64,000 nucleotides of DNA from Thermosynechococcus sp. HN-54 (GTDB lineage Bacteria; Cyanobacteriota; Cyanobacteriia; Thermosynechococcales; Thermosynechococcaceae): contig NZ_CP098039.1 of the NCBI RefSeq assembly GCF_023650955.1, positions 1,736,001-1,800,000 of the forward strand, given 5' to 3'. The translations under genes and the position numbers were made by a program. This document shows positions 1-64,000 of the stretch, piece by piece (position 1 is the first letter of the stretch; every line of letters begins with the position of its first letter). Under the pieces are notes generated by a model that saw only the letters and a program-made list of their open reading frames with translations, was not told where the DNA came from and ran no database searches.

Positions 1-343
1 AGGGAACACGTGCCAGTTTGATACTGAAAAATGTTGGCGAGAGTGGCTCATTAAGCGCCGGCCCACTTTGGAGGGTTCTGACCTGCCGCTCTACTTCCGA
101 CACGATGAAAGCCGTTTCGGCATTGGCTGCTAGCCACTGTTGCTGTTGCAGTAGTTTTTCTAAGTTGCTGTAGTCTGCTAAGGCTGGAGGTGTCGGCGCT
201 AGGGACTGATTTGTTGCAGGAGGCGCTGAGGCACAGGACACCGCAACACTGCTAAAGCTACCCCACCCTAAGAAGCGAATAAACTGTCGTCGCCGTAGTC
301 TTGGCTGAGGAATTGAGCTAGAAGAACGGGCTGGAGTCGCCAT
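1..343 (-). CDS. Edge-truncated secreted protein, N-terminal part (GUN4-like start possible)
   Basis: Only the first 114 codons lie in the window; the gene runs off the left edge. The ATG is at 343. The N-terminus carries an arginine-rich stretch (RLRRRQFIRFLGWG) followed by a hydrophobic segment ending in VSCASA, which reads as a Tat-type or lipoprotein signal with Cys as possible lipid site. The following text, with a Leu-rich segment and W-x-x-A-x-x-ET (YSNLEKLLQQQQWLAANAET), resembles the start of a GUN4 domain, a tetrapyrrole-binding fold found in many cyanobacterial proteins; the stretch visible is too short to be sure. Its start is 5 bp after the stop of the SDR gene upstream, so the two are probably one transcript. 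A Tat-exported formylglycine/sulfatase-type cyanobacterial protein is another option. Confidence 0.6.
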   Translation of the reverse strand, partial: MATPARSSSSIPQPRLRRRQFIRFLGWGSFSSVAVSCASAPPATNQSLAPTPPALADYSNLEKLLQQQQWLAANAETAFIVSEVERQVRTLQSGPALNEPLSPTFFSIKLARVP

Positions 344-348
344 GGTGC

Positions 349-1068
349 TTAGAAGAAAATGTGGCTATCGGGCATCAAGCTCAGCTCAAGGGGCACGGCA
401 TGGGGATCTGTTTCCAAGGTAGCGCGAATGAGACGAGCAACGGTGGCGGGTCGCAGGAGTTTCTGGCGATCAACTTTCAGACTGACGGCATCCCAAAAGG
501 GAGTATCCACACCGCCAAAGTAGAAAAGACTAAAGCGAATGCCGTAGCGCTTGAGTTCTTCGGCCATACATTTGCTAAAGCCCACCGCGCCAAATTTAGC
601 GGCACAGTAGGCAGATCCCATGGTCATTGAATGTTTGCCCAGAATGCCGACAACGGTGCAGATATGACCCTGCTGCTGTTCTTTCATGAGTTCGGCCGCC
701 TGCTGGCTGGTGTAAAAGCAGCCCTTGAGGTTCAGATCTAACATCTGATCCAGTTCAGCAGCCGTAATCTTTTGGTAGGGCTTCAGGAGTCCAGCGCCAG
801 CGGCATTAATGAGCACATCGAGTCGTCCCTGTTGGCTGCGGATGGCCTCCATCAAGGCGCTCACTTGCTCAGGTTGGGTGATGTCACAGGGCTGAACTTG
901 GACGGTGACGGCGGGGGGAAGACGATCCGCTAAGGCTTGCAGGCGATCGCCAGAACGGGCCGCCAAGACCAATTTGGCGCCGGTTTCCTTGAGTTCTTCG
1001 ACAACTGCTTGACCAATACCACCGGTAGCACCCACCACCAACACCACACGATTCGTTAAGGCACTCAT
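349..1068 (-). CDS. Short-chain dehydrogenase/reductase (SDR)
   Basis: A 239-residue classical SDR, the usual length. The Rossmann nucleotide-binding motif is GATGGIG near residues 13-19, NAAG is near residue 88, and the catalytic YCAAK is near residue 154 with a Ser upstream in the KHSMTMGS segment. It should reduce or oxidise a small alcohol/ketone with NAD(P)H in the cytoplasm; the substrate cannot be read from the sequence. An Asp-rich or Arg pattern after beta-2 (AARSGDR) favours NADPH. It lies 5 bp upstream of the signal-bearing gene that leaves the window and diverges from the TamB-like gene. Confidence 0.9.
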   Translation of the reverse strand: MSALTNRVVLVVGATGGIGQAVVEELKETGAKLVLAARSGDRLQALADRLPPAVTVQVQPCDITQPEQVSALMEAIRSQQGRLDVLINAAGAGLLKPYQKITAAELDQMLDLNLKGCFYTSQQAAELMKEQQQGHICTVVGILGKHSMTMGSAYCAAKFGAVGFSKCMAEELKRYGIRFSLFYFGGVDTPFWDAVSLKVDRQKLLRPATVARLIRATLETDPHAVPLELSLMPDSHIFF

Positions 1069-1231
1069 TTTGTTACATTTCTTTACGTTTACCCTTTGAT
1101 CCTAGCGTTTCTTGCCTCCGTGAGAACTTGGCGGTGGCGGCGGCGATCCAATTTAGAAAGGCGACCCTGTGTTTTGCGTATTAGGATTGAGCCGTTGGTC
1201 TTCTGGCCTAGGTGTGACGGAGTTGGCATCA

Positions 1232-4200
1232 ATGACGCAGCAACCACAACCCCCCTCTACCCTTTGGTCTCGTCAGTGGGGATGGAGAATTATTGGCTTG
1301 GTGGCGCTAGGGGCGATCGCGAGTGGAACACGGGCGTGGTGGTTTGTGTGCTATGAACTAGCTCCTGAAATTGCTCAGCAACTGCAACAGCACCTCAACC
1401 GTCCAGTTGAGATTGGCAACGTACAGCAGGTAGGGCTAAATTTTGTGCGTTTTGGCCCCTCAGCGATTCCCAGCTACACAGGAACAGACGGTACCCGCGA
1501 ATTGGACAATGCCCTCATCAACGGCATTGAGGTGGCGTTTCAGCCATGGCAACTGCTCACGGGTCAAAAGCTGGATATTGACATTACCCTAGATCAGCCC
1601 CAACTCACTGTGGTTCAGGATGCCCAAGGGCAGTGGTGGCGCACAAAATTTCAGCTGCCAAAGGAGGAGCCAACCTTTTTTCAACTGAATCAAGTAAGGG
1701 TGAAGGTGCGGGATGGCTCGGTACTGATTCAACCGTTTGAGCGTTCTGCCTACCTACTGCGCCAAATTCATGGCGGATTGACACTGACGCCCGATCGCCA
1801 GAATTTTGCCCTCAAAGGTCAAGCGGAAGGACAACTGGCCGGGGGTGGCCAATGGCGATTGCAGGGGGACTGGAACCAACCCCAAGAAAGGGGGCAACTG
1901 GATTTGCGCTTCAGCAAGATTCCCTTTGCGCTGGGGAATGAGATTCTGCCAGAGACAATTCGTGTCCAAGGCGGCCAACTGGAGGGACAGGTGCGGGTTC
2001 GTCTGCCCTTACCAGAAACCCCCGAAGTCACGGGTCAAATTTGGTTGCGGGATGGTACTTTACGCACGGCCTTTGTGCCCCAAGACCTCAAGGGCCTCCA
2101 AGCCCATGTGCAATTGCAGGGCAATCAGGCGAAGCTGCACTATTTGCGCGGGGCGATCGCCAATGTCCGCTGGCAAGCTCAAGGCACCGTCGGTCTCCAA
2201 AGCGGCTGGAACATTGAAGCGCAAGTGCCGAGGTTTGATCTCGCCCCCACCTTAACGGCCTTGCAGATTACACCACCAGTTCCCCTTCGGGGTCAAGTCG
2301 AAGTTCCCACCCTTCGCTTGCAGGGGGATTTGGAGAATCCCCAGATCAGGGGTGAACTGCGCAGTCAAACGCCCCTCCAAGTGGATCAACTGCAACTGCA
2401 ACAGGTACGGCTACCGTTTATAGCGTCCCTTGAGCAAGGGGTTAGGCTGATGGATGTCGGCGCCCAGTTGGTGGATGGGGGGGAGGTACAGGCAACGGTA
2501 GGGGTACAGCCCACGGGGGAGTTTCGCGGCCAAGCACAAGTGCAGCAGGTGAATCTTCAGGCGATCGCCCGCCGCTATGATGTGGCTCCGCCCGTGTCCC
2601 TAGGGGAGGGGTTTGCGCAACTGGACTTTGGCGGCAATCTGCGTACCCCAGAGGCTTGGCAGGCCAATGCGGCCTTTCAACTGCCGACGGCTCAATATCC
2701 ACTGCGGGGCACCGCCCGCCTGACCCAAACCCAACTGCTCGTTCCTGAGTTTCAAATGCAGTTTCTAGGGGGGAGTCTACGGGGTCAAGTGCAAGCCGCC
2801 GCCGGTCAGTGGCAGTTACAGGCTCAGGCCGAGAATATCCCCCTACGACAGTTAAATCAAGATTTACAAGGTCGCCTCAGTGGGCAGGCGATCGCCCAAG
2901 GACGGGTGGATCAACTGACGCTGCCAGCAATTCGAGCCAGTGCCCATCTTCAAGTGGATCAAACCGCCACGGGTGAGCCGCTGATTGCGGCTGTGAACTG
3001 GGATGGCCAGCAATTGCAAGTCCAAGAGGCCACCCTCGGTGCGATTCGCGCCCAAGGAACCATTGGCGTTGATTTAGCGGCTTTGCAACCCACTGAGATT
3101 CAATTGGGCATCCAAGCCAGAAATCTCTCCCTGAGTACCTTAAGCACCCTCTTGGAACCGAATCTCCCCGTTCCCCTCACCCTTGCAGGTACCACGTCCT
3201 TTCAAGGCCAACTCACAGGCCGCCTCGATAGGCTCCAGTTTCAGGGGGCACTGCTCACCCAAGGATTGGCGGTGAATGATTTGCGTTTTGCCCCTCAACT
3301 CACGGGCACCGTCATTTTGAGCCAACAACAGGGGGCAACCCTCAATTTACAGGGGGGGAGCGATCGCTTGGCGCTGCGCCTTGATGCTGATGGTTTACCC
3401 CAGTCGCTGCTAATCCAACGGCAACGGGCACAACTAGTCGGCCAACGCCAAGGGGAGAACTTTGATCTGCGTCTCCAAGAATTTCCCGTGGAATCTCTGC
3501 GGTTACGGTCTCCTGAACTCCCTAAGGATGTGATTCTCGCAGGAGTCGCCTCTGGCAATCTGCGGCTGCAAAATTGGACAAGGGGGCAGGGCAGTTTTAC
3601 TGTGGAACGACCGGGATTAGGAGCTTGGCGGGGCGATCGCCTGCAAGCGCAATTTAGCCTCAGTCGCGATCGCCTGACGATTCAATCGGGTCTTTTTCAA
3701 AAAGGAGAAAGTCGCTATCAGTTCAGTGCTGACCTGCAACCCCAGCGCTTGGGAGCACAGTTAACGATTGAACAAGGGAATCTCGCCGATCTGACTGAGT
3801 TAGCCACTGTCCTTGGGATAGGTCAACCAATGGCTCGCGGGACAGCTGCAGATCTAGGAACCCCTAGAGCCGGTGAAGGGACTCAAGCGTCCCTGCTCAC
3901 CCAAATTCGCCGCCTTGCCGAAATTGAAATGCTGCAAACCCAAGCAGCGTTGGTACGCCAACCCGAATTGCTGCCCTCCCTTGAGCAACTTCAGGGTACC
4001 TTTAATGGCCAAATTACTTTCAGTCAAACCCCCCAGTCAGGTCTGGTGGCTAGTTTTAATCTCAAGGGAGCTAATTGGCAGTGGGGGAGTTACCAAATTG
4101 ATCAATTCCTCAGTCGGGGGCGCTTTGCCCAAAATCAACTCCTACTGACGAGCCTCAATGTCCTTGCCAAGGGGGGTCAACTCAACTTGAATGGGATTGT

Positions 4201-5941
4201 TGGCGGTAACCAGCAAAATGCCCAACTGCGACTAGAGCAGTTTCCCATCAGTTTGGTTGCCAGTCTCTTGCCCCCTGGGGTGGATGTTGGCGGTAAGGTG
4301 AATGCCCAAGCCGTGTTGACGGGTTCATGGCAGCAGCCCATTCTTGCCGGTGAGGCTACTCTTGCGGAGGGTCGGTTGAATCAACGCCCCTTGGAGGCAG
4401 CGAATGTCACGTTCCGCTATGCCCAAAATCGTCTTGCCCTTCAGGCGATCGCCCGCTTGGATACGCCAGAACCGCTAATGGTGACGGGTTCGGTTCCCTT
4501 GATCTATCCCCTTGACCCGCGACCAGTGGTGGATCCGCAGTTAGCCCTAGATGTCAGCCTCAAGGATGAAGGATTGTCGTTGATCAACCTCTTGACCAAT
4601 CAGGTGCAATGGCAACAAGGAAAGGGGCTTTTCCAAGCCCAACTGCGGGGCACATGGGAAGACCCCATTGTGAATGGCGTCCTCAGTGTGGATGATGCGG
4701 TTATTAAAACTCCCGCCTTTGAGGAACCGGTGACCAATCTCAGTGCGCGGGTGCGCTTCGATCGCGATCGCCTGCGGGTGGATGGGATTCAAGGTCTCTT
4801 TAGCCAAGGGCAAATTACGATGGCAGGCGTTTTGCCGATTCACACCCCCCTTTCCTCAGATGATCCTGATCGAGCCACACCCCTCACTGCTTCCTTGAGA
4901 CGGCTGCAAGTCAATGCCGGCAATATCTATCGCGGTACAGTAGATGGCACACTCGTGATTACGGATACACTTCTGAGTCCTGATCTGGGGGGCAGTGTCC
5001 ACCTCAGCGAAGGCCGGTTGGATTTAGGCGCCATCAATGGTGTTGCCAATGGCAATGGGTTAGCCACGCCTGCTGACAGTCCCTTTGAACCCCTAGCTTT
5101 TGATAACTTGGCAATTAATATCTCAGATTCCTTGCGGGTGACGCGATCGCCCGTTCTCAACCTAACGGCCACTGGCAGCTTAACCCTCAATGGGGGTCTC
5201 GATAGTCTCCAGCCCGCCGGTAAAATTCGCCTCACGGGCGGGCAACTGAATCTGTTCACCACCCTCTTTTTGCTCCAGCGGCGAGCGGATAACTATGTGC
5301 TCTTTACCCCCGCCAATGGCTTGGATCCCGAACTTAACCTCACCCTTGCTGCCACTGCTACTGAAGTTTATACCCCCGGCACCGTGACGCGACTCTCCGA
5401 TGTGGGTTCCGTAACGGCCACCAGTTTAGGGACGCTGAATACCGTTCGCATTACTGCCCGCATTAATGGTCGTGCCAGTCAGTTCCAAACCAATTTACCT
5501 GCGGTGCTTGAGCTATCCAGTACCCCTTCGCGCAGCACGACTGAACTCCTTGCCTTGATGGGCGGTGGTTCAATTGCGGATCTCAACCAAGTGGGGGGAG
5601 AAGCGGCGGTGGCCAGTCTTGCCGGATCTGCGCTTTTTAATAACCTACAGGCATTGATTGATCAGGCCACGGGTAACCGCACTTCCTTTCGGATTTTTCC
5701 AGCGGTGGTGCCCCCCGATCGCCAAGCCCAAAGCCAAGCCCCAACCCTTGCCGTGGGGGCTGAACTGGGTTTTCAAGTGAACAGTTTTACCTCCGTTTCC
5801 CTCTTGCAGTTGCTCACCGCCCCCAATGATCCGACGCGGTTTAACCTTGGATTTCAGGTGACAAAGCAGATTCGCCTTGGTGGACAGGTGAGCACCACTG
5901 GTCAGGGCACAGGCTTTCTTGAGTTCCGTTACCGTTTTTAA
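1232..5941 (+). CDS. tamB: TamB-like translocation/assembly protein (DUF490)
   Basis: About 1,569 residues. One transmembrane helix near residues 18-35 (GWRIIGLVALGAIASG) is followed by a very long, beta-rich, Gln/Leu-rich region with repeated short amphipathic strands, as in the AsmA/TamB/VPS13-like bridge proteins, and by a C-terminal DUF490 domain ending in FRYRF. The family spans the periplasm and helps deliver lipids or assemble outer-membrane proteins with an Omp85 partner; no Omp85 gene is adjacent here. The reading frame is open from 1169, but ATG 1232 (MTQQPQ) is preferred because a short Ser/Thr/Gln-rich tail before the helix is normal and a GGAG-like sequence lies just upstream; GTG 1214 is an alternative. 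Confidence 0.88.
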   Translation: MTQQPQPPSTLWSRQWGWRIIGLVALGAIASGTRAWWFVCYELAPEIAQQLQQHLNRPVEIGNVQQVGLNFVRFGPSAIPSYTGTDGTRELDNALINGIEVAFQPWQLLTGQKLDIDITLDQPQLTVVQDAQGQWWRTKFQLPKEEPTFFQLNQVRVKVRDGSVLIQPFERSAYLLRQIHGGLTLTPDRQNFALKGQAEGQLAGGGQWRLQGDWNQPQERGQLDLRFSKIPFALGNEILPETIRVQGGQLEGQVRVRLPLPETPEVTGQIWLRDGTLRTAFVPQDLKGLQAHVQLQGNQAKLHYLRGAIANVRWQAQGTVGLQSGWNIEAQVPRFDLAPTLTALQITPPVPLRGQVEVPTLRLQGDLENPQIRGELRSQTPLQVDQLQLQQVRLPFIASLEQGVRLMDVGAQLVDGGEVQATVGVQPTGEFRGQAQVQQVNLQAIARRYDVAPPVSLGEGFAQLDFGGNLRTPEAWQANAAFQLPTAQYPLRGTARLTQTQLLVPEFQMQFLGGSLRGQVQAAAGQWQLQAQAENIPLRQLNQDLQGRLSGQAIAQGRVDQLTLPAIRASAHLQVDQTATGEPLIAAVNWDGQQLQVQEATLGAIRAQGTIGVDLAALQPTEIQLGIQARNLSLSTLSTLLEPNLPVPLTLAGTTSFQGQLTGRLDRLQFQGALLTQGLAVNDLRFAPQLTGTVILSQQQGATLNLQGGSDRLALRLDADGLPQSLLIQRQRAQLVGQRQGENFDLRLQEFPVESLRLRSPELPKDVILAGVASGNLRLQNWTRGQGSFTVERPGLGAWRGDRLQAQFSLSRDRLTIQSGLFQKGESRYQFSADLQPQRLGAQLTIEQGNLADLTELATVLGIGQPMARGTAADLGTPRAGEGTQASLLTQIRRLAEIEMLQTQAALVRQPELLPSLEQLQGTFNGQITFSQTPQSGLVASFNLKGANWQWGSYQIDQFLSRGRFAQNQLLLTSLNVLAKGGQLNLNGIVGGNQQNAQLRLEQFPISLVASLLPPGVDVGGKVNAQAVLTGSWQQPILAGEATLAEGRLNQRPLEAANVTFRYAQNRLALQAIARLDTPEPLMVTGSVPLIYPLDPRPVVDPQLALDVSLKDEGLSLINLLTNQVQWQQGKGLFQAQLRGTWEDPIVNGVLSVDDAVIKTPAFEEPVTNLSARVRFDRDRLRVDGIQGLFSQGQITMAGVLPIHTPLSSDDPDRATPLTASLRRLQVNAGNIYRGTVDGTLVITDTLLSPDLGGSVHLSEGRLDLGAINGVANGNGLATPADSPFEPLAFDNLAINISDSLRVTRSPVLNLTATGSLTLNGGLDSLQPAGKIRLTGGQLNLFTTLFLLQRRADNYVLFTPANGLDPELNLTLAATATEVYTPGTVTRLSDVGSVTATSLGTLNTVRITARINGRASQFQTNLPAVLELSSTPSRSTTELLALMGGGSIADLNQVGGEAAVASLAGSALFNNLQALIDQATGNRTSFRIFPAVVPPDRQAQSQAPTLAVGAELGFQVNSFTSVSLLQLLTAPNDPTRFNLGFQVTKQIRLGGQVSTTGQGTGFLEFRYRF

Positions 5942-5987
5942 GGTCGTCTAAGATCAGTGTACTGCCAGCAACGCTCAAGCTTGGAAG

Positions 5988-8318
5988 GTGACAATTGCGG
6001 CAGTTGCAGTAGCCTTGGTATCAATCCTGATGAAAAATTCCGCTAGAGCCTTATCTCAACGATGCTCGATTTCATGGCAGCGGTTAAGTCTGCGTTGGAA
6101 ATTTACCTTGGCCTTGGCTCTTGCGGCGCTCTTTCCAGCCCTGATTATTACTGAAGCCCTGATTCAAGTCAGCCATCGCAGTTTTGAGCATCAGCTTGAT
6201 CAGCAACTGCGCTCTAGTTTGGAGGATTTGCAGTGGGAAATCGACAATTTGGCCTATGAGTCTCGCATCCAAGCCCTCTTAATTGCCAGTGGGATGTATG
6301 CGCGGCATGTGGGTGGATCCCTCGTTGGTGTCTTGAAGCCCGCTGCTATCCAAGCCATTCTTGCGGAAGTGGATACGACGGAACGCCCTATGAACCTGAT
6401 GCTGGTGACCGATGCGAGGGGTAAGGTACTGGCACAGCAAACAATGGTCTTGGCCAAAACGGGAGAGGCACTCCTTGACTTGACCCCCGAAACCCATTCC
6501 TACTATCGTCTCAGCCCGCATCAAGCCAGCAGTATTGCTAACTTACCGATGTTTCAAGTGGCTCGCGATCGCCAGCAGATGATTAGCGGTCTGGTGCTCC
6601 TCAATCGTGAACAATTACAAGAACTGGGTTTAGCCCAGCAGGCCAAGATTACGTTGCGTCCTCAACCCATCGCAACTGTATCCCCCAAGCAGCGGCCAGC
6701 CCCTGCGGGTACCTACCCCATCGGGGACGGCAATATTGGCTTACTGGCCTTTGCCGCAAAGCCCCTCTATGAAAACAACCAATTTCAGGGGCTAATTCTG
6801 ACGGGCATTTTGCTCAACAATATGCCGGATCTTGTGGATGCCACCACTGCATGGTCCACAGTAGATACCGTAGCAACAATTTTTGCCCAAGATTTGCGGA
6901 TTGCCACCAATGTCCCTTACACCGATGGTCGGACTCGCGCCCTTGGTACCCGCGTCGCTCGTGAAGTGGCCACTCAAGTGCTCAATCAGGGCAAAACATT
7001 TGTCGGCACAACTGACATTGTGGGTTCCTCCTACCTAACTATCTACAGTCCATTGCAGGACTTTCGCCAGCAGCTCGATCTGCCGCATCCACCGCCCATT
7101 GGTATTGTCTTTGTGGGGAAGTCCCAAGCGTGGATTGATACCATGGCCACCCAGAAACGGTTGGTGGCTTTTGCGATTACCCTTGGGGCGCTGGCCTTGG
7201 CGAGCGGTTGGGCCTATCTCACGGCGAATGCCATTGCCAAGCCCATTCAATCCTTGGCAACTTCTACCCGTCGCGTGCAGGCAGGAGATTTGACGACACT
7301 GGTGCAGGTGCACTCCCTTGATGAGGTGGGGGAACTGGCGAATTCTTTTAATGCCATGATGCGCCAGTTGCGCATTTCCTTTGAGGAGTTAGCCCAAAAA
7401 AACCGTTCCCTTGAGCAGATTCGTGATGAACTGATTGAGGCCAATGAACAGTTTGAGGCGGTACTTAATGCTGTTCCCGGCACGATTTCTTGGATTAATG
7501 CCGAGGGCATCTATAAAGGGGTGAATCGCAAGTTGGCAGAAACCTTGAATTTGCCGCCAGAGGCCTTTATTGGGCGTCCCTTGGGCTTTTTGCGTGAGGA
7601 TGAGGAGCTGGCAGCCTTTATGCAGGAGTTTGTGGATTCTCCAGATCAATTTGCCTCACGGGTGATCTCCGTTAAGCGCAATGGTCAAACCGTGTTTTAC
7701 CTCGTGGCTTTGCAAAAGTATATGCAGGGTACCCATACGGTGGCGGTGGGCATTGATATTAGCGATCGCATTCGCGCTGAGGAAGCGCTGCGCATTGCCG
7801 AGGAAAACTACCGCAGTATTTTTGAGAATGCCCTTGAGGGGATTTTTCAGGCGTCAACGGAAAATCGCTTTATTCGGGTCAATGCCGCCATGGCCAGAAT
7901 TTTTGGCTTTGACTCTCCTGAGGAAATGGTGGAGACTGTCACCAGTATTCGCGACCAAATCTATGTGGAACCCAGCACCCGTGATCAGATTCTGAATCAT
8001 TTTGCGACTGGAGCAGCAACGGGGCATTTTGAATTCAAGGCCTATCGGCGCGATCGCCAGATCATTTGGATTGAGTTGGATATGCGAGCGGTCTTGGATA
8101 CCGACGGCAAGATTTCCTACTATGAAGGATTAGTGCAGGACATTACCGAGCGTAAACAGCGTGAGCAAGCAATGCAGCAGCAAATTGAAGAGCTAAGGGT
8201 AGAAATTGATCACGAAAAACGGCGGCAGCAGGTGGCAGAAATTACCGAAACGGAGTACTTTCAGCAGTTGCGCCGTGAGGCGAACTATTTGCGTCAGCGT
8301 CGCCATTCCAAAAGCTAA
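5988..8318 (+). CDS. Membrane sensor protein: ectodomain, HAMP, two PAS domains, coiled-coil end
   Basis: 776 residues from a GTG start. Order: transmembrane helix about 38-60, an extracytoplasmic sensor region about 61-391 (CACHE-like), second transmembrane helix about 392-414, HAMP about 415-468, a linking coiled coil, PAS1 about 485-595, PAS2 about 605-722 ending in the usual DITERK, then a charged coiled coil to the end (motif VAEITETEYFQQLRRE). I see no kinase, GGDEF, EAL, cyclase or methyl-accepting module, so signalling must pass to a partner protein. It lies 46 bp after tamB and 3 bp before menG and is likely co-transcribed with menG. GTG 5988 has no well-spaced ribosome site; ATG 6030 is an alternative that still keeps the first helix. 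Confidence 0.85.
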   Translation: MTIAAVAVALVSILMKNSARALSQRCSISWQRLSLRWKFTLALALAALFPALIITEALIQVSHRSFEHQLDQQLRSSLEDLQWEIDNLAYESRIQALLIASGMYARHVGGSLVGVLKPAAIQAILAEVDTTERPMNLMLVTDARGKVLAQQTMVLAKTGEALLDLTPETHSYYRLSPHQASSIANLPMFQVARDRQQMISGLVLLNREQLQELGLAQQAKITLRPQPIATVSPKQRPAPAGTYPIGDGNIGLLAFAAKPLYENNQFQGLILTGILLNNMPDLVDATTAWSTVDTVATIFAQDLRIATNVPYTDGRTRALGTRVAREVATQVLNQGKTFVGTTDIVGSSYLTIYSPLQDFRQQLDLPHPPPIGIVFVGKSQAWIDTMATQKRLVAFAITLGALALASGWAYLTANAIAKPIQSLATSTRRVQAGDLTTLVQVHSLDEVGELANSFNAMMRQLRISFEELAQKNRSLEQIRDELIEANEQFEAVLNAVPGTISWINAEGIYKGVNRKLAETLNLPPEAFIGRPLGFLREDEELAAFMQEFVDSPDQFASRVISVKRNGQTVFYLVALQKYMQGTHTVAVGIDISDRIRAEEALRIAEENYRSIFENALEGIFQASTENRFIRVNAAMARIFGFDSPEEMVETVTSIRDQIYVEPSTRDQILNHFATGAATGHFEFKAYRRDRQIIWIELDMRAVLDTDGKISYYEGLVQDITERKQREQAMQQQIEELRVEIDHEKRRQQVAEITETEYFQQLRREANYLRQRRHSKS

Positions 8319-8321
8319 ACC

Positions 8322-8999
8322 ATGACCGATATCCAAGCTCTGTTTGAGCGCATTGCCCCCCTCTACGATCGCCTCAATGATCAACTCAGCTTTGGCCTTC
8401 ACCATGTCTGGAAACAGATGGCCGTGGACTGGCTAGACCTCCCCCAAGGGGCAAGGGCGCTAGATCTCTGCTGTGGCACAGGGGATTTGAGTCGTCTGCT
8501 CGCCCGTCGGGTGGGGCGGCAGGGGCAGGTGATGGGGCTGGACTTTGCGGTGGCACCGCTGGCGATCGCCCGCCAACGCAGTGAGCATTACCCCCAAATT
8601 GAATGGCTCCAAGGAGATGCCTTAGCAGTACCCTTTCGGGATCAAACATTTCAGGGCATCACGATCGGCTACGGGCTACGCAATGTGGCAGATATTCCCC
8701 AAGCCCTCAGGGAAATGTTTCGGCTGTTGGTTCCCGGTGGGCGGGCGGCCATTCTCGACTTTAGCCATCCTCAAGCCCCCGCACTCCAGCAATTTCAGCA
8801 ATGGTATTTGCAACAGTGGGTAGTGCCTACTGCTCGTCAGTATGGCTTGGCCGCAGAGTATGACTATTTGTGGCTGAGCATTCAGGCTTTTCCCAGCCCA
8901 CCGGCTCTCTGTGCTCTAATTCAAAAAGCGGGTTTTCAGAGCGTGAAGCACTATCCCCTCCTAGGCGGGCTGATGGCGATTACTGTTGCGCAAAAGTAA
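8322..8999 (+). CDS. menG: Demethylphylloquinone/demethylnaphthoquinone C-methyltransferase (UbiE/MenG)
   Basis: 225 residues, a UbiE-type SAM-dependent methyltransferase. The SAM-binding motif I is DLCCGTGDL near residues 47-55, with the typical post-I acidic segment (VMGLDFA) and the family segment ITIGYGLRNV. In cyanobacteria, which make phylloquinone for photosystem I and not ubiquinone, this enzyme performs the last ring methylation of phylloquinone. The start ATG lies 3 bp after the stop of the PAS sensor gene, which suggests one transcript. The function is by family; a plastoquinone role is less likely. Confidence 0.88.
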   Translation: MTDIQALFERIAPLYDRLNDQLSFGLHHVWKQMAVDWLDLPQGARALDLCCGTGDLSRLLARRVGRQGQVMGLDFAVAPLAIARQRSEHYPQIEWLQGDALAVPFRDQTFQGITIGYGLRNVADIPQALREMFRLLVPGGRAAILDFSHPQAPALQQFQQWYLQQWVVPTARQYGLAAEYDYLWLSIQAFPSPPALCALIQKAGFQSVKHYPLLGGLMAITVAQK

Positions 9000-9083
9000 T
9001 CTACGTTACAAATATTAGGCTTCACTCCTTTGGCAATCCTCTAAGCTATAGATAGGCGAACCGCAGGGCGTTTGGAGGGCAGT

Positions 9084-9575
9084 ATGTATAAAAAAATTCT
9101 CGTTGCAGTTGACGACAGTGAACTGGGAGAACAGGTCTTTCAAACGGCGCTGGACTTGGCACAGCACTACCAAGCCCAGATGATGCTGATTCATGTGCTT
9201 TCACCCACCAATGAATCCTATCCCGACCCCATCTTTACCACCCCCTTGGCCTCTGGGGTATATGTGGGACTTCATGAGGAAGTGATGCGCGCCTATGCCG
9301 AGCAGTGGGAAAACTTTGAGCAAAAAGGCTTGGATATGCTGCGCAACCTCACCCAAATTGCCATTGAAAAGGGGGTACCCACAGAATTTACCCAAGCCCT
9401 AGGGGATGCGGGTCGTGCTATCTGTGATCTGGCCAAAGATTGGGAAAGTGATTTGATTGTGCTGGGGCGGCGAGGTCTCAAGGGGTTGAGCGAGTTTTTC
9501 CTTGGCAGTGTCAGCAACTATGTGCTCCACAATGCCCACTGTTCTGTGCTCACCGTTCAGCGTCGCCGTGATTGA
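9084..9575 (+). CDS. Universal stress protein (UspA family)
   Basis: A single-domain Usp of 163 residues. It begins MYKKILVAVDDSE, the usual first beta strand with the acidic residue that contacts ATP, and has the C-terminal ATP-loop signature GRRGLKGLSEFFLGSVSNY (G-2x-G-9x-G-S pattern), so it is probably the ATP-binding type. The open frame reaches back to TTG 9072, but ATG 9084 is preceded by TTTGGAGG at good distance. Its end overlaps the GTG of the miaE gene by 8 bp, so the two are probably translated from one message. The role is in stress or growth-arrest physiology; no specific partner is visible. Confidence 0.9.
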   Translation: MYKKILVAVDDSELGEQVFQTALDLAQHYQAQMMLIHVLSPTNESYPDPIFTTPLASGVYVGLHEEVMRAYAEQWENFEQKGLDMLRNLTQIAIEKGVPTEFTQALGDAGRAICDLAKDWESDLIVLGRRGLKGLSEFFLGSVSNYVLHNAHCSVLTVQRRRD

Positions 9576-10164
9576 GACTCCCGTTCGCATTAAGTGTCTT
9601 GTACAACCTACCCGTCCCGAGTGGGTGATGCAGGCGATCGCTCACTTGGATACCATTTTGCTCGATCACTCCCACTGTGAGCGCAAAGCTGCGAGTGTCG
9701 CCATTAACTTGATGTTTCGCTATCCTTCCCACAAGCGGTTGGTAGACGCCCTCACTGATATTGCCCAAGAAGAACTGGAGCATTTCCGCCAAGTCAATCA
9801 ACAACTCGAACGCCGCCACATTGCCCTTGCGCCTCTGAGTGCGCCCCCCTATGCCTCTCGGCTGAATGCGGCTGTCCGCCCGCAGGAACCTGATCGCTTC
9901 CTAGATACCCTATTGGTTTGCGCGTTGATTGAAGCTCGCAGCCACGAGCGATTACAACTGTTGGCTCAGCATTGCCCAGATCGGGAACTGGCGGAATTCT
10001 TTGCCAGCCTCGTCACTTCTGAGGCACGTCACTATGGCACCTATTGGTACTTGGCCTATGAGTTCTTTGGTCAAGAGGCGGTTGAAAACCGTCTGCGGAA
10101 GCTAGCTACTCTTGAGAGTGAGATTCTCAGTACGCCCTACCCCTTGCCCCGGATTCACAGTTAG
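9568..10164 (+). CDS. miaE: tRNA-(ms2io6A)-hydroxylase-like di-iron protein (MiaE)
   Basis: 198 residues from GTG 9568. The family's di-iron ligands are visible as E/H pairs: HSHCERKA near residue 32-39, EELEH near residue 68-72, EARSHER near residue 119, and EARHYGTYW near residue 150. MiaE hydroxylates the isopentenyl group on the hypermodified adenosine at tRNA position 37. The start is chosen because it is the last start before the conserved PTRPEWV segment that matches the usual family N-terminus, and it overlaps the Usp stop by 8 bp. It is tail to tail with the lipoprotein gene, only 2 bp apart. Confidence 0.88.
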   Translation: MIETPVRIKCLVQPTRPEWVMQAIAHLDTILLDHSHCERKAASVAINLMFRYPSHKRLVDALTDIAQEELEHFRQVNQQLERRHIALAPLSAPPYASRLNAAVRPQEPDRFLDTLLVCALIEARSHERLQLLAQHCPDRELAEFFASLVTSEARHYGTYWYLAYEFFGQEAVENRLRKLATLESEILSTPYPLPRIHS

Positions 10165-10166
10165 CC

Positions 10167-10850
10167 CTAGATCGCTGGTGGTGTTGCCCCTTGAGCGGTG
10201 GTGGGCTGACCAACTGTAAGGCGCACCGTTTGGCCAAATTGCTCCAAAATGACTGCGGGTGTCGTGTCGTAGGCATCAATAGCACGCACAATTACATTGC
10301 CGGCGATCGTATCCCCCACCTGCACCGTGCGCGTGACATTCTCCTTGGGTGAGCGAATAATGGCTTGAAGGCGACCATCCACCGCAGCCACACCAAAAAC
10401 TTTCACAGCTTGGGCATCAACCGGTGGGGGCGGTGGCGGGGGGGGTGTCGGTCGGCTAGCAGTAGAGGCAGTGCCTGCACCATTGCCGGCGGTGCCGGCA
10501 GAACCGGGAGCACCATTCCCCCCAGCACCATTGTCCATACCGCCAGTCCCTCCACTGCCCCCATTGATGCTACCCATATTGGGCAGGCGAATCGGCGCGA
10601 AGGGATTAGATCGGCCAATATTTGAGAGTCCCTCAATGTAGGTTTTCGGATTTGTGGGCGGCGTTAAGGCAGCAACCGCCGATCCAGCGGCAGTGGGTTC
10701 TGTCGGTTCAGGGGTTGGGGGGGCTGCTGTGGGGGGAGCAACCGGTTGCTCAGTGACTTCTGTTTCACTCACGATGAGGCCACAGCCGCTCATTGCTGCG
10801 GTCAGCAACCCAGTTGCAATGGTGATGAGTGTGGCGCGCTGTTTCAACAT
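10167..10850 (-). CDS. Lipoprotein with proline/glycine-rich linker, PilP-like architecture
   Basis: 227 residues from ATG 10850, with AAGGGTGAG upstream; the frame also allows GTG 10862. A signal peptide ends in a lipobox MSGC (Cys at residue 23). Then come a Pro/Thr-rich stretch, a segment NIGRSNPFAPIRLPN, a Gly/Ala/Asn-rich linker, eight prolines in a row, and a compact C-terminal domain of about 75 residues with VKVFGVAAVDGRLQAII and VQVGDTIAGN. The lipoprotein start, the R-x-PF-x-P motif, the disordered linker and a small beta domain with a GD turn all resemble the pilus inner-membrane lipoprotein PilP, which bridges PilO and PilQ. This is inference from architecture; it is not next to pilMNOQ, which lies about 35 kb away. 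Confidence 0.6.
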   Translation of the reverse strand: MLKQRATLITIATGLLTAAMSGCGLIVSETEVTEQPVAPPTAAPPTPEPTEPTAAGSAVAALTPPTNPKTYIEGLSNIGRSNPFAPIRLPNMGSINGGSGGTGGMDNGAGGNGAPGSAGTAGNGAGTASTASRPTPPPPPPPPVDAQAVKVFGVAAVDGRLQAIIRSPKENVTRTVQVGDTIAGNVIVRAIDAYDTTPAVILEQFGQTVRLTVGQPTTAQGATPPAI

Positions 10851-11046
10851 TTGGTGTCTCACCCTTGGATGATGGTCTGGTGGTGCAGACGTCTTCTTTC
10901 TTGCCTACTATAAAATGTACCGTTGGCTTTCAGTGGCTATGCATAGGCAGTTGCCAAAGTGGTCTTGGCGGCAGAGAGTTGCTGTGGGAGCGATCGCTCG
11001 GTACACTGAAGAACAACTGTAACGTTATTTACGGAATCAATCGGTC

Positions 11047-11742
11047 ATGAGTGCTAAGCCCGTCGTGATTGCTCCCTCTATTCTCTCTGCGGACTTCAGT
11101 CGCTTGGGTGAAGAGATCCAAGCGGTGGATCGGGCGGGAGCCGACTGGATCCATGTGGATGTCATGGATGGTCGTTTTGTTCCCAATATCACGATTGGGC
11201 CATTGATTGTTGAGGCGATTCGCCCCTTGACCCAAAAGCCCCTCGATGTGCACTTAATGATTGTCGAGCCAGAAAAATACGTGGCGGATTTTGCCAAAGC
11301 GGGGGCGGATATTATCTCTGTCCATGCGGAACACAATGCTTCCCCCCACCTGCATCGCACCCTCTGTCAAATCCGCGAACTGGGCAAACAGGCAGGGGTG
11401 GTGCTTAATCCCTCTAGCCCTCTTGAACTCATTGAGTACGTCCTCGATGTTTGTGACCTCGTCTTGATTATGAGTGTCAACCCCGGCTTTGGTGGCCAGA
11501 AGTTTATTCCAGCAGTACTACCGAAAATTCGGCGCCTACGGCAACTGTGCGAAGAGCGCGGCCTAGACCCATGGATTGAAGTGGATGGCGGTCTCAAGGT
11601 GGACAATACGTGGCAAGTCCTTGAAGCGGGTGCCAATGCCATTGTGGCGGGTTCAGCCGTCTTTAAGGCACCGGATTACGCTGCCGCGATCGCTGGCATC
11701 CGCCATAGCAAACGCCCTAGTCCTGAGTTGGTAACCGCCTAG
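11047..11742 (+). CDS. rpe: Ribulose-phosphate 3-epimerase
   Basis: 231 residues, full length for this TIM-barrel enzyme of the Calvin cycle and oxidative pentose phosphate path. It interconverts ribulose 5-phosphate and xylulose 5-phosphate. Visible family motifs are [15 protein letters not shown] at residues 7-21, the metal/catalytic segment [13 protein letters not shown] near residue 36, VHLMIVEPE near residue 70, [10 protein letters not shown] near residue 143, and the phosphate-binding VDGGLK and [12 protein letters not shown] near the end. The stop codon overlaps the stop of thiO on the other strand (shared CTAG). Confidence 0.97.
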
Positions 11743-12845
11743 ACACTGACTGCCGCGGGAACATTGAATCGCTGCCACGAAAAGGCTTTGAGGTGGCGAT
11801 CGCCCGTCTGATGCAGGATCAAGTTGGCCATGAGCTTCGCTGTAATTGGGGCAAGCAAAATGCCATTGCGGTAGTGTCCTGTTGCCAAGTAAAGGTTGGC
11901 CGCTGGCCCTTGACCCAAAATGGGTAAGTCATCGGGGGTGGCTGGACGGTAACCCCACCAGGTATCAATCACCTCATAGCTCGCCAGTTCAGGAACAATT
12001 GCCGTGGCTCGGTTCAGCAGCCCTTGGAGTCCGGCAACGGTTGTTCCCCCTTGGAAGCCCACGTTTTCACTGGTGGCACCCACCACCACTTTGCCAGAGC
12101 GGCGCGGCACGAGATAGAGCTGATCGCCAAAGATCACATGGTTGAGCAGGGATTGCCCCGGCGGCTTAAGCGCCAGCATTTGGCCTTTGCGTGGGGTGAT
12201 GGGTAGGGGCAGCAAACTTTGGGTCCAAGCGCCGGTCGCCAGAATGTAGATGCCGGCTGACCAACGCCCGCGATCGCTCTCTAGGGCAGTAATTTGCCCT
12301 TGGGGACTGTACTGAAACCGCTGAACCGTAACCCCCTCAATGACCTCGACGCCAAGAATACGAGCGGCGCTCACCAACACCTTGGCCAAGTTGCGGGTAT
12401 TCACCTGACCATCCTGGGGAAACCACCAAGCGCCTAGCACAGTGTCAGCAAAGCCCGGCTGGTAATTCGCTAATTCTGGAGCGTCAAGCCAGCGACTGTC
12501 AGGTTCCATGGGGTGGGCGCGATCGCGCTGCCGCTCATCGGTTACCGGCGCCAAAATGCCACAGGGCCAGTAGCCCGCATCCATGCCCGTCAGTTGCTCA
12601 AGCTTATCAATCCACGTCGGGTAGAGATTGCGGCTCGCCGTACACAAATTCCACATGGCGCCTGCCGGCAAGCCTTCTGCTTGGGGGGCTAACATTCCCG
12701 CTGCCGCATGGAGTGCTGCTTCCCGAAACTGGCGGCTGAGAACCGTAGGTCGTGCCCCCCGCAATGCCAGTTCGATGGCGATCGCCAGCCCCATGGTGCC
12801 GCCACCAATAATCAAAATGTCTCGCTGTTCATCCCCAAGGATCAT
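11739..12845 (-). CDS. thiO: Glycine oxidase ThiO (FAD-dependent)
   Basis: 368 residues. The FAD dinucleotide-binding motif is [19 protein letters not shown] near residue 11, and the C-terminal FAD contact is [16 protein letters not shown], typical of ThiO. The enzyme oxidises glycine to the iminoacetate needed for the thiazole of thiamine. In some cyanobacteria ThiO is fused to ThiG; here the protein ends after the ThiO domain, so thiG must be elsewhere. thiL lies about 700 bp away on the other strand, so two thiamine genes flank one small intergenic region with the TIGR02652 gene. Confidence 0.88.
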
Positions 12846-12972
12846 GCTTGACTGCTCAATCCCAATGCATGTGTTTTCCTATCTTGGCACTTGCCACCCC
12901 TTAAGGGTAGCCCAAACCACGCAAGTGAGGGGGGGTGAGCCTCCTTGTTTTCCCCTCCTGAAGTCCACTCGT

Positions 12973-12978
12973 TATAAT
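12973..12978 (+). promoter_or_regulatory. Likely -10 box for the TIGR02652-thiL pair
   Basis: A perfect TATAAT lies 45 bp before the ATG of the TIGR02652 gene, in the gap between it and the divergent thiO. I see no well-spaced -35 hexamer; TTGTTT at 12945 is 22 bp away, which is too far. A HIP1 octamer follows directly. Confidence 0.4.
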
Positions 12979-13023
12979 AAGGGCGATCGCGGTGGATTTG
13001 CTGCCGCTGTGTGGTAACTGTCC

Positions 13024-13533
13024 ATGATCTCATCCGGCTCTCACTACCCGATCTTTGGTCCTGAAATTCGTTGTCCCCACTGTCGGCAAGTCATTCCCGC
13101 CCTGACCCTCACCGATACGTACCTGTGCCCGCGCCACGGTCCTTTTGAAGCAAATGCCAAAACTGGAGAATTAATGCACCTGCAATCCGGTCGCATTTGG
13201 CGCCTCTGGGACGGCGAATGGTATCGCCAGCACACTCACCCCGACGGGATTCGCTTTGAAATCCACGATGCCCTCGATCGCCTCTACACCCAAGGCTACC
13301 GTGCCACCAAAGTCATTATTGCCGAACGCTATCGGGATCTCTTTTGTGCCTACCTCGAACGCAGTACCCCTTGGCGAGGCCCCACGGATCCGCAAATGCT
13401 GCGCCTCTTTGGTTTGCCCGTTGAGTTTAGCCCTCCCGCTAGCCAAGAAGAGCGCTGGGATGTGATTAACTTTGATCTCGAAAAAGAACCCGGCACCCCC
13501 ATTCGCCCCCCCTATTTTCGGATGTTTGACTAG
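13024..13533 (+). CDS. Conserved cyanobacterial zinc-ribbon protein, TIGR02652 family
   Basis: 169 residues. Near the N-terminus there is a zinc-ribbon pair, CPHC at about residues 18-21 and CPRHGPFEA at about residue 37, then a conserved W/G-rich core (GRIWRLWDGEWYRQHTHPDG) and an acidic C-terminal tail. This matches my memory of TIGR02652, a family of unknown function limited to cyanobacteria. The stop TAG overlaps the GTG that precedes the thiL ATG, so it is probably co-translated with thiL. A link to thiamine synthesis is possible only by position. The start ATG is preceded by a TATAAT at 12973. Confidence 0.85.
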   Translation: MISSGSHYPIFGPEIRCPHCRQVIPALTLTDTYLCPRHGPFEANAKTGELMHLQSGRIWRLWDGEWYRQHTHPDGIRFEIHDALDRLYTQGYRATKVIIAERYRDLFCAYLERSTPWRGPTDPQMLRLFGLPVEFSPPASQEERWDVINFDLEKEPGTPIRPPYFRMFD

Positions 13534-13535
13534 TG

Positions 13536-14522
13536 ATGCTCACCCTCGCCGACTGTGGCGAACTGGAATTGATTGCCCGCCTGCGCCCCTATTGCCACAG
13601 GGAATTGATTGGCGATGATGCAGCGGTTCTGTCGCTACCCTCCGGTGAACAACTCGTTGTGAGCACCGACGTGCTGGTGGAGGGGGTGCACTTTAGTTTG
13701 GGGATGACCGATACCCCGGTAACAATGACGCCGGTGGATGTGGGCTGGCGATCGCTGGCCGCCAATTTATCCGACCTTGCGGCCATGGGGGCATTGCCCT
13801 TGGGGTTAACGGTGGGTCTCGCGGCACCGCGCAACTGTCCTGTGGCAACCATTGAGGGCATTTACCAAGGGATGGCTACCTGTGCTCAGGCCTATGGCAC
13901 TAGTATTATCGGTGGCGATACCTGTCGCTCTAGCGTTCTCAGTCTCAGCATCACGGTCTTGGGCAGTGCGCCTAGGGAACGGATTATTTATCGCGATCGC
14001 GCCAAAGTGGGGGATGTCATTGTCGTCACTGGTCTGCATGGCGCCTCCCGCGCCGGTTTAGAGTGCCTGCTGCATCCCCAATGGGCGAGCACTGTACCCG
14101 AAGAACTGCGGCAAGCATGGATCCAAGCCCATCAGCGCCCCCAACCTCGATTGGATCTGGTGCCATGGCTCCACCAACATCTCCCCCCCTCGCGGATTGC
14201 TGGCATGGATAGCAGTGATGGCCTTGCGGCGGCTGTCTTACAAATTTGTCAAGCAAGCGGGGTCGGTGCAGTCCTTTGGGCAGAGCAAATTCCCAAGGTG
14301 TCCCATCTCGATCCGCAGCAGGCGTTAACATGGGCGCTCTACGGGGGTGAAGATTTTGAGTTAGTCCTCTGTGTCCCCCGCGAACTAGCGACCGAGGTAT
14401 GTACAGCAGCGGGGAACAATGCGGCAATGGTTGGAGAAATTGTCCCTGAAACCACCGTCCAGCTTCAGCAGGCGGGCAAAACCCTACCCTTGCAGCCCCA
14501 GCAACTCTTTCAGCACTTTTAG
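13536..14522 (+). CDS. thiL: Thiamine-monophosphate kinase
   Basis: About 328 residues, normal for the family. ThiL phosphorylates thiamine monophosphate to the active diphosphate. Motifs are IGDDAAVL near residue 27, the metal-binding STDVLVEGVHF near residue 46, GGDTCRS near residue 127 and the C-terminal GMDSSDGLAAAV and YGGEDFELVL. GTG 13533 overlaps the preceding stop; ATG 13536 is the simpler start. Tight coupling to the TIGR02652 gene is clear from the overlap. Confidence 0.95.
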   Translation: MLTLADCGELELIARLRPYCHRELIGDDAAVLSLPSGEQLVVSTDVLVEGVHFSLGMTDTPVTMTPVDVGWRSLAANLSDLAAMGALPLGLTVGLAAPRNCPVATIEGIYQGMATCAQAYGTSIIGGDTCRSSVLSLSITVLGSAPRERIIYRDRAKVGDVIVVTGLHGASRAGLECLLHPQWASTVPEELRQAWIQAHQRPQPRLDLVPWLHQHLPPSRIAGMDSSDGLAAAVLQICQASGVGAVLWAEQIPKVSHLDPQQALTWALYGGEDFELVLCVPRELATEVCTAAGNNAAMVGEIVPETTVQLQQAGKTLPLQPQQLFQHF

Positions 14523-14701
14523 TGGCCTGTGCAACAGCTAGAGAAGTCGCTACTCTCTGCTCGCAATCTTTCGATAGGGGGGACAGGCGTCAAGGAATAT
14601 TACAAAAATTCATCAATTTTGCGGGCGATCGCCGACAAATCCCCATAAATTTATACATTTCTTAAAAAAATGCCGAGCTACCCCCGAATCGTTCTAATCT
14701 A

Positions 14702-18164
<3,463 letters not shown>

Positions 18165-18201
18165 GAAACGCTGCGACTAACCACTTGTGAATCCATCGCC
18201 T

Positions 18202-18237
18202 AGCGGATGCTCTTTGGGGAGTGTCCGCTTTTTTTTT
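18202..18237 (+). terminator. Rho-independent terminator of apcE
   Basis: An 11-bp stem (AGCGGATGCTC with GAGTGTCCGCT, two wobble pairs) closes a short loop and is followed by nine T, 38 bp after the apcE stop. This separates apcE from rpaB, so rpaB should have its own promoter in 18238-18417. Confidence 0.92.
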
Positions 18238-18417
18238 GAGCTGCTCAGACCACGTTAAAATATCTTAAAGATTTTCAATCCTGAAAAATCTGCCAAATCC
18301 TCTCCTAGTCAGGGCTGGGAGTCTTTCTATAGCCAGTAAAAAAATGATAGAGTACAAAAAATTCACATTTTAATTTCTATCCATTACTGTCCTCATTGAG
18401 TAGGAGTGTCCGTTACT

Positions 18418-19161
18418 TTGGAGAGCCACAAAGAAAAGATACTCGTTGTTGATGATGAAGCGAGTATTCGCCGAATTTTAGAAACTCGGCTGTCAATGAT
18501 TGGCTATACGGTCGTCACTGCCGCCGATGGCGAGGAGGCCCTGACCACATTTCGGCAGGAACAGCCAGATCTCGTGGTGCTTGATGTGATGATGCCCAAA
18601 CTAGACGGCTATGGCGTCTGTCAAGAACTGCGCAAAGAATCCGATGTCCCCATCATTATGCTCACTGCCCTTGGCGATGTCGCCGATCGCATTACGGGGC
18701 TAGAACTGGGCGCCGATGATTATGTGGTCAAGCCCTTTTCTCCCAAAGAGTTGGAAGCCCGCATTCGCTCGGTACTGCGGCGGATTGAAAAAACCAGCAC
18801 CTCCGGTATTCCCAGCTCTGGGGTGATTCAAGTGGGCAATATCCGCATTGATACCAACAAGCGCCAAGTCTATAAGGGGGATGAGCGCATCCGCCTCACG
18901 GGCATGGAATTTATGCTCTTGGAATTGCTGGTGGGTCGCTCCGGGGAACCTTTCTCACGGGGAGAAATTCTCGAGCAGGTGTGGGGCTACACCCCAGAAC
19001 GCCATGTGGATACGCGGGTGGTGGATGTCCACATTTCCCGCTTGCGGGCTAAGCTAGAGGAAGACCCCAGTAATCCAGAATTAATTTTGACAGCGCGGGG
19101 AACAGGGTATCTCTTTCAGCGGATTACTGAACCGGGAGAAGCAAGCAACAAAAATCCCTAA
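18418..19161 (+). CDS. rpaB: OmpR-family response regulator RpaB
   Basis: About 247 residues. An N-terminal receiver domain (KILVVDDEASIRRILE; phospho-acceptor Asp in VVLDVMMPK; Lys in YVVKPF) is joined to a winged-helix OmpR/PhoB DNA-binding domain (RVVDVHISRLRAKLE ... RGTGYLF). The sequence is close to the RpaB/Ycf27 proteins, the essential cyanobacterial regulator of high-light genes and of phycobilisome coupling, usually paired with the kinase Hik33/NblS, which is not here. The frame opens at GTG 18406, but TTG 18418 gives MESHKEKILVVDD, which matches the usual N-terminus (MEN-KEKILVVDD) and puts TAGGAG at 18401-18406 at good spacing. Confidence 0.93.
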   Translation: MESHKEKILVVDDEASIRRILETRLSMIGYTVVTAADGEEALTTFRQEQPDLVVLDVMMPKLDGYGVCQELRKESDVPIIMLTALGDVADRITGLELGADDYVVKPFSPKELEARIRSVLRRIEKTSTSGIPSSGVIQVGNIRIDTNKRQVYKGDERIRLTGMEFMLLELLVGRSGEPFSRGEILEQVWGYTPERHVDTRVVDVHISRLRAKLEEDPSNPELILTARGTGYLFQRITEPGEASNKNP

Positions 19162-19179
19162 CTGGCTTGAGGGTGGGCC

Positions 19180-19980
19180 ATGAATAAACAACGCTGGCGC
19201 TGGTCAGAGGTTGTGGGGCTAGGTCTGACGGCTGTGGCCTTGGCAATTGTGGCCTTTATGCAGCAGGATGCCCTGCGTCAGTTACAGGCTCAAACGGCAG
19301 AACAATTCACCGATGCCGAATATGAGCGCCAGAATGCCCAAACGATTACTCAAATGCGGCTGTTGGCAAATCTCCCTTCCTTTGGTTTTGACAATTTAGT
19401 TGCCGATTGGGCGTTTTTGCAATTTCTCCAGTTTTTTGGTGATTCCGCTGCTCGCCAAGTCACGGGCTACGACGATGTCCCTGCTTTCTTTGAGGTGATT
19501 ATCGCTAAAGACCCCCGCTTTGCCCCAACCTACCCCTATCTCTCGACGGCAATTACGGTGTATGCAGGACAGCCGCAAACCTCTGTGGCCTTGATGGATC
19601 GGGGTCTAGCGGCGATGAATCCCGCCTATCAACGGACGGCCTACTTAGGATGGGTGTTTCGGGCGATGGATGAATTGCTCTTTTTGGGCAAGGGGCGAGC
19701 GGCAGCAGAGTCCTACGATCGCGCGGCGGCTTGGGCAGAAATGAATCCAGATTCACAAGTCCGCGCCGCAGCGGACTATTATCGCTCGTTGGCACAAACC
19801 CTACGGCGGGATCCCGATAGTCGGATGGCACAGATCAATGCGTGGATTTGGGCACTGGTGAATGCGGTCAGCGATCGCTCGCGGCAAACAGCGATTGAAA
19901 ATATTGAACGCCTTGGGGGCAAAGTCTCACGGCTCCCCGATGGCACTTGGCAAATTCGCCATCCTGAGGATCTGCGGTAA
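19180..19980 (+). CDS. Conserved membrane-anchored protein with TPR-like helices
   Basis: 266 residues, no assured function. An N-terminal transmembrane helix lies near residues 10-26 (VVGLGLTAVALAIVAFM), followed by a coiled segment, then the conserved core FGFDNLVADWAFLQFLQFFGD and helix pairs that look like degenerate TPRs (MDRGLAAMNPAYQ, AAESYDRAAAWAEMNPDS). The protein probably faces the periplasm or lumen. It begins 18 bp after rpaB and ends 5 bp before the HcyBio gene, so the three may form an operon. Confidence 0.82.
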   Translation: MNKQRWRWSEVVGLGLTAVALAIVAFMQQDALRQLQAQTAEQFTDAEYERQNAQTITQMRLLANLPSFGFDNLVADWAFLQFLQFFGDSAARQVTGYDDVPAFFEVIIAKDPRFAPTYPYLSTAITVYAGQPQTSVALMDRGLAAMNPAYQRTAYLGWVFRAMDELLFLGKGRAAAESYDRAAAWAEMNPDSQVRAAADYYRSLAQTLRRDPDSRMAQINAWIWALVNAVSDRSRQTAIENIERLGGKVSRLPDGTWQIRHPEDLR

Positions 19981-19985
19981 CGCCT

Positions 19986-21182
19986 GTGGAACGCACGATT
20001 GCCGAAATTAATGAAAAGATTGCGGCGGGCAAGGCCACGGTTTGGACATTGGCAGAACTCAAAGCCCGCCTTGAAAGCCTGAGCATTGCTGAAGCAACCC
20101 GCCAAGTGGATGTGGTGACAACGGGTACCTTTGAACCCATGGAGTCCTCCGGGGCGATCATTAACTTGGGACCCACTGATCCGCCGATTAAACTGCGGCA
20201 GTGCTGGCTCGATGGCATTCCCGCCTACAGTGGTTTTGGCGCTGTCGATCTGTACTTGGGAGCAGCCCAATCCCTTGACCCCAATTCCGAAGGGGGCGAA
20301 GCCGATAGTCTGCGGGAACGGGGAGGTGGCCATGTCATTGCCGATTTGATTGCGGGTAAAGTAGTTCCCCTACGTGCGATTGGCTATGTCACCGATTGTT
20401 ATCCCCGCGCCAGTTTAGAAACGATGATCAGTAAAGAGACGATCAATCAGTTCTATCTCTACAACCCCCGCAACCTCTATCAAAATTTTATTGTGGGTGT
20501 GAATGGCGGCGATCGCCCCCTCTATACCTACCTTGGCCCGCTGCAACCGCAACTGGGGAATGCCGTCTATGCCTGTGGCGGTGCTCTCTCACCTCTATTG
20601 AATGATCCCTACTTGCGACTGGTGGGGATTGGCACGCGCATTTTCCTCGGTGGTGGCATTGGTTATGTGGCTTGGGAAGGCACCCAACACTTTCCCTTAC
20701 AAAAACGTTTGGCCAACGACACCCCCATTGGCCCAGCGGCCACCCTTGCCCTGATTGGTGATGCTAAGCAGATGGATCCCTTTTGGGTGCGCGGTTGCTA
20801 TTTCAAGCACTATGGAGCGTCCCTGATGCTGGGGGTGGGGGTTCCGCTGCCGGTGTTGGATCAAGAGGTCATTGCCCGCTGTGCCATTCGCGATGAGGAC
20901 GTGGTGGCGCCGATTATTGACTTTTCAATTCCCCGCCGCGTGCGTCCCACCTTTGGCATGGTCAACTATGCACAACTCAAGTCGGGCAAAATCAAAATTG
21001 AAGGCAAAACTGTGCGCACCGCGCCCCTGACGAGTCTTCACTTTAGTCAGCGCATTGCCGAAGTTCTCAAAGATTGGATCCACAGTGGTCGTTTTACTCT
21101 GACAGAACCCATTGCCCCCCTGCCGCGCGATCGCACCTTTGTGCCGCAGCAACCTTGGATGCCCGCTGTCAGTGATGATTAG
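19986..21182 (+). CDS. Homocysteine biosynthesis (HcyBio, DUF39) family protein
   Basis: 398 residues from GTG 19986. The whole sequence fits the HcyBio/DUF39 family: a TIAEINEKIAAGKATVWT start, CWLDGIPAYSGFGAVDLYLGAAQ near residue 78, and a Gly-rich core with IFLGGGIGYVAWEGTQH. In methanogens relatives take part in making homocysteine from aspartate semialdehyde by sulfide addition. No CBS or ferredoxin domain is attached in this copy. The gene follows the membrane TPR-like protein by 5 bp. The exact reaction in cyanobacteria is not shown by the sequence. Confidence 0.85.
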   Translation: MERTIAEINEKIAAGKATVWTLAELKARLESLSIAEATRQVDVVTTGTFEPMESSGAIINLGPTDPPIKLRQCWLDGIPAYSGFGAVDLYLGAAQSLDPNSEGGEADSLRERGGGHVIADLIAGKVVPLRAIGYVTDCYPRASLETMISKETINQFYLYNPRNLYQNFIVGVNGGDRPLYTYLGPLQPQLGNAVYACGGALSPLLNDPYLRLVGIGTRIFLGGGIGYVAWEGTQHFPLQKRLANDTPIGPAATLALIGDAKQMDPFWVRGCYFKHYGASLMLGVGVPLPVLDQEVIARCAIRDEDVVAPIIDFSIPRRVRPTFGMVNYAQLKSGKIKIEGKTVRTAPLTSLHFSQRIAEVLKDWIHSGRFTLTEPIAPLPRDRTFVPQQPWMPAVSDD

Positions 21183-21206
21183 GGCGGGGGCTAACCCTGC
21201 TTTGGC

Positions 21207-21212
21207 TATAAT
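21207..21212 (+). promoter_or_regulatory. Possible -10 box with long leader before the HmpF-like gene
   Basis: TATAAT lies 24 bp after the HcyBio stop and about 236 bp before the GTG of the coiled-coil gene. If used, the transcript has a long untranslated leader; within it, AACACC and GGTGTT form a small hairpin at about 21284-21303. No clear -35 hexamer is present. Confidence 0.35.
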
Positions 21213-21448
21213 TGTAAAAGGTTAGACCACCTTGGCCTTGCTAATGCTCCAGTTCCCTACCCAGTGATTCACACCACTGCTGAACACCTGCGGATGGGTG
21301 TTTAATAGGAAATAGGGATCTAGGAAGCGATTGCCTGAAAGCGCAGAATTGCATCTTGGACTAACTTAAATCCGTCATGCGTGTTATTACGGTTGATAGA
21401 TATTCTAATTGTGTGTCAGTCTCAGCATTAGGGTAGAGGTCAAGGGCT

Positions 21449-23134
21449 GTGCAGTATCTCGCCGAGGTGATTAAAAAAACGGGTTTCATGGGGACGAAAT
21501 CCGAGTTAAAACTGCTCATGCGTGAGCAATCGGGCTACTGGCACCCTGTCCCCCAAAACGAAGAGACGATTCCCTTTGACAACAGCCGCGACTACGGCAA
21601 TGGCGTGTTGGTTTTTGTGGAAATGGCCGCCAACCGCCAAATTCACAACGTGGACGAAGCCTCGCGCCGTCTGACCGGTATTTTGCATGGCTTCACTCGG
21701 ATGCGCGAGCGGTTTCAAAGTCAAGAGGAAGAAATTGAAGGTTGGAAGCAGTCCCTCTCCTATCAAGCAGAAGCTCTGAACCAGCGGGAACAGGAATTTG
21801 AGCAGCGTAAAGAAGAACTCCAAGAACTAGAGGCGCAACTGGCCGGAGCTGAGGAACAACTGGCACAACTCAATAAGTTACGCCAAGAACTCAGTGAAGA
21901 GGAACAGCGGATTCAAACAGAGCGCCAAGCCCTAGAAAATTTACGCCACCAAGTCCATCAAGAGCAGCAGCGCTGGGAACAACTTAAATCCAGCCATAGT
22001 GCCGGGTTATCCCCAGAGCAAATTCGCCAAGTGGACTCGATTTTGCAGCAGTTGGGCGATAGCCTCAACAGTGGTGGTCGTCTGCAAATCACGGCATGCG
22101 TTCAGATTTTAGATGAGCAGCAGGCCTTGCTGAACCAATACTGGCAGCAACTGGAGCAACTAGAGCAGGAAGTGAGTCAACGCCAAGCTGCCTTAGAGGA
22201 GCAACTGCAAGCTTTCCATGCAAAAGAGGAGACGTGGCGCACCGCTCAAGAACAATTTTGGCAAGACAGTCGCGCGATCGCCCTCCAAGAGGAACTCTGC
22301 CGCTACAAACAATCGGTTCTGGAAAAAGAACGCCACCTCTTGGCGCAACAGGAGGACATGATTCAGCAAATGCGCCAAGCGATGGTCAGTGACCTCACAG
22401 AGGCAGTGGATGTGAATGCCCTGATGAAAATGCCCATGGAGGAACTCGAAAAAGAAGTGGCCAACCGCGGCAATGACCTCAAGCGAGCCTCCGACTTTGT
22501 CAATGACCAAGAAGAAGAGCTAAGAATGGCGCTGGAGTCCTTGGCAGAGCTGGAACAAAAGGTCAAAGAAGCCAGTGACTTTGATCGCCTACAGCTGGCG
22601 GGAGAACTAGAAGATGAACGCCAGCGCTGCAATTTGCTCAATCAGGCTCTTGAAGGCCAGCGGCAAAATATCCGTGAAAAAGAAGCCATCTACAAAATCC
22701 ATAAGCAAGTGCTAGAGGCACGCAAGGATCCTGCCTCCCAACAGGGGATTAGTCTCATTCCCATCCTCAGTGAACTCGAACACCAGTTTCAGAAGTACAG
22801 TGTAGCCGTCAATCAACTCGCGGAAGAATTGCAACAGGCCTACACCGATCTCGAAAGTCTGCGCCACGATCTTGAAGAACGCCGCAAAATTCAACAACAG
22901 CAAAAAGAGCAGCTCACTCAGCAGGAACACGCCCTCATTGAAGAGCAACGTTTGCTCGCTGCCAAACGGGGACAGGCAACCCTGTTGCGGGAAATTTTAC
23001 AGCCTGTTCGAGATCGCCTCAATCGCTTGCGCCAAGGGCTAGAGGAACTCAACCAAAATATCCTTAATGGCCGCCCTAGTAGCCTCATTAGTGAGTTGCA
23101 GCAGGTGGTGATGAATTTAGGCCAAGGGACTTGA
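21449..23134 (+). CDS. hmpF: Long coiled-coil protein, HmpF-like pilus motility factor
   Basis: 561 residues. A small N-terminal domain of about 75 residues (YLAEVIKKTGFMGTKSELKLL ... VLVFVEMAANRQI) is followed by nearly continuous Gln/Glu-rich coiled coil from about residue 90 to 540, and a short tail. Both the N-terminal domain and the coiled coil match my memory of HmpF, a conserved cyanobacterial protein needed for type IV pilus-driven motility and taxis in Nostoc and relatives. The protein should be cytoplasmic and act near the pilus motor. It starts with GTG after a leader of about 265 bp and is convergent, 8 bp apart, with the TPR gene. pilMNOQ and minor pilins elsewhere in this window fit a pilus role. 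Confidence 0.72.
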   Translation: MQYLAEVIKKTGFMGTKSELKLLMREQSGYWHPVPQNEETIPFDNSRDYGNGVLVFVEMAANRQIHNVDEASRRLTGILHGFTRMRERFQSQEEEIEGWKQSLSYQAEALNQREQEFEQRKEELQELEAQLAGAEEQLAQLNKLRQELSEEEQRIQTERQALENLRHQVHQEQQRWEQLKSSHSAGLSPEQIRQVDSILQQLGDSLNSGGRLQITACVQILDEQQALLNQYWQQLEQLEQEVSQRQAALEEQLQAFHAKEETWRTAQEQFWQDSRAIALQEELCRYKQSVLEKERHLLAQQEDMIQQMRQAMVSDLTEAVDVNALMKMPMEELEKEVANRGNDLKRASDFVNDQEEELRMALESLAELEQKVKEASDFDRLQLAGELEDERQRCNLLNQALEGQRQNIREKEAIYKIHKQVLEARKDPASQQGISLIPILSELEHQFQKYSVAVNQLAEELQQAYTDLESLRHDLEERRKIQQQQKEQLTQQEHALIEEQRLLAAKRGQATLLREILQPVRDRLNRLRQGLEELNQNILNGRPSSLISELQQVVMNLGQGT

Positions 23135-23142
23135 GGGCGCGG

Positions 23143-24195
23143 CTAATTGCGCTGCTTCAGGGCTTCTCGGACTTTCGTTTCGCCAGCGCGGTTATTTTGC
23201 TCGCGGTAGAGCTTCAGAGCCATTTGATAAGCACTGCGAGCTTCCGATCGCTGGCCTTGGACTGCCAAGGCTGTCCCCAAGCGATAAAATGCCTCAGGAT
23301 CCCTAGCGTTGATCTGAGTGGCTTGGCGATAAATTGCCACCGCTTCGAGGGGATTGTTCTGCTGCATTAACAACTCGCCCAAACTGAAGTAGGTGGCTAT
23401 CCGTTCCGGTTGCAAAGTGATGAGGCGGCGATAGGTTTGAATGGCGCGCTCGGGTTGATTGGCCGCAACGGCAAGTTCTGCCACCTGTTGCAGTAGATCC
23501 ACATCTCGCTGGCCAAGGTTAGCCGCTCGATCAAGGGTCTGCCAGCCTTTACTGGTGTCTCCAGCAGCTAAAAGTGCCATCCCCAAATTGAGTTGAATGG
23601 AGGCATTGCTAGGGGCAAGGACTGCTGCCTGTTGGAGGTTGCTGAGAGCGTCAGGAATGTTGTGCTGCTGGAGGAGAAGTACCCCTAACCCTTTGTAAGC
23701 TGCCCAATTGCGAGGGTCAAGACTAAGGGCAGAGCGATAGGCTTGAATGGCTCCTTGGGGGTCGCCAATACGGGCAAGAATCACAGCCAGTCCTTCGTAG
23801 GCTTGGGGGTTGCGATTGTTGAGGCGGATCGCTTGGCGGTAGGCGGCAGCGGCACCATGATTTTCCCCCATCATCCCCAGACTGTAGCCTAGGGCATAGT
23901 AAAAGTCTGCGTTTTGTTGATCTAGCTCAATGGCGCGTTGATAGGCGTGAGCGGCGTCCGCAAATTGTCCCTGCTGGGCATAGAGATAACCAATGGCAGA
24001 ATGCACGCGAGGATTGCGACTCTCGCTTTGGAGCAGTTGCTGATAAATGGCCAAGGCTTGGGCATAGTTCCCTGCTTCCACGAGTCGCCGCCCTTCCTGC
24101 ATGAGGGTGCTGACTTGGGTATTGGCCTGTACTGGCGGTGCAAGCCAAAGGCTAAGACTAGCAATACTAGCCCAGAAAAGGGGATTGCAACGCAT
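23143..24195 (-). CDS. Secreted tetratricopeptide-repeat protein
   Basis: 350 residues. A signal peptide (about residues 1-24, ending VQA|NT) precedes about nine TPR units of 34 residues, each with the pattern W/L-G-Y-A-P (for example QAYEGLAVILARIGDPQGAI), then a short charged end. TPR solenoids bind other proteins; the signal peptide places it outside the cytoplasm. No partner can be named. It is tail to tail with the HmpF-like gene and head to head with the EF-G-like gene, with a 181-bp shared upstream region. Confidence 0.88.
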   Translation of the reverse strand: MRCNPLFWASIASLSLWLAPPVQANTQVSTLMQEGRRLVEAGNYAQALAIYQQLLQSESRNPRVHSAIGYLYAQQGQFADAAHAYQRAIELDQQNADFYYALGYSLGMMGENHGAAAAYRQAIRLNNRNPQAYEGLAVILARIGDPQGAIQAYRSALSLDPRNWAAYKGLGVLLLQQHNIPDALSNLQQAAVLAPSNASIQLNLGMALLAAGDTSKGWQTLDRAANLGQRDVDLLQQVAELAVAANQPERAIQTYRRLITLQPERIATYFSLGELLMQQNNPLEAVAIYRQATQINARDPEAFYRLGTALAVQGQRSEARSAYQMALKLYREQNNRAGETKVREALKQRN

Positions 24196-24376
24196 GGTAA
24201 GTGAGTCCTCCTCGCAAACGTTAATCTTAACTTAACGGTTGTTTACACGTCTCTTAAGAGATACTGCAAATTCCGCTAAGGGCGATCGCCAAGGGTTAAG
24301 AGATCTAGGTAAGGCAAACTAAGGGTCTATTCTGGACAATTTTGACCCGAATGGCAAATGAAAAGGTAGGTGTCCG

Positions 24377-26371
24377 ATGGCGAGACGATGCAATATTGCC
24401 CTTGTAGGTAGCTACAACAGCGGCAAAACGACCCTCGCAGAAAGTATTTTGCGCCTCACCCACGCGACCAATGGTAAGGTCAGTAGTCTGTTGGATACCA
24501 CTCCTGAGGCTCGCGATCGCCAGATGGGGGTGGAACTCAATGTGGTGCATACCCAGTATGGGGAGCTAGCCCTGACCCTTCTGGATTGTCCCGGCTCGGT
24601 GGAATTGCTCCAAGAAACCCTAAATGCCCTTGTGGGAGTGGACATGGCGATCGTCGTCTGTGAACCCCTCAGCGATCGCGCCTTTATACTCACACCCCTG
24701 TTCAAATTCTTGGATGACTGGCAGATTCCCCACATTCTCTTTGTCAACAAGATGGAGCGCGCCCATGACCCCTACATGGAGATCCTCGCCGCCTATCGCC
24801 AAGTTTCCAGTCGTCCCCTTGTACCCCACCAGTACCCCATTTGGCAGGGGGATGAGCTAGTAGGCTACATTGACCTTGTGACCGAGCAGGCCTATCACTA
24901 CCATGCGGGGGCAGCGGCGGATTTAGTCCCCTTTCCTTCAGAATTACAAGCCGTTGAACAGGCCGCGCGGGCGGAGCTACTGGAAGCGCTGGCCAACTAT
25001 GACGATCACTTGCTAGAGGAACTCTTAGAGGATATTGCGCCGCCAGAAAGTGAAATCATGGCGGATCTGCGCTGGGAGCTGGGCGCCGACTTAATTGTCC
25101 CTGTGTTCTTTGGCAGTGCCCAAACAGACTATGGCGTACGTCCCCTCTTGGCGGCCCTCGACCGCGAAGCCCCCGATGCCACAGAAACCGCTGCCCATCG
25201 GCAAATAAACAGTGAGGAACCTCTTGCTCAAGTGCTGAAGACCTTCTATCTGCCTCAGGGAGGAGGCAAACTCTCCCTTGTGCGGGTATGGCAGGGGAGA
25301 CTGACTGATGGCATGAGCTTGAATGGCGTGCGCGTGGGTGGCATCTACCGTGCCCAAGGTACGCAACTCGAATCCTTGGGTCAAGCCACGGCGGGTGACA
25401 TTGTCCTATTGGCACGGCTAGAGGGCATTCCTACGGGTGAGACCCTGAGTGTCAGTGGTCAAGCGGTGCCTTTGCCCTGTGCGCCCCAACTAGAACCTGT
25501 CTATGCTTTGGCGATTACCCCCAGTAAACGCAGTGATGAGGTGAAGCTCACGGGGGCACTGCAAAAGCTCCTTGAGGAAGACCCGGCGTTGCGCTGGGAA
25601 CAGCATGGCGATACCCATGAAATTATTCTCTGGGGACAGGGTGACATTCACTTGCAGATTGCCCTTGATCGCCTGCGCCGCAAATATAATCTGCCGATGC
25701 AAACCCATTTACCCCAAGTGCCCTACAAAGAAACCATTCGCCGCGGCACCAAAAACAGCCATGGTCGCTATAAACATCAGACCGGGGGACACGGCCAGTT
25801 TGGCGATGTCTATCTCGATATTGAGCCGCTAGCGCGTGGGAGTGGCTTTCGGTTTAGCGAAACGATTGTCGGTGGTGTCGTGCCCAAGCAATATATCCCC
25901 GGTGTTGAGCAGGGAGTGCGGGAATTCCTTAACCAAGGTCCCTTGGGGTTTCCGATTGTGGATGTGGCGGTGACCCTCACCAATGGCTCCTACCACTCTG
26001 TGGATAGCTCCGAGCAAGCCTTTCGCCAAGCCGCCCGCCTCGCCATGCAAGTAGGGATTCCCCAGTGCGAACCGCAACTCCTAGAACCCATCATGGCAGT
26101 GCAGGTGTGGATGCCCCAAGCCTTTACCGCTAAAGTGATGCAGGCCTTGACGGGGCGGCGGGGTCAGGTCTTGGGCTACAGCAGTAAGGAGGGCTGGCCG
26201 GGCTGGGAACAAATTGAGGCCTACTTGCCCCAAGCCGAAATGCACGACTTTGTGGTGGAATTGCGCTCGCTAACGATGGGCACCGGTGGCTTCCACTGGC
26301 AATTTGACCACCTGCAAGAGGTGCCGGAAAAACTGGCCACAGTCATTGTCCAGCGCCACAAAAAAGCCTAA
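24377..26371 (+). CDS. EF-G-like translational GTPase (non-canonical paralogue)
   Basis: 664 residues, shorter than true EF-G (about 690-700). It has the G1 loop GSYNSGKTTL instead of AHIDAGKTT, a G3 DCPGS instead of DTPGH, and G4 NKME; the switch I region lacks the canonical ERGITI and reads RQMGVELNV. Domains II to V follow, with VPYKETIRR and a G-x-GGHGQFGDV segment typical of domain IV. This fits the EF-G-like group found beside normal EF-G in many bacteria, whose role on the ribosome is unclear. ATG is preceded by AAAGGTAGG. The canonical His in G3 that activates GTP hydrolysis is replaced by Ser (DCPGS), an oddity of this group. Confidence 0.88.
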   Translation: MARRCNIALVGSYNSGKTTLAESILRLTHATNGKVSSLLDTTPEARDRQMGVELNVVHTQYGELALTLLDCPGSVELLQETLNALVGVDMAIVVCEPLSDRAFILTPLFKFLDDWQIPHILFVNKMERAHDPYMEILAAYRQVSSRPLVPHQYPIWQGDELVGYIDLVTEQAYHYHAGAAADLVPFPSELQAVEQAARAELLEALANYDDHLLEELLEDIAPPESEIMADLRWELGADLIVPVFFGSAQTDYGVRPLLAALDREAPDATETAAHRQINSEEPLAQVLKTFYLPQGGGKLSLVRVWQGRLTDGMSLNGVRVGGIYRAQGTQLESLGQATAGDIVLLARLEGIPTGETLSVSGQAVPLPCAPQLEPVYALAITPSKRSDEVKLTGALQKLLEEDPALRWEQHGDTHEIILWGQGDIHLQIALDRLRRKYNLPMQTHLPQVPYKETIRRGTKNSHGRYKHQTGGHGQFGDVYLDIEPLARGSGFRFSETIVGGVVPKQYIPGVEQGVREFLNQGPLGFPIVDVAVTLTNGSYHSVDSSEQAFRQAARLAMQVGIPQCEPQLLEPIMAVQVWMPQAFTAKVMQALTGRRGQVLGYSSKEGWPGWEQIEAYLPQAEMHDFVVELRSLTMGTGGFHWQFDHLQEVPEKLATVIVQRHKKA

Positions 26372-27198
26372 GCGACCAGTTGAGCGGCCTTGGCCTGTAA
26401 CGCCTGAAGCCGAGTGGTGATAATCTGGCGAATTTGCGCTTCCTGCTGGCGATCGCGCTCATCAAGGTCATCGGCCACGGTGCCAGGAGCCGCTTGAAAT
26501 TTTTTCAGTTGGCGGTCAAAGAAACTATTGGGAAAGCGGCGATACTCAACCGTCTGCTGCTCTAGGCGGGCAGTGTGACAAAATGCGTGCAGCCAGTGGG
26601 CATAGGCTACATCCTCAGCGCCATAGCGAAATTGGCGAAACACTGCATCTTCGGGAAAGCCGCCAATAAATTCATGGACTTCGCGGCGCACAGCCAAATT
26701 GAGCACCAACGTTTGCTCGAGGGTTCTCTGCCAGTAGGGATGCAGGCGATCGCGACAATAAACCCCCGTGCGTACCGCACCAAAATAGGCCGGAGCGTAA
26801 GGTTCGGGTAACGGCTGATTCAAAACCGACAGAGCTAAAAACAGATGCTCCGGGCGATAGAGATCATCGGCATCACAGAAAAAGATCACCTCTCCTTTGG
26901 CTAAACGCACCCCCATGTTTCGCGCTGCGGCAAGACCGGTGTTCGTTGGCAGCCCCACCAATTGTAGGGGAACCACATTCGGCCATCTCTCGGTCGCGAC
27001 ATCGCAGGTGTTATCTGTGGAACCATCGCTCACAAGGATCAATTCCCCCGTGGTGGTATAGGGAAAGTGCTGCTGGAGATAGCGACAACTGGCGGCGATG
27101 CTGTCAAGGGTTTCGCGAAAGACCATTTCGCCCCGCTGCGCGACGATATTGTAAGCGGGCATCACAATCGAGAAGGAACGCAGGCCAGCAAGTTCCAC
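26368..27198 (-). CDS. Glycosyltransferase family 2
   Basis: About 276 residues, GT-A fold. It shows FSIVMPAYN near the start, VSDGSTDNT near residue 60, a metal-binding FCDADDLY near residue 110, and GGFPED near residue 180. It should transfer a sugar from a nucleotide sugar, probably for polysaccharide or glycolipid. No transmembrane helix is seen. The frame opens at TTG 27204, but GTG 27198 has GAGGG seven bases upstream and is preferred. Its stop overlaps the stop of the EF-G-like gene on the other strand. Confidence 0.85.
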   Translation of the reverse strand: MELAGLRSFSIVMPAYNIVAQRGEMVFRETLDSIAASCRYLQQHFPYTTTGELILVSDGSTDNTCDVATERWPNVVPLQLVGLPTNTGLAAARNMGVRLAKGEVIFFCDADDLYRPEHLFLALSVLNQPLPEPYAPAYFGAVRTGVYCRDRLHPYWQRTLEQTLVLNLAVRREVHEFIGGFPEDAVFRQFRYGAEDVAYAHWLHAFCHTARLEQQTVEYRRFPNSFFDRQLKKFQAAPGTVADDLDERDRQQEAQIRQIITTRLQALQAKAAQLVA

Positions 27199-27269
27199 AC
27201 TCAATCCCTCATTGACTCGCCCTCATTTTCTCTGCAGTAGCGGCTCTCATGCAAAAATTTCCCGAGGTG

Positions 27270-27299
27270 TTGACAAACGCTCAGTGCATTCGCTACATT
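27270..27299 (+). promoter_or_regulatory. Promoter of tRNA-Glu
   Basis: A perfect TTGACA at 27270-27275 and TACATT at 27294-27299, spaced by 18 bp, end 17 bp before the first base of the tRNA. This is a sigma-70-type promoter well placed for a short tRNA leader. Confidence 0.75.
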
Positions 27300-27316
27300 A
27301 ACTAATGCTGAGTCTT

Positions 27317-27389
27317 GCCCCCATCGTCTAGAGGCCTAGGACACCTCCCTTTCACGGAGGCGACGGGGATTCGAATTCCCCTGGGGGTA
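27317..27389 (+). tRNA. trnE: tRNA-Glu (UUC)
   Basis: A 73-base cloverleaf. The acceptor stem is GCCCCCA with TGGGGGT then A; the anticodon stem is CCTCC/GGAGG with loop CTTTCAC, anticodon TTC. The T arm is GGGGA-TTCGAAT-TCCCC, giving an A53-U61 pair, the mark of plastid and cyanobacterial tRNA-Glu used by glutamyl-tRNA reductase to start tetrapyrrole synthesis. CCA is not encoded. The gene thus serves both translation and chlorophyll/bilin supply. Confidence 0.97.
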
Positions 27390-27485
27390 TCCCAAACTGA
27401 CAACTTCAAACCAAGCGATGAAGGTTTGATTCGCTGATCCCCTGCCGAAGTGCCACAATACGGAAAGTAGTGCAGGAGACAAAGG

Positions 27486-28649
27486 ATGGATTGGGCAACG
27501 CGGGTGATGCGGGTCACACCGTCGGTAACGCTGGCGATCGATGCCAAGGCAAAGGCAATGCGCGCGGCGGGAGAAGATATCTGTAGCTTTAGTGCGGGCG
27601 AACCCGACTTTGACACCCCTGCCCATATTCGTGAGGCCGCCAAAGCTGCCCTTGATCAAGGTAAAACCCGCTATGGCCCCGCTGCGGGTGAGCCAGCCTT
27701 ACGTCAGGCGATCGCCACCAAGCTGAATAACGACAACCACCTACCCTATCGTGCCGAAAATATCCTCGTCACCAACGGGGGCAAACAGGCACTTTTTAAC
27801 CTGATGCTAGCCCTGATCAATCCCGGCGATGAGGTGATTATCCCTGCGCCCTACTGGGTGAGCTATCCAGAAATGGTGCACTTGGCCAGTGGCACACCAG
27901 TAATTGTTGCAACCACAGCGGAAACAGGGTATCGGATTACCCCAGCCCAATTGGAGGATGCCATTACCCCCAAAACTCGGCTGTTTGTCCTCAACTCCCC
28001 CAGCAACCCGACGGGCATGGTCTATACCCCCGCGGAAATCCGCGAACTGGCAGCCGTCATTGTGCGGCATCAACTGTGGGTGGTCTCCGATGAAATTTAC
28101 GAAAAAATTCTCTACGATGGCGCTCAACACTTGAGCATTGGTGCTGTCAATGAGGCGGTCTTTGAGCGAACCATTGTCTGTAGTGGTTTTGCCAAGGCCT
28201 ATGCGATGACGGGCTGGCGCGTGGGCTATATTGCTGGGTCAGAGGACTTGATTAAGGCGACAACGAAAATTCAGAGCCACAGCACTTCAAATGTGTGTAC
28301 CTTTGTCCAGTATGGCGCCCTTGCGGCCCTAGAGGGAAGTCAAGACTGTGTGGCCGAGATGGTGGCTGCATTCCACGAGCGCCGCGCCTACATGTATGAA
28401 CGGATTTGTGAGATTCCGCGGCTGCGCTGTCTCAAGCCGAGGGGGGCATTTTATTTGTTTGTCGATATTAGCGAAACGGGTTTAGGTTCCGTGGAATTTT
28501 GCGATCGCCTGCTGGAGGAGGAAAGAGTGGCCACGATTCCCGGTAAAGCCTTTGGCATGGATGATCACATTCGCCTCTCCTACGCCACAGATTTGGCCAC
28601 CATTGAAAAAGGTCTGACGCGACTGGCAAAATTTGTCGAGCGCCTCTAA
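27486..28649 (+). CDS. aspC: Aspartate aminotransferase, class I/II PLP enzyme
   Basis: 387 residues. The PLP lysine is in [16 protein letters not shown] near residue 235, with the substrate-binding NSPSNPTG near residue 170 and the phosphate-binding Arg in GWRVGY. It is the Ib-type aspartate (or aspartate/prephenate) aminotransferase that exchanges amino groups between aspartate and 2-oxoglutarate. ATG 27486 has AGGAGA upstream. It starts about 96 bp after tRNA-Glu and its end overlaps the C-terminus of the Uma2-like gene by 4 bp on the other strand. Precise substrate range is not shown. Confidence 0.93.
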
Positions 28650-29250
28650 ATCCACAACCGCGCCATCGGCAAGAGAAACCCCGGCATCACCTCACTGCAA
28701 TCAACCACTTCAGGGGAGTCCAAAACCACCACTTCCGCTTGGGGACGGTAGAGTTCCACTTGGCGGTCTTGGGAATTGATCAGCAGCCCCAAGCGCACCC
28801 CCAGTCGCCGATACTCCTGCATTTTGGCGCGTAAGCGGTCAATAGAATCCGAGGGCGATCGCAACTCAGCAACGAAATCCGGCACGATTGGGATAACGCC
28901 CGTCAGATCAACGCCCTCTAGGCGAGGGTTAGCAATCCAAGAGACATCCGGGGAGAGCTTACCGCCCCCCAAGGCCGTAAAGTCATAGCCCGTTGAGAAA
29001 TCAAAGGCACGCCCCAGTTGTGTTTGCCGGTTCCAAAGCCCCACTTCCACAATCAGCTCGAAATTTGGGGCACTCGTTTGCCCCCCCCCGTTGGCAGCAT
29101 TACAACCAATTCTCCAGCCTTGGTCAATTCTAGGCGCAGATTAGGATGATCGCGGCAAAGTTGATCAAACTGTTCTGGGGTTACTCGCACCGTTGCATTG
29201 TGGACATTGAGCAGCAGCGGCGAGCTGTCCACGGGTGTCGTAGAAGTCAT
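28646..29250 (-). pseudogene. Uma2-family (DUF820) putative endonuclease, frameshifted at a C9/G9 run
   Basis: Two frames together make one Uma2-type protein of about 200 residues. The first frame (29250 to 29053) gives the N-terminus MTSTTPVDSS ... VMLPTGGGK; the second (down to 28646) gives the rest, with the PD-(D/E)XK-like segments LSPDVSWI and PDFVAELRSPSD. The join is at the nine-base run 29081-29089. Seven or ten G on the coding strand restore TGGQTSAPNFELIVE or TGGGQTSAPNFELIVE, the expected family text. Uma2 proteins are very abundant in cyanobacteria; their function is not established. The break may be real, variable by slippage, or a sequencing error. Confidence 0.8.
29081..29089. 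repeat. Nine-base homopolymer (C on + strand) at the Uma2 frameshift
   Basis: CCCCCCCCC at this place coincides exactly with the frame change in the Uma2-like gene. Runs of this length are prone to slippage in replication and transcription, so expression may be variable. Confidence 0.9.
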
Positions 29251-29294
29251 AACCGTTGGTTCAAGCAGAATAACTTGATCCTAGCGAAGGCGAC

Positions 29295-30191
29295 TTAGAG
29301 ATGGTCTTTCACGTATTTCCACCCTAGTTTGGCTGCACCGACGATGCCGGCATAATTCCCAAGGGTTGCTCGCAAGCAGTGGAGGTTATTGCGGGACGTG
29401 GGTAGTACCCGCTCTTCCAATTCAGCAATCATCGAGGGAAAAAAGAGGTCACTAGCGGCACTAATCCCCCCACCAATGATCACTGCTTCGGGGGTGAGGA
29501 CATACACAAGGCTAGCAATGCCGGCGGCTAATTCACGGCCATAGTCTTGCCAAAGGGCGATCGCCTCAGGGTCGCCATTGCTGGCACGTATTGCCATCTC
29601 ATGGGGTTCACAGCCCCAGCGTCGCCGCAGGGCTTGGGCGGAAACGTGTTGCTCAAGGGAACCGCGATTGCCACTATTGCAGGGAGATCCCTTGTAGTCG
29701 AGGGTAATCAGCCCCAATTCGCCGGCGGCGCCATCCCGACCGACAAAGAGATCGCCATTGAGGATAATTGCACCCCCAACCCCCGTCCCCAACGTCAGCA
29801 AAATTAAATCCTTGAACTGACTCCCCGCCCCTAGCCATGCCTCCCCAAGGCCGGCACAGTTGGCATCGTTGCCAATCACGGTGGGTTTGCCCGTCAAGTG
29901 TTCGAGGCTGTCGCTAATGGGCACTTCGTACCAGTCAAGGTTAATCGCCCGGCGGGCAATGCGACCAGTAGCATCCACCGGCCCCGGTATCCCCATGCCG
30001 ATCGCCAACGCCCGATCCTCACCATCCAATTCTTTAATCCCCTGCACAATGGCTTTAATCACCCGTTCTGGAAAGGGTGGCTGAGGGGTCGGCAACGTTA
30101 GAGTATTGAGGCAATCCCCCTTGGGACTAAAGCGCCCCATTTTGATGGCAGTGCCACCCAGATCAACACCAATGACGTAGGGTTCGCTCAC
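29295..30191 (-). CDS. ROK-family sugar kinase (glucokinase-like)
   Basis: 298 residues from GTG. The ATP-binding GVDLGGTAIKMG is at residues 8-19, the catalytic base is in GNDANCAGLGEAW near residue 107, GTGVGGA is near residue 137, and a degenerate zinc segment (CNSGNRGSLEQ, residues about 174) stands in place of the usual C-x-C-G-x2-G-C-x-E: only one of the ROK cysteines remains. It should phosphorylate glucose or a related sugar. Its start overlaps the stop of the LCP gene by 4 bp, so the LCP gene and this kinase form one operon. Confidence 0.9.
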   Translation of the reverse strand: MSEPYVIGVDLGGTAIKMGRFSPKGDCLNTLTLPTPQPPFPERVIKAIVQGIKELDGEDRALAIGMGIPGPVDATGRIARRAINLDWYEVPISDSLEHLTGKPTVIGNDANCAGLGEAWLGAGSQFKDLILLTLGTGVGGAIILNGDLFVGRDGAAGELGLITLDYKGSPCNSGNRGSLEQHVSAQALRRRWGCEPHEMAIRASNGDPEAIALWQDYGRELAAGIASLVYVLTPEAVIIGGGISAASDLFFPSMIAELEERVLPTSRNNLHCLRATLGNYAGIVGAAKLGWKYVKDHL

Positions 30192-31555
30192 AGGGATTTA
30201 GCAGGTCTCAATTGCAGGCGATCGCGGGCATCGTCGCCCAGTTGAATCGTTACATCCGATGCTAGCACACCCGTACTCTCCACCCGCACTTCCCCAAATC
30301 CCAGCAATAACTGCACCCGACGCGCGGCCGCCAAGTCCCCCTGCTGAGCAATGATGCGCGTAATAGCAATGCGCTGAGGCAATGGCTCAGCAACCCACGG
30401 AGAGGGGTAGCCCGCGTTTTCCAGTTGCTGACTCAGGTGCACGACCAATGACTCTGGCAGGGTAGTATTTTGAATGGCAATCCGCACTTGGGCAGGGGTG
30501 CTCAAACCCGTTTCCCGTGGATCGGCAGTGGGGGTATCACGGAAATACTGATCCGTCAGCCAAGCAATCCGCCGGTAATCGGGCAACCAATAGCTGACTT
30601 CCACCTCATCAATTGTGCCGTTAAAGGTTCCGGGCAACATTAGAAACTCTACTCGCGATCGCGGCAAGCTGGTAAGGAATTGGCCCAAGCTCATCAGTTC
30701 TTCAACCGTTAGATTCGTATCCAAGTGTTCGCGAATAATACTGAGAATTTGGGGGGTACGGGCAAGGGTTTCCGGACGAGCCGTTTGCTCCATCAAGGCT
30801 CGCAAAAACATCTGTTGTCGCTGCACACGGCCAATATCGCCAAGGGCATCGTAGCGAAAGCGCAGAAATTGCAGGGCCTGGTTGCCATTCAGGTGTTGTC
30901 GTCCCGGCTGCAAATCAATGTAGAGGCGCTGACTGTCATCCCGATAGCGCATGGCTGTGGGTACATCCACCGTCACCCCCCCAAGGGCATCAATGAGTTT
31001 CTCAATGCCTTGAACGTTAATGCGCAAATAGCGATCGATGGGCACATCCCCCAACAGATCACTCACGGTTTCCGCCGCTAATACCGGGCCGCCGAGGGCA
31101 TTGGCTTCGTTGATTTTGGCATCCCCCCGGCCGGAAATAAAGGTCAGTGTATCGCGGGGAATTGACAGCAGCACTAAACGTTGCTGCACAGGATCAAAAC
31201 GTACCAGCAGAAGCGAGTCCGACAGTCCCTCAACGGAGTTAACCAAGGCATGGTAGGTAAGGTTGGAGTCGGGTGGTTCATCTAAGTCGGCGGTTAAAAC
31301 CTTGGAGCCAATGAGCAATAAATTCATGGGTTGATGGAGCCTTGTCCCCGTCCAGCGATCGCCCCGTTGAAACACCTGCCACTCCCGACTCGTGAGCGAT
31401 CGCTGCATTAGAGGCGTACTCTGACTCAGTAGCCCCCAGAGTGCCCCCAAGCTGCCGGAGAGCAGGGCAACCCCTATCCACAACACCAGTCGCCAAAATA
31501 AGACCCCCTCTTCAGGAGGAGCGGGCCATCGTCGGCGCTGCCATCGAATAAACAC
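30188..31555 (-). CDS. LytR-CpsA-Psr (LCP) family cell-envelope ligase with LytR_C domain
   Basis: 455 residues. A cytoplasmic Arg-rich start is followed by one transmembrane helix (about residues 23-45), then the LCP domain with the family arginines and aspartates in DSLLLVRFDP, SIPRDT, GVTVDVP and LRFRYD, and a C-terminal LytR_C domain (about 355-440). LCP proteins attach undecaprenyl-linked glycopolymers to peptidoglycan or to other acceptors. It is translated just ahead of the ROK kinase (4-bp overlap), which fits a role in envelope carbohydrate. The start is GTG 31555. Confidence 0.92.
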   Translation of the reverse strand: MFIRWQRRRWPAPPEEGVLFWRLVLWIGVALLSGSLGALWGLLSQSTPLMQRSLTSREWQVFQRGDRWTGTRLHQPMNLLLIGSKVLTADLDEPPDSNLTYHALVNSVEGLSDSLLLVRFDPVQQRLVLLSIPRDTLTFISGRGDAKINEANALGGPVLAAETVSDLLGDVPIDRYLRINVQGIEKLIDALGGVTVDVPTAMRYRDDSQRLYIDLQPGRQHLNGNQALQFLRFRYDALGDIGRVQRQQMFLRALMEQTARPETLARTPQILSIIREHLDTNLTVEELMSLGQFLTSLPRSRVEFLMLPGTFNGTIDEVEVSYWLPDYRRIAWLTDQYFRDTPTADPRETGLSTPAQVRIAIQNTTLPESLVVHLSQQLENAGYPSPWVAEPLPQRIAITRIIAQQGDLAAARRVQLLLGFGEVRVESTGVLASDVTIQLGDDARDRLQLRPAKSL

Positions 31556-31699
31556 TACTGCCTCGCCCCACTAAAATTCCCTTCAACCTACCATAAACCT
31601 CTCGCTTTGTTTGAGGGTTTTTGAGCGTTGCCAACACACACGAGTGGGCAAGATACAATACACAAATATCCAACAAATACGCAACGCATTGCTGCCAAA

Positions 31700-32710
31700 A
31701 TGCAATTTATTGACCTCGCAGAAATTCATGTCAAGGCCGGCAAAGGAGGCGACGGCATTATTGCCTTTCGCCGTGAAAAATATGTGCCTGCGGGAGGCCC
31801 CTCAGGGGGGAATGGGGGCAATGGTGGGTCGGTCATTCTCAAAGCTGTATCTCACTTGCAAACACTGCTGGACTTTCGCTATGCCCATGTCTTCAAGGCA
31901 GAAAATGGCCAGCGGGGCGGCCCCAATAATCGTACGGGTGCTTCTGGTGCGGATTTAATTATTGAAATGCCCTGTGGCACCATGGTCTGGGATGCCGAAA
32001 CCGACGAATTGCTGGGAGACCTCACTACCCCCGGTCAAACACTGCTGGTGGCCAAGGGGGGCAAAGGCGGTTTGGGGAATAAGCACTTCCTCAGTAATCA
32101 TCAGCGGGCACCGGATTATGCGCTGCCGGGTTTAGAGGGGGAAGAGCGGCATCTGCGGCTGGAACTGAAGCTACTGGCAGAGGTGGGCATTATTGGCTTG
32201 CCCAATGCGGGTAAATCCACGCTGATTTCTGTGCTGTCAGCAGCGCGACCGAAAATTGCCGATTATCCCTTTACAACCTTGGTGCCCAATTTAGGGGTAG
32301 TGCGTCAACCCAATGGCGATGGAACGGTGTTTGCCGATATTCCCGGTCTGATTGCCGGTGCCCACGCTGGCTTGGGATTGGGTCATGAATTTCTGCGCCA
32401 TATTGAGCGCACCCGCCTGCTGCTGCACTTGATTGATGCCACAGCCGAGGATGTGGTGACTGCCTATCAAACGGTTCAAGATGAGTTAGTGGCCTATGGT
32501 CACGGGTTGGGCGATCGCCCGCAAATCATTGCCCTGAATAAAATAGATGCCCTAGAGGCGTCGCAAATTGCGACTGTCCAACAGAGACTCACTGCCTATG
32601 TGGGTCAACGGGTTTTTGCGATCTCCGCTGTAGCCCGTGAAGGGCTAGAACCGCTTTTAGAGGCTATCTGGCAGCAACTGGGAGTCGGGGTGTCTCATCA
32701 GTACTGTTGA
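31700..32710 (+). CDS. obg: GTPase Obg/CgtA
   Basis: 336 residues from ATG 31700 ([19 protein letters not shown]). The glycine-rich Obg fold occupies residues 1-158 and the G domain follows: G1 GLPNAGKST near 166, G2/switch I PFTT, G3 DIPGL, G4 NKID near 284. No C-terminal Obg extension is seen, as is normal in cyanobacteria. Obg binds the 50S ribosome and links ribosome assembly with growth. The frame stays open further upstream to 31628, but the conserved N-terminus sets the start. The next gene begins 3 bp later. Confidence 0.96.
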
Positions 32711-32713
32711 AGC

Positions 32714-33135
32714 ATGTTAGCGACAAATACCTTAGGGAAAATGAGCACCAAGGCTAAAGGAGGCCGTATCTTAGGTGCGATCGCCCTTGGAAGCAGCCTT
32801 ATTCTTGGCCTTTGTCTGAGCAACTTAGCCCAAACGTCTGCACCACAGACACCGCTGCAAGAGCTGGCGAACCAAATTGAACAACTGCGGCAGCAGGGCA
32901 ATGTTCAGGCTGCCATTCCTCTGGCAGAGCGCTTTGTCCAGCTAGTGGAAAAAAAGCTTGGAAGCAGCCATCCCCTGTTGGCAGCAAGTCTTAACGAACT
33001 TGCAAAACTTCAAGTTGAGCAGGGCAATTATGCTGCTGCATTACCTCTTTATCAGCGAGCATTGACCATTTATGAGCGCAGTCTTGGGCCAGATCAACCA
33101 GAGCTGTCTTCCGTTCTCAATAACTTAGCTAACCT
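32714..33135 (+). pseudogene. 5' part of an IS-interrupted TPR-CHAT gene
   Basis: The first 141 residues: a signal peptide or anchor (AIALGSSLILGLCLSNLAQT, about residues 20-37), then the first TPR of the kinesin-light-chain type (NQIEQLRQQGNVQAAI, ALPLYQRALTIYERS, LSSVLNNLANL). The frame continues 10 codons into the IS and stops at 33166. Joining 33135 to 34234 restores the repeat unit LNNLANLYRAQGNYEAALPL without any frame change. ATG 32714 lies 3 bp after obg; ATG 32741 with AGGG upstream is an alternative. Confidence 0.93.
33127..33135 (+). repeat. Left target-site duplication of the IS (AGCTAACCT)
   Basis: AGCTAACCT occurs here and again at 34225-34233, directly bordering the two inverted repeats. 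Nine bases is typical of IS10/IS50-like members of the IS4 family. Confidence 0.96.
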
Positions 33136-33148
33136 CAGAAGTGTTGAA
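33136..33148 (+). repeat. Left terminal inverted repeat of the IS
   Basis: CAGAAGTGTTGAA, a perfect match to the complement of the right end. Confidence 0.96.
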
Positions 33149-33170
33149 TTCTGCAACAAAACTTAACATC

Positions 33171-34178
33171 CTAAGTGACAAGTAGCTCTGGCTGCCAATC
33201 AAAGCTCCAATGCACTATCGAGCAGCGGCGACTCAGTTCCAGTTGCAAATATCGCAATTTGTCTAATAGCTTCCTGCCAAAGTATTCAGGTATCTCCATT
33301 AGCTCTAAAATTAAGTACCCAATCAAAACCATATAAATCTGATTTATCACCCCATTCAAACTCTTCGTAATCAGCTTGTCTAATGATAAATGCATCTTTA
33401 GAAACTTCCATAAGTTCTCAATCCCCCACCGATGCCGATACAGCTCACTCACTTCCTCATCACTTAGATGCATTAGATTCGTCGCAATACGAAACTCTGT
33501 TCCATGCTCATCAAAAAATTGAACCACTCGGTATCTCTCATGATTGAGCTTCATTCTCATGTTATTCTTGATACGCACAACAAATAAACACTTCCTCTCA
33601 CTCAGCCGCTCTAAAAATCTCCAACTCGCAAACCCTCTATCCATGATGGCAACGGCATTCTCAGGGATCATTTCTAAAATCTCGTCTTGAAAGCTTAGGT
33701 CATGTCTCTCCCCAAAAGAGACTACTGCCTTACCCAGGATGTTCTCTGTTAAATCAAATCCTGTAATTAACTTCACTTGATGGTATTTGTAGAACCAAAA
33801 GAGCTTACTCGTCAGGGTAATGACGGTTGAATCAATAGGAAACAGCATCAGACTTGAACAACGATGTCTCTTGCGAGCTTGAGACATGAGATGAGTGTAA
33901 ATCCTCTCAAATAAGGTGGTTGTTCGAGTTTTGTTCGCCTTGGAAAACGTGGACATATCCACTGTAATCCCCGAATGATTCAAGCGATAAAATAAGGCTC
34001 TCATGCTGGTTAATCCTTGGTCGAGAATGTAGGTCAACCAGATTTTGAAGAACAATTGAGAGTTGAGGACGGGGTAGTCGCAAGGGCTGAGCTGCTTGAG
34101 AATAGACTTGACAAGAACTGAAAAAGATGCCATAGTAAGCTGATTAATTTTTCTTCTTTTGAGGGAAGAATACGACAT
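33171..34178 (-). CDS. IS4-family DDE transposase
   Basis: 335 residues, intact. The catalytic triad reads D116 (FPIDSTV), D180 (AIMDRGF) and E254 (WGIENLW). The IS4 signature Y-2x-R-3x-E-6x-K is present as Y247, R250, E254 and K261. It cuts and pastes the element by hairpin chemistry as known for IS10/IS50 relatives. GGGAAG precedes the ATG. Base use is AT-rich against the neighbours. All parts look functional, so the element may still move. Confidence 0.95.
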   Translation of the reverse strand: MSYSSLKRRKINQLTMASFSVLVKSILKQLSPCDYPVLNSQLFFKIWLTYILDQGLTSMRALFYRLNHSGITVDMSTFSKANKTRTTTLFERIYTHLMSQARKRHRCSSLMLFPIDSTVITLTSKLFWFYKYHQVKLITGFDLTENILGKAVVSFGERHDLSFQDEILEMIPENAVAIMDRGFASWRFLERLSERKCLFVVRIKNNMRMKLNHERYRVVQFFDEHGTEFRIATNLMHLSDEEVSELYRHRWGIENLWKFLKMHLSLDKLITKSLNGVINQIYMVLIGYLILELMEIPEYFGRKLLDKLRYLQLELSRRCSIVHWSFDWQPELLVT

Positions 34179-34211
34179 TTCTTCCCTTTTTTCTAGCCTC
34201 TTAAACTATCT

Positions 34212-34224
34212 TTCAACACTTCTG
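34212..34224 (-). repeat. Right terminal inverted repeat of the IS
   Basis: TTCAACACTTCTG, the inverted copy of the left end; the two ends diverge beyond 13 bp. Confidence 0.96.
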
Positions 34225-34233
34225 AGCTAACCT
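34225..34233 (+). repeat. Right target-site duplication of the IS (AGCTAACCT)
   Basis: Second copy of the 9-bp target; see the left copy at 33127-33135. Confidence 0.96.
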
Positions 34234-36382
34234 ATACCGTGCCCAAGGGAATTACGAGGCAGCATTACCCCTGTTTCAGCGGGCTTTGGCCATTGCCGAA
34301 AAGACCCTAGGTTCAGATCATCCAGAAGTAGCCGTTATTCTGAATAACATAGGCCTACTCTACACCCAGCAAAAAAACTACACCGCTGCCTTGCCCTTCT
34401 ACCAGCGAGCCTTGACCATCTTTGAGCGCGCCTGGGGGGAAAAGAATCCCTATGTGGCAACGACACTCAATAACTTGGCAAGCGCCTATCGAGAACAAAA
34501 AAATGATGCCGCTGCTCTATCGCTGTATCAACGTGCCCTGCAAATTCGCGAACAAATCCTACCCGCCGACCACCCCGATATTGCCGCTAGTTTGAATAAT
34601 CTAGCCACCTTCTATTTTGATCAGCGCAATTACTCAGCGGCACTGCCTCTCTATCAACGAACCTTAGCGATCGCGCAATCTCGCCTCGGGCAAAACCATC
34701 CCAATACTGCTGTTGCTCTTAGTAACCTTGCTGCTGTCTATTGGCAACAGGGGAATCTTGCTCAAACTCTTGCTTTACTGAAAACTGTCCAAGAGATTGA
34801 AGAAAAGAACCTGAGTGAAAATCTGATCGTTGGCTCAGAGGATTACAAGCGCAACTATCTGGCCACATTCCAAAACAGTACCGATGCCATTCTCACCTTG
34901 CATCTTCAGAGTCTTCCCCAGCATCCGGATGCCACTGCCCTTGCCTTAACAACCATCTTGCGCCGCAAGGGGCGGTTACTCGATTTTTTTAGCCAAAACC
35001 AAGCACGACTACAGCGGCAACTGGCTGCTCCCGACCAAGCCAAGTTTGAACAACTCACTCGACTACGCACAACCATTGCAAAGCGAGTCTTTGCCTCAGC
35101 AGAACCAGCAGCTTTATCCCAAGTGCAGCAGTTGCAATCGCAGGCCAATCAACTGGAAGCGGAACTGAGTCTGCGCAGTGCTGTCTTTCGGGAACTGGCT
35201 CAGCCGGTGACCCTCACCGCTGTCCAAAAGGCACTTCCTAGCAATGCAGCTTTGATTGAATTTATTCGTTATCGTCCCTACGATTTGAGGACTCAGCAGT
35301 TTAGTGAGCCTCGCTACGGAGTGTATGTATTGCGCGCCAGTGGTCAGCCCCTAGGAAAAGATCTCGGCTCCGCCGCTGAAATTGAGGCTCAAGTGCGTCA
35401 AACTCGTTTACGCTTGGCTGATCCGCGCTTACCGAAGGCTGAAATTCAACGGGCAGCTCAAGCCCTTGCCGCGCAGGTGATCACTCCCCTTCTTCCATGG
35501 CTCGGTGATGCAACGCACTTGCTGATTGCTCCCGATGGCGAGCTAAATACCATTCCCTTTCAAACCCTCGTGGATGCCCAAGGGCGCTACTTGGTCGAAT
35601 CCTATCTGATTACATTGCTTACCTCCGGACGCGAACTCCTCCGCTTCCAATCCCGGCCAGCGGCTGCCCATGCCCCCTTGATTATTGCTGACCCTAGTTT
35701 CGAGCATTCCCTTGGAAATTCCTCTAGCGCTCCATCTACCGTGCGTTCTCTTGATTTGCGGGGTTTGGCCTTTGCGCCCCTACCGGGGACGACTCAAGAG
35801 GCTCAAGCGCTCAAGCAACTGCTCCCCAAAGCCCAAGTGCTGACCCAAGCCGCAGCCACGGAAACGGCGGTCAAGGCGGCCAATTCTCCTCTGATTCTCC
35901 ACTTGGCTACCCATGGCTTTTTTCTCCCTAATTTCGGGGAGCAAGGGTTCCCTGAGAATCCGCTGTTACGGTCGGGTTTGGCCTTGGCGGGATTTAACCA
36001 ACGCCAGAGCGGTTCAGACATGGATGATGGGGTGCTGACGGCCTTAGAGGTGACCGGCATGAACCTGACGGGGACGGAGTTGGTGGTGCTCTCAGCCTGT
36101 GATACAGGACGAGGGGAGGTGGTCAACGGCGAAGGGGTCTATGGTCTGCGACGAGCTTTTACGTTGGCAGGGGCGCGATCGCAAGTGAGTACGCTCTGGA
36201 AAGTGGATGATCAGGCCACGCGCGAAATCATGATCGCCTTTTACCAAAACCTGCGCCGTGGCATGGGGCGGACAGAGGCACTGCGCCAAGTCCAGCTTCA
36301 GCGGCTTAAACAGGAATTGCCCTACTATTGGGCGGCATTTGTGTCCAGTGGCAACTGGTCTCCGATCCCATTGCCCCGATGA
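34234..36382 (+). pseudogene. 3' part of an IS-interrupted TPR-CHAT (caspase-like) gene
   Basis: About 715 residues follow the insertion: four to five more kinesin-light-chain TPRs, a helical linker, and a C-terminal CHAT domain (about the last 330 residues). The caspase-like dyad is visible as His in LHLATHGFF and Cys in VVLSACDTGRGE; the end YYWAAFVSSGNW is also typical. CHAT domains are caspase-fold peptidases (separase/HetF-related), often driven by TPR partners. The whole gene without the IS would be 2,571 bp, 856 residues. A first possible restart is TTG 34286, which would give a 698-residue TPR-CHAT protein without signal peptide, so residual activity in the cytoplasm cannot be excluded. 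Confidence 0.93.
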
Positions 36383-37656
36383 CGATGGTTCGCGCCATTC
36401 AATACCGCCTTGCACTGTGGTATGTGGGGGTGACAGCACTCCTGCTCCTCATCTTTGCCACAGGGTTCTTTTTCTATGTGCGGGGAACGCTGATTGAGCG
36501 CATTGATGACACCCTCAGCCATGTTGTAGAGGTGGTGAGTCGTTCCCTGATTATTGACACGGGCACGGCGGAAGCCATTGATTGGCAAACTAGTTTGGGC
36601 AGTAGTCCCCTTGCGGCGCTGGAGGAGGATCACATTGACCTTGAGGGGTTTACCCCAGATCAGCAGTTGGCTTGGAGCACGTTTTCAGAACCCCTTGATC
36701 TGCCCTTGCATCCCAGTCGGACGGCAGAAACGGTACAGGTGGGCGAGGATCGCTGGCTACGGCAGATGACGGTGGCCTTAGTGGTGGGCGATCGCCTACT
36801 GGGCTATTTGCGGGTTAGCCATCCTTGGTTTGAGGTGACCCAACCGAGTCAAGCCCTGCTTTGGGATCTGTTGGTCGGTATCACAATTACGCTGACACTG
36901 GTGAGTATTAGTGGTTGGTTCCTTTCACGGCTGGCGATCGCCCCCTTACAGCAGTCCTATGCCTACCTGAAGCAATTTACTGCCGATGCTTCCCATGAAC
37001 TGCGCAACCCCGTGGCCTTGATTCAAACCAATGTGCAAGTAGCCTTGGCCACTGCCGATCCAGAAACCCAACGTCAGCAACTCTTGGTGATTGAGCGCCT
37101 CAGTCGCCGCCTTAGCCGCTTGGTGGACGATTTACTGTTTCTGGCACGCCAAGATAGCGGCATGATTCCCCTGCAAGCCCAGCCCTGCCACCTTGATGCC
37201 ATCCTCCTAGGGGTGATTGAGGAGCAGACGCCTCTAATCCAGCAAAAACAACTGCAACTGGTGTTGGAGCTGGCGGATCCCCAGACCTCAGCAGCAGAGG
37301 CCTATCGCCTTTGGGGTAATCCCGATCACCTCAGCCGCTTGTTAACCAATATCCTCAGTAATGCGGTGCAATATACCCCTGCCGGTGGCCAGATTCAAGT
37401 GATGTTGGATCAGCAGGGCAAGTTTTACCGCATGGTGATTGCCGATAACGGACCGGGGATTCCTGCCAGTGACCTGCCCCGCCTGTTTGATCGCTTTTAT
37501 CGCCTTCAGGGTACAAAGTCCGAGGGAACGGGCTTGGGGCTGGCGATCGCCCAATCCATTGTCGAAGCCCATCGAGGTCAGATTCAAGTGACGAGCGAAG
37601 TCGGTCAAGGCACCTGCTTTACGATACTGCTGCCAGCGGAAATAAAAGAGATCTAG
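36379..37656 (+). CDS. Sensor histidine kinase
   Basis: 425 residues from ATG 36379, which overlaps the stop of the TPR-CHAT gene as ATGA (36379-36382); ATG 36385 is an alternative. Two transmembrane helices (about 13-34 and 162-184) enclose a periplasmic region of about 125 residues. Then come the H-box with H206 (ADASHELRNP), the N-box (NILSNAVQYT), G1 (ADNGPGIP), F-box (LFDRFYR) and G2 (GTGLGLAIA). It resembles RppB/NrsS-type kinases in layout. No response regulator is adjacent; the next gene is murJ. The coupling to the interrupted gene means the IS may lower its expression. Confidence 0.92.
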   Translation: MTMVRAIQYRLALWYVGVTALLLLIFATGFFFYVRGTLIERIDDTLSHVVEVVSRSLIIDTGTAEAIDWQTSLGSSPLAALEEDHIDLEGFTPDQQLAWSTFSEPLDLPLHPSRTAETVQVGEDRWLRQMTVALVVGDRLLGYLRVSHPWFEVTQPSQALLWDLLVGITITLTLVSISGWFLSRLAIAPLQQSYAYLKQFTADASHELRNPVALIQTNVQVALATADPETQRQQLLVIERLSRRLSRLVDDLLFLARQDSGMIPLQAQPCHLDAILLGVIEEQTPLIQQKQLQLVLELADPQTSAAEAYRLWGNPDHLSRLLTNILSNAVQYTPAGGQIQVMLDQQGKFYRMVIADNGPGIPASDLPRLFDRFYRLQGTKSEGTGLGLAIAQSIVEAHRGQIQVTSEVGQGTCFTILLPAEIKEI

Positions 37657-37722
37657 ATCGCTGGTACGATCATCGCCAGAGTTATCCCCAAATCAGCCAG
37701 TTTTATTAGGATTGCCCCCACT

Positions 37723-39288
37723 GTGGAAAAGAAATCGCGTTCGCTTGCCCACATTGCTACCATTGTTGCCATTGCTACGCTGTTGAGTAAACTTGTAGGA
37801 CTCGTTCGCCAGCAGGCGATCGCCGCTGAATTTGGCGTCGGTGCCGCAGTGGATGCCTACAGCTATGCCTACGTGATTCCGGGGTTTCTCTTTGTGCTCT
37901 TGGGGGGCATCAATGGCCCTTTCCACAGTTCGATTATCAGTGTTGTTCTCAAGCAGCCCCCAGAAAAAGTGGCTCCCCTTGTGGAAACCATCACCACCGT
38001 TGTGGGTGCCCTATTGCTGGTGCTAACCGCAATTTTGATGGTGCTGGCTGATCCCTTAATTCAACTGATTGCCCCCGGCGCCAGCCCAGAGATTCAAGCC
38101 TTAGCCGCAGAACAGTTTCGGATTATGGCGCCCTTGGCCGTGCTCTCGGGTTTGATTGGCATTGGCTTTGGCACGCTCAACGCCGCTGATCAGTATTGGT
38201 TGCCTTCCATTAGTCCCCTGTTGTCCAGCTTGGCGGTGATCATTGGGATTTGGTTCTTTGCCGATCAATTTGGCCCAGCGGTGCTCGCTTGGGGAACCCT
38301 AGCGGGAGGGGTGCTGCAATGGCTTGTACAAATTCCTGCCCAGTGGCAAGCGGGCATGGGCACCTTGCGGTTGCGTTTTGATCTCAAGCGCCCTGAAGTG
38401 CGGGAGTTAATTCAACTGATGGGGCCTGCCACTCTCTCCTCAGGCATGCTGCTGATCAGTGTCTATATCAGTCTCTTTTTTGCCTCCCAGTTACCCGTGG
38501 GCGCTGCTTCGGCGCTAAGTTATTCCCAACTCCTATTTCTCACGCCCTTGGGGATTCTCTCCAATGTGATTCTTGTCCCCTACATGCCCATTTTTTCAAA
38601 GTTGGCACAGCCAGAACACTGGCCGGATCTCAAGGAACGCATTCGCCAGAGTTTAGTACTCACTGCCTTGAGTATGATGCCCCTCGGTGGCATGATGGCG
38701 GCTTTGGCTCTACCGGCAGTGCGAGTCGTCTATGAGCGGCGTGCCTTTGACTTTGCAGCCTCACAACTGGTGGCCGCCCTGTTGGTCGTTTATGCCATTG
38801 GTATGTTTTTCTACCTTGCCCGCGATGTGATTGTGCGGGTCTTTTATGCCCTGGAGGATGGCCGCACACCGCTTTACATCACCCTCTGGGGATTGGGATT
38901 TAATGCCCTGTTTTGCTTTTTCTTTACCCAAGCCTTTGGCGCGGTTGGGCTAGCGATGGCCACTGTTGGGGTGAATAGCGTATCGTTTATTGCCCTGACT
39001 TGGATTTTGCACCGTCGTTTGGGGGGGCTGCCTTGGGGCGAACTGGTTGTGCCCTTGGCTGGCATTGCGGTGGCGAGTGTGCTGAGTGGTGGGGCAGGTT
39101 GGGGTGCCCTTAAAGGACTGGAATTGCTCTGGGGGCGGGAAGGCTTGGGGGTGCAACTGTTGCAGTTGGCGATCGCCGGCAGTGTCAGCTTGATTGTTTT
39201 TGCAGCGGCTATCTCGCCCCTAAATCTACCGGAGCTAGAGTTTTTCCTGAGCAAAGTACGGCGGTTTTTGCCCAAGCGATACCAGTAG
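37723..39288 (+). CDS. murJ: Lipid II flippase MurJ (MviN)
   Basis: 521 residues, about 14 transmembrane helices, MOP/MVF superfamily. The N-terminal family segment LLSKLVGLVRQQAIAAEFG with conserved Arg24/Arg-Gln pair, then GPFHSSIIS and RVFYALEDGRTPLYIT, fit MurJ. It moves lipid II across the plasma membrane for peptidoglycan synthesis. The start is GTG 37723. It ends 106 bp before dnaN and may have its own promoter in the 66 bp after the kinase gene. Confidence 0.93.
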   Translation: MEKKSRSLAHIATIVAIATLLSKLVGLVRQQAIAAEFGVGAAVDAYSYAYVIPGFLFVLLGGINGPFHSSIISVVLKQPPEKVAPLVETITTVVGALLLVLTAILMVLADPLIQLIAPGASPEIQALAAEQFRIMAPLAVLSGLIGIGFGTLNAADQYWLPSISPLLSSLAVIIGIWFFADQFGPAVLAWGTLAGGVLQWLVQIPAQWQAGMGTLRLRFDLKRPEVRELIQLMGPATLSSGMLLISVYISLFFASQLPVGAASALSYSQLLFLTPLGILSNVILVPYMPIFSKLAQPEHWPDLKERIRQSLVLTALSMMPLGGMMAALALPAVRVVYERRAFDFAASQLVAALLVVYAIGMFFYLARDVIVRVFYALEDGRTPLYITLWGLGFNALFCFFFTQAFGAVGLAMATVGVNSVSFIALTWILHRRLGGLPWGELVVPLAGIAVASVLSGGAGWGALKGLELLWGREGLGVQLLQLAIAGSVSLIVFAAAISPLNLPELEFFLSKVRRFLPKRYQ

Positions 39289-39394
39289 CTAGCTGCCATA
39301 GTATGCTAGAAGATCGGCCAATTCATGCGCCGTTGTTGCGATCGCCAACCTTGGATGACGTCCTCTCGTACCGTTCTCTGCCGTGGAGTCCACT

Positions 39395-40504
39395 ATGAAA
39401 GTTGTTTGTTCACAATCAGTTCTCAGTAGTAAGCTCGCTCCCCTGAGTCGCGTTGCCCCCAGCAATCCCTCTCACCCAATTCTAGCGAATATTCTCCTGC
39501 AAGCTGAAAATGGCCGCCTCGGACTCTCCGTGTTTGATCTCAGTCTGGGGATGCAAATCTGGCTTGATGCAGAGGTGAAGGTACCAGGGGCGATTACTGT
39601 CTCCGCCAAGCTCTTTAGTGAGATGGTGTCGCGGATGCCCAATCGTGAGATCGAAATCACGGCGGAAGATACGCGGGTGATCCTCGACTATGGCAGCGGT
39701 TTCTTTGAAATTCAGGGAATGAGTGCGGAGGAATTTCCAGCACTGCCCACGTTAGAGGACGTGATACCGGTGACCTTGACCGCAGAGGCATTACGGCGGG
39801 GACTTCAGGGCAGTTTGTTTGCGGCGAGCACCGATGAAACTAAGCAAATTCTCACAGGGTTGCACGTGACCTTTGAGGTTGATCGCCTTGAGTTTGCCGC
39901 CACGGATGGCCACCGCCTCGCCGTCACCGTCACTGAACAGCCTGTGCCCGAAGCCCTCTCGCCAATTACGATTCCGGCAAAATCCCTCAAGGATCTGGAG
40001 CGGCTGATGGCGAAACAAGAGGGGGACGTGGCGCTGCGCTGTGATCCCACCCAAGTGGTCTTTGACATTGGCAATGACGCTCGCATTACCAGCCGTCTGC
40101 TGGAGGGACAGTATCCCAACTACCGCCAGTTGATTCCCAAAACCTTTGCGCGTCAAGTGACGGTGGAGCGATCGACCCTTGCCGATGCCCTAGAACGGGT
40201 GGCGATTCTTGCGGCTCAAAAGAACAACGTCGTCAAAATCAACATTGATGCGGAGGCCCAAGAACTTAAACTCTCGGCTGAGGCTCCGCAATTGGGCAGC
40301 GGTGAAGAGAATGTGCTGGCTCAGATTTCTGGGGAGTCTATGGAGGTGGCCTTTAATGTCAAATATCTCCTCGAAGGACTGAAGGTGATGAATAGTTCAG
40401 ATGTGCAACTGCAACTCAACGGTGAAACCCAGCCCGCGATCCTCCTCCCCCTTGGGGAAGCCCAGATGAAATACTTGGTGATGCCGATTCAAATTCGCAG
40501 TTAG
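39395..40504 (+). CDS. dnaN: DNA polymerase III beta subunit (sliding clamp)
   Basis: 369 residues, starting MKVVCSQSVLSSKLAPLSR. All three clamp domains are present; the C-terminus ends YLVMPIQIRS, the usual M-P-M/I-R form that touches the cleft for polymerase peptides. It encircles DNA and holds polymerase III. ATG 39395 has TGGAG six bases upstream; the upstream GTG 39383 in the same frame is not needed. In cyanobacteria dnaN is separate from dnaA, as here. Its stop overlaps that of the CPP1-like gene. Confidence 0.97.
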   Translation: MKVVCSQSVLSSKLAPLSRVAPSNPSHPILANILLQAENGRLGLSVFDLSLGMQIWLDAEVKVPGAITVSAKLFSEMVSRMPNREIEITAEDTRVILDYGSGFFEIQGMSAEEFPALPTLEDVIPVTLTAEALRRGLQGSLFAASTDETKQILTGLHVTFEVDRLEFAATDGHRLAVTVTEQPVPEALSPITIPAKSLKDLERLMAKQEGDVALRCDPTQVVFDIGNDARITSRLLEGQYPNYRQLIPKTFARQVTVERSTLADALERVAILAAQKNNVVKINIDAEAQELKLSAEAPQLGSGEENVLAQISGESMEVAFNVKYLLEGLKVMNSSDVQLQLNGETQPAILLPLGEAQMKYLVMPIQIRS

Positions 40505-41112
40505 CGCAGGAAGTTGCTGGTGAGCCAAAAAGTGACAAAAACACCAATAGCCACCAGTTGATCCACAGTCAGGAACAGGCCGGGCAGACCTAGCTGGTAA
40601 ATGGCCACGGCAACCACGGCACCAAGCATCAGGGCCACCAGGGTAATCAAAAAGGCACGGCCAAGGCGTTGTTCCTTGCGTTGGAGCCATACCAAGTTAA
40701 AGCCAACCCCTAGGGATAGTACCAATGCTAAGGTGTCGGGATTGGCTTGAGACAGTCCGATCGCCATCAGGACGGCATAGACGGTTGATGTAATAGCGAT
40801 GCCCCGCAAACTGGGGGTGTCCAACTGTTGTTGCCACCACTGAAGGACAGGATGGTTGGCAATGGGATTTGATTTGGCTGATGCTGGCTCGTTCAATTGC
40901 TCCGCATAGCGAATGCGCTCGGGAACTTTGATTTTGCCCTCTTGGCGTTGCCGCAGCCGATCCATCAAGATTGCATCGTAGGCTGCCTCAATTTCGGTAC
41001 GCTGCCGTTCATCCCCCGCATGAGCCGCTAATAGTGCATCCCGTGCTTCCTTGATTTGCTCGAAAGAAGCGTCTTCGGGCACTTGCAGCTTTTCATAGGG
41101 GTTGTCACTCAT
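40501..41112 (-). CDS. CPP1-like J-domain-related membrane protein
   Basis: About 203 residues from ATG 41112 (MSDNPYEKLQVPEDAS); ATG 41133 gives seven residues more. A J-like N-terminal domain without the HPD motif (SFEQIKEARDALLAAHAG, IEAAYDAILMDRLRQRQEGKI) is followed by three to four transmembrane helices in the last 100 residues. This is the layout of the chloroplast CPP1/CDF1 family, whose plant member protects light-dependent protochlorophyllide oxidoreductase. The gene points away from chlL, a subunit of the dark-operative enzyme, over a shared upstream region. Confidence 0.82.
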   Translation of the reverse strand: MSDNPYEKLQVPEDASFEQIKEARDALLAAHAGDERQRTEIEAAYDAILMDRLRQRQEGKIKVPERIRYAEQLNEPASAKSNPIANHPVLQWWQQQLDTPSLRGIAITSTVYAVLMAIGLSQANPDTLALVLSLGVGFNLVWLQRKEQRLGRAFLITLVALMLGAVVAVAIYQLGLPGLFLTVDQLVAIGVFVTFWLTSNFLR

Positions 41113-41781
41113 GGCAAATTGATCTTTGTTCATTGGCCATTCTTGCGGGCAGTATCAACAGCGGACTGAAGGCTACCAGACAACCTTTTCCACAACCGTT
41201 CAGCAGCGTAGAGGCAATTGAACGTCGCACCTGAGAGGAGCCAAGCCAGCTCAGGGGGAGTCGTCTGAGGGAAAAAGGCTGTTGGACGATAGCCTTCCCT
41301 CAAATTCTAACCACTTCCCAAGGAAAACGAGAGAAAGTCGCCTTGAAAGGGACTCAACCGCCTGAATTGTAACAAATCATTTACTTTCAAGAGTTTTAAT
41401 TATTCTTTACAACAAGGCGGGCGATCGCCCCCTCGGAAAAGCATTTCTTTTTTCAGATTTCTTTTGGCGCGATCGCTGGGCAGACAAACTTTAGTTTTGG
41501 GTTCAATCGGTGAGGGGATAACTTGGCGAAGGAGAATTTTTGTATTTTTGTTTAATTTAAATATAAAACTAATAGCAAAAAAATCAAAACTAACTTCTCA
41601 AAAAACAACTAGTTTCCTGAGAGACTTCCCAAACTTGAAAAAGTTTTTGCTCATCCTCAAATAAGCTGAAATTTTATTACAAAAAAATTATTTTTCTGAC
41701 CGCTGCGACTTCTAGCGATCGCTGGCCGAGAATAGCAGTTAGGTCATCGTGTCGCTCCACTACTTAGGAGGCAAGGTCAAC
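41113..41781. promoter_or_regulatory. AT-rich divergent regulatory gap between the CPP1-like gene and chlL
   Basis: 669 bp without a gene. The right part, about 41380-41700, is unusually AT-rich with many A and T runs; three HIP1 octamers lie in 41420-41722. A 66-codon open frame at 41464-41664 is low-complexity and Lys/Phe/Leu-rich, and I do not accept it as a gene. The gap must carry the promoters of two divergent genes, both tied to protochlorophyllide reduction. TTAGGAGG at 41764-41771 is the chlL ribosome site. No clean -35/-10 pair could be chosen. Confidence 0.6.
41186..41194 (+). promoter_or_regulatory. DnaA-box-like nonamer TTTTCCACA
   Basis: Exact TTTTCCACA, the form of DnaA box used in Synechococcus oriC near dnaN. 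It stands alone here, about 680 bp after the dnaN stop; another (complement) is at 37722-37730 in the murJ start. Two boxes are not a sure origin. Confidence 0.3.
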
Positions 41782-42627
41782 GTGAAACTCGCAGTGTACG
41801 GTAAAGGCGGAATTGGTAAATCCACCACCAGTTGCAACATCTCGGTGGCACTAGCACGACGGGGCAAGAAAGTCCTGCAAATTGGCTGTGACCCCAAACA
41901 CGACAGCACATTTACCCTCACAGGCTTTCTCATCCCCACCATCATTGATACCCTCCAATCCAAGGACTACCACTACGAAGATGTTTGGCCAGAGGATGTC
42001 ATCTACAAAGGCTATGGCGGTGTGGATTGCGTTGAAGCGGGTGGCCCCCCGGCCGGGGCAGGCTGTGGCGGTTATGTGGTCGGTGAAACCGTCAAGCTCC
42101 TCAAAGAACTCAATGCTTTCGATGAATACGATGTCATCCTCTTTGACGTGCTGGGGGATGTGGTCTGTGGTGGCTTTGCTGCCCCCCTCAACTATGCCGA
42201 TTATTGCTTGATTGTCACGGATAATGGCTTTGATGCGCTTTTTGCCGCCAATCGCATTGCCGCCTCCGTTCGTGAAAAGGCTCGCACGCACCCCCTGCGC
42301 CTCGCGGGTCTCATTGGCAATCGCACCAGCAAGCGCGATCTCATTGACAAGTACGTAGAAGCAGTGCCGATGCCGGTTCTGGAAGTGCTGCCGCTGATTG
42401 AGGATATTCGCGTCTCGCGGGTCAAGGGCAAAACCCTCTTTGAGATGGCCGAAAGCGATCCCAGTCTCAACTATGTCTGTGACTACTACTTGAACATTGC
42501 CGATCAAATTTTGGCACGACCTGAGGGGGTAGTGCCCAAGGATGCCCCCGATCGCGACCTCTTTGCCCTCTTATCGGACTTTTACTTGAATCCGCAAACC
42601 CCAGAACGGCTCCTTGCAGCGGTCTAA
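41782..42627 (+). CDS. chlL: Light-independent protochlorophyllide reductase, iron protein ChlL
   Basis: 281 residues from GTG 41782. It is a NifH-like ATPase: P-loop GKGGIGKST near residue 6, DPKHDST near residue 38, and the two cysteines that hold the shared 4Fe-4S cluster in GAGCGGY and DVVCGGFA. It feeds electrons from ferredoxin with ATP hydrolysis to ChlN-ChlB, which reduces ring D of protochlorophyllide in the dark. The open frame extends to 41749, but [10 protein letters not shown] is the fixed family start and is preceded by TTAGGAGG. chlB is not in the window. Confidence 0.97.
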
Positions 42628-42671
42628 AACTCCCCTAGAATACTCCACGGAACCCCTTCGCTGGAGTGAGT

Positions 42672-43052
42672 ATGAACCCTGAGCAATTACGGCAAACTGC
42701 ACGCAGTAAGTGGCTGGCCTACTACCAAGAAAACCGCCATTGGATTGTGCGCTTGGCCATTTGGAGTACCTATCGCGGTCAACGGCGCCCCTCCTCGAGT
42801 TTTATTTTGGGGGTGCTCACGGCTTTGGAACCGCGCCTACTGGATGCTCTACCCGTCATTGTCGAACTCAGCAATGATCCCGATCGCATTATTTCTGCCT
42901 TGGGCTTGAACTTCAACCCCGACGAAGAACTGGCCAATCGGGATAACTCTGCGCAACTGCCCCCAGAACCTCGCTTACTGCCCCCCAAGCCCTTTGTCAG
43001 TAATCGGGCTGAAGAACACAGTGAGGAGGCCGCTCAAAGTCATCAAACCTAG
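42672..43052 (+). CDS. DUF5331 protein between chlL and chlN
   Basis: 126 residues. Conserved text EQLRQTARSKWLAYYQENRHWI and SSFILGVLTALEPRL is as I recall for DUF5331, a small cyanobacterial family with no known function. The N-terminal part is basic-aromatic, the last 40 residues are acidic, Pro/Glu-rich and likely disordered. ATG 42672 has CTGGAG at good spacing. It sits 44 bp after chlL and 33 bp before chlN, so it is in the chlLN operon and may support the reductase complex. Confidence 0.82.
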   Translation: MNPEQLRQTARSKWLAYYQENRHWIVRLAIWSTYRGQRRPSSSFILGVLTALEPRLLDALPVIVELSNDPDRIISALGLNFNPDEELANRDNSAQLPPEPRLLPPKPFVSNRAEEHSEEAAQSHQT

Positions 43053-44466
<1,414 letters not shown>

Positions 44467-44468
<2 letters not shown>

Positions 44469-44503
44469 AAAAATGAACCCCCTCTGAACATCCTCGGAGG
44501 GGG
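44467..44503 (-). terminator. Terminator between chlN and pilQ (minus-strand type)
   Basis: A 10-bp stem CCCCCTCTGA/TCGGAGGGGG (44478-44503) is followed on the minus strand by TTCA and seven T (44473-44467), fit for ending the pilMNOQ transcript. On the plus strand no T run follows, so its action on chlN is less sure. Confidence 0.8.
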
Positions 44504-44522
44504 CGAGCCATGCTCAGCAGAG

Positions 44523-46685
44523 TTAGCGCTGTCGTGGAGGCTGGAGAATCTGATTTTGGATGGCTGGCGGCATACTCCCCGGTGTTGGCGTGTACTGATA
44601 GCCAAACCCCGCATTCTGAGTGTCATCAACAATCTTTGGTGTCACCATCACCACCAGTTCATTGCGTTGACGCTGGTTGCTCTCCCGGCGGAACAGCCGC
44701 CCCAACAGGGGAATATCACCAAGAATCGGAATCTTCGTGACTAGTGAGCGATCCTGATCTTGAATAATGCCCGCTAGCATCAAGGTTTGGCCATCACGCA
44801 AGCGAATCCGCCCCGACTCCATCCGCCGCTGGGAGAGAAGCGTCCCCGTGGACGGGTTAGCTACGCCCGGAAAGACCACCGAATAGGTACCGCTCGGAGC
44901 ACTCACTTCGGGCGAGAGTTGCAGCGTAATGAAGCCATTGTCGTCAATTTGATCGACGGTGACATTAAAAATCACACCCGCGGGTCGAATGATCGGCCGA
45001 ACTGTCTGAGACTGAAGAGCTGCTCCCGATCCTGTTCCTTGACTATCCGTAGTTGACTCAATACCAGAGAAAATTTCTTGGGTCAAATTAACTTGAGCAG
45101 CACTCCCCTCTTGAATTACAAGGGTTGGGTTCGTGAGGATTGTGGCATTCCCCGTTTCAATGGCAAATTGAATTTGAGCAAAAAAGTCACTGAGAAAATT
45201 ACCCACTGGTGTGCTGGGAATTGGTGGCAAAGGCCCAGGGGTCAAACCACCCACGTTAGGTGTGGTGCCACGGATAACAGTGAGTCCATCAGCGTTGAAG
45301 ATAGCTCCCCAAAGGCTGCTGCCAAAGTTAGTAATTAAGTCTGCATTTGCTCTCCGCCCTCGCAACAGGTTCACATCAATAAACTTGACATTCACCATCA
45401 CCTGCCGCTTACGGATGTCAAATTGCTGAATCAATTGCGTAGCAATTTCCACTTTGCGGGGGGTGCCAATCAATGTAATGGTGTTGGTGCGGGGATCGCC
45501 GACAACTTCTAGGCCTTTTAGCAGGGAGCTGCGACAAATTTGGCCCACCACACCGCCCGCTGCTGCTGGGACTTGCAGCTGTTCACAGCCCGTTGGCGCG
45601 TCTTGGCGACCAGTATCTGGCAAGTTGGCACCATACATTTCCAACAGTTGCACGGCGCCCAATTGTAAGTCACCCTCGCGAACTCGAGTTTCACGGTTGA
45701 GAGCGGTTTGAGCCGTCGTTGAGGCCTGTGCGCCCTGAGCAGTGCCGCCAGAGCCGATGGTGCCACCGGTTTGGGCAAGGGAGGCAATTTCCTGTGTGGT
45801 TGCTGAGGCACCAAATACCCGCATTTGATTGAGGCGAATGGTGCGAACAATACGATTTTGGGCATCGGGAGGTAGGGTTTGGCCGACAAAGATGGTGCGA
45901 CCTTGACGATTGGCTTTAAGGTTGGTTACCCGCAACACATAGTTGAAAACATCTTCAACAGACTCATTTTCAATATCGAGGGAGATGGTCGCCCCGCCCC
46001 CTGCCTCATTGCCTTCCGGAAAGACAACGTTCATATTGGCTGCGCGAGCCAGCAAAGAAAGCACTTCCCGTACAGGGGCTTCCCGCAAGAGTAAACGCGG
46101 AATCCGCTGATTGGTGCCCAATTGGATGACATCCGGATCGGCATTGACGGGACTAATGAGCATGTCGCCGACAGGCGGTGGCACCGGCCGGGGTAAAAAT
46201 GGCGGAACAGCACTCGGTCCGGGAGGCATGGCCATCGGTTGGCCATTGGGGGGCACTTGGGAGCCAGCGGCGCCTTGAGCGGTAATGAAGTTAATTTGCA
46301 GGCTGTCCCGTCCTTCACGGATCACTTCGCTAATGGGGGCGGCACTGATGCCATTGACGGTGACGCGGATGGTTGTAGCATCGAGTTGCACCACCTCTAC
46401 GGAGGAAATACCGGGAATGGGGTTATCTTGGCGGAAGGCACCTCCTTGGGGTAGACGCAGTTGGCTATTGGTAATGTCAGCAATGGAGGCATTGCCGCGA
46501 TTGACCGTGAAAACCGCTGGCCGCAGATTCCCCTGAACGTTGAAGAGGAGCTGGATACCGTTGGGGGCCGTTACCAGACGCACTCCCGTAATTTCCGTTG
46601 CTGTGGCCCAGGTGGGGGTTTGACTGGCAGCAACAAGGGCGGTTGTGGCGACCCCTAAGCCGAGACGATGTAAAAGCTGACTCAC
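44523..46685 (-). CDS. pilQ: Type IV pilus secretin PilQ with AMIN domain
   Basis: 720 residues from GTG 46685 with GAGGAG upstream. A signal peptide is followed by an AMIN domain (about 30-135) for peptidoglycan binding, a Pro-rich linker, an STN/N0 and N1 region (about 190-275), a NolW segment (about 290-430), and the secretin pore (about 445-690) with ILTNPTLVIQEG and VPILGDIPLLGRLFR. The C-terminus is short and Pro/Gln-rich. PilQ is the outer-membrane gate for the pilus. It is the last gene of pilM-N-O-Q. No pilP is in the operon. Confidence 0.96.
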   Translation of the reverse strand: MSQLLHRLGLGVATTALVAASQTPTWATATEITGVRLVTAPNGIQLLFNVQGNLRPAVFTVNRGNASIADITNSQLRLPQGGAFRQDNPIPGISSVEVVQLDATTIRVTVNGISAAPISEVIREGRDSLQINFITAQGAAGSQVPPNGQPMAMPPGPSAVPPFLPRPVPPPVGDMLISPVNADPDVIQLGTNQRIPRLLLREAPVREVLSLLARAANMNVVFPEGNEAGGGATISLDIENESVEDVFNYVLRVTNLKANRQGRTIFVGQTLPPDAQNRIVRTIRLNQMRVFGASATTQEIASLAQTGGTIGSGGTAQGAQASTTAQTALNRETRVREGDLQLGAVQLLEMYGANLPDTGRQDAPTGCEQLQVPAAAGGVVGQICRSSLLKGLEVVGDPRTNTITLIGTPRKVEIATQLIQQFDIRKRQVMVNVKFIDVNLLRGRRANADLITNFGSSLWGAIFNADGLTVIRGTTPNVGGLTPGPLPPIPSTPVGNFLSDFFAQIQFAIETGNATILTNPTLVIQEGSAAQVNLTQEIFSGIESTTDSQGTGSGAALQSQTVRPIIRPAGVIFNVTVDQIDDNGFITLQLSPEVSAPSGTYSVVFPGVANPSTGTLLSQRRMESGRIRLRDGQTLMLAGIIQDQDRSLVTKIPILGDIPLLGRLFRRESNQRQRNELVVMVTPKIVDDTQNAGFGYQYTPTPGSMPPAIQNQILQPPRQR

Positions 46686-46780
46686 GATGCTTGACTCCTC
46701 ACAAATGCCACCAAAGGTATGAAAAGAGAATTACGACTTACTCCCAAGACACTCTACGCTGCTTCTTTGCTTGCCATGCG

Positions 46781-47515
46781 CTATTGCTGTTGTTGTTGCG
46801 GTTGTCCTTGCTGCTCACCTCCTTGGGGTTGACCCTCTTGGGGCGGTGCTGCCAAAGCGGCAATTTCTTCAGGGGTTAGGGGCACATAGGCCATGAGCTT
46901 AAACGTGGTAATCACTTCGTCGGGTTTGTCAGCAATCAGTTCCATCGTTAGGTTGTTAATCACGAGGAAGTTCTGCTGCTGATCAATTTTTTGCATGATT
47001 TGCAAAATACTGGGGAATGGCCCTTGAATCGTAACGTTGGTTACCTGTTGTTTTAGTTTGGCATTTAATTCTGGGCCAAGGGAGCCATCTTGGACAATTC
47101 CTGAAGCTGCACTATCCGGTTCAAACGTAGTCAGTTGGGCACCGCTTGTAACAATCAGCCGGTTGATGTCAAGAAGGAGCGTGTCAAGGGCTTCTTGGGT
47201 GGCAAAGAGCGATCGCACATCACGGTTTTCCTGTTTGGCTCGCTCTAATCCTGTGACCACATCATTGAGTTGCTTCAAGATAACCTCCCGTTGGGAGAGG
47301 TCATTTTCCTGCTGGGCAATCTCCTCCTGGAGCTTGGCGGCTTCCTCTAGTTTGGGCGCAATAAGAAGACTCCCCAAATAGACTGCTGCCCCCAACCCCA
47401 ATAGGGCAATGAGGACGCCACTGACAACGGGTGTCAGGGTAATGCCAAAGACCGTCGGATAATTTGGTGCGGGTTCCTCAATCGGCGGGCCGCCAAAATC
47501 GCCGGTTAGGGTCAT
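46781..47515 (-). CDS. pilO: Pilus alignment protein PilO
   Basis: 244 residues. One transmembrane helix (about 32-52, SGVLIALLGLGAAVYLGSLLI), a coiled coil (about 55-100), and a ferredoxin-like periplasmic domain (about 150-215; VTIQGPFPSILQIMQKI). The last 20 residues are Gln/Gly-rich and disordered. It forms the inner-membrane ring with PilN. Its ATG overlaps the end of pilN (ATGA type). The gap to pilQ is 95 bp. Confidence 0.9.
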   Translation of the reverse strand: MTLTGDFGGPPIEEPAPNYPTVFGITLTPVVSGVLIALLGLGAAVYLGSLLIAPKLEEAAKLQEEIAQQENDLSQREVILKQLNDVVTGLERAKQENRDVRSLFATQEALDTLLLDINRLIVTSGAQLTTFEPDSAASGIVQDGSLGPELNAKLKQQVTNVTIQGPFPSILQIMQKIDQQQNFLVINNLTMELIADKPDEVITTFKLMAYVPLTPEEIAALAAPPQEGQPQGGEQQGQPQQQQQ

Positions 47516-48213
47516 TGCTCTACCACTCCTTTTTCTTTGAGAAATTGAATGCGCGCCACCAGTCCTTCGACGCCATTGGCGGCAAGTTCCTCAAGGAGTT
47601 CCGATGCCGGCACGCTGGCGATCGCGGTCTTAATACTAAAGGAAACCCTTGCGGTTGTGTCCTCTTCGCCCTGTGGGTTTGCCCGCTCTGCTTTAACCAG
47701 TTGGGTGGCCTTGCCATCAAAAAAGGGAGAGCGATTTTGCAGGAGCAGTAGAAAGTCACTCACGGCATCAAAGGAGACGGCCGTTCCCTCGATCGTTAAC
47801 TCTTGGGGTGTGGCTCCCCCTTGGGTAATTTTGCGAATTTGCACCCCTGCCGGCGTTTGAGTGGCCATATTCCGCATCACCGCCGACCAAGGTTTGACCT
47901 GATTAAAGACAGTGGCCAAGGCTTTGGTTTCCGCTGCAATTTGCTCCTGCTCTTTTTTAATTTGATCCATGCGTTGCAAATCGCGAGAAATGGCGGCGAG
48001 GCGATCTTGAATCGACTTTTGCTTACTCGTCAGTTGTTGTAGCCAAAGATTGGCACCCACTGAGCCGAGGAGCGCCAGCCCCACAAAAAAGAGAGCAGCC
48101 ACACCACCAATAATAATTGGTACGTTATCAAATCCGCGAGCTGCGGTTGCGGCAGTGGCCATGCCCCCCACTTCGGGACGTTCTTTGAGGAGGTTAATCT
48201 CAATTGAGTACAT
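47512..48213 (-). CDS. pilN: Pilus alignment protein PilN
   Basis: 233 residues from ATG 48213 (MYSIEINLLKERPEV), with AGGAG eight bases before. The N-terminal short peptide (INLLKERPE) docks into PilM. A transmembrane helix (about 33-58) is followed by a coiled coil and a ferredoxin-like periplasmic domain (LTIEGTAVSFDAVSDFLLLL). The frame reaches to 48264, overlapping pilM, but the INLL motif and ribosome site set the start. It pairs with PilO. Confidence 0.92.
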   Translation of the reverse strand: MYSIEINLLKERPEVGGMATAATAARGFDNVPIIIGGVAALFFVGLALLGSVGANLWLQQLTSKQKSIQDRLAAISRDLQRMDQIKKEQEQIAAETKALATVFNQVKPWSAVMRNMATQTPAGVQIRKITQGGATPQELTIEGTAVSFDAVSDFLLLLQNRSPFFDGKATQLVKAERANPQGEEDTTARVSFSIKTAIASVPASELLEELAANGVEGLVARIQFLKEKGVVEQ

Positions 48214-48224
48214 AGGGAATGCTC

Positions 48225-49316
48225 CTAAGCGCCACGCAGACTCAGACCAATCACCGTGCCCCAAGCAGGACGTTTTTCGAGGGGAATCTCCTCTGGCGTT
48301 TGCAGTCCCAGCAAACTAATCGGGTCAACCAATGTGGTGGGATAGTTCAGCCGCTGACTAAAAAACTCATCGACTTGACCAATACTGGCACCGGGGCCTG
48401 CCAGCAGTAACTGGGATACCTCTAGACTTTCTCCTTGGTTGAGGTAAAAGTCAATGGAGCGGCGGATTTCGTCCGCAAGATCGGAGAGAACGCGCAAAAT
48501 AGCTGCCCCACTGGGGTTGAGTGCGCCGGTGACATCCATTGGCTCTAGGGGAACCGTGAGACTCTCGATCAGGTCAACTCCCATGGAGGGAGGCAGGTTC
48601 ATGGCACGGCTGATGGCCTCTTGCATCCGTTCTTTGCCAATGGGCACCTTGCGGTTGAACTGGGGAATACCATCCTTGACAATGCTAATCTCTGTGCCCT
48701 CATCACCAATATCAATAATTGCTGCTGCCTCACCCACAAACTGTTGCAGTGAATCTCGCAGGGTGCGCATGAGGGCAAAATTGGTTACTTCAAGCGCTGT
48801 CAGTTGTAAACCTGCTTGGGTAAAGGCATTGATGTAGGCATCGGTCACCTCGCGGGGCGTACCTACCAGCAGAATCTCCACCCGCTCAATGCCATCTTCA
48901 TCAAGGGAGGTGCCCAGCTTTTGATAGTCAACATCAGCCTCTTCACGGGGAAAAGGAAGGTACAGCGGGGCTTCCTGCATGAGAACCACTTCCCGCAACT
49001 CGTAGTCAGGCAATTCTGCGGGCAGGCGAATCAGGCGAATCACCGCTTCATTCATGGGAATGGCACTGATCACCTCTTTTTGTTTGATGCGCTTATCCTC
49101 AATTCCTTGACGGATAGCATCGGCAACGGCAGTGGTGTCAATGATTCGGCCTTCTTCAATGGCACCTTCACTCAAGGGGACTGAGGCCATCGCTGTGATT
49201 TTCAGACCCTGCTTTTGCCGCTGAAGCTGCACGATGTTGACCCGCTCTGGGGTGAGTTCAATCCCCAAGCCCTGCTTTGGTTTTGCAAATAGGTTGCCAA
49301 GCACAATATCACCCAC
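48225..49316 (-). CDS. pilM: Pilus assembly ATPase-fold protein PilM
   Basis: 363 residues, actin-like (FtsA/MreB fold). Motifs are GLGIELTPERVNIVQL near residue 17, DIGDEGTEISIV near residue 195, and the C-terminal LAGPGASIGQVDEFFSQRL. PilM sits on the inner face of the membrane, binds the PilN tail and links the ring to the motor. It is the first gene of pilMNOQ; its promoter should be in the 273 bp upstream (49317-49589), where ATCAC/GTGAT arms at about 49418-49431 form a small palindrome but no clean promoter is seen. Confidence 0.94.
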   Translation of the reverse strand: MGDIVLGNLFAKPKQGLGIELTPERVNIVQLQRQKQGLKITAMASVPLSEGAIEEGRIIDTTAVADAIRQGIEDKRIKQKEVISAIPMNEAVIRLIRLPAELPDYELREVVLMQEAPLYLPFPREEADVDYQKLGTSLDEDGIERVEILLVGTPREVTDAYINAFTQAGLQLTALEVTNFALMRTLRDSLQQFVGEAAAIIDIGDEGTEISIVKDGIPQFNRKVPIGKERMQEAISRAMNLPPSMGVDLIESLTVPLEPMDVTGALNPSGAAILRVLSDLADEIRRSIDFYLNQGESLEVSQLLLAGPGASIGQVDEFFSQRLNYPTTLVDPISLLGLQTPEEIPLEKRPAWGTVIGLSLRGA

Positions 49317-49589
49317 CAGTGAACGGTCAAGTTTGGATTAGCGAAACTGCGTGAAGAGTGAAGTATTTGAGAACAAGGCCGCACTCCACCCCACCAGGTG
49401 ATGCACACACCTTTATCACTAAGGTGATCATAACCAATGCGCATCAGGCCTTTCCAAGGGATTGGTATGGTTTGCAAAGTGTCTTTATGCAAAAAGTGCG
49501 CCAAGACCGCAGGCGATGTTGTGGGCGATCGCCAGAATTGACGAGCTGCAACGCAAGTCTTGAGTTCATCTTTAATTCACTTGGATGGA

Positions 49590-50144
49590 TTAGGGTTGAA
49601 CAATCACCCTTGTGCCCACCTCAATTTTTTCAAAGAGGGCGCGAATATCATCGTTGCGCATGCGCACACAGCCATGGGAAACGGCTTGGCCAATTAAGGA
49701 TTCATTGGTTGTTCCATGGAAGCCAGCGTAGTTGTTATTTCCCATAGGGGCAAAGACAATCAGGCGATCGCCCAAAGGATTGCGACCAGCCGGCGGAACC
49801 CGAACTCCCGTAAAGGGATTACGCCATTGGGGATTGACGACTTTGTGCAACACTCTGCAATGACCTTGGGGCGTTTCCCAGCCCGGCTTGCCCACAGCCA
49901 CGGGATAGCTGGCTAATACTTGATCGCCTTCATAGAGAAAGACGCGGCGCTCCCGCAAGCGCAGGACAATTTTGCGTTCCAAAGCGGGTAGAAACGGAGT
50001 TGCCTCACCAAGGGGGGGAAGTGCCAAGGGCGCTAAGGTGGTCGGTAAGTACGACTCTGACTCAGAGGCGCGGCTCACCTTCAGTTCTTCAGTCCCCGCA
50101 GCAGCCATGGGTAAGGTGGCGATCGCCGCCAGTGCGAAACCCAA
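49590..50144 (-). CDS. L,D-transpeptidase (YkuD domain), secreted
   Basis: 184 residues from TTG 50144 with AAGGA upstream; an in-frame stop just above (that of the next gene) excludes longer forms. A short signal peptide (to about residue 16) is followed by a linker and the YkuD domain, with the catalytic HGCVRM in SHGCVRMRN near residue 158 and the HG in YAGFHGTTN. The enzyme forms or cuts 3-3 cross-links in peptidoglycan, or attaches protein to it. It lies 21 bp after the small secreted protein gene, likely one operon. Confidence 0.9.
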   Translation of the reverse strand: MGFALAAIATLPMAAAGTEELKVSRASESESYLPTTLAPLALPPLGEATPFLPALERKIVLRLRERRVFLYEGDQVLASYPVAVGKPGWETPQGHCRVLHKVVNPQWRNPFTGVRVPPAGRNPLGDRLIVFAPMGNNNYAGFHGTTNESLIGQAVSHGCVRMRNDDIRALFEKIEVGTRVIVQP

Positions 50145-50165
50145 GACGTTTCCTTGGCCAGCTGC

Positions 50166-50510
50166 TTACGGCACTCGAATAGGGGTCACCGGTACAAACT
50201 CTGGTGCCGGAACAATGGCTGCACAGATGATTTTGGCGGTGGGTACACTGGCATTTGGATCCAAAATCACTGCCACATCCAGACCTTCAACAATTTCCTT
50301 ACGGAAGGGACGCTGACGGTGCTTGCGATCAAACACCACCACAATCTCTTCACCCCAAGGTTGCCGCAGCGTGACATTATCCCCATCAATGTTGGTGACG
50401 ACTCCTCGCACGGCCTTCACCTTCTTAGCTTCAGCTGGGGAAAGTAAAACAGTGGCACAGGTTGCCATTGCGGCTAAGGCAACGAGAGCGGTACGACGCA
50501 GATTCAACAC
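50166..50510 (-). CDS. Small secreted protein with beta-rich domain, unknown function
   Basis: 114 residues from GTG 50510, seven bases after AGGAG; the open frame reaches to TTG 50549. A signal peptide (NLRRTALVALAAMATC ... SPAEA|KK) is followed by a basic beta-rich domain with VVTNIDGDNVTLRQPWG, which looks like a small OB- or SH3-like barrel (as in DUF5666-type domains), and a hydrophobic end. It is the first gene of the pair with the L,D-transpeptidase, so a cell-wall role is possible. I cannot name the family with certainty. Confidence 0.78.
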   Translation of the reverse strand: MLNLRRTALVALAAMATCATVLLSPAEAKKVKAVRGVVTNIDGDNVTLRQPWGEEIVVVFDRKHRQRPFRKEIVEGLDVAVILDPNASVPTAKIICAAIVPAPEFVPVTPIRVP

Positions 50511-50823
50511 AGCTTGACTCCTGTTGTTTTTTATCTTTGGACGATCCAATGATTGAATACTGAAAATTGAATGCTGAGGAGTGAATAATTACCTGCATTC
50601 TACGTACGACATTTCTGAGGCGTCAAGGCTAGAGCACCAATCTTGATATTTTTTTATGAAGTTGATATTTTTTTACTGAGTTGATCCAGTTTACTGAGTT
50701 GATCCAATTAACAAGTTAAATTCATTGAGTAGTATAAGAGCAATCAAGGTCAACTGACCCTGTTGGCGTCTAGGCCAATCCCTCAGGGAAAATTCTCAAC
50801 GCCCTGTTCGGCTTTGCTGGCAG
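50511..50823. other. Intergenic region with short iterated repeats
   Basis: 313 bp between ackA and the small secreted protein gene, both on the minus strand. It holds four degenerate tandem repeats (50643-50714) and an AT-rich upstream part (50511-50560) that should carry the promoter of the secreted protein/L,D-transpeptidase pair. Nothing else is recognised. Confidence 0.7.
50643..50714 (+). repeat. Four imperfect 17-19-bp direct repeats
   Basis: Units start with TTGAT: TTGATATTTTTTTATGAA, GTTGATATTTTTTTACTGA, GTTGATCCAGTTTACTGA and GTTGATCCAATTAACAA, in direct contact at 50643, 50661, 50680 and 50698. The first two share the T run, the last two share TTGATCCA. They may bind a protein or be a slippage product. 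Confidence 0.85.
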
Positions 50824-52053
50824 TTATAACAGTTGCAGACAAGCGCGAGCGATCGCCCAATCCTCTTGGGTTTGCAGTACAAAAACTCGCACGGCGGCAG
50901 TAGGCAGCGCAATGTCGCGATCGCCCTTTCCCTGCTCATTGAGGACACTATCTAACTCAATTCCTAGCCAACCTAACCCTTGGCAGACATCACGGCGCAC
51001 ACTTGCGGCATTCTCACCAATGCCTGCTGTAAACACCAAACCATCGAGACCGCCAAGGCTCGGCAAGAGACTAGCAATGCCCCGTTGCAGGGAATAGATA
51101 AAACAGTCATAGGCCAACTTGGCTTGGGTATTCCCCTGATCAATCGCTGCCAAGATCTGCCGCAAATCATTACTCACCCCAGAGACCCCCAACAGTCCTG
51201 ATTGCCGATTTACCAAGCGATCGAGGTCTTCAACCCTGCTGCCGCGCCGCAGCAGATAGAGTAAAATCCCCGGATCAATGTCGCCACAGCGTGTCCCCAT
51301 CATCACTCCTGCCGTGGGTGTAAAGCCCATCGTCGTCTCAACGGAAACTCCCCCCTTGACGGCTGTCAGGGAGCAACCATTGCCAAGGTGACAGGTAATC
51401 AGACGCAACTCTGCTAATGGACGCTGCAAGAGTGTAGCTGCGCGCTCACTCACGTATTGATGACTGATGCCGTGGAAGCCATAGCGCTGAATCCCAGCGG
51501 TGGTCAATTCATAGGGAATAGCGTAGGTACGCGCTACCGCCGGCAATTGGGCATGGAACGCCGTATCAAACACCGCAACTTGAGGCGTTTGGGGGCAAAT
51601 CTCCGCCATCAGTTCTATTCCCAGTAGGTTGGCTGGATTATGGAGCGGCGCATATTCACTAAATTTGGTAATCGCTGCTTTCACCTGCTCATCCACTCGC
51701 ACGGGTGCCTGGTAACGGCTGCCACCATGGACGACACGATGGCCGATGATCGTAATTTCTCCAAGGCTTTCTAAAAGCTTTGTCTGGCCGCTGGTGAGGG
51801 TTTCTAGGAGGATTTTCAGCCAGTTTCGCAGACCCGCGATCGCCCCCTCGGCATGGGTGAGGTTTGCTTCGTAGCGCTGATGCGCAGTCGTCACCTTCAG
51901 ATGGGCAACTGTTGGTTGTTGTCCCCAGTCGAGGAGGCCTTGCCAGAGGGGAGCGGCGGGAGTCGCAGCGCTTGCTGCCATTGGCGGCTCTAAGCGATAT
52001 AGACAAGCTTTCAGGCTACTAGAGCCAGCATTGAGCACTAGCACAGTGATCAT
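50824..52053 (-). CDS. ackA: Acetate kinase
   Basis: 409 residues. N-terminal VLNAGSSSLKAC, HRVVHGG near residue 105, FDTAFH near residue 160, GFHGISHQYV near residue 193, LGNGCSLTAV near residue 223 and TAGIGENA near residue 345 are the ASKHA acetokinase motifs. It makes ATP and acetate from acetyl phosphate, useful in dark fermentation. pta is not adjacent. The start is ATG 52053. Confidence 0.97.
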   Translation of the reverse strand: MITVLVLNAGSSSLKACLYRLEPPMAASAATPAAPLWQGLLDWGQQPTVAHLKVTTAHQRYEANLTHAEGAIAGLRNWLKILLETLTSGQTKLLESLGEITIIGHRVVHGGSRYQAPVRVDEQVKAAITKFSEYAPLHNPANLLGIELMAEICPQTPQVAVFDTAFHAQLPAVARTYAIPYELTTAGIQRYGFHGISHQYVSERAATLLQRPLAELRLITCHLGNGCSLTAVKGGVSVETTMGFTPTAGVMMGTRCGDIDPGILLYLLRRGSRVEDLDRLVNRQSGLLGVSGVSNDLRQILAAIDQGNTQAKLAYDCFIYSLQRGIASLLPSLGGLDGLVFTAGIGENAASVRRDVCQGLGWLGIELDSVLNEQGKGDRDIALPTAAVRVFVLQTQEDWAIARACLQLL

Positions 52054-52181
52054 GGCAGGCCTGTAAAAGGAATTGCCTCTATCCTAACCAAGCCCCCTCG
52101 GCAACCGATGCAATGTAGAACACAGTGACTTCAGCCAGATCGGCCTAGAATTGGGACAACAAAAACGTTGGGAGAGTCGGT

Positions 52182-53879
52182 GTGCCTTGGCAACAGCGGA
52201 AATGGCGACGACAGGGAGTGTATCTGCTGTTATTTCTACTGGGGTTGTTAATTGCAGCAGTGGTGCTCACGCAATTGCGATCGCACCCCATTCTCCGCCC
52301 CTCCCTGAATCCCCTCCCCCAACATCCTTACATTGCTGTCCACATGAACCACTCCCAAGCCCACAGCTATCAAGAACCCTACCGCCCCTATACCCGTGAA
52401 GGGGAAGACCTTGAGGCAATCATGATTGAGCAGATTGCCAAGGCGCAAAAGACCATTGATGTGGCGGTGCAGGAGTTTCGTTTACCGAATCTGGCAAAAG
52501 CTCTAGCAGCACGGCAGCAGGCAGGGGTACGGGTAAGAGTGATAATGGAAAATACCTACACTGCCCCTTGGGCAACGTACAGTGCTGCTCAAGTGAGCGC
52601 CATGGATCCAAGAATGCGGGAGCGCTATAACGATTGGAAAGCCCTAGTGGATACCAATGGCGATGGTCAACTTAGTGCCGCCGAACTCAGCGATCGCGAT
52701 GTGCAGACAATCCTCAACGAAGCCAAAATTCCTTGGATTGACGACACGGCGGATGGCTCCAAGGGCAGCATGCTCATGCACCACAAGTTTATTGTCATTG
52801 ACAATCGCCAAGTGATTGCGACCACGGCGAACTTTACCCTCAGTGATGTGCATGGCGACTTGGGACGACCCGATACCCGTGGCAATGCCAACTCCCTCTT
52901 GGTGATTGATAACCCCGCCGTAGCGCGCCTATTTACCGAGGAATTTAACATTATGTGGGGGGATGGTCCCGGTGGTCAGCCTAACAGTCGCTTTGGGGTC
53001 AAAAAGCCGCTGCGTCCTCCTCAACGGGTTGCCGTGGGCGATGCCATGGTCACGGTGCGCTTTTCGCCGACCCCGCGATCCCAACCTTGGTCCGCCTCCA
53101 CCAATGGCTTGATTGGCCAAACACTGACTCGGGGGCGTCAAAAAATTGATATGGCACTTTTTGTCTTGTCAGATCAGGAACTGTCCTACGTTTTAGAGGA
53201 ACGCCACAACCAAGGGGTCAGCATTCGCGCCCTCATTGACTCAGGATTTATCTACCGAGACTTTAGCGAAGCCTTGGACATGATGGGCGTAGCAATGGCC
53301 AATACTGCCCAAGCCCGACAGGGAAAGTGCTACTACGAAGCTGGCAACCGCCCGTGGCAAAACCCCATTCAAACGGTGGGTACCCCCCTACTGCCGGAGG
53401 GGGATAAGCTGCACCATAAGTATGGCGTGGTGGATGATCGCACCGTCATTGTCGGTTCCCACAACTGGTCAGAGGCAGCCAACCGCGGCAATGATGAATT
53501 CTTGCTGGTCATTGAGCATCCCACTGTAGCGGCTCACTACGAACGGGAGTTTGAGCGGCTCTATAGCAATAGTCGTCTGGGTTTGCCGCAGCATATTCGC
53601 GATCGCATTCAGGAACAACTGACCGCCTGTGGCGGCAACATTGCCACTCGACCGGCAACCTCCTCCGGAAGTCGTCCCAGCAGCCCCACCACACGGGTGA
53701 ACTTGAACACAGCCACTGCTGCTGAACTGCAAACTCTACCGGGTGTCGGCCCCAAACTGGCAGCAGAAATTATCCGTGCTCGCGAGCAAAAGCCGTTTCA
53801 ATCGTTGGCGGATTTAGATGCCGTCCCCGGTGTTGGGCCGAAGCTCCTCGAACGATTGCGCGATCGCGTGACGTGGTAA
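52182..53879 (+). CDS. Membrane-anchored phospholipase-D-like protein with EF-hand and ComEA-type HhH tail
   Basis: 565 residues from GTG 52182. Order: transmembrane anchor (about 12-32); PLD domain 1 with H200-K202-D207 (MHHKFIVID), interrupted by a canonical EF-hand loop at 157-168 (D157, N159, D161, Q163, S165, E168); PLD domain 2 with H411-K413-D418 and GSHNWSEAA; a Ser/Pro linker (about 488-505); and a helix-hairpin-helix pair (about 506-563; LNTATAAELQTLPGVGPKLA ... VPGVGPKLL) as in ComEA. It should be a phosphodiesterase, probably a calcium-affected nuclease, outside the plasma membrane and able to bind DNA. A PLD lipase role is the alternative. GGGAGAG precedes the start. Confidence 0.9.
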   Translation: MPWQQRKWRRQGVYLLLFLLGLLIAAVVLTQLRSHPILRPSLNPLPQHPYIAVHMNHSQAHSYQEPYRPYTREGEDLEAIMIEQIAKAQKTIDVAVQEFRLPNLAKALAARQQAGVRVRVIMENTYTAPWATYSAAQVSAMDPRMRERYNDWKALVDTNGDGQLSAAELSDRDVQTILNEAKIPWIDDTADGSKGSMLMHHKFIVIDNRQVIATTANFTLSDVHGDLGRPDTRGNANSLLVIDNPAVARLFTEEFNIMWGDGPGGQPNSRFGVKKPLRPPQRVAVGDAMVTVRFSPTPRSQPWSASTNGLIGQTLTRGRQKIDMALFVLSDQELSYVLEERHNQGVSIRALIDSGFIYRDFSEALDMMGVAMANTAQARQGKCYYEAGNRPWQNPIQTVGTPLLPEGDKLHHKYGVVDDRTVIVGSHNWSEAANRGNDEFLLVIEHPTVAAHYEREFERLYSNSRLGLPQHIRDRIQEQLTACGGNIATRPATSSGSRPSSPTTRVNLNTATAAELQTLPGVGPKLAAEIIRAREQKPFQSLADLDAVPGVGPKLLERLRDRVTW

Positions 53880-53890
53880 TAGCCGCTGTT

Positions 53891-54403
53891 TTAGTAGGTC
53901 ACAAGGGTTGTAATAGGCACATTCGGCAGTTTGTGCCGTCCCCCCAAGTCCGTCAGCTCGACGATAAAGGCAAAGCCATGGAGTTCGGCTTGCGCTTTTT
54001 GGACGAGATCCGCCGCCGCTGCCGCTGTGCCCCCTGTGGCAATCAAATCATCGACAATTAACACCCGTCGACCGGGTTCGATGGCATCTTGGTGCATCTC
54101 GAGGCGATCGCGCCCATATTCTAGTTCATACTCCACCGCATAGACGGGAGCACAGAGTTTACCCGGTTTGCGCAAAGGGATGAAGCCAGCCCCCAAGCGA
54201 TAGGCCAAGGGAGCACCAAAAATAAAGCCCCGTGACTCGATACCAGCCACATAGTCAATGCCATTGTTGGCGTGTTTTTCTGCCAATTGATCAATGACGT
54301 AACGTAGCCCCGCCTGATTTTGCAGCAGCGTTGTTAAATCCCGAAACAAAATGCCCGGCTTAGGGAAGTCTGGGACATCGCGAATCAGGGATTTGAGATC
54401 CAT
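53891..54403 (-). CDS. apt: Adenine phosphoribosyltransferase
   Basis: 170 residues, normal length. The PRPP loop [13 protein letters not shown] is near residue 120, with [10 protein letters not shown] near residue 55 and the N-terminal [10 protein letters not shown] flexible loop. It makes AMP from adenine and PRPP. It lies 49 bp after the purine permease gene on the same strand, which makes a purine salvage pair. It is convergent with the PLD-like gene, 11 bp apart. Confidence 0.96.
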
Positions 54404-54452
54404 AGGTAGTGTGTTTCCAATCAGTTCAGAAGCATCCTATCCTAGATCCTGT

Positions 54453-55799
54453 CTAACGCCAAAAGTAGTGGGCAACAAAGATAACCGCCAATCCCCACAG
54501 GGCGGGATGAACTTCTCTCCCTTTGCCAGCAGCCAATTTCACGATTGGATAGCTAATAAATCCCACCGCTAGCCCCTCACTGATGGAATAGCTCAAGGGC
54601 ATCACCAGCATTACCAAAAAGGCAGGAATGGCCTCAGTCAGATCAGACCAAGGAATGTCTGGGAGCGATCGCGCCATAAATACACCGACAAGCACTAGCG
54701 CCGGTGCCGTGGCAAAACTGGGAATTGCAGTTGTAATCGGCAAAAAAAGGAGTGAGAGCAAAAACAATCCGCCAACCATTAAAGCTGTTAGCCCCGTACG
54801 GCCGCCCACGGCAATTCCCGCTGCCGATTCAATATAGGTGGTCACGGTGGAGGTGCCAAAGAGGGCACCCACGATTGTCCCCACGGCATCCGCCATAAAG
54901 GCTCCCAAAGCGCGGGGGAAATGTCCCTGCTGATTGAGAAACCCTGCCTGTACCCCCACCGCCGAAAGGGTGCCTACGGTGTCAAACATATCGGTAAAAA
55001 GCAGTACCAAGGTGACCAAGAGAAAAGACCCCAACTGCTGCGGTTGCAATTGTCCAAAACCCACCAAGGCTTGACCAAAGAGATGGGACGGCCATTGCGG
55101 CCATTGGATCAAGCCCGTCGGCCAAGGGGCAGCCCCCACTAGCCATGCAGCTAAGGCGGTGATCATCACTCCCCAAAAAATCGCGCCCCGCACCCCCTTG
55201 GCACAGAGAAAAGCCGTCAACAGAATGCCAAGGGCAGCGAGGATGGGTGGCCATGTGTGAAAGGTGGTGAGTTTTGTTTTCGTAGCAGCATCAGCAATGA
55301 TGATTCCCGCATTGCCAAGGCCAATGTAGGCGATAAATAGCCCCACCCCAGCAGCGATCGCCACCTTCAAAGAGATGGGAATCATATTTACAATCAGCGA
55401 TCGCACCCCGGTTAGAGTCAGGAGCACAAACACAATTCCCTCGAGGAGGACAGCACTCAGCGCCAATGGCCAAGGCAGCCCCATCTGCCCCACCACTGCA
55501 AAGGCAAAAAAGGCATTGATGCCCATGCCGGGCGCCAACGCAATCGGGTAATTTGCCCAAAGCCCCATCAGCACACTACCCACTGCCGCAGAGACAGCAG
55601 TTGCAATCACCAACTCAGCTTGCAGATCCTGTGGTTGCGCTAAAAAAATGGCATTGGAAAGAATTTGCGCATTCACTGGCAGGATGTAGGCCATCGTTAG
55701 AAATGTGGTCAGTGCCGCCAGTGCCTCCGTTGGCAATGAAGTCTGTGACCGCTGCAAGTGAAACCAAGCCTTTAAGCGTGATTGCCAAGATCCCCTCAA
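54453..55799 (-). CDS. NCS2 purine permease (AzgA/guanine-hypoxanthine type)
   Basis: 448 residues, about 13-14 membrane helices. LTTFLTMAYILPVNAQILS near residue 30, ALAPGMGINAFFAF near residue 86, FGTSTVTTYIESAAGIAVGGRTGL near residue 315 are signatures of the AzgA branch of NCS2 transporters, which import adenine, guanine or hypoxanthine. The start is TTG 55799, seven bases after AAGGAG. It precedes apt in an operon, which supports purine uptake and salvage. Confidence 0.92.
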   Translation of the reverse strand: MRGSWQSRLKAWFHLQRSQTSLPTEALAALTTFLTMAYILPVNAQILSNAIFLAQPQDLQAELVIATAVSAAVGSVLMGLWANYPIALAPGMGINAFFAFAVVGQMGLPWPLALSAVLLEGIVFVLLTLTGVRSLIVNMIPISLKVAIAAGVGLFIAYIGLGNAGIIIADAATKTKLTTFHTWPPILAALGILLTAFLCAKGVRGAIFWGVMITALAAWLVGAAPWPTGLIQWPQWPSHLFGQALVGFGQLQPQQLGSFLLVTLVLLFTDMFDTVGTLSAVGVQAGFLNQQGHFPRALGAFMADAVGTIVGALFGTSTVTTYIESAAGIAVGGRTGLTALMVGGLFLLSLLFLPITTAIPSFATAPALVLVGVFMARSLPDIPWSDLTEAIPAFLVMLVMPLSYSISEGLAVGFISYPIVKLAAGKGREVHPALWGLAVIFVAHYFWR

Positions 55800-56183
55800 G
55801 AGGCTGCTCCTTTGTCAAAGATGAATTCAAGTTTATTTACACTTAAGCAAATCATTAGGGAATTGGATAGCGCCTGCACCTAGAGAGAAGTAGGACAATT
55901 CCCGCTAGCGTGGCCTTGAGGTTCTGTCCTCTGATCAAAGCTATGATAGCGATCGCGGGTAGATGTGAGGAAGATTACATCACTGCTTTGAATTTTGCGG
56001 TTAAGTTATATCAACTCTACACAGAAGCTGTACAAAAACCAAACATTGAGGGCATATTTAGATTGAGGGCATATTTAGAGCAGGTTGAGAGCAGTGGTAA
56101 CGAAGTTGTAGCTGTACGCTGGGGAAATCCTCTGAGATATCTATCGCTCTAGAGCCAAAGTTGGGTCAGCAGGAGACAAACCA
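55800..56183. other. Gap between the permease and the pilin operon, with a doubtful 80-codon ORF
   Basis: 384 bp. An open frame of 80 codons at 55910-56152 (plus strand) has no match I recognise and contains a 17-bp tandem duplication (56045-56078), which changes the reading frame between copies. Without the extra copy the frame would stop three codons later (after IFRAG), so it is either a relic or not a gene. CAGGAGAC at 56169-56176 is the ribosome site of the first pilin gene. The region should hold two divergent promoters. Confidence 0.5.
56045..56078 (+). repeat. 17-bp perfect tandem duplication
   Basis: ATTGAGGGCATATTTAG occurs twice in direct contact (56045-56061 and 56062-56078). It is not a multiple of three. 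Confidence 0.95.
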
Positions 56184-57899
56184 ATGATCAAGAAACTGGT
56201 GCGCTCACTCAAACGCCGCTATCCCCATCCGGGGTATCGGCAGCGGGGCTTTACCCTCCCATTAGTGTTGGGCATGGGGCTGATCATGATTGTGGTTGCC
56301 CTAACGCTGATCTCGCGATCGCAACTGGATGTGAGCACCGCTAGTTTGCAAAAACAAACCCAGCAAGCCTTTGCCGTGGCTGAGGGGGGCATGGCACGTA
56401 CTCTAGGCTTACTCAATGGCAACTACCAGATTCTGCTGCGCCGCACCTACAACCCTGCCACCAATACCAACTTTAATCCCCCCAGACCCTACCTCATTGA
56501 TCGGTCAACGGATGCCACGAAAATTGGCCAGCCCAATACCTCAGGTCTCAACGTTCCCGCCGTCAATCAATGGACAGCAGCGAGCCTTGGCTCCGATGCC
56601 CCCCCCTGCTTTACCCTCGATAACCTGAATACGATTGTCCTCAACGGCACCATTGGTACACCGGTGCAAGGCAATTACCGCATTCTCTCCTATCTCTACG
56701 ATGCGCCGACACAAACGGGGCACCTGTTGATTGAAGGCCGCCTGCCCAATAATTCGCCGGCCAATGCCTTCATCTTGCAAAAGATGGTGATTACGGATCG
56801 CAGTGTCCCTGCTAACTTCCCTGGACTCTTAGCACAAAGCATTAACCTCGGCAACAACGATGTCTTTGGCACCGTCAACGGCAATGTCATTTGCACCAAC
56901 CCTGCCAACTGTGTCGTGCCCCAAGCCGAGTGCCAAAATGGTCAACCCACCCAACAGGGACTGCGCAGTGCCGTGGGAGCGCTGAATAACGCCATTATTG
57001 AAGGCACGATCGCCATCAACAAGATTAACCTACCGCCCTTTCCTTCGGCGCCCAATGCAGTGGGTGGTTCCGTGCTAGGGAGTGTTCCCCTGACCACGCT
57101 GCCCAGTTGGTTACCCACCAGTCAAGTCACTGACTTTCAGCAAGCCCTGCAAGCGGCAGGAGGATACAGTCAAGGGGCCTACGCCAACTTTCCAGTACCA
57201 GGCATAGGTAATAATCCCCCTCAGGACAGACCTGATATTACTGGTAATACAAGCAACCTGACTTTCCCACGACCAGGCGATCGCCCCTACGTTGACCCTA
57301 ACCCCAACATTCCCTTCTTTATCCCTGATCCTCTACGACCCGGGGAACGAATTGTGAATCCAGAGAAAGTCTATTACGCCTATCGCATCCGTAACATCAA
57401 CCTGAGTGGCAATGAAAAAGTAACGTTCAACACCAGTAACTACGCCATTCGCCTCTACGTCAGCGGTGACATCAGCCTCAGTGGTCAAGCGGGGATTGAC
57501 AACACCTGTAGCCCCAATAGTTCCACCTGCGGTACCGGAGCTAATATGGGACTTCCCAGTGGCGTCGGCACCCCCGATCGCCTGCGGATTTATGGTAACC
57601 CCCCAGACCCCAACAACAGTACCCCCGATCAATCCTTTACCCTGAGTGGTGGCTCCACCGCAGGGAGTGTCTTTATCTATGCGCCCGATGCGCAGGTAGG
57701 CATCAATGGTGGCAGTCGCGAGCCAGATATCTTTGGCGCCGTTTGGGCAAAAACATGGAACGGTTCGAGTTCCAACAATGCTGAAATTCGGGTGCCCGAT
57801 CGCCTGCCCGAAGCCTTGGGTGGGGAATATGCCAACGCTTCAATTGTGGTAGCACGCACCACGGAAGCCAGCAACTGGAACCGCTTAGCGCAGTACTAA
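56184..57899 (+). CDS. Large minor pilin, GspK/PilX-like (no Glu5)
   Basis: 571 residues. The prepilin leader ends at G22 and the mature protein begins FTLPLVLGMGLIMIVVALTLI, so it lacks the Glu at position 5, as is typical of the tip subunit GspK/PilX. A large extracellular domain of more than 500 residues is rich in Asn, Pro and Gly, with cysteine pairs (ICTNPANCVVPQAEC; NTCSPNSSTCGTG). It is the first of four pilin-like genes on one strand. ATG has AGGAGA upstream. It may cap the pilus and touch surfaces or DNA; this is inference. Confidence 0.85.
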   Translation: MIKKLVRSLKRRYPHPGYRQRGFTLPLVLGMGLIMIVVALTLISRSQLDVSTASLQKQTQQAFAVAEGGMARTLGLLNGNYQILLRRTYNPATNTNFNPPRPYLIDRSTDATKIGQPNTSGLNVPAVNQWTAASLGSDAPPCFTLDNLNTIVLNGTIGTPVQGNYRILSYLYDAPTQTGHLLIEGRLPNNSPANAFILQKMVITDRSVPANFPGLLAQSINLGNNDVFGTVNGNVICTNPANCVVPQAECQNGQPTQQGLRSAVGALNNAIIEGTIAINKINLPPFPSAPNAVGGSVLGSVPLTTLPSWLPTSQVTDFQQALQAAGGYSQGAYANFPVPGIGNNPPQDRPDITGNTSNLTFPRPGDRPYVDPNPNIPFFIPDPLRPGERIVNPEKVYYAYRIRNINLSGNEKVTFNTSNYAIRLYVSGDISLSGQAGIDNTCSPNSSTCGTGANMGLPSGVGTPDRLRIYGNPPDPNNSTPDQSFTLSGGSTAGSVFIYAPDAQVGINGGSREPDIFGAVWAKTWNGSSSNNAEIRVPDRLPEALGGEYANASIVVARTTEASNWNRLAQY

Positions 57900-57917
57900 A
57901 CACCGGAGGCGATGTTG

Positions 57918-58709
57918 ATGACTCACCATAAACTCTATTTTCACTGGCTGGTGCAACAACGTTCCCAAGGCTTTACCCTTGCGGAGGTCTTGGCTTCCAT
58001 TCTGGTGATTAGCCTCTTTACCCTAGCGGCCATGCAGGCCATTGTGGTGGCTGCCTTTCTGCAAGCGGATGCCCGCAAATTTGCCGAGGCCAGTAACTGG
58101 ATTCAAGATGATTTGGAAAATATCAAAATTGTTGCCTACGATCTGTGCCAGACGAAGTTTGCCCACCGCAAATTGGCTGCTCCTGCCCAAGGCACGGATA
58201 CAACCCTCACGTTAGCCCTTATCCAACCGGGTGAAAGCGACTACGATCAAGCGATGCCCCCAGAGTATCGCGCGGGGGGTGCCTGTCCAGTGACATCGCC
58301 AACGGATGGTTTTCGAGTGGGCGATCGCGTCCTCATTGGTTCAGATTCTGGGACGCGACGGATTACCGCTATTTCTGGCAACACCATCACAATTACCCCC
58401 GCTGTGGGAGGCTATCGGGGCGCGGGAACTCGGGTGTATGCCCGCTGTCGTATTCAGCCCGACGAAACCAACGGGATTGATGGCGGGTTTGGCGCCTACC
58501 TGCAAACGCTGATTCCCCCCTTGAACAGTAATAACAACAATCGTCCGATTGTCAATGACACCTTTACATTAACCCGTACGCCAACCACCCGCACCGAAGC
58601 GCCCTTCCAAACTTTGGAACTGGCCTATTCTGTGCGCGACAGTAACAACCGCGTCGTTGCTCAACTATCAACCGAGGTGGTGCCCAATGCGTTTTTCCGC
58701 TGTCCGTGA
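57918..58709 (+). CDS. Minor pilin, GspI/PilV-like
   Basis: 263 residues from ATG 57918, eight bases after GGAGG (ATG 57912 is too close). The prepilin leader ends at G18, mature start FTLAEVLASILVISLFTLAAM with Glu5. The extracellular part has a few Cys and a beta-rich middle (TDGFRVGDRVLIGSDSGTR). It overlaps the next gene by 23 bp. Second of the four-pilin operon. Confidence 0.85.
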   Translation: MTHHKLYFHWLVQQRSQGFTLAEVLASILVISLFTLAAMQAIVVAAFLQADARKFAEASNWIQDDLENIKIVAYDLCQTKFAHRKLAAPAQGTDTTLTLALIQPGESDYDQAMPPEYRAGGACPVTSPTDGFRVGDRVLIGSDSGTRRITAISGNTITITPAVGGYRGAGTRVYARCRIQPDETNGIDGGFGAYLQTLIPPLNSNNNNRPIVNDTFTLTRTPTTRTEAPFQTLELAYSVRDSNNRVVAQLSTEVVPNAFFRCP

Positions 58710-59193
58710 GCAGGGCATGACCCTGATTGAAATCTTGATTGTTCTAACGGTAGCAGCTATTTTAGCGGTGGCTGTCACTCCGAGCTTTCTCTATTGGCTA
58801 GAAACGCAGCGGGTCAACCAAGCCCTCGAAAGCCTAGAGGGGGCACTACGGGAAGCGCAGCGGGAGGCCATGCGGCGTAACCAAGCCTGTCGAGTGACGA
58901 TTAACACCGGCACCAATCCCACCATCGTGGGCAATCCACCCGAATGTCTGCCTAATGGGCCGCGCCAACTGGAAAACGTGACCTTGCGTCGAGGAACAGG
59001 GACGGCCTCGGTGCGATTTGGCTTTCAGGGGCGCACCAGTAGTACAGGCACTATTGTCATTGCTTCCACCAATAATCCCACCCTTCAGCGCTGTTTGGTG
59101 GTGTCTTTGGGATTGGGCATTATGCGCACGGGCAATTACCTTGAGACGGATACCACGGGTATGACTGCCGACAACTGTCAAGCACGTAACTAG
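58687..59193 (+). CDS. Minor pilin, GspH/FimT-like
   Basis: 168 residues from ATG 58687, overlapping the preceding gene. The leader ends at G10, mature start MTLIEILIVLTVAAILAVAV with Glu5, followed by the GspH/FimT pattern AVTPSF ... EGALREAQREAMRRN. The C-terminal part is a compact beta domain with Cys near the end. In other bacteria FimT-like pilins bind DNA for uptake. Third gene of the operon. Confidence 0.88.
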   Translation: MRFSAVREQGMTLIEILIVLTVAAILAVAVTPSFLYWLETQRVNQALESLEGALREAQREAMRRNQACRVTINTGTNPTIVGNPPECLPNGPRQLENVTLRRGTGTASVRFGFQGRTSSTGTIVIASTNNPTLQRCLVVSLGLGIMRTGNYLETDTTGMTADNCQARN

Positions 59194-59205
59194 AGGGGCA
59201 CAGAT

Positions 59206-59853
59206 ATGCAGGGCTGGCGCAGCAGCGATCGCGGCTTTACACTGACGGAGCTACTGGTGGCGGCTGCCGTTGGCAGTATTGTGGTGGCCATGAGTGGCTG
59301 GGCAATGGTGGCGATCCTGCAAAACAATCGTCGTGTGGAGGAGCAGGCCATGACTCGTATGAACCTCAGCCGTGCCCTTGACTTTATTTCCGATGATATC
59401 CGCTCAGCCATTCGCATCTCCACAACGGCACCCTCAGATTGGACAATTCCCAGTGGGGGTTACCAGTTGGTGATGTTTATCGAAAAACCAGCGGATAATC
59501 TAGAAGAACAGGACAATGGTACCTTAGCCAGTACGACTCGGGTGGCCTACTATACCCGTCCCAAGACCAGTGGTGTGGTGTGGCGAGGCCCGATGATTCT
59601 CTATCGCCAAAAAATTGGTGATTCGACCCCCAATGCATTGATTGATGGCATTGCCAGTACCAGCCCCACCTGTACAAATAATTTGGCGGGCGCCGCCGAC
59701 AGTGGCACCAACAAAGGAGGATTTCGGGTTTTTGTTCAACACAACCGCAACGTTAAGCTCTGTATTGCCGGTCTAGTGGAGTCCACAGGTACGGTTTACC
59801 AAGCAGAAACCCTCGCTGCCGTGCGATCCGGATCTGCCACACCCACTCCCTAG
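59206..59853 (+). CDS. Minor pilin, GspJ/PilW-like
   Basis: 215 residues. The leader ends at G10, mature start FTLTELLVAAAVGSIVVAMSG with Glu5; the helix continues into MTRMNLSRALDFISDDIRSAIR, as in GspJ/PilW proteins. It lies 12 bp after the GspH-like gene, with GAGGGG upstream. It closes the four-gene set that together looks like a pilus initiation complex. Confidence 0.85.
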   Translation: MQGWRSSDRGFTLTELLVAAAVGSIVVAMSGWAMVAILQNNRRVEEQAMTRMNLSRALDFISDDIRSAIRISTTAPSDWTIPSGGYQLVMFIEKPADNLEEQDNGTLASTTRVAYYTRPKTSGVVWRGPMILYRQKIGDSTPNALIDGIASTSPTCTNNLAGAADSGTNKGGFRVFVQHNRNVKLCIAGLVESTGTVYQAETLAAVRSGSATPTP

Positions 59854-60034
59854 AGGCAGCAGCACTCCTTGAGAGGGACTTTCGGGAACACTGATAGCTT
59901 CTTCTCTTCACTCGGATGAAACAGCGTCAAAAGGTGAAAGTTCCTAGGGAACAGGCTGACACTCCCTTTGGATACCCCTTGTCTTACAAAAAGGTCATCC
60001 TCTTGCTAGCGCTGCCGTTAATAGGGAGGCACTC

Positions 60035-60541
60035 ATGATTTGGCTTTTTTATGGTCTGATGACCATTCTTGGTATCGGTCTGCACTTGTGGCGACAGCCT
60101 CACCAGCGTACACGAACAGGGATCATCCATGTCAGTTTGCTGTACCTACTGGTTGTTTTTGTGGGAATTGGGGGGATGATGGGGGCGTTGGTGCATACCT
60201 TTGATGCGGAAGCAACAGCTCGCAAAATTGGCTGGTTGCCGGGGAGTCCTTTCCAATTTGAGGTCGCAATGGCAAATCTGGCCTTTGGGATTCTTGGCCT
60301 TCTGTGCATTTGGCAGCGGGGATTGTTTTGGACAGCCACAGGGATTGGTTTCTCGGTCTATGTCTTGGGATGTGCCTATGGCCACTACCGGCAGATGTTG
60401 CTAGGAAATTTTGCTCCCTACAATGCTGGCTGGGGAATTTGGCTTTACGATGTTGCGGTACCGTTGTTGATCTTGGCGTTGCTGTGGGGGCGCAGTCGCT
60501 GGAATGGGTTCTACCCGCCTAGAAATGTGAGTAAATCCTAA
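60035..60541 (+). CDS. DUF6790-like four-helix membrane protein
   Basis: 168 residues with four to five membrane helices (about 1-18, 28-50, 75-100, 105-122, 138-155). The text LPGSPFQFEVAMANLAFGILG is the mark I recall for DUF6790. Function is unknown. GGGAGG precedes the ATG. The 181 bp upstream hold no gene; a CTTTTTGTAAG-type inverted segment near 59980 is not strong enough to call. Confidence 0.8.
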   Translation: MIWLFYGLMTILGIGLHLWRQPHQRTRTGIIHVSLLYLLVVFVGIGGMMGALVHTFDAEATARKIGWLPGSPFQFEVAMANLAFGILGLLCIWQRGLFWTATGIGFSVYVLGCAYGHYRQMLLGNFAPYNAGWGIWLYDVAVPLLILALLWGRSRWNGFYPPRNVSKS

Positions 60542-60661
60542 CACCAATCGCCCTCAGAGCTGGTGACCTAGTGATTTTCAACTTAACAGAACAGGCGCGA
60601 TCGCAAGAGGGAGTGTAGGATAGGAAAGGCGTCATTCAAACTATTTGGCTGCGTTGTCCCT

Positions 60662-63600
60662 ATGCCTCGTCGTACCGATATTTCAAAGATTCTCATTATT
60701 GGTTCGGGTCCCATTGTCATTGGTCAGGCCTGTGAATTTGACTATTCGGGAACCCAAGCCTGTAAGGCCTTGCGCGAGGAAGGGTATGAGGTGATCCTGA
60801 TTAACTCCAACCCCGCCACCATCATGACGGATCCCGAGACCGCCGATCGCACCTACATTGAACCCCTAACCCCCGAAATGGTGGAAAAAGTGATTGCCGC
60901 CGAACGCCCGGATGCCCTACTGCCGACCATGGGGGGACAAACGGCGCTGAATTTGGCGGTGGTACTCGCAAAATCGGGAGTGCTGGATCGCTATGGCGTG
61001 GAGTTGATTGGTGCCAAATTGCCAGCTATTGAAATGGCGGAGGATCGCAAGCTCTTTAAGGAGGCAATGCAGCGAATTGGGTTGGGGGTGTGTCCCTCGG
61101 GCTTGGCCAATACCCTCGAAGAGGCGCGGGCGATTGCCCAAGAGATTGGGGTTTATCCCCTAATTATTCGACCGGCCTTTACCTTGGGGGGCACCGGTGG
61201 CGGCATTGCCTATAACCAAGAGGAATTTGACGAGATTGCTGCCGCTGGTCTGGATGCTAGTCCCGTCTCGCAAATTCTCATTGAGCAGTCCCTCATTGGC
61301 TGGAAAGAATACGAGCTAGAAGTTATGCGGGACATGGCCGATAACGTGGTCATTATCTGCTCTATTGAGAACGTGGATCCCATGGGCATCCATACCGGGG
61401 ACTCCATCACGGTTGCCCCCGCCCAAACTCTGACGGATAAAGAGTATCAGCGGCTGCGGGATGCGGCCATCAAAATCATTCGCGAAATTGGCGTCGAAAC
61501 GGGCGGCTCGAACATTCAGTTTGCCGTTAACCCCGAAACGGGGGAAGTGATCGTGATTGAAATGAATCCCCGCGTTTCCCGCTCTTCGGCATTGGCCTCG
61601 AAAGCAACCGGCTTTCCCATTGCTAAAATGGCGGCGAAATTGGCTGTGGGCTACACGCTGCCGGAAATCCCCAACGACATTACCAAGAAAACGCCCGCTA
61701 GCTTTGAACCCACCATTGACTACGTGGTCACCAAAATTCCCCGCTTTGCCTTTGAGAAGTTTCCGGGGTCGCAGCCTGTCCTCACCACCCAAATGAAGTC
61801 CGTCGGTGAAGCCATGGCCATTGGCCGTACCTTCCAAGAGTCACTGCAAAAAGCCCTGCGATCGCTAGAAACGGGTCGAGCCGGCTGGGGGTGCGATCGC
61901 CCCGAGAAACTCCCTAGCCTTGAGCAACTGCGGGGGAAACTGCGCACACCCAATCCCGACCGCATCTTTGCCATTCGCCACGCCTTCCTCTTGGGAATGA
62001 CTGTTGAAGAGGTTTATGAACTAACCGCCATTGATCCATGGTTCTTGCGGCAGATGCAGGGACTGCTAGAAACGGAAAAATTCCTCAAGCGCAGCAAACT
62101 GGAGCAACTGACTGCCGATGATCTCTGGCGAGTCAAGCAGCAGGGCTTTAGTGATGCCCAAATTGCCTATGCGACCAAAACCACTGACGATCAGGTGCGG
62201 GCCTATCGCCAATCCCTTAGTGTTGTTCCCGTCTATAAAACTGTGGATACCTGTGCGGCGGAGTTTGAAGCCTACACCCCCTACTACTACTCCACCTACG
62301 AGCGGCCTGTGGAACAGATTAACCCAGATACCGGCGAGGTCGAACCACTACCGCCGCAATCGGAAGTATTGCCCCCCCGCAAGCCCCGCGTAATGATTCT
62401 TGGCTCTGGCCCCAACCGCATTGGCCAAGGAATTGAATTTGATTACTGCTGCTGCCACGCCTCCTATGCCCTGCGGGCCGATGACTATGAAACGATCATG
62501 GTCAACTCCAACCCAGAAACCGTTTCCACGGATTATGACACCAGCGATCGCCTCTACTTTGAACCCCTGACAAAGGAAGATGTCCTCAACATTATTGAAG
62601 TGGAGCGCCCCGTCGGGATTATTATTCAGTTTGGCGGTCAGACGCCGCTGAAACTCGCCTTGCCACTCCAGCAGTACCTCGAAACCCATGGCGATCGCCT
62701 CGGAACGCAAATCTGGGGTACCTCGCCCGACTCCATTGATATTGCCGAAGACCGCGAACGTTTTGAGAAAATTTTGCGGGAGCTGGATATCCCTCAACCC
62801 CCCAATGGCACCGCTCGCAGTTATGCCGAAGCCCTGAGTATTGCTCAGCGCATTAGCTACCCTGTGGTGGTGCGCCCCAGTTATGTGCTCGGTGGTCGCG
62901 CCATGGAAATTGTCTATTCCGATGCCGAACTAGAACGCTATATGAACGAAGCAGTTCAGGTGGAGCCAGAGCGACCAATCCTCATTGATAAGTATCTTGA
63001 AAATGCCATTGAGGTGGATGTGGATGCCATTGCTGATGCCACCGGTACCGTCGTGATTGGCGGGATTATGGAACACATCGAACAAGCAGGGATTCACTCT
63101 GGGGATTCTGCCTGTAGCCTGCCCACCCAATCCCTCTCTCCCACCGTGTTGGAGACCATCCGTAGGTGGAGTATTGCCCTTGCCAAGGCACTCAAAGTGG
63201 TGGGGCTGATGAACCTACAACTGGCGGTACAAGGGGAGCAGGTCTATATTTTGGAGGCCAACCCGCGGGCATCCCGTACGGTGCCCTTTGTCTCGAAGGC
63301 GATCGGCATTCCCCTCGCCAAAATTGCGGCGCGGCTGATGGCAGGCAAAACCCTCGCGGAACTCAATTTCCTCAATGAGAAAATTCCCAACCATGTCGCC
63401 GTCAAGGAAGCGGTTCTGCCCTTTGACAAATTTGCCGGTACGGATACGGTGCTGGGGCCAGAGATGCGCTCCACTGGTGAGGCGATGGGGATTGATATGA
63501 CCTTTGGCGCTGCCTATGCCAAGTCCCAACTGGCGGCCAATCAACGGTTGCCCTTGCAGGGAACAGTCTTTGTTTCCATGAACGATCGCGATAAGGCAGC

Positions 63601-63964
63601 AATTGTGCCCGTGGTTCAAGAGTTACAATCCCTCGGCTTTCGGATTATCGCCACCGAAGGGACGCGCAATGCTTTGTTAGAGGCGGGCTTAAGCAATATT
63701 GAACTCATCCTCAAGCTCCATGAGGGGCGCCCCCATGTCCTCGATGCGATTAAAAACCAGCAAATTCACCTGATCCTCAATACCCCCTCCGGTCAAGAGG
63801 CCCGCACTGATGCCCAACTGATTCGCCGCACTGCCCTTGCCTATAAAATTCCCATCGTGACAACGATCGCCGGTGCCAAGGCGACGGCTGCGGCCATTAA
63901 AACCCTGCAAACTTCAACCCTAGGGGTACGGTCACTTCAGGACTACCATCGGGCAGAATGCTAA
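60662..63964 (+). CDS. carB: Carbamoyl-phosphate synthase large subunit
   Basis: 1,100 residues, full length, with two homologous halves. Each half has an ATP-grasp domain: the first shows [21 protein letters not shown] and [10 protein letters not shown], the second [19 protein letters not shown] and [10 protein letters not shown]. The linker oligomerisation domain lies about 420-560, and the C-terminal MGS-like regulatory domain (about 955-1080) ends the protein. It makes carbamoyl phosphate for arginine and pyrimidines from glutamine-derived ammonia, bicarbonate and two ATP. carA is elsewhere. Confidence 0.98.
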
Positions 63965-64000
63965 ACATTGGCTTTGGCAACTATGTCGCGCCCCAGCGAT

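Follow-up and report, generated by a model that had tools for sequence, protein, structure and literature searches.

A ComA/ComEA-type PLD protein with an inserted EF-hand as a candidate strand-degrading nuclease of cyanobacterial transformation

Introduction

What does a protein do that carries a membrane anchor, two phospholipase D (PLD) HKD motifs, an EF-hand loop and a ComEA-type DNA-binding tail in a single chain? The gene for such a protein lies in the window analyzed here, a stretch of 64,000 nucleotides from Thermosynechococcus sp. HN-54. The initial annotation read the product as a calcium-tuned nuclease at the cell surface, acting in DNA uptake or DNA scavenging. The idea of a DNA-uptake nuclease is not new, having been published in 1999-2001, as cited in PMC7690421. 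For the slr0197 product of Synechocystis sp. PCC 6803, named ComA/ComEA, a DNA-binding domain and a nuclease domain on the periplasmic side were predicted in 1999, the nuclease being an endonuclease, and the slr0197 mutant does not transform (PMC7690421); the knockout was repeated in PMC10667661. In the literature, transformation requires the gene whereas motility does not.

A nuclease activity of DNA import is elsewhere found in the channel protein ComEC, whose metallo-beta-lactamase domain has both 5'-to-3' exonuclease and endonuclease activity and is proposed to set import polarity (PMC12455585). Nearly half of sequenced ComECs are without a nuclease domain for the non-transforming strand, and handling of the second strand in those cases was stated to be open (PMC8579336). 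The lactamase-less profile is the main one in Cyanobacteria according to a survey (PMC6299819).

Results

The 565-residue chain was confirmed to combine the anchor, the two HKD motifs and the ComEA-type tail with a canonical EF-hand loop, which sits in the first PLD half (Table 1). The sole hydrophobic helix, GVYLLLFLLGLLIAAVVLT, follows a basic N-terminus and has the highest mean hydropathy within the protein (2.69 over 19 residues). This topology suggests a position at the plasma membrane, facing the periplasm, and not at the outer cell surface, where the protein had been placed. Cys383 and Cys483 are the only cysteines, and in an alignment of sequences with <70% mutual identity they were conserved in 71/71 and 67/69 sequences, respectively; judging from this conservation a disulfide may link them, in keeping with a location outside the cytoplasm. 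A membrane anchor, a nuclease domain and a ComEA-type DNA-binding domain in one chain are the features of the slr0197 type, to which we assign the gene; it is presumably an ortholog of slr0197, the two being likened by their described features. On that basis no difference from Slr0197 is known, and an EF-hand is not mentioned in the slr0197 papers found.

Table 1. Positions in the window of the ComA/ComEA-type gene, its parts and the flanking pilus genes.
Feature	Position	Strand	Basis
ComA/ComEA-type PLD nuclease ORF, 565 aa, GTG start	52182..53879	+	domain profiles
N-terminal membrane anchor, residues 12-30	52215..52271	+	top mean hydropathy and basic N-terminus; model helix 2-34
Twin PLD core, about residues 45-470	52314..53591	+	two Pfam PLDc_2 stretches; structural matches span 40-476
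EF-hand module (helix-loop-helix), residues 143-172	52608..52697	+	model; lost as a whole in six relatives
EF-hand loop DTNGDGQLSAAE, residues 157-168	52650..52685	+	conservation; shuffle test
HKD motif 1 to N217, residues 200-217	52779..52832	+	H200, K202, D207, N217 invariant 71/71
HKD motif 2 to N428, residues 411-428	53412..53465	+	H411, K413, D418, N428 invariant 71/71
Cys383, possible disulfide partner of Cys483	53328..53330 (Cys383), 53628-53630 (Cys483)	+	conservation
ComEA-type helix-hairpin-helix tail, residues 504-564	53691..53873	+	HHH_3 and TIGR00426 over cut-off
pilMNOQ, flanking	44526-49316	-	
Minor pilins, flanking	56184-59850	+	

Both halves of the core matched PLDc_2 (E 1.6e-40, 138.5 bits against a Pfam cut-off of 27), and the motifs HHKFIVID (200-207) and HHKYGVVD (411-418) supply the two HxK(x4)D per chain that define a twin-HKD PLD protein. 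Conservation was scored in 71 sequences, each less than 70% identical to the others, and the catalytic residues H200, K202, N217, H411, K413 and N428 were invariant in all of them. The protein did not reach the equivalog cut-offs of NucT (60.7 vs 297) or DrmC of DISARM (58.7 vs 133), and nothing beyond weak PLD matches came from the phage and defence libraries.

An AlphaFold2 model was built from 30 sequences, with a mean pLDDT of 84 and about 90 near the EF loop. Its top structural match was phospholipase D 7e0m (Z 33.5), and PLD3 and PLD4 matched at Z 32-33 over ~330 residues. PLD3 and PLD4 are type II membrane 5' exonucleases (PMC10783504), and PLD3 acts on single strands (PMC10783504, PMC7857491). 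Besides the predicted twin-HKD fold, the protein shares with them the type II membrane topology and the active-site residues, of which PLD3 H201, K203, N218, H416, K418 and N432 match H200, K202, N217, H411, K413 and N428 by motif. It differs in that PLD3/PLD4 are lysosomal, are about 16% identical to it and are described in PMC10783504 without an EF-hand, and the second motif of PLD3 is HKE. The modelled fold is close to PLD3/PLD4, but because the phospholipase 7e0m fits it as well as PLD3 does, the fold alone does not settle the choice between nuclease and lipase.

The EF-hand proposed within the first PLD half was borne out by the model and by ligand conservation. The loop DTNGDGQLSAAE scored below the Pfam EF-hand cut-off (E 0.011, 15.6 bits vs 25.9). 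Structure prediction had been suggested as a check, and in the AlphaFold2 model a helix (143-156), the loop and a second helix (166-172) lie within the PLD fold between strand 117-122 and HKD1, a predicted geometry that is that of an EF-hand helix-loop-helix. Shuffling the protein sequence 50,000 times produced the motif 33 times, and no other window ORF of at least 100 aa contained it. In the 71-sequence alignment, D157 and E168 were invariant in the 70/70 sequences that bear the loop, position 159 was only N or D and position 161 only D or N, whereas the remaining loop residues were variable. A wider set of 208 sequences was gathered from cyanobacterial genome contigs. All four ligands (loop positions 1, 3, 5 and 12) were kept in 202 of these, and in the other six the entire module was deleted, not eroded. 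A chance motif was ruled out by the shuffles, the model and the conservation of the ligands across the class.

That the ligands are either kept or deleted with the whole module speaks for an ion-binding site and for a genuine insertion within the PLD fold, and from its conservation the loop likely binds an ion. Of the description as calcium-tuned, it is this ion-binding half that is supported. The six relatives without the module (L274, L275, L276, L277, L182 and L180) have an intact catalytic core and are natural versions free of the ion site, so the enzyme does not depend on the EF-hand in every lineage. The chances are about even that the ion site of the EF-hand has a structural role alone and that Ca2+ does not regulate the enzyme. 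Such a site would fit a single EF-hand without a partner, ligands that are never eroded and are lost only as a whole module, and a core that stays intact in lineages without it; this reading concerns the role of the EF-hand only and is compatible with the function proposed below. No prior report of an EF-hand with ComEA or competence was found in the open-licence literature.

The tail matched HHH_3 over the Pfam cut-off (E 1.5e-19) and TIGR00426, the ComEA helix-hairpin-helix (HHH) repeat region, at 53.9 bits against a cut-off of 53.1; the whole-protein ComE/ComEA model TIGR01259 gave 57 bits against a cut-off of 152. When the domain order was sought in other cyanobacteria, the PLD core with EF-hand proved common (202/208), but the tail was present in only 104/208 and is thus optional. 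On the core tree, parsimony required at least 14 changes of tail state, at least six of them forced by well-supported branches. The half of the family that is without the tail must bind DNA another way. In genome G025, which we take to be Gloeobacter violaceus, the protein carries the EF-hand but is tailless, which makes it likely that the class inherited the core with its EF-hand from a common ancestor. The protein of G041, presumably S. elongatus PCC 6301, also had no tail, and the sole HHH_3 match in that genome was a 196-aa protein with no evident signal sequence.

Some Nostoc strains carried the tail in a broken frame. In L012 (G002, same genus as the window) core and tail lay in different frames that part near residue 470, owing either to a broken frame or to a misassembly. 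In the window genome this protein was the only ComEA-type HHH protein over the cut-off. A search there for a second ComEA gave three weaker matches, none over the cut-off: a 403-aa tRNase Z-like metallo-beta-lactamase protein with a weak C-terminal HHH_3 (L086, G000:C1:1891924), a 297-aa frame and a 141-aa frame that we take to be PsbU.

The PLD core was found in 108 of 117 drawn genomes of the class; one further match, in G067, was to HHH only. Core and ComEC occurred together in 34 of 43 class genomes, with none having the core only, one ComEC only and eight neither (Fisher 6e-8). Among 151 picocyanobacteria the corresponding numbers were 104, 6, 2 and 39 (Fisher 3e-27); both p-values are inflated by genome relatedness, and the more telling part is the pattern among PilQ-positive genomes, in which 96 had both, four the core only, one ComEC only and 16 neither. 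Seventeen genomes had the PilQ secretin without the core, and since ComEC was also absent from 16 of them, the core is tied more tightly to the DNA channel than to the pilus. The exceptions were G067, where ComEC occurs in the absence of the core, and a few genomes with the core and no ComEC.

G067 (assembly 94% complete) was, among the 43 class genomes, the sole ComEC-positive one without the PLD core. It encodes a separate HHH protein (L250, G067:C102:7721-9636, a 261-aa frame) that adjoins ComEC as in classical comEA-comEC pairs. One of the picocyanobacteria counted as core only, G131, holds only short pieces. Extra frames of ~75-130 aa matching the second HKD region only were seen at G187:C1:1330887-1342326, with several per genome in G187, and at similar picocyanobacterial places; these are single-HKD relatives or remnants. 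An origin outside the class was considered and set aside; other members of the phylum gave short local matches only and no full-length relative.

The flanking pilus genes had been offered as support for a role in DNA uptake and were given no weight. Their order recurred in one of 20 other genomes, the close relative G005; even the congeneric G010 did not share it.

The ComEC of the window genome has DUF4131 and Competence domains and neither a metallo-beta-lactamase domain nor its metal motif. In all 20 other cyanobacterial ComECs examined the HxHxDH motif was absent although the C-terminal region was kept, and a Pfam scan of nine of those 20 gave no lactamase domain over the cut-off. G067 was considered as a case with an intact ComEC nuclease and was rejected, its ComEC motif being degenerate too.

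Discussion

The protein is likely a nuclease of natural transformation, a part of the initial annotation that is supported by the Synechocystis literature, by co-occurrence with ComEC and by the ComEA tail. Strand degradation is somewhat more probable than mere cutting, and we propose the protein as a candidate strand-degrading nuclease of cyanobacterial transformation, with a rough probability of 0.55. As a twin-HKD nuclease anchored in the plasma membrane and facing the periplasm, it would act on DNA that the type IV pilus draws inward and that the HHH domain holds where the tail is present. The active site formed by H200/K202/N217 and H411/K413/N428 would degrade the non-transforming strand, probably from the 5' end, and ComEC, with its own nuclease domain decayed in cyanobacteria, would admit the other strand, which enters by its 3' end. 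PLD3 and PLD4, the nucleases closest in fold, are 5' exonucleases, which is the polarity that strand degradation requires. As a constant component of the enzyme, the EF-hand probably binds Ca2+ or a similar ion and would shape or gate the segment that precedes HKD1. We put forward more tentatively that in oxygenic cyanobacteria a Ca2+-gated, PLD3-like 5' exonuclease able to dispense with the ComEA tail replaced the ComEC nuclease domain, so that periplasmic Ca2+ would decide the conversion to single strands.

A less probable reading is a NucA-like competence nuclease, which would cut incoming double-stranded DNA to make uptake ends and leave the second strand to another enzyme or to displacement. 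It shares the genetic evidence with strand degradation and agrees with the endonuclease prediction of 1999 (PMC7690421), and endonucleases are known among the PLD nucleases, Nuc being an example (PMC10783504). However, it leaves the second strand unexplained although ComEC is without a nuclease motif, and the closest nucleases to the predicted fold are 5' exonucleases. A phospholipase or other non-nuclease periplasmic phosphodiesterase, whose loss would block competence indirectly, is improbable: the best match to the model is narrowly a phospholipase D (Z 33.5 vs 33.0), but a ComEA DNA-binding domain is fused in half of the family, and the gene tracks ComEC and not general envelope genes. A periplasmic or extracellular nuclease that scavenges nutrients from DNA independently of transformation, the other role first suggested, is very improbable because the gene tracks ComEC even among PilQ-bearing genomes and the Synechocystis mutant fails to transform (PMC10667661, PMC7690421), although anchored PLD nucleases such as lysosomal PLD3 can be purely degradative (PMC10783504).

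As a strand-degrading nuclease, the protein would resemble the ComEC metallo-beta-lactamase domain, whose proposed job is to degrade the non-transforming strand from the 5' end outside the plasma membrane (PMC12455585). In contrast to that domain, the cyanobacterial candidate is a separate protein of unrelated fold, and the lactamase domain is metal-dependent whereas PLD chemistry is not known to be. Canonical ComEA of Bacillus subtilis likewise has a C-terminal DNA-binding HHH domain, but it is a small DNA receptor without PLD or EF-hand, and in the cyanobacterial family the tail is optional. EndA of Streptococcus pneumoniae is, to our knowledge, not a PLD enzyme and has neither ComEA nor EF-hand parts. 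It is similarly a separate membrane-bound nuclease for the non-transforming strand, in an organism whose ComEC domain is seemingly inactive (PMC8579336, PMC12455585). DNaseTA of Thioalkalivibrio is also a nuclease with a ComEA-derived HhH tail, its catalytic domain being of the DNase I type (PMC4777378).

In the open-licence papers, no reports were found of the EF-hand, the optional tail or complementarity with a nuclease-less ComEC. New here are the ancient EF-hand, the optional tail, the tracking of the core with ComEC, the pairing with a nuclease-less ComEC and the PLD3/PLD4-like predicted fold.

The conserved part of the family is the nuclease and not the ComEA domain, which suggests that the name ComEA is misleading in cyanobacteria. 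Cyanobacteria belong to the half of ComEC bearers without a nuclease domain, and for the missing step this family provides a concrete candidate encoded by one gene, which sits in transformable laboratory strains and offers catalytic and EF-hand residues to mutate.
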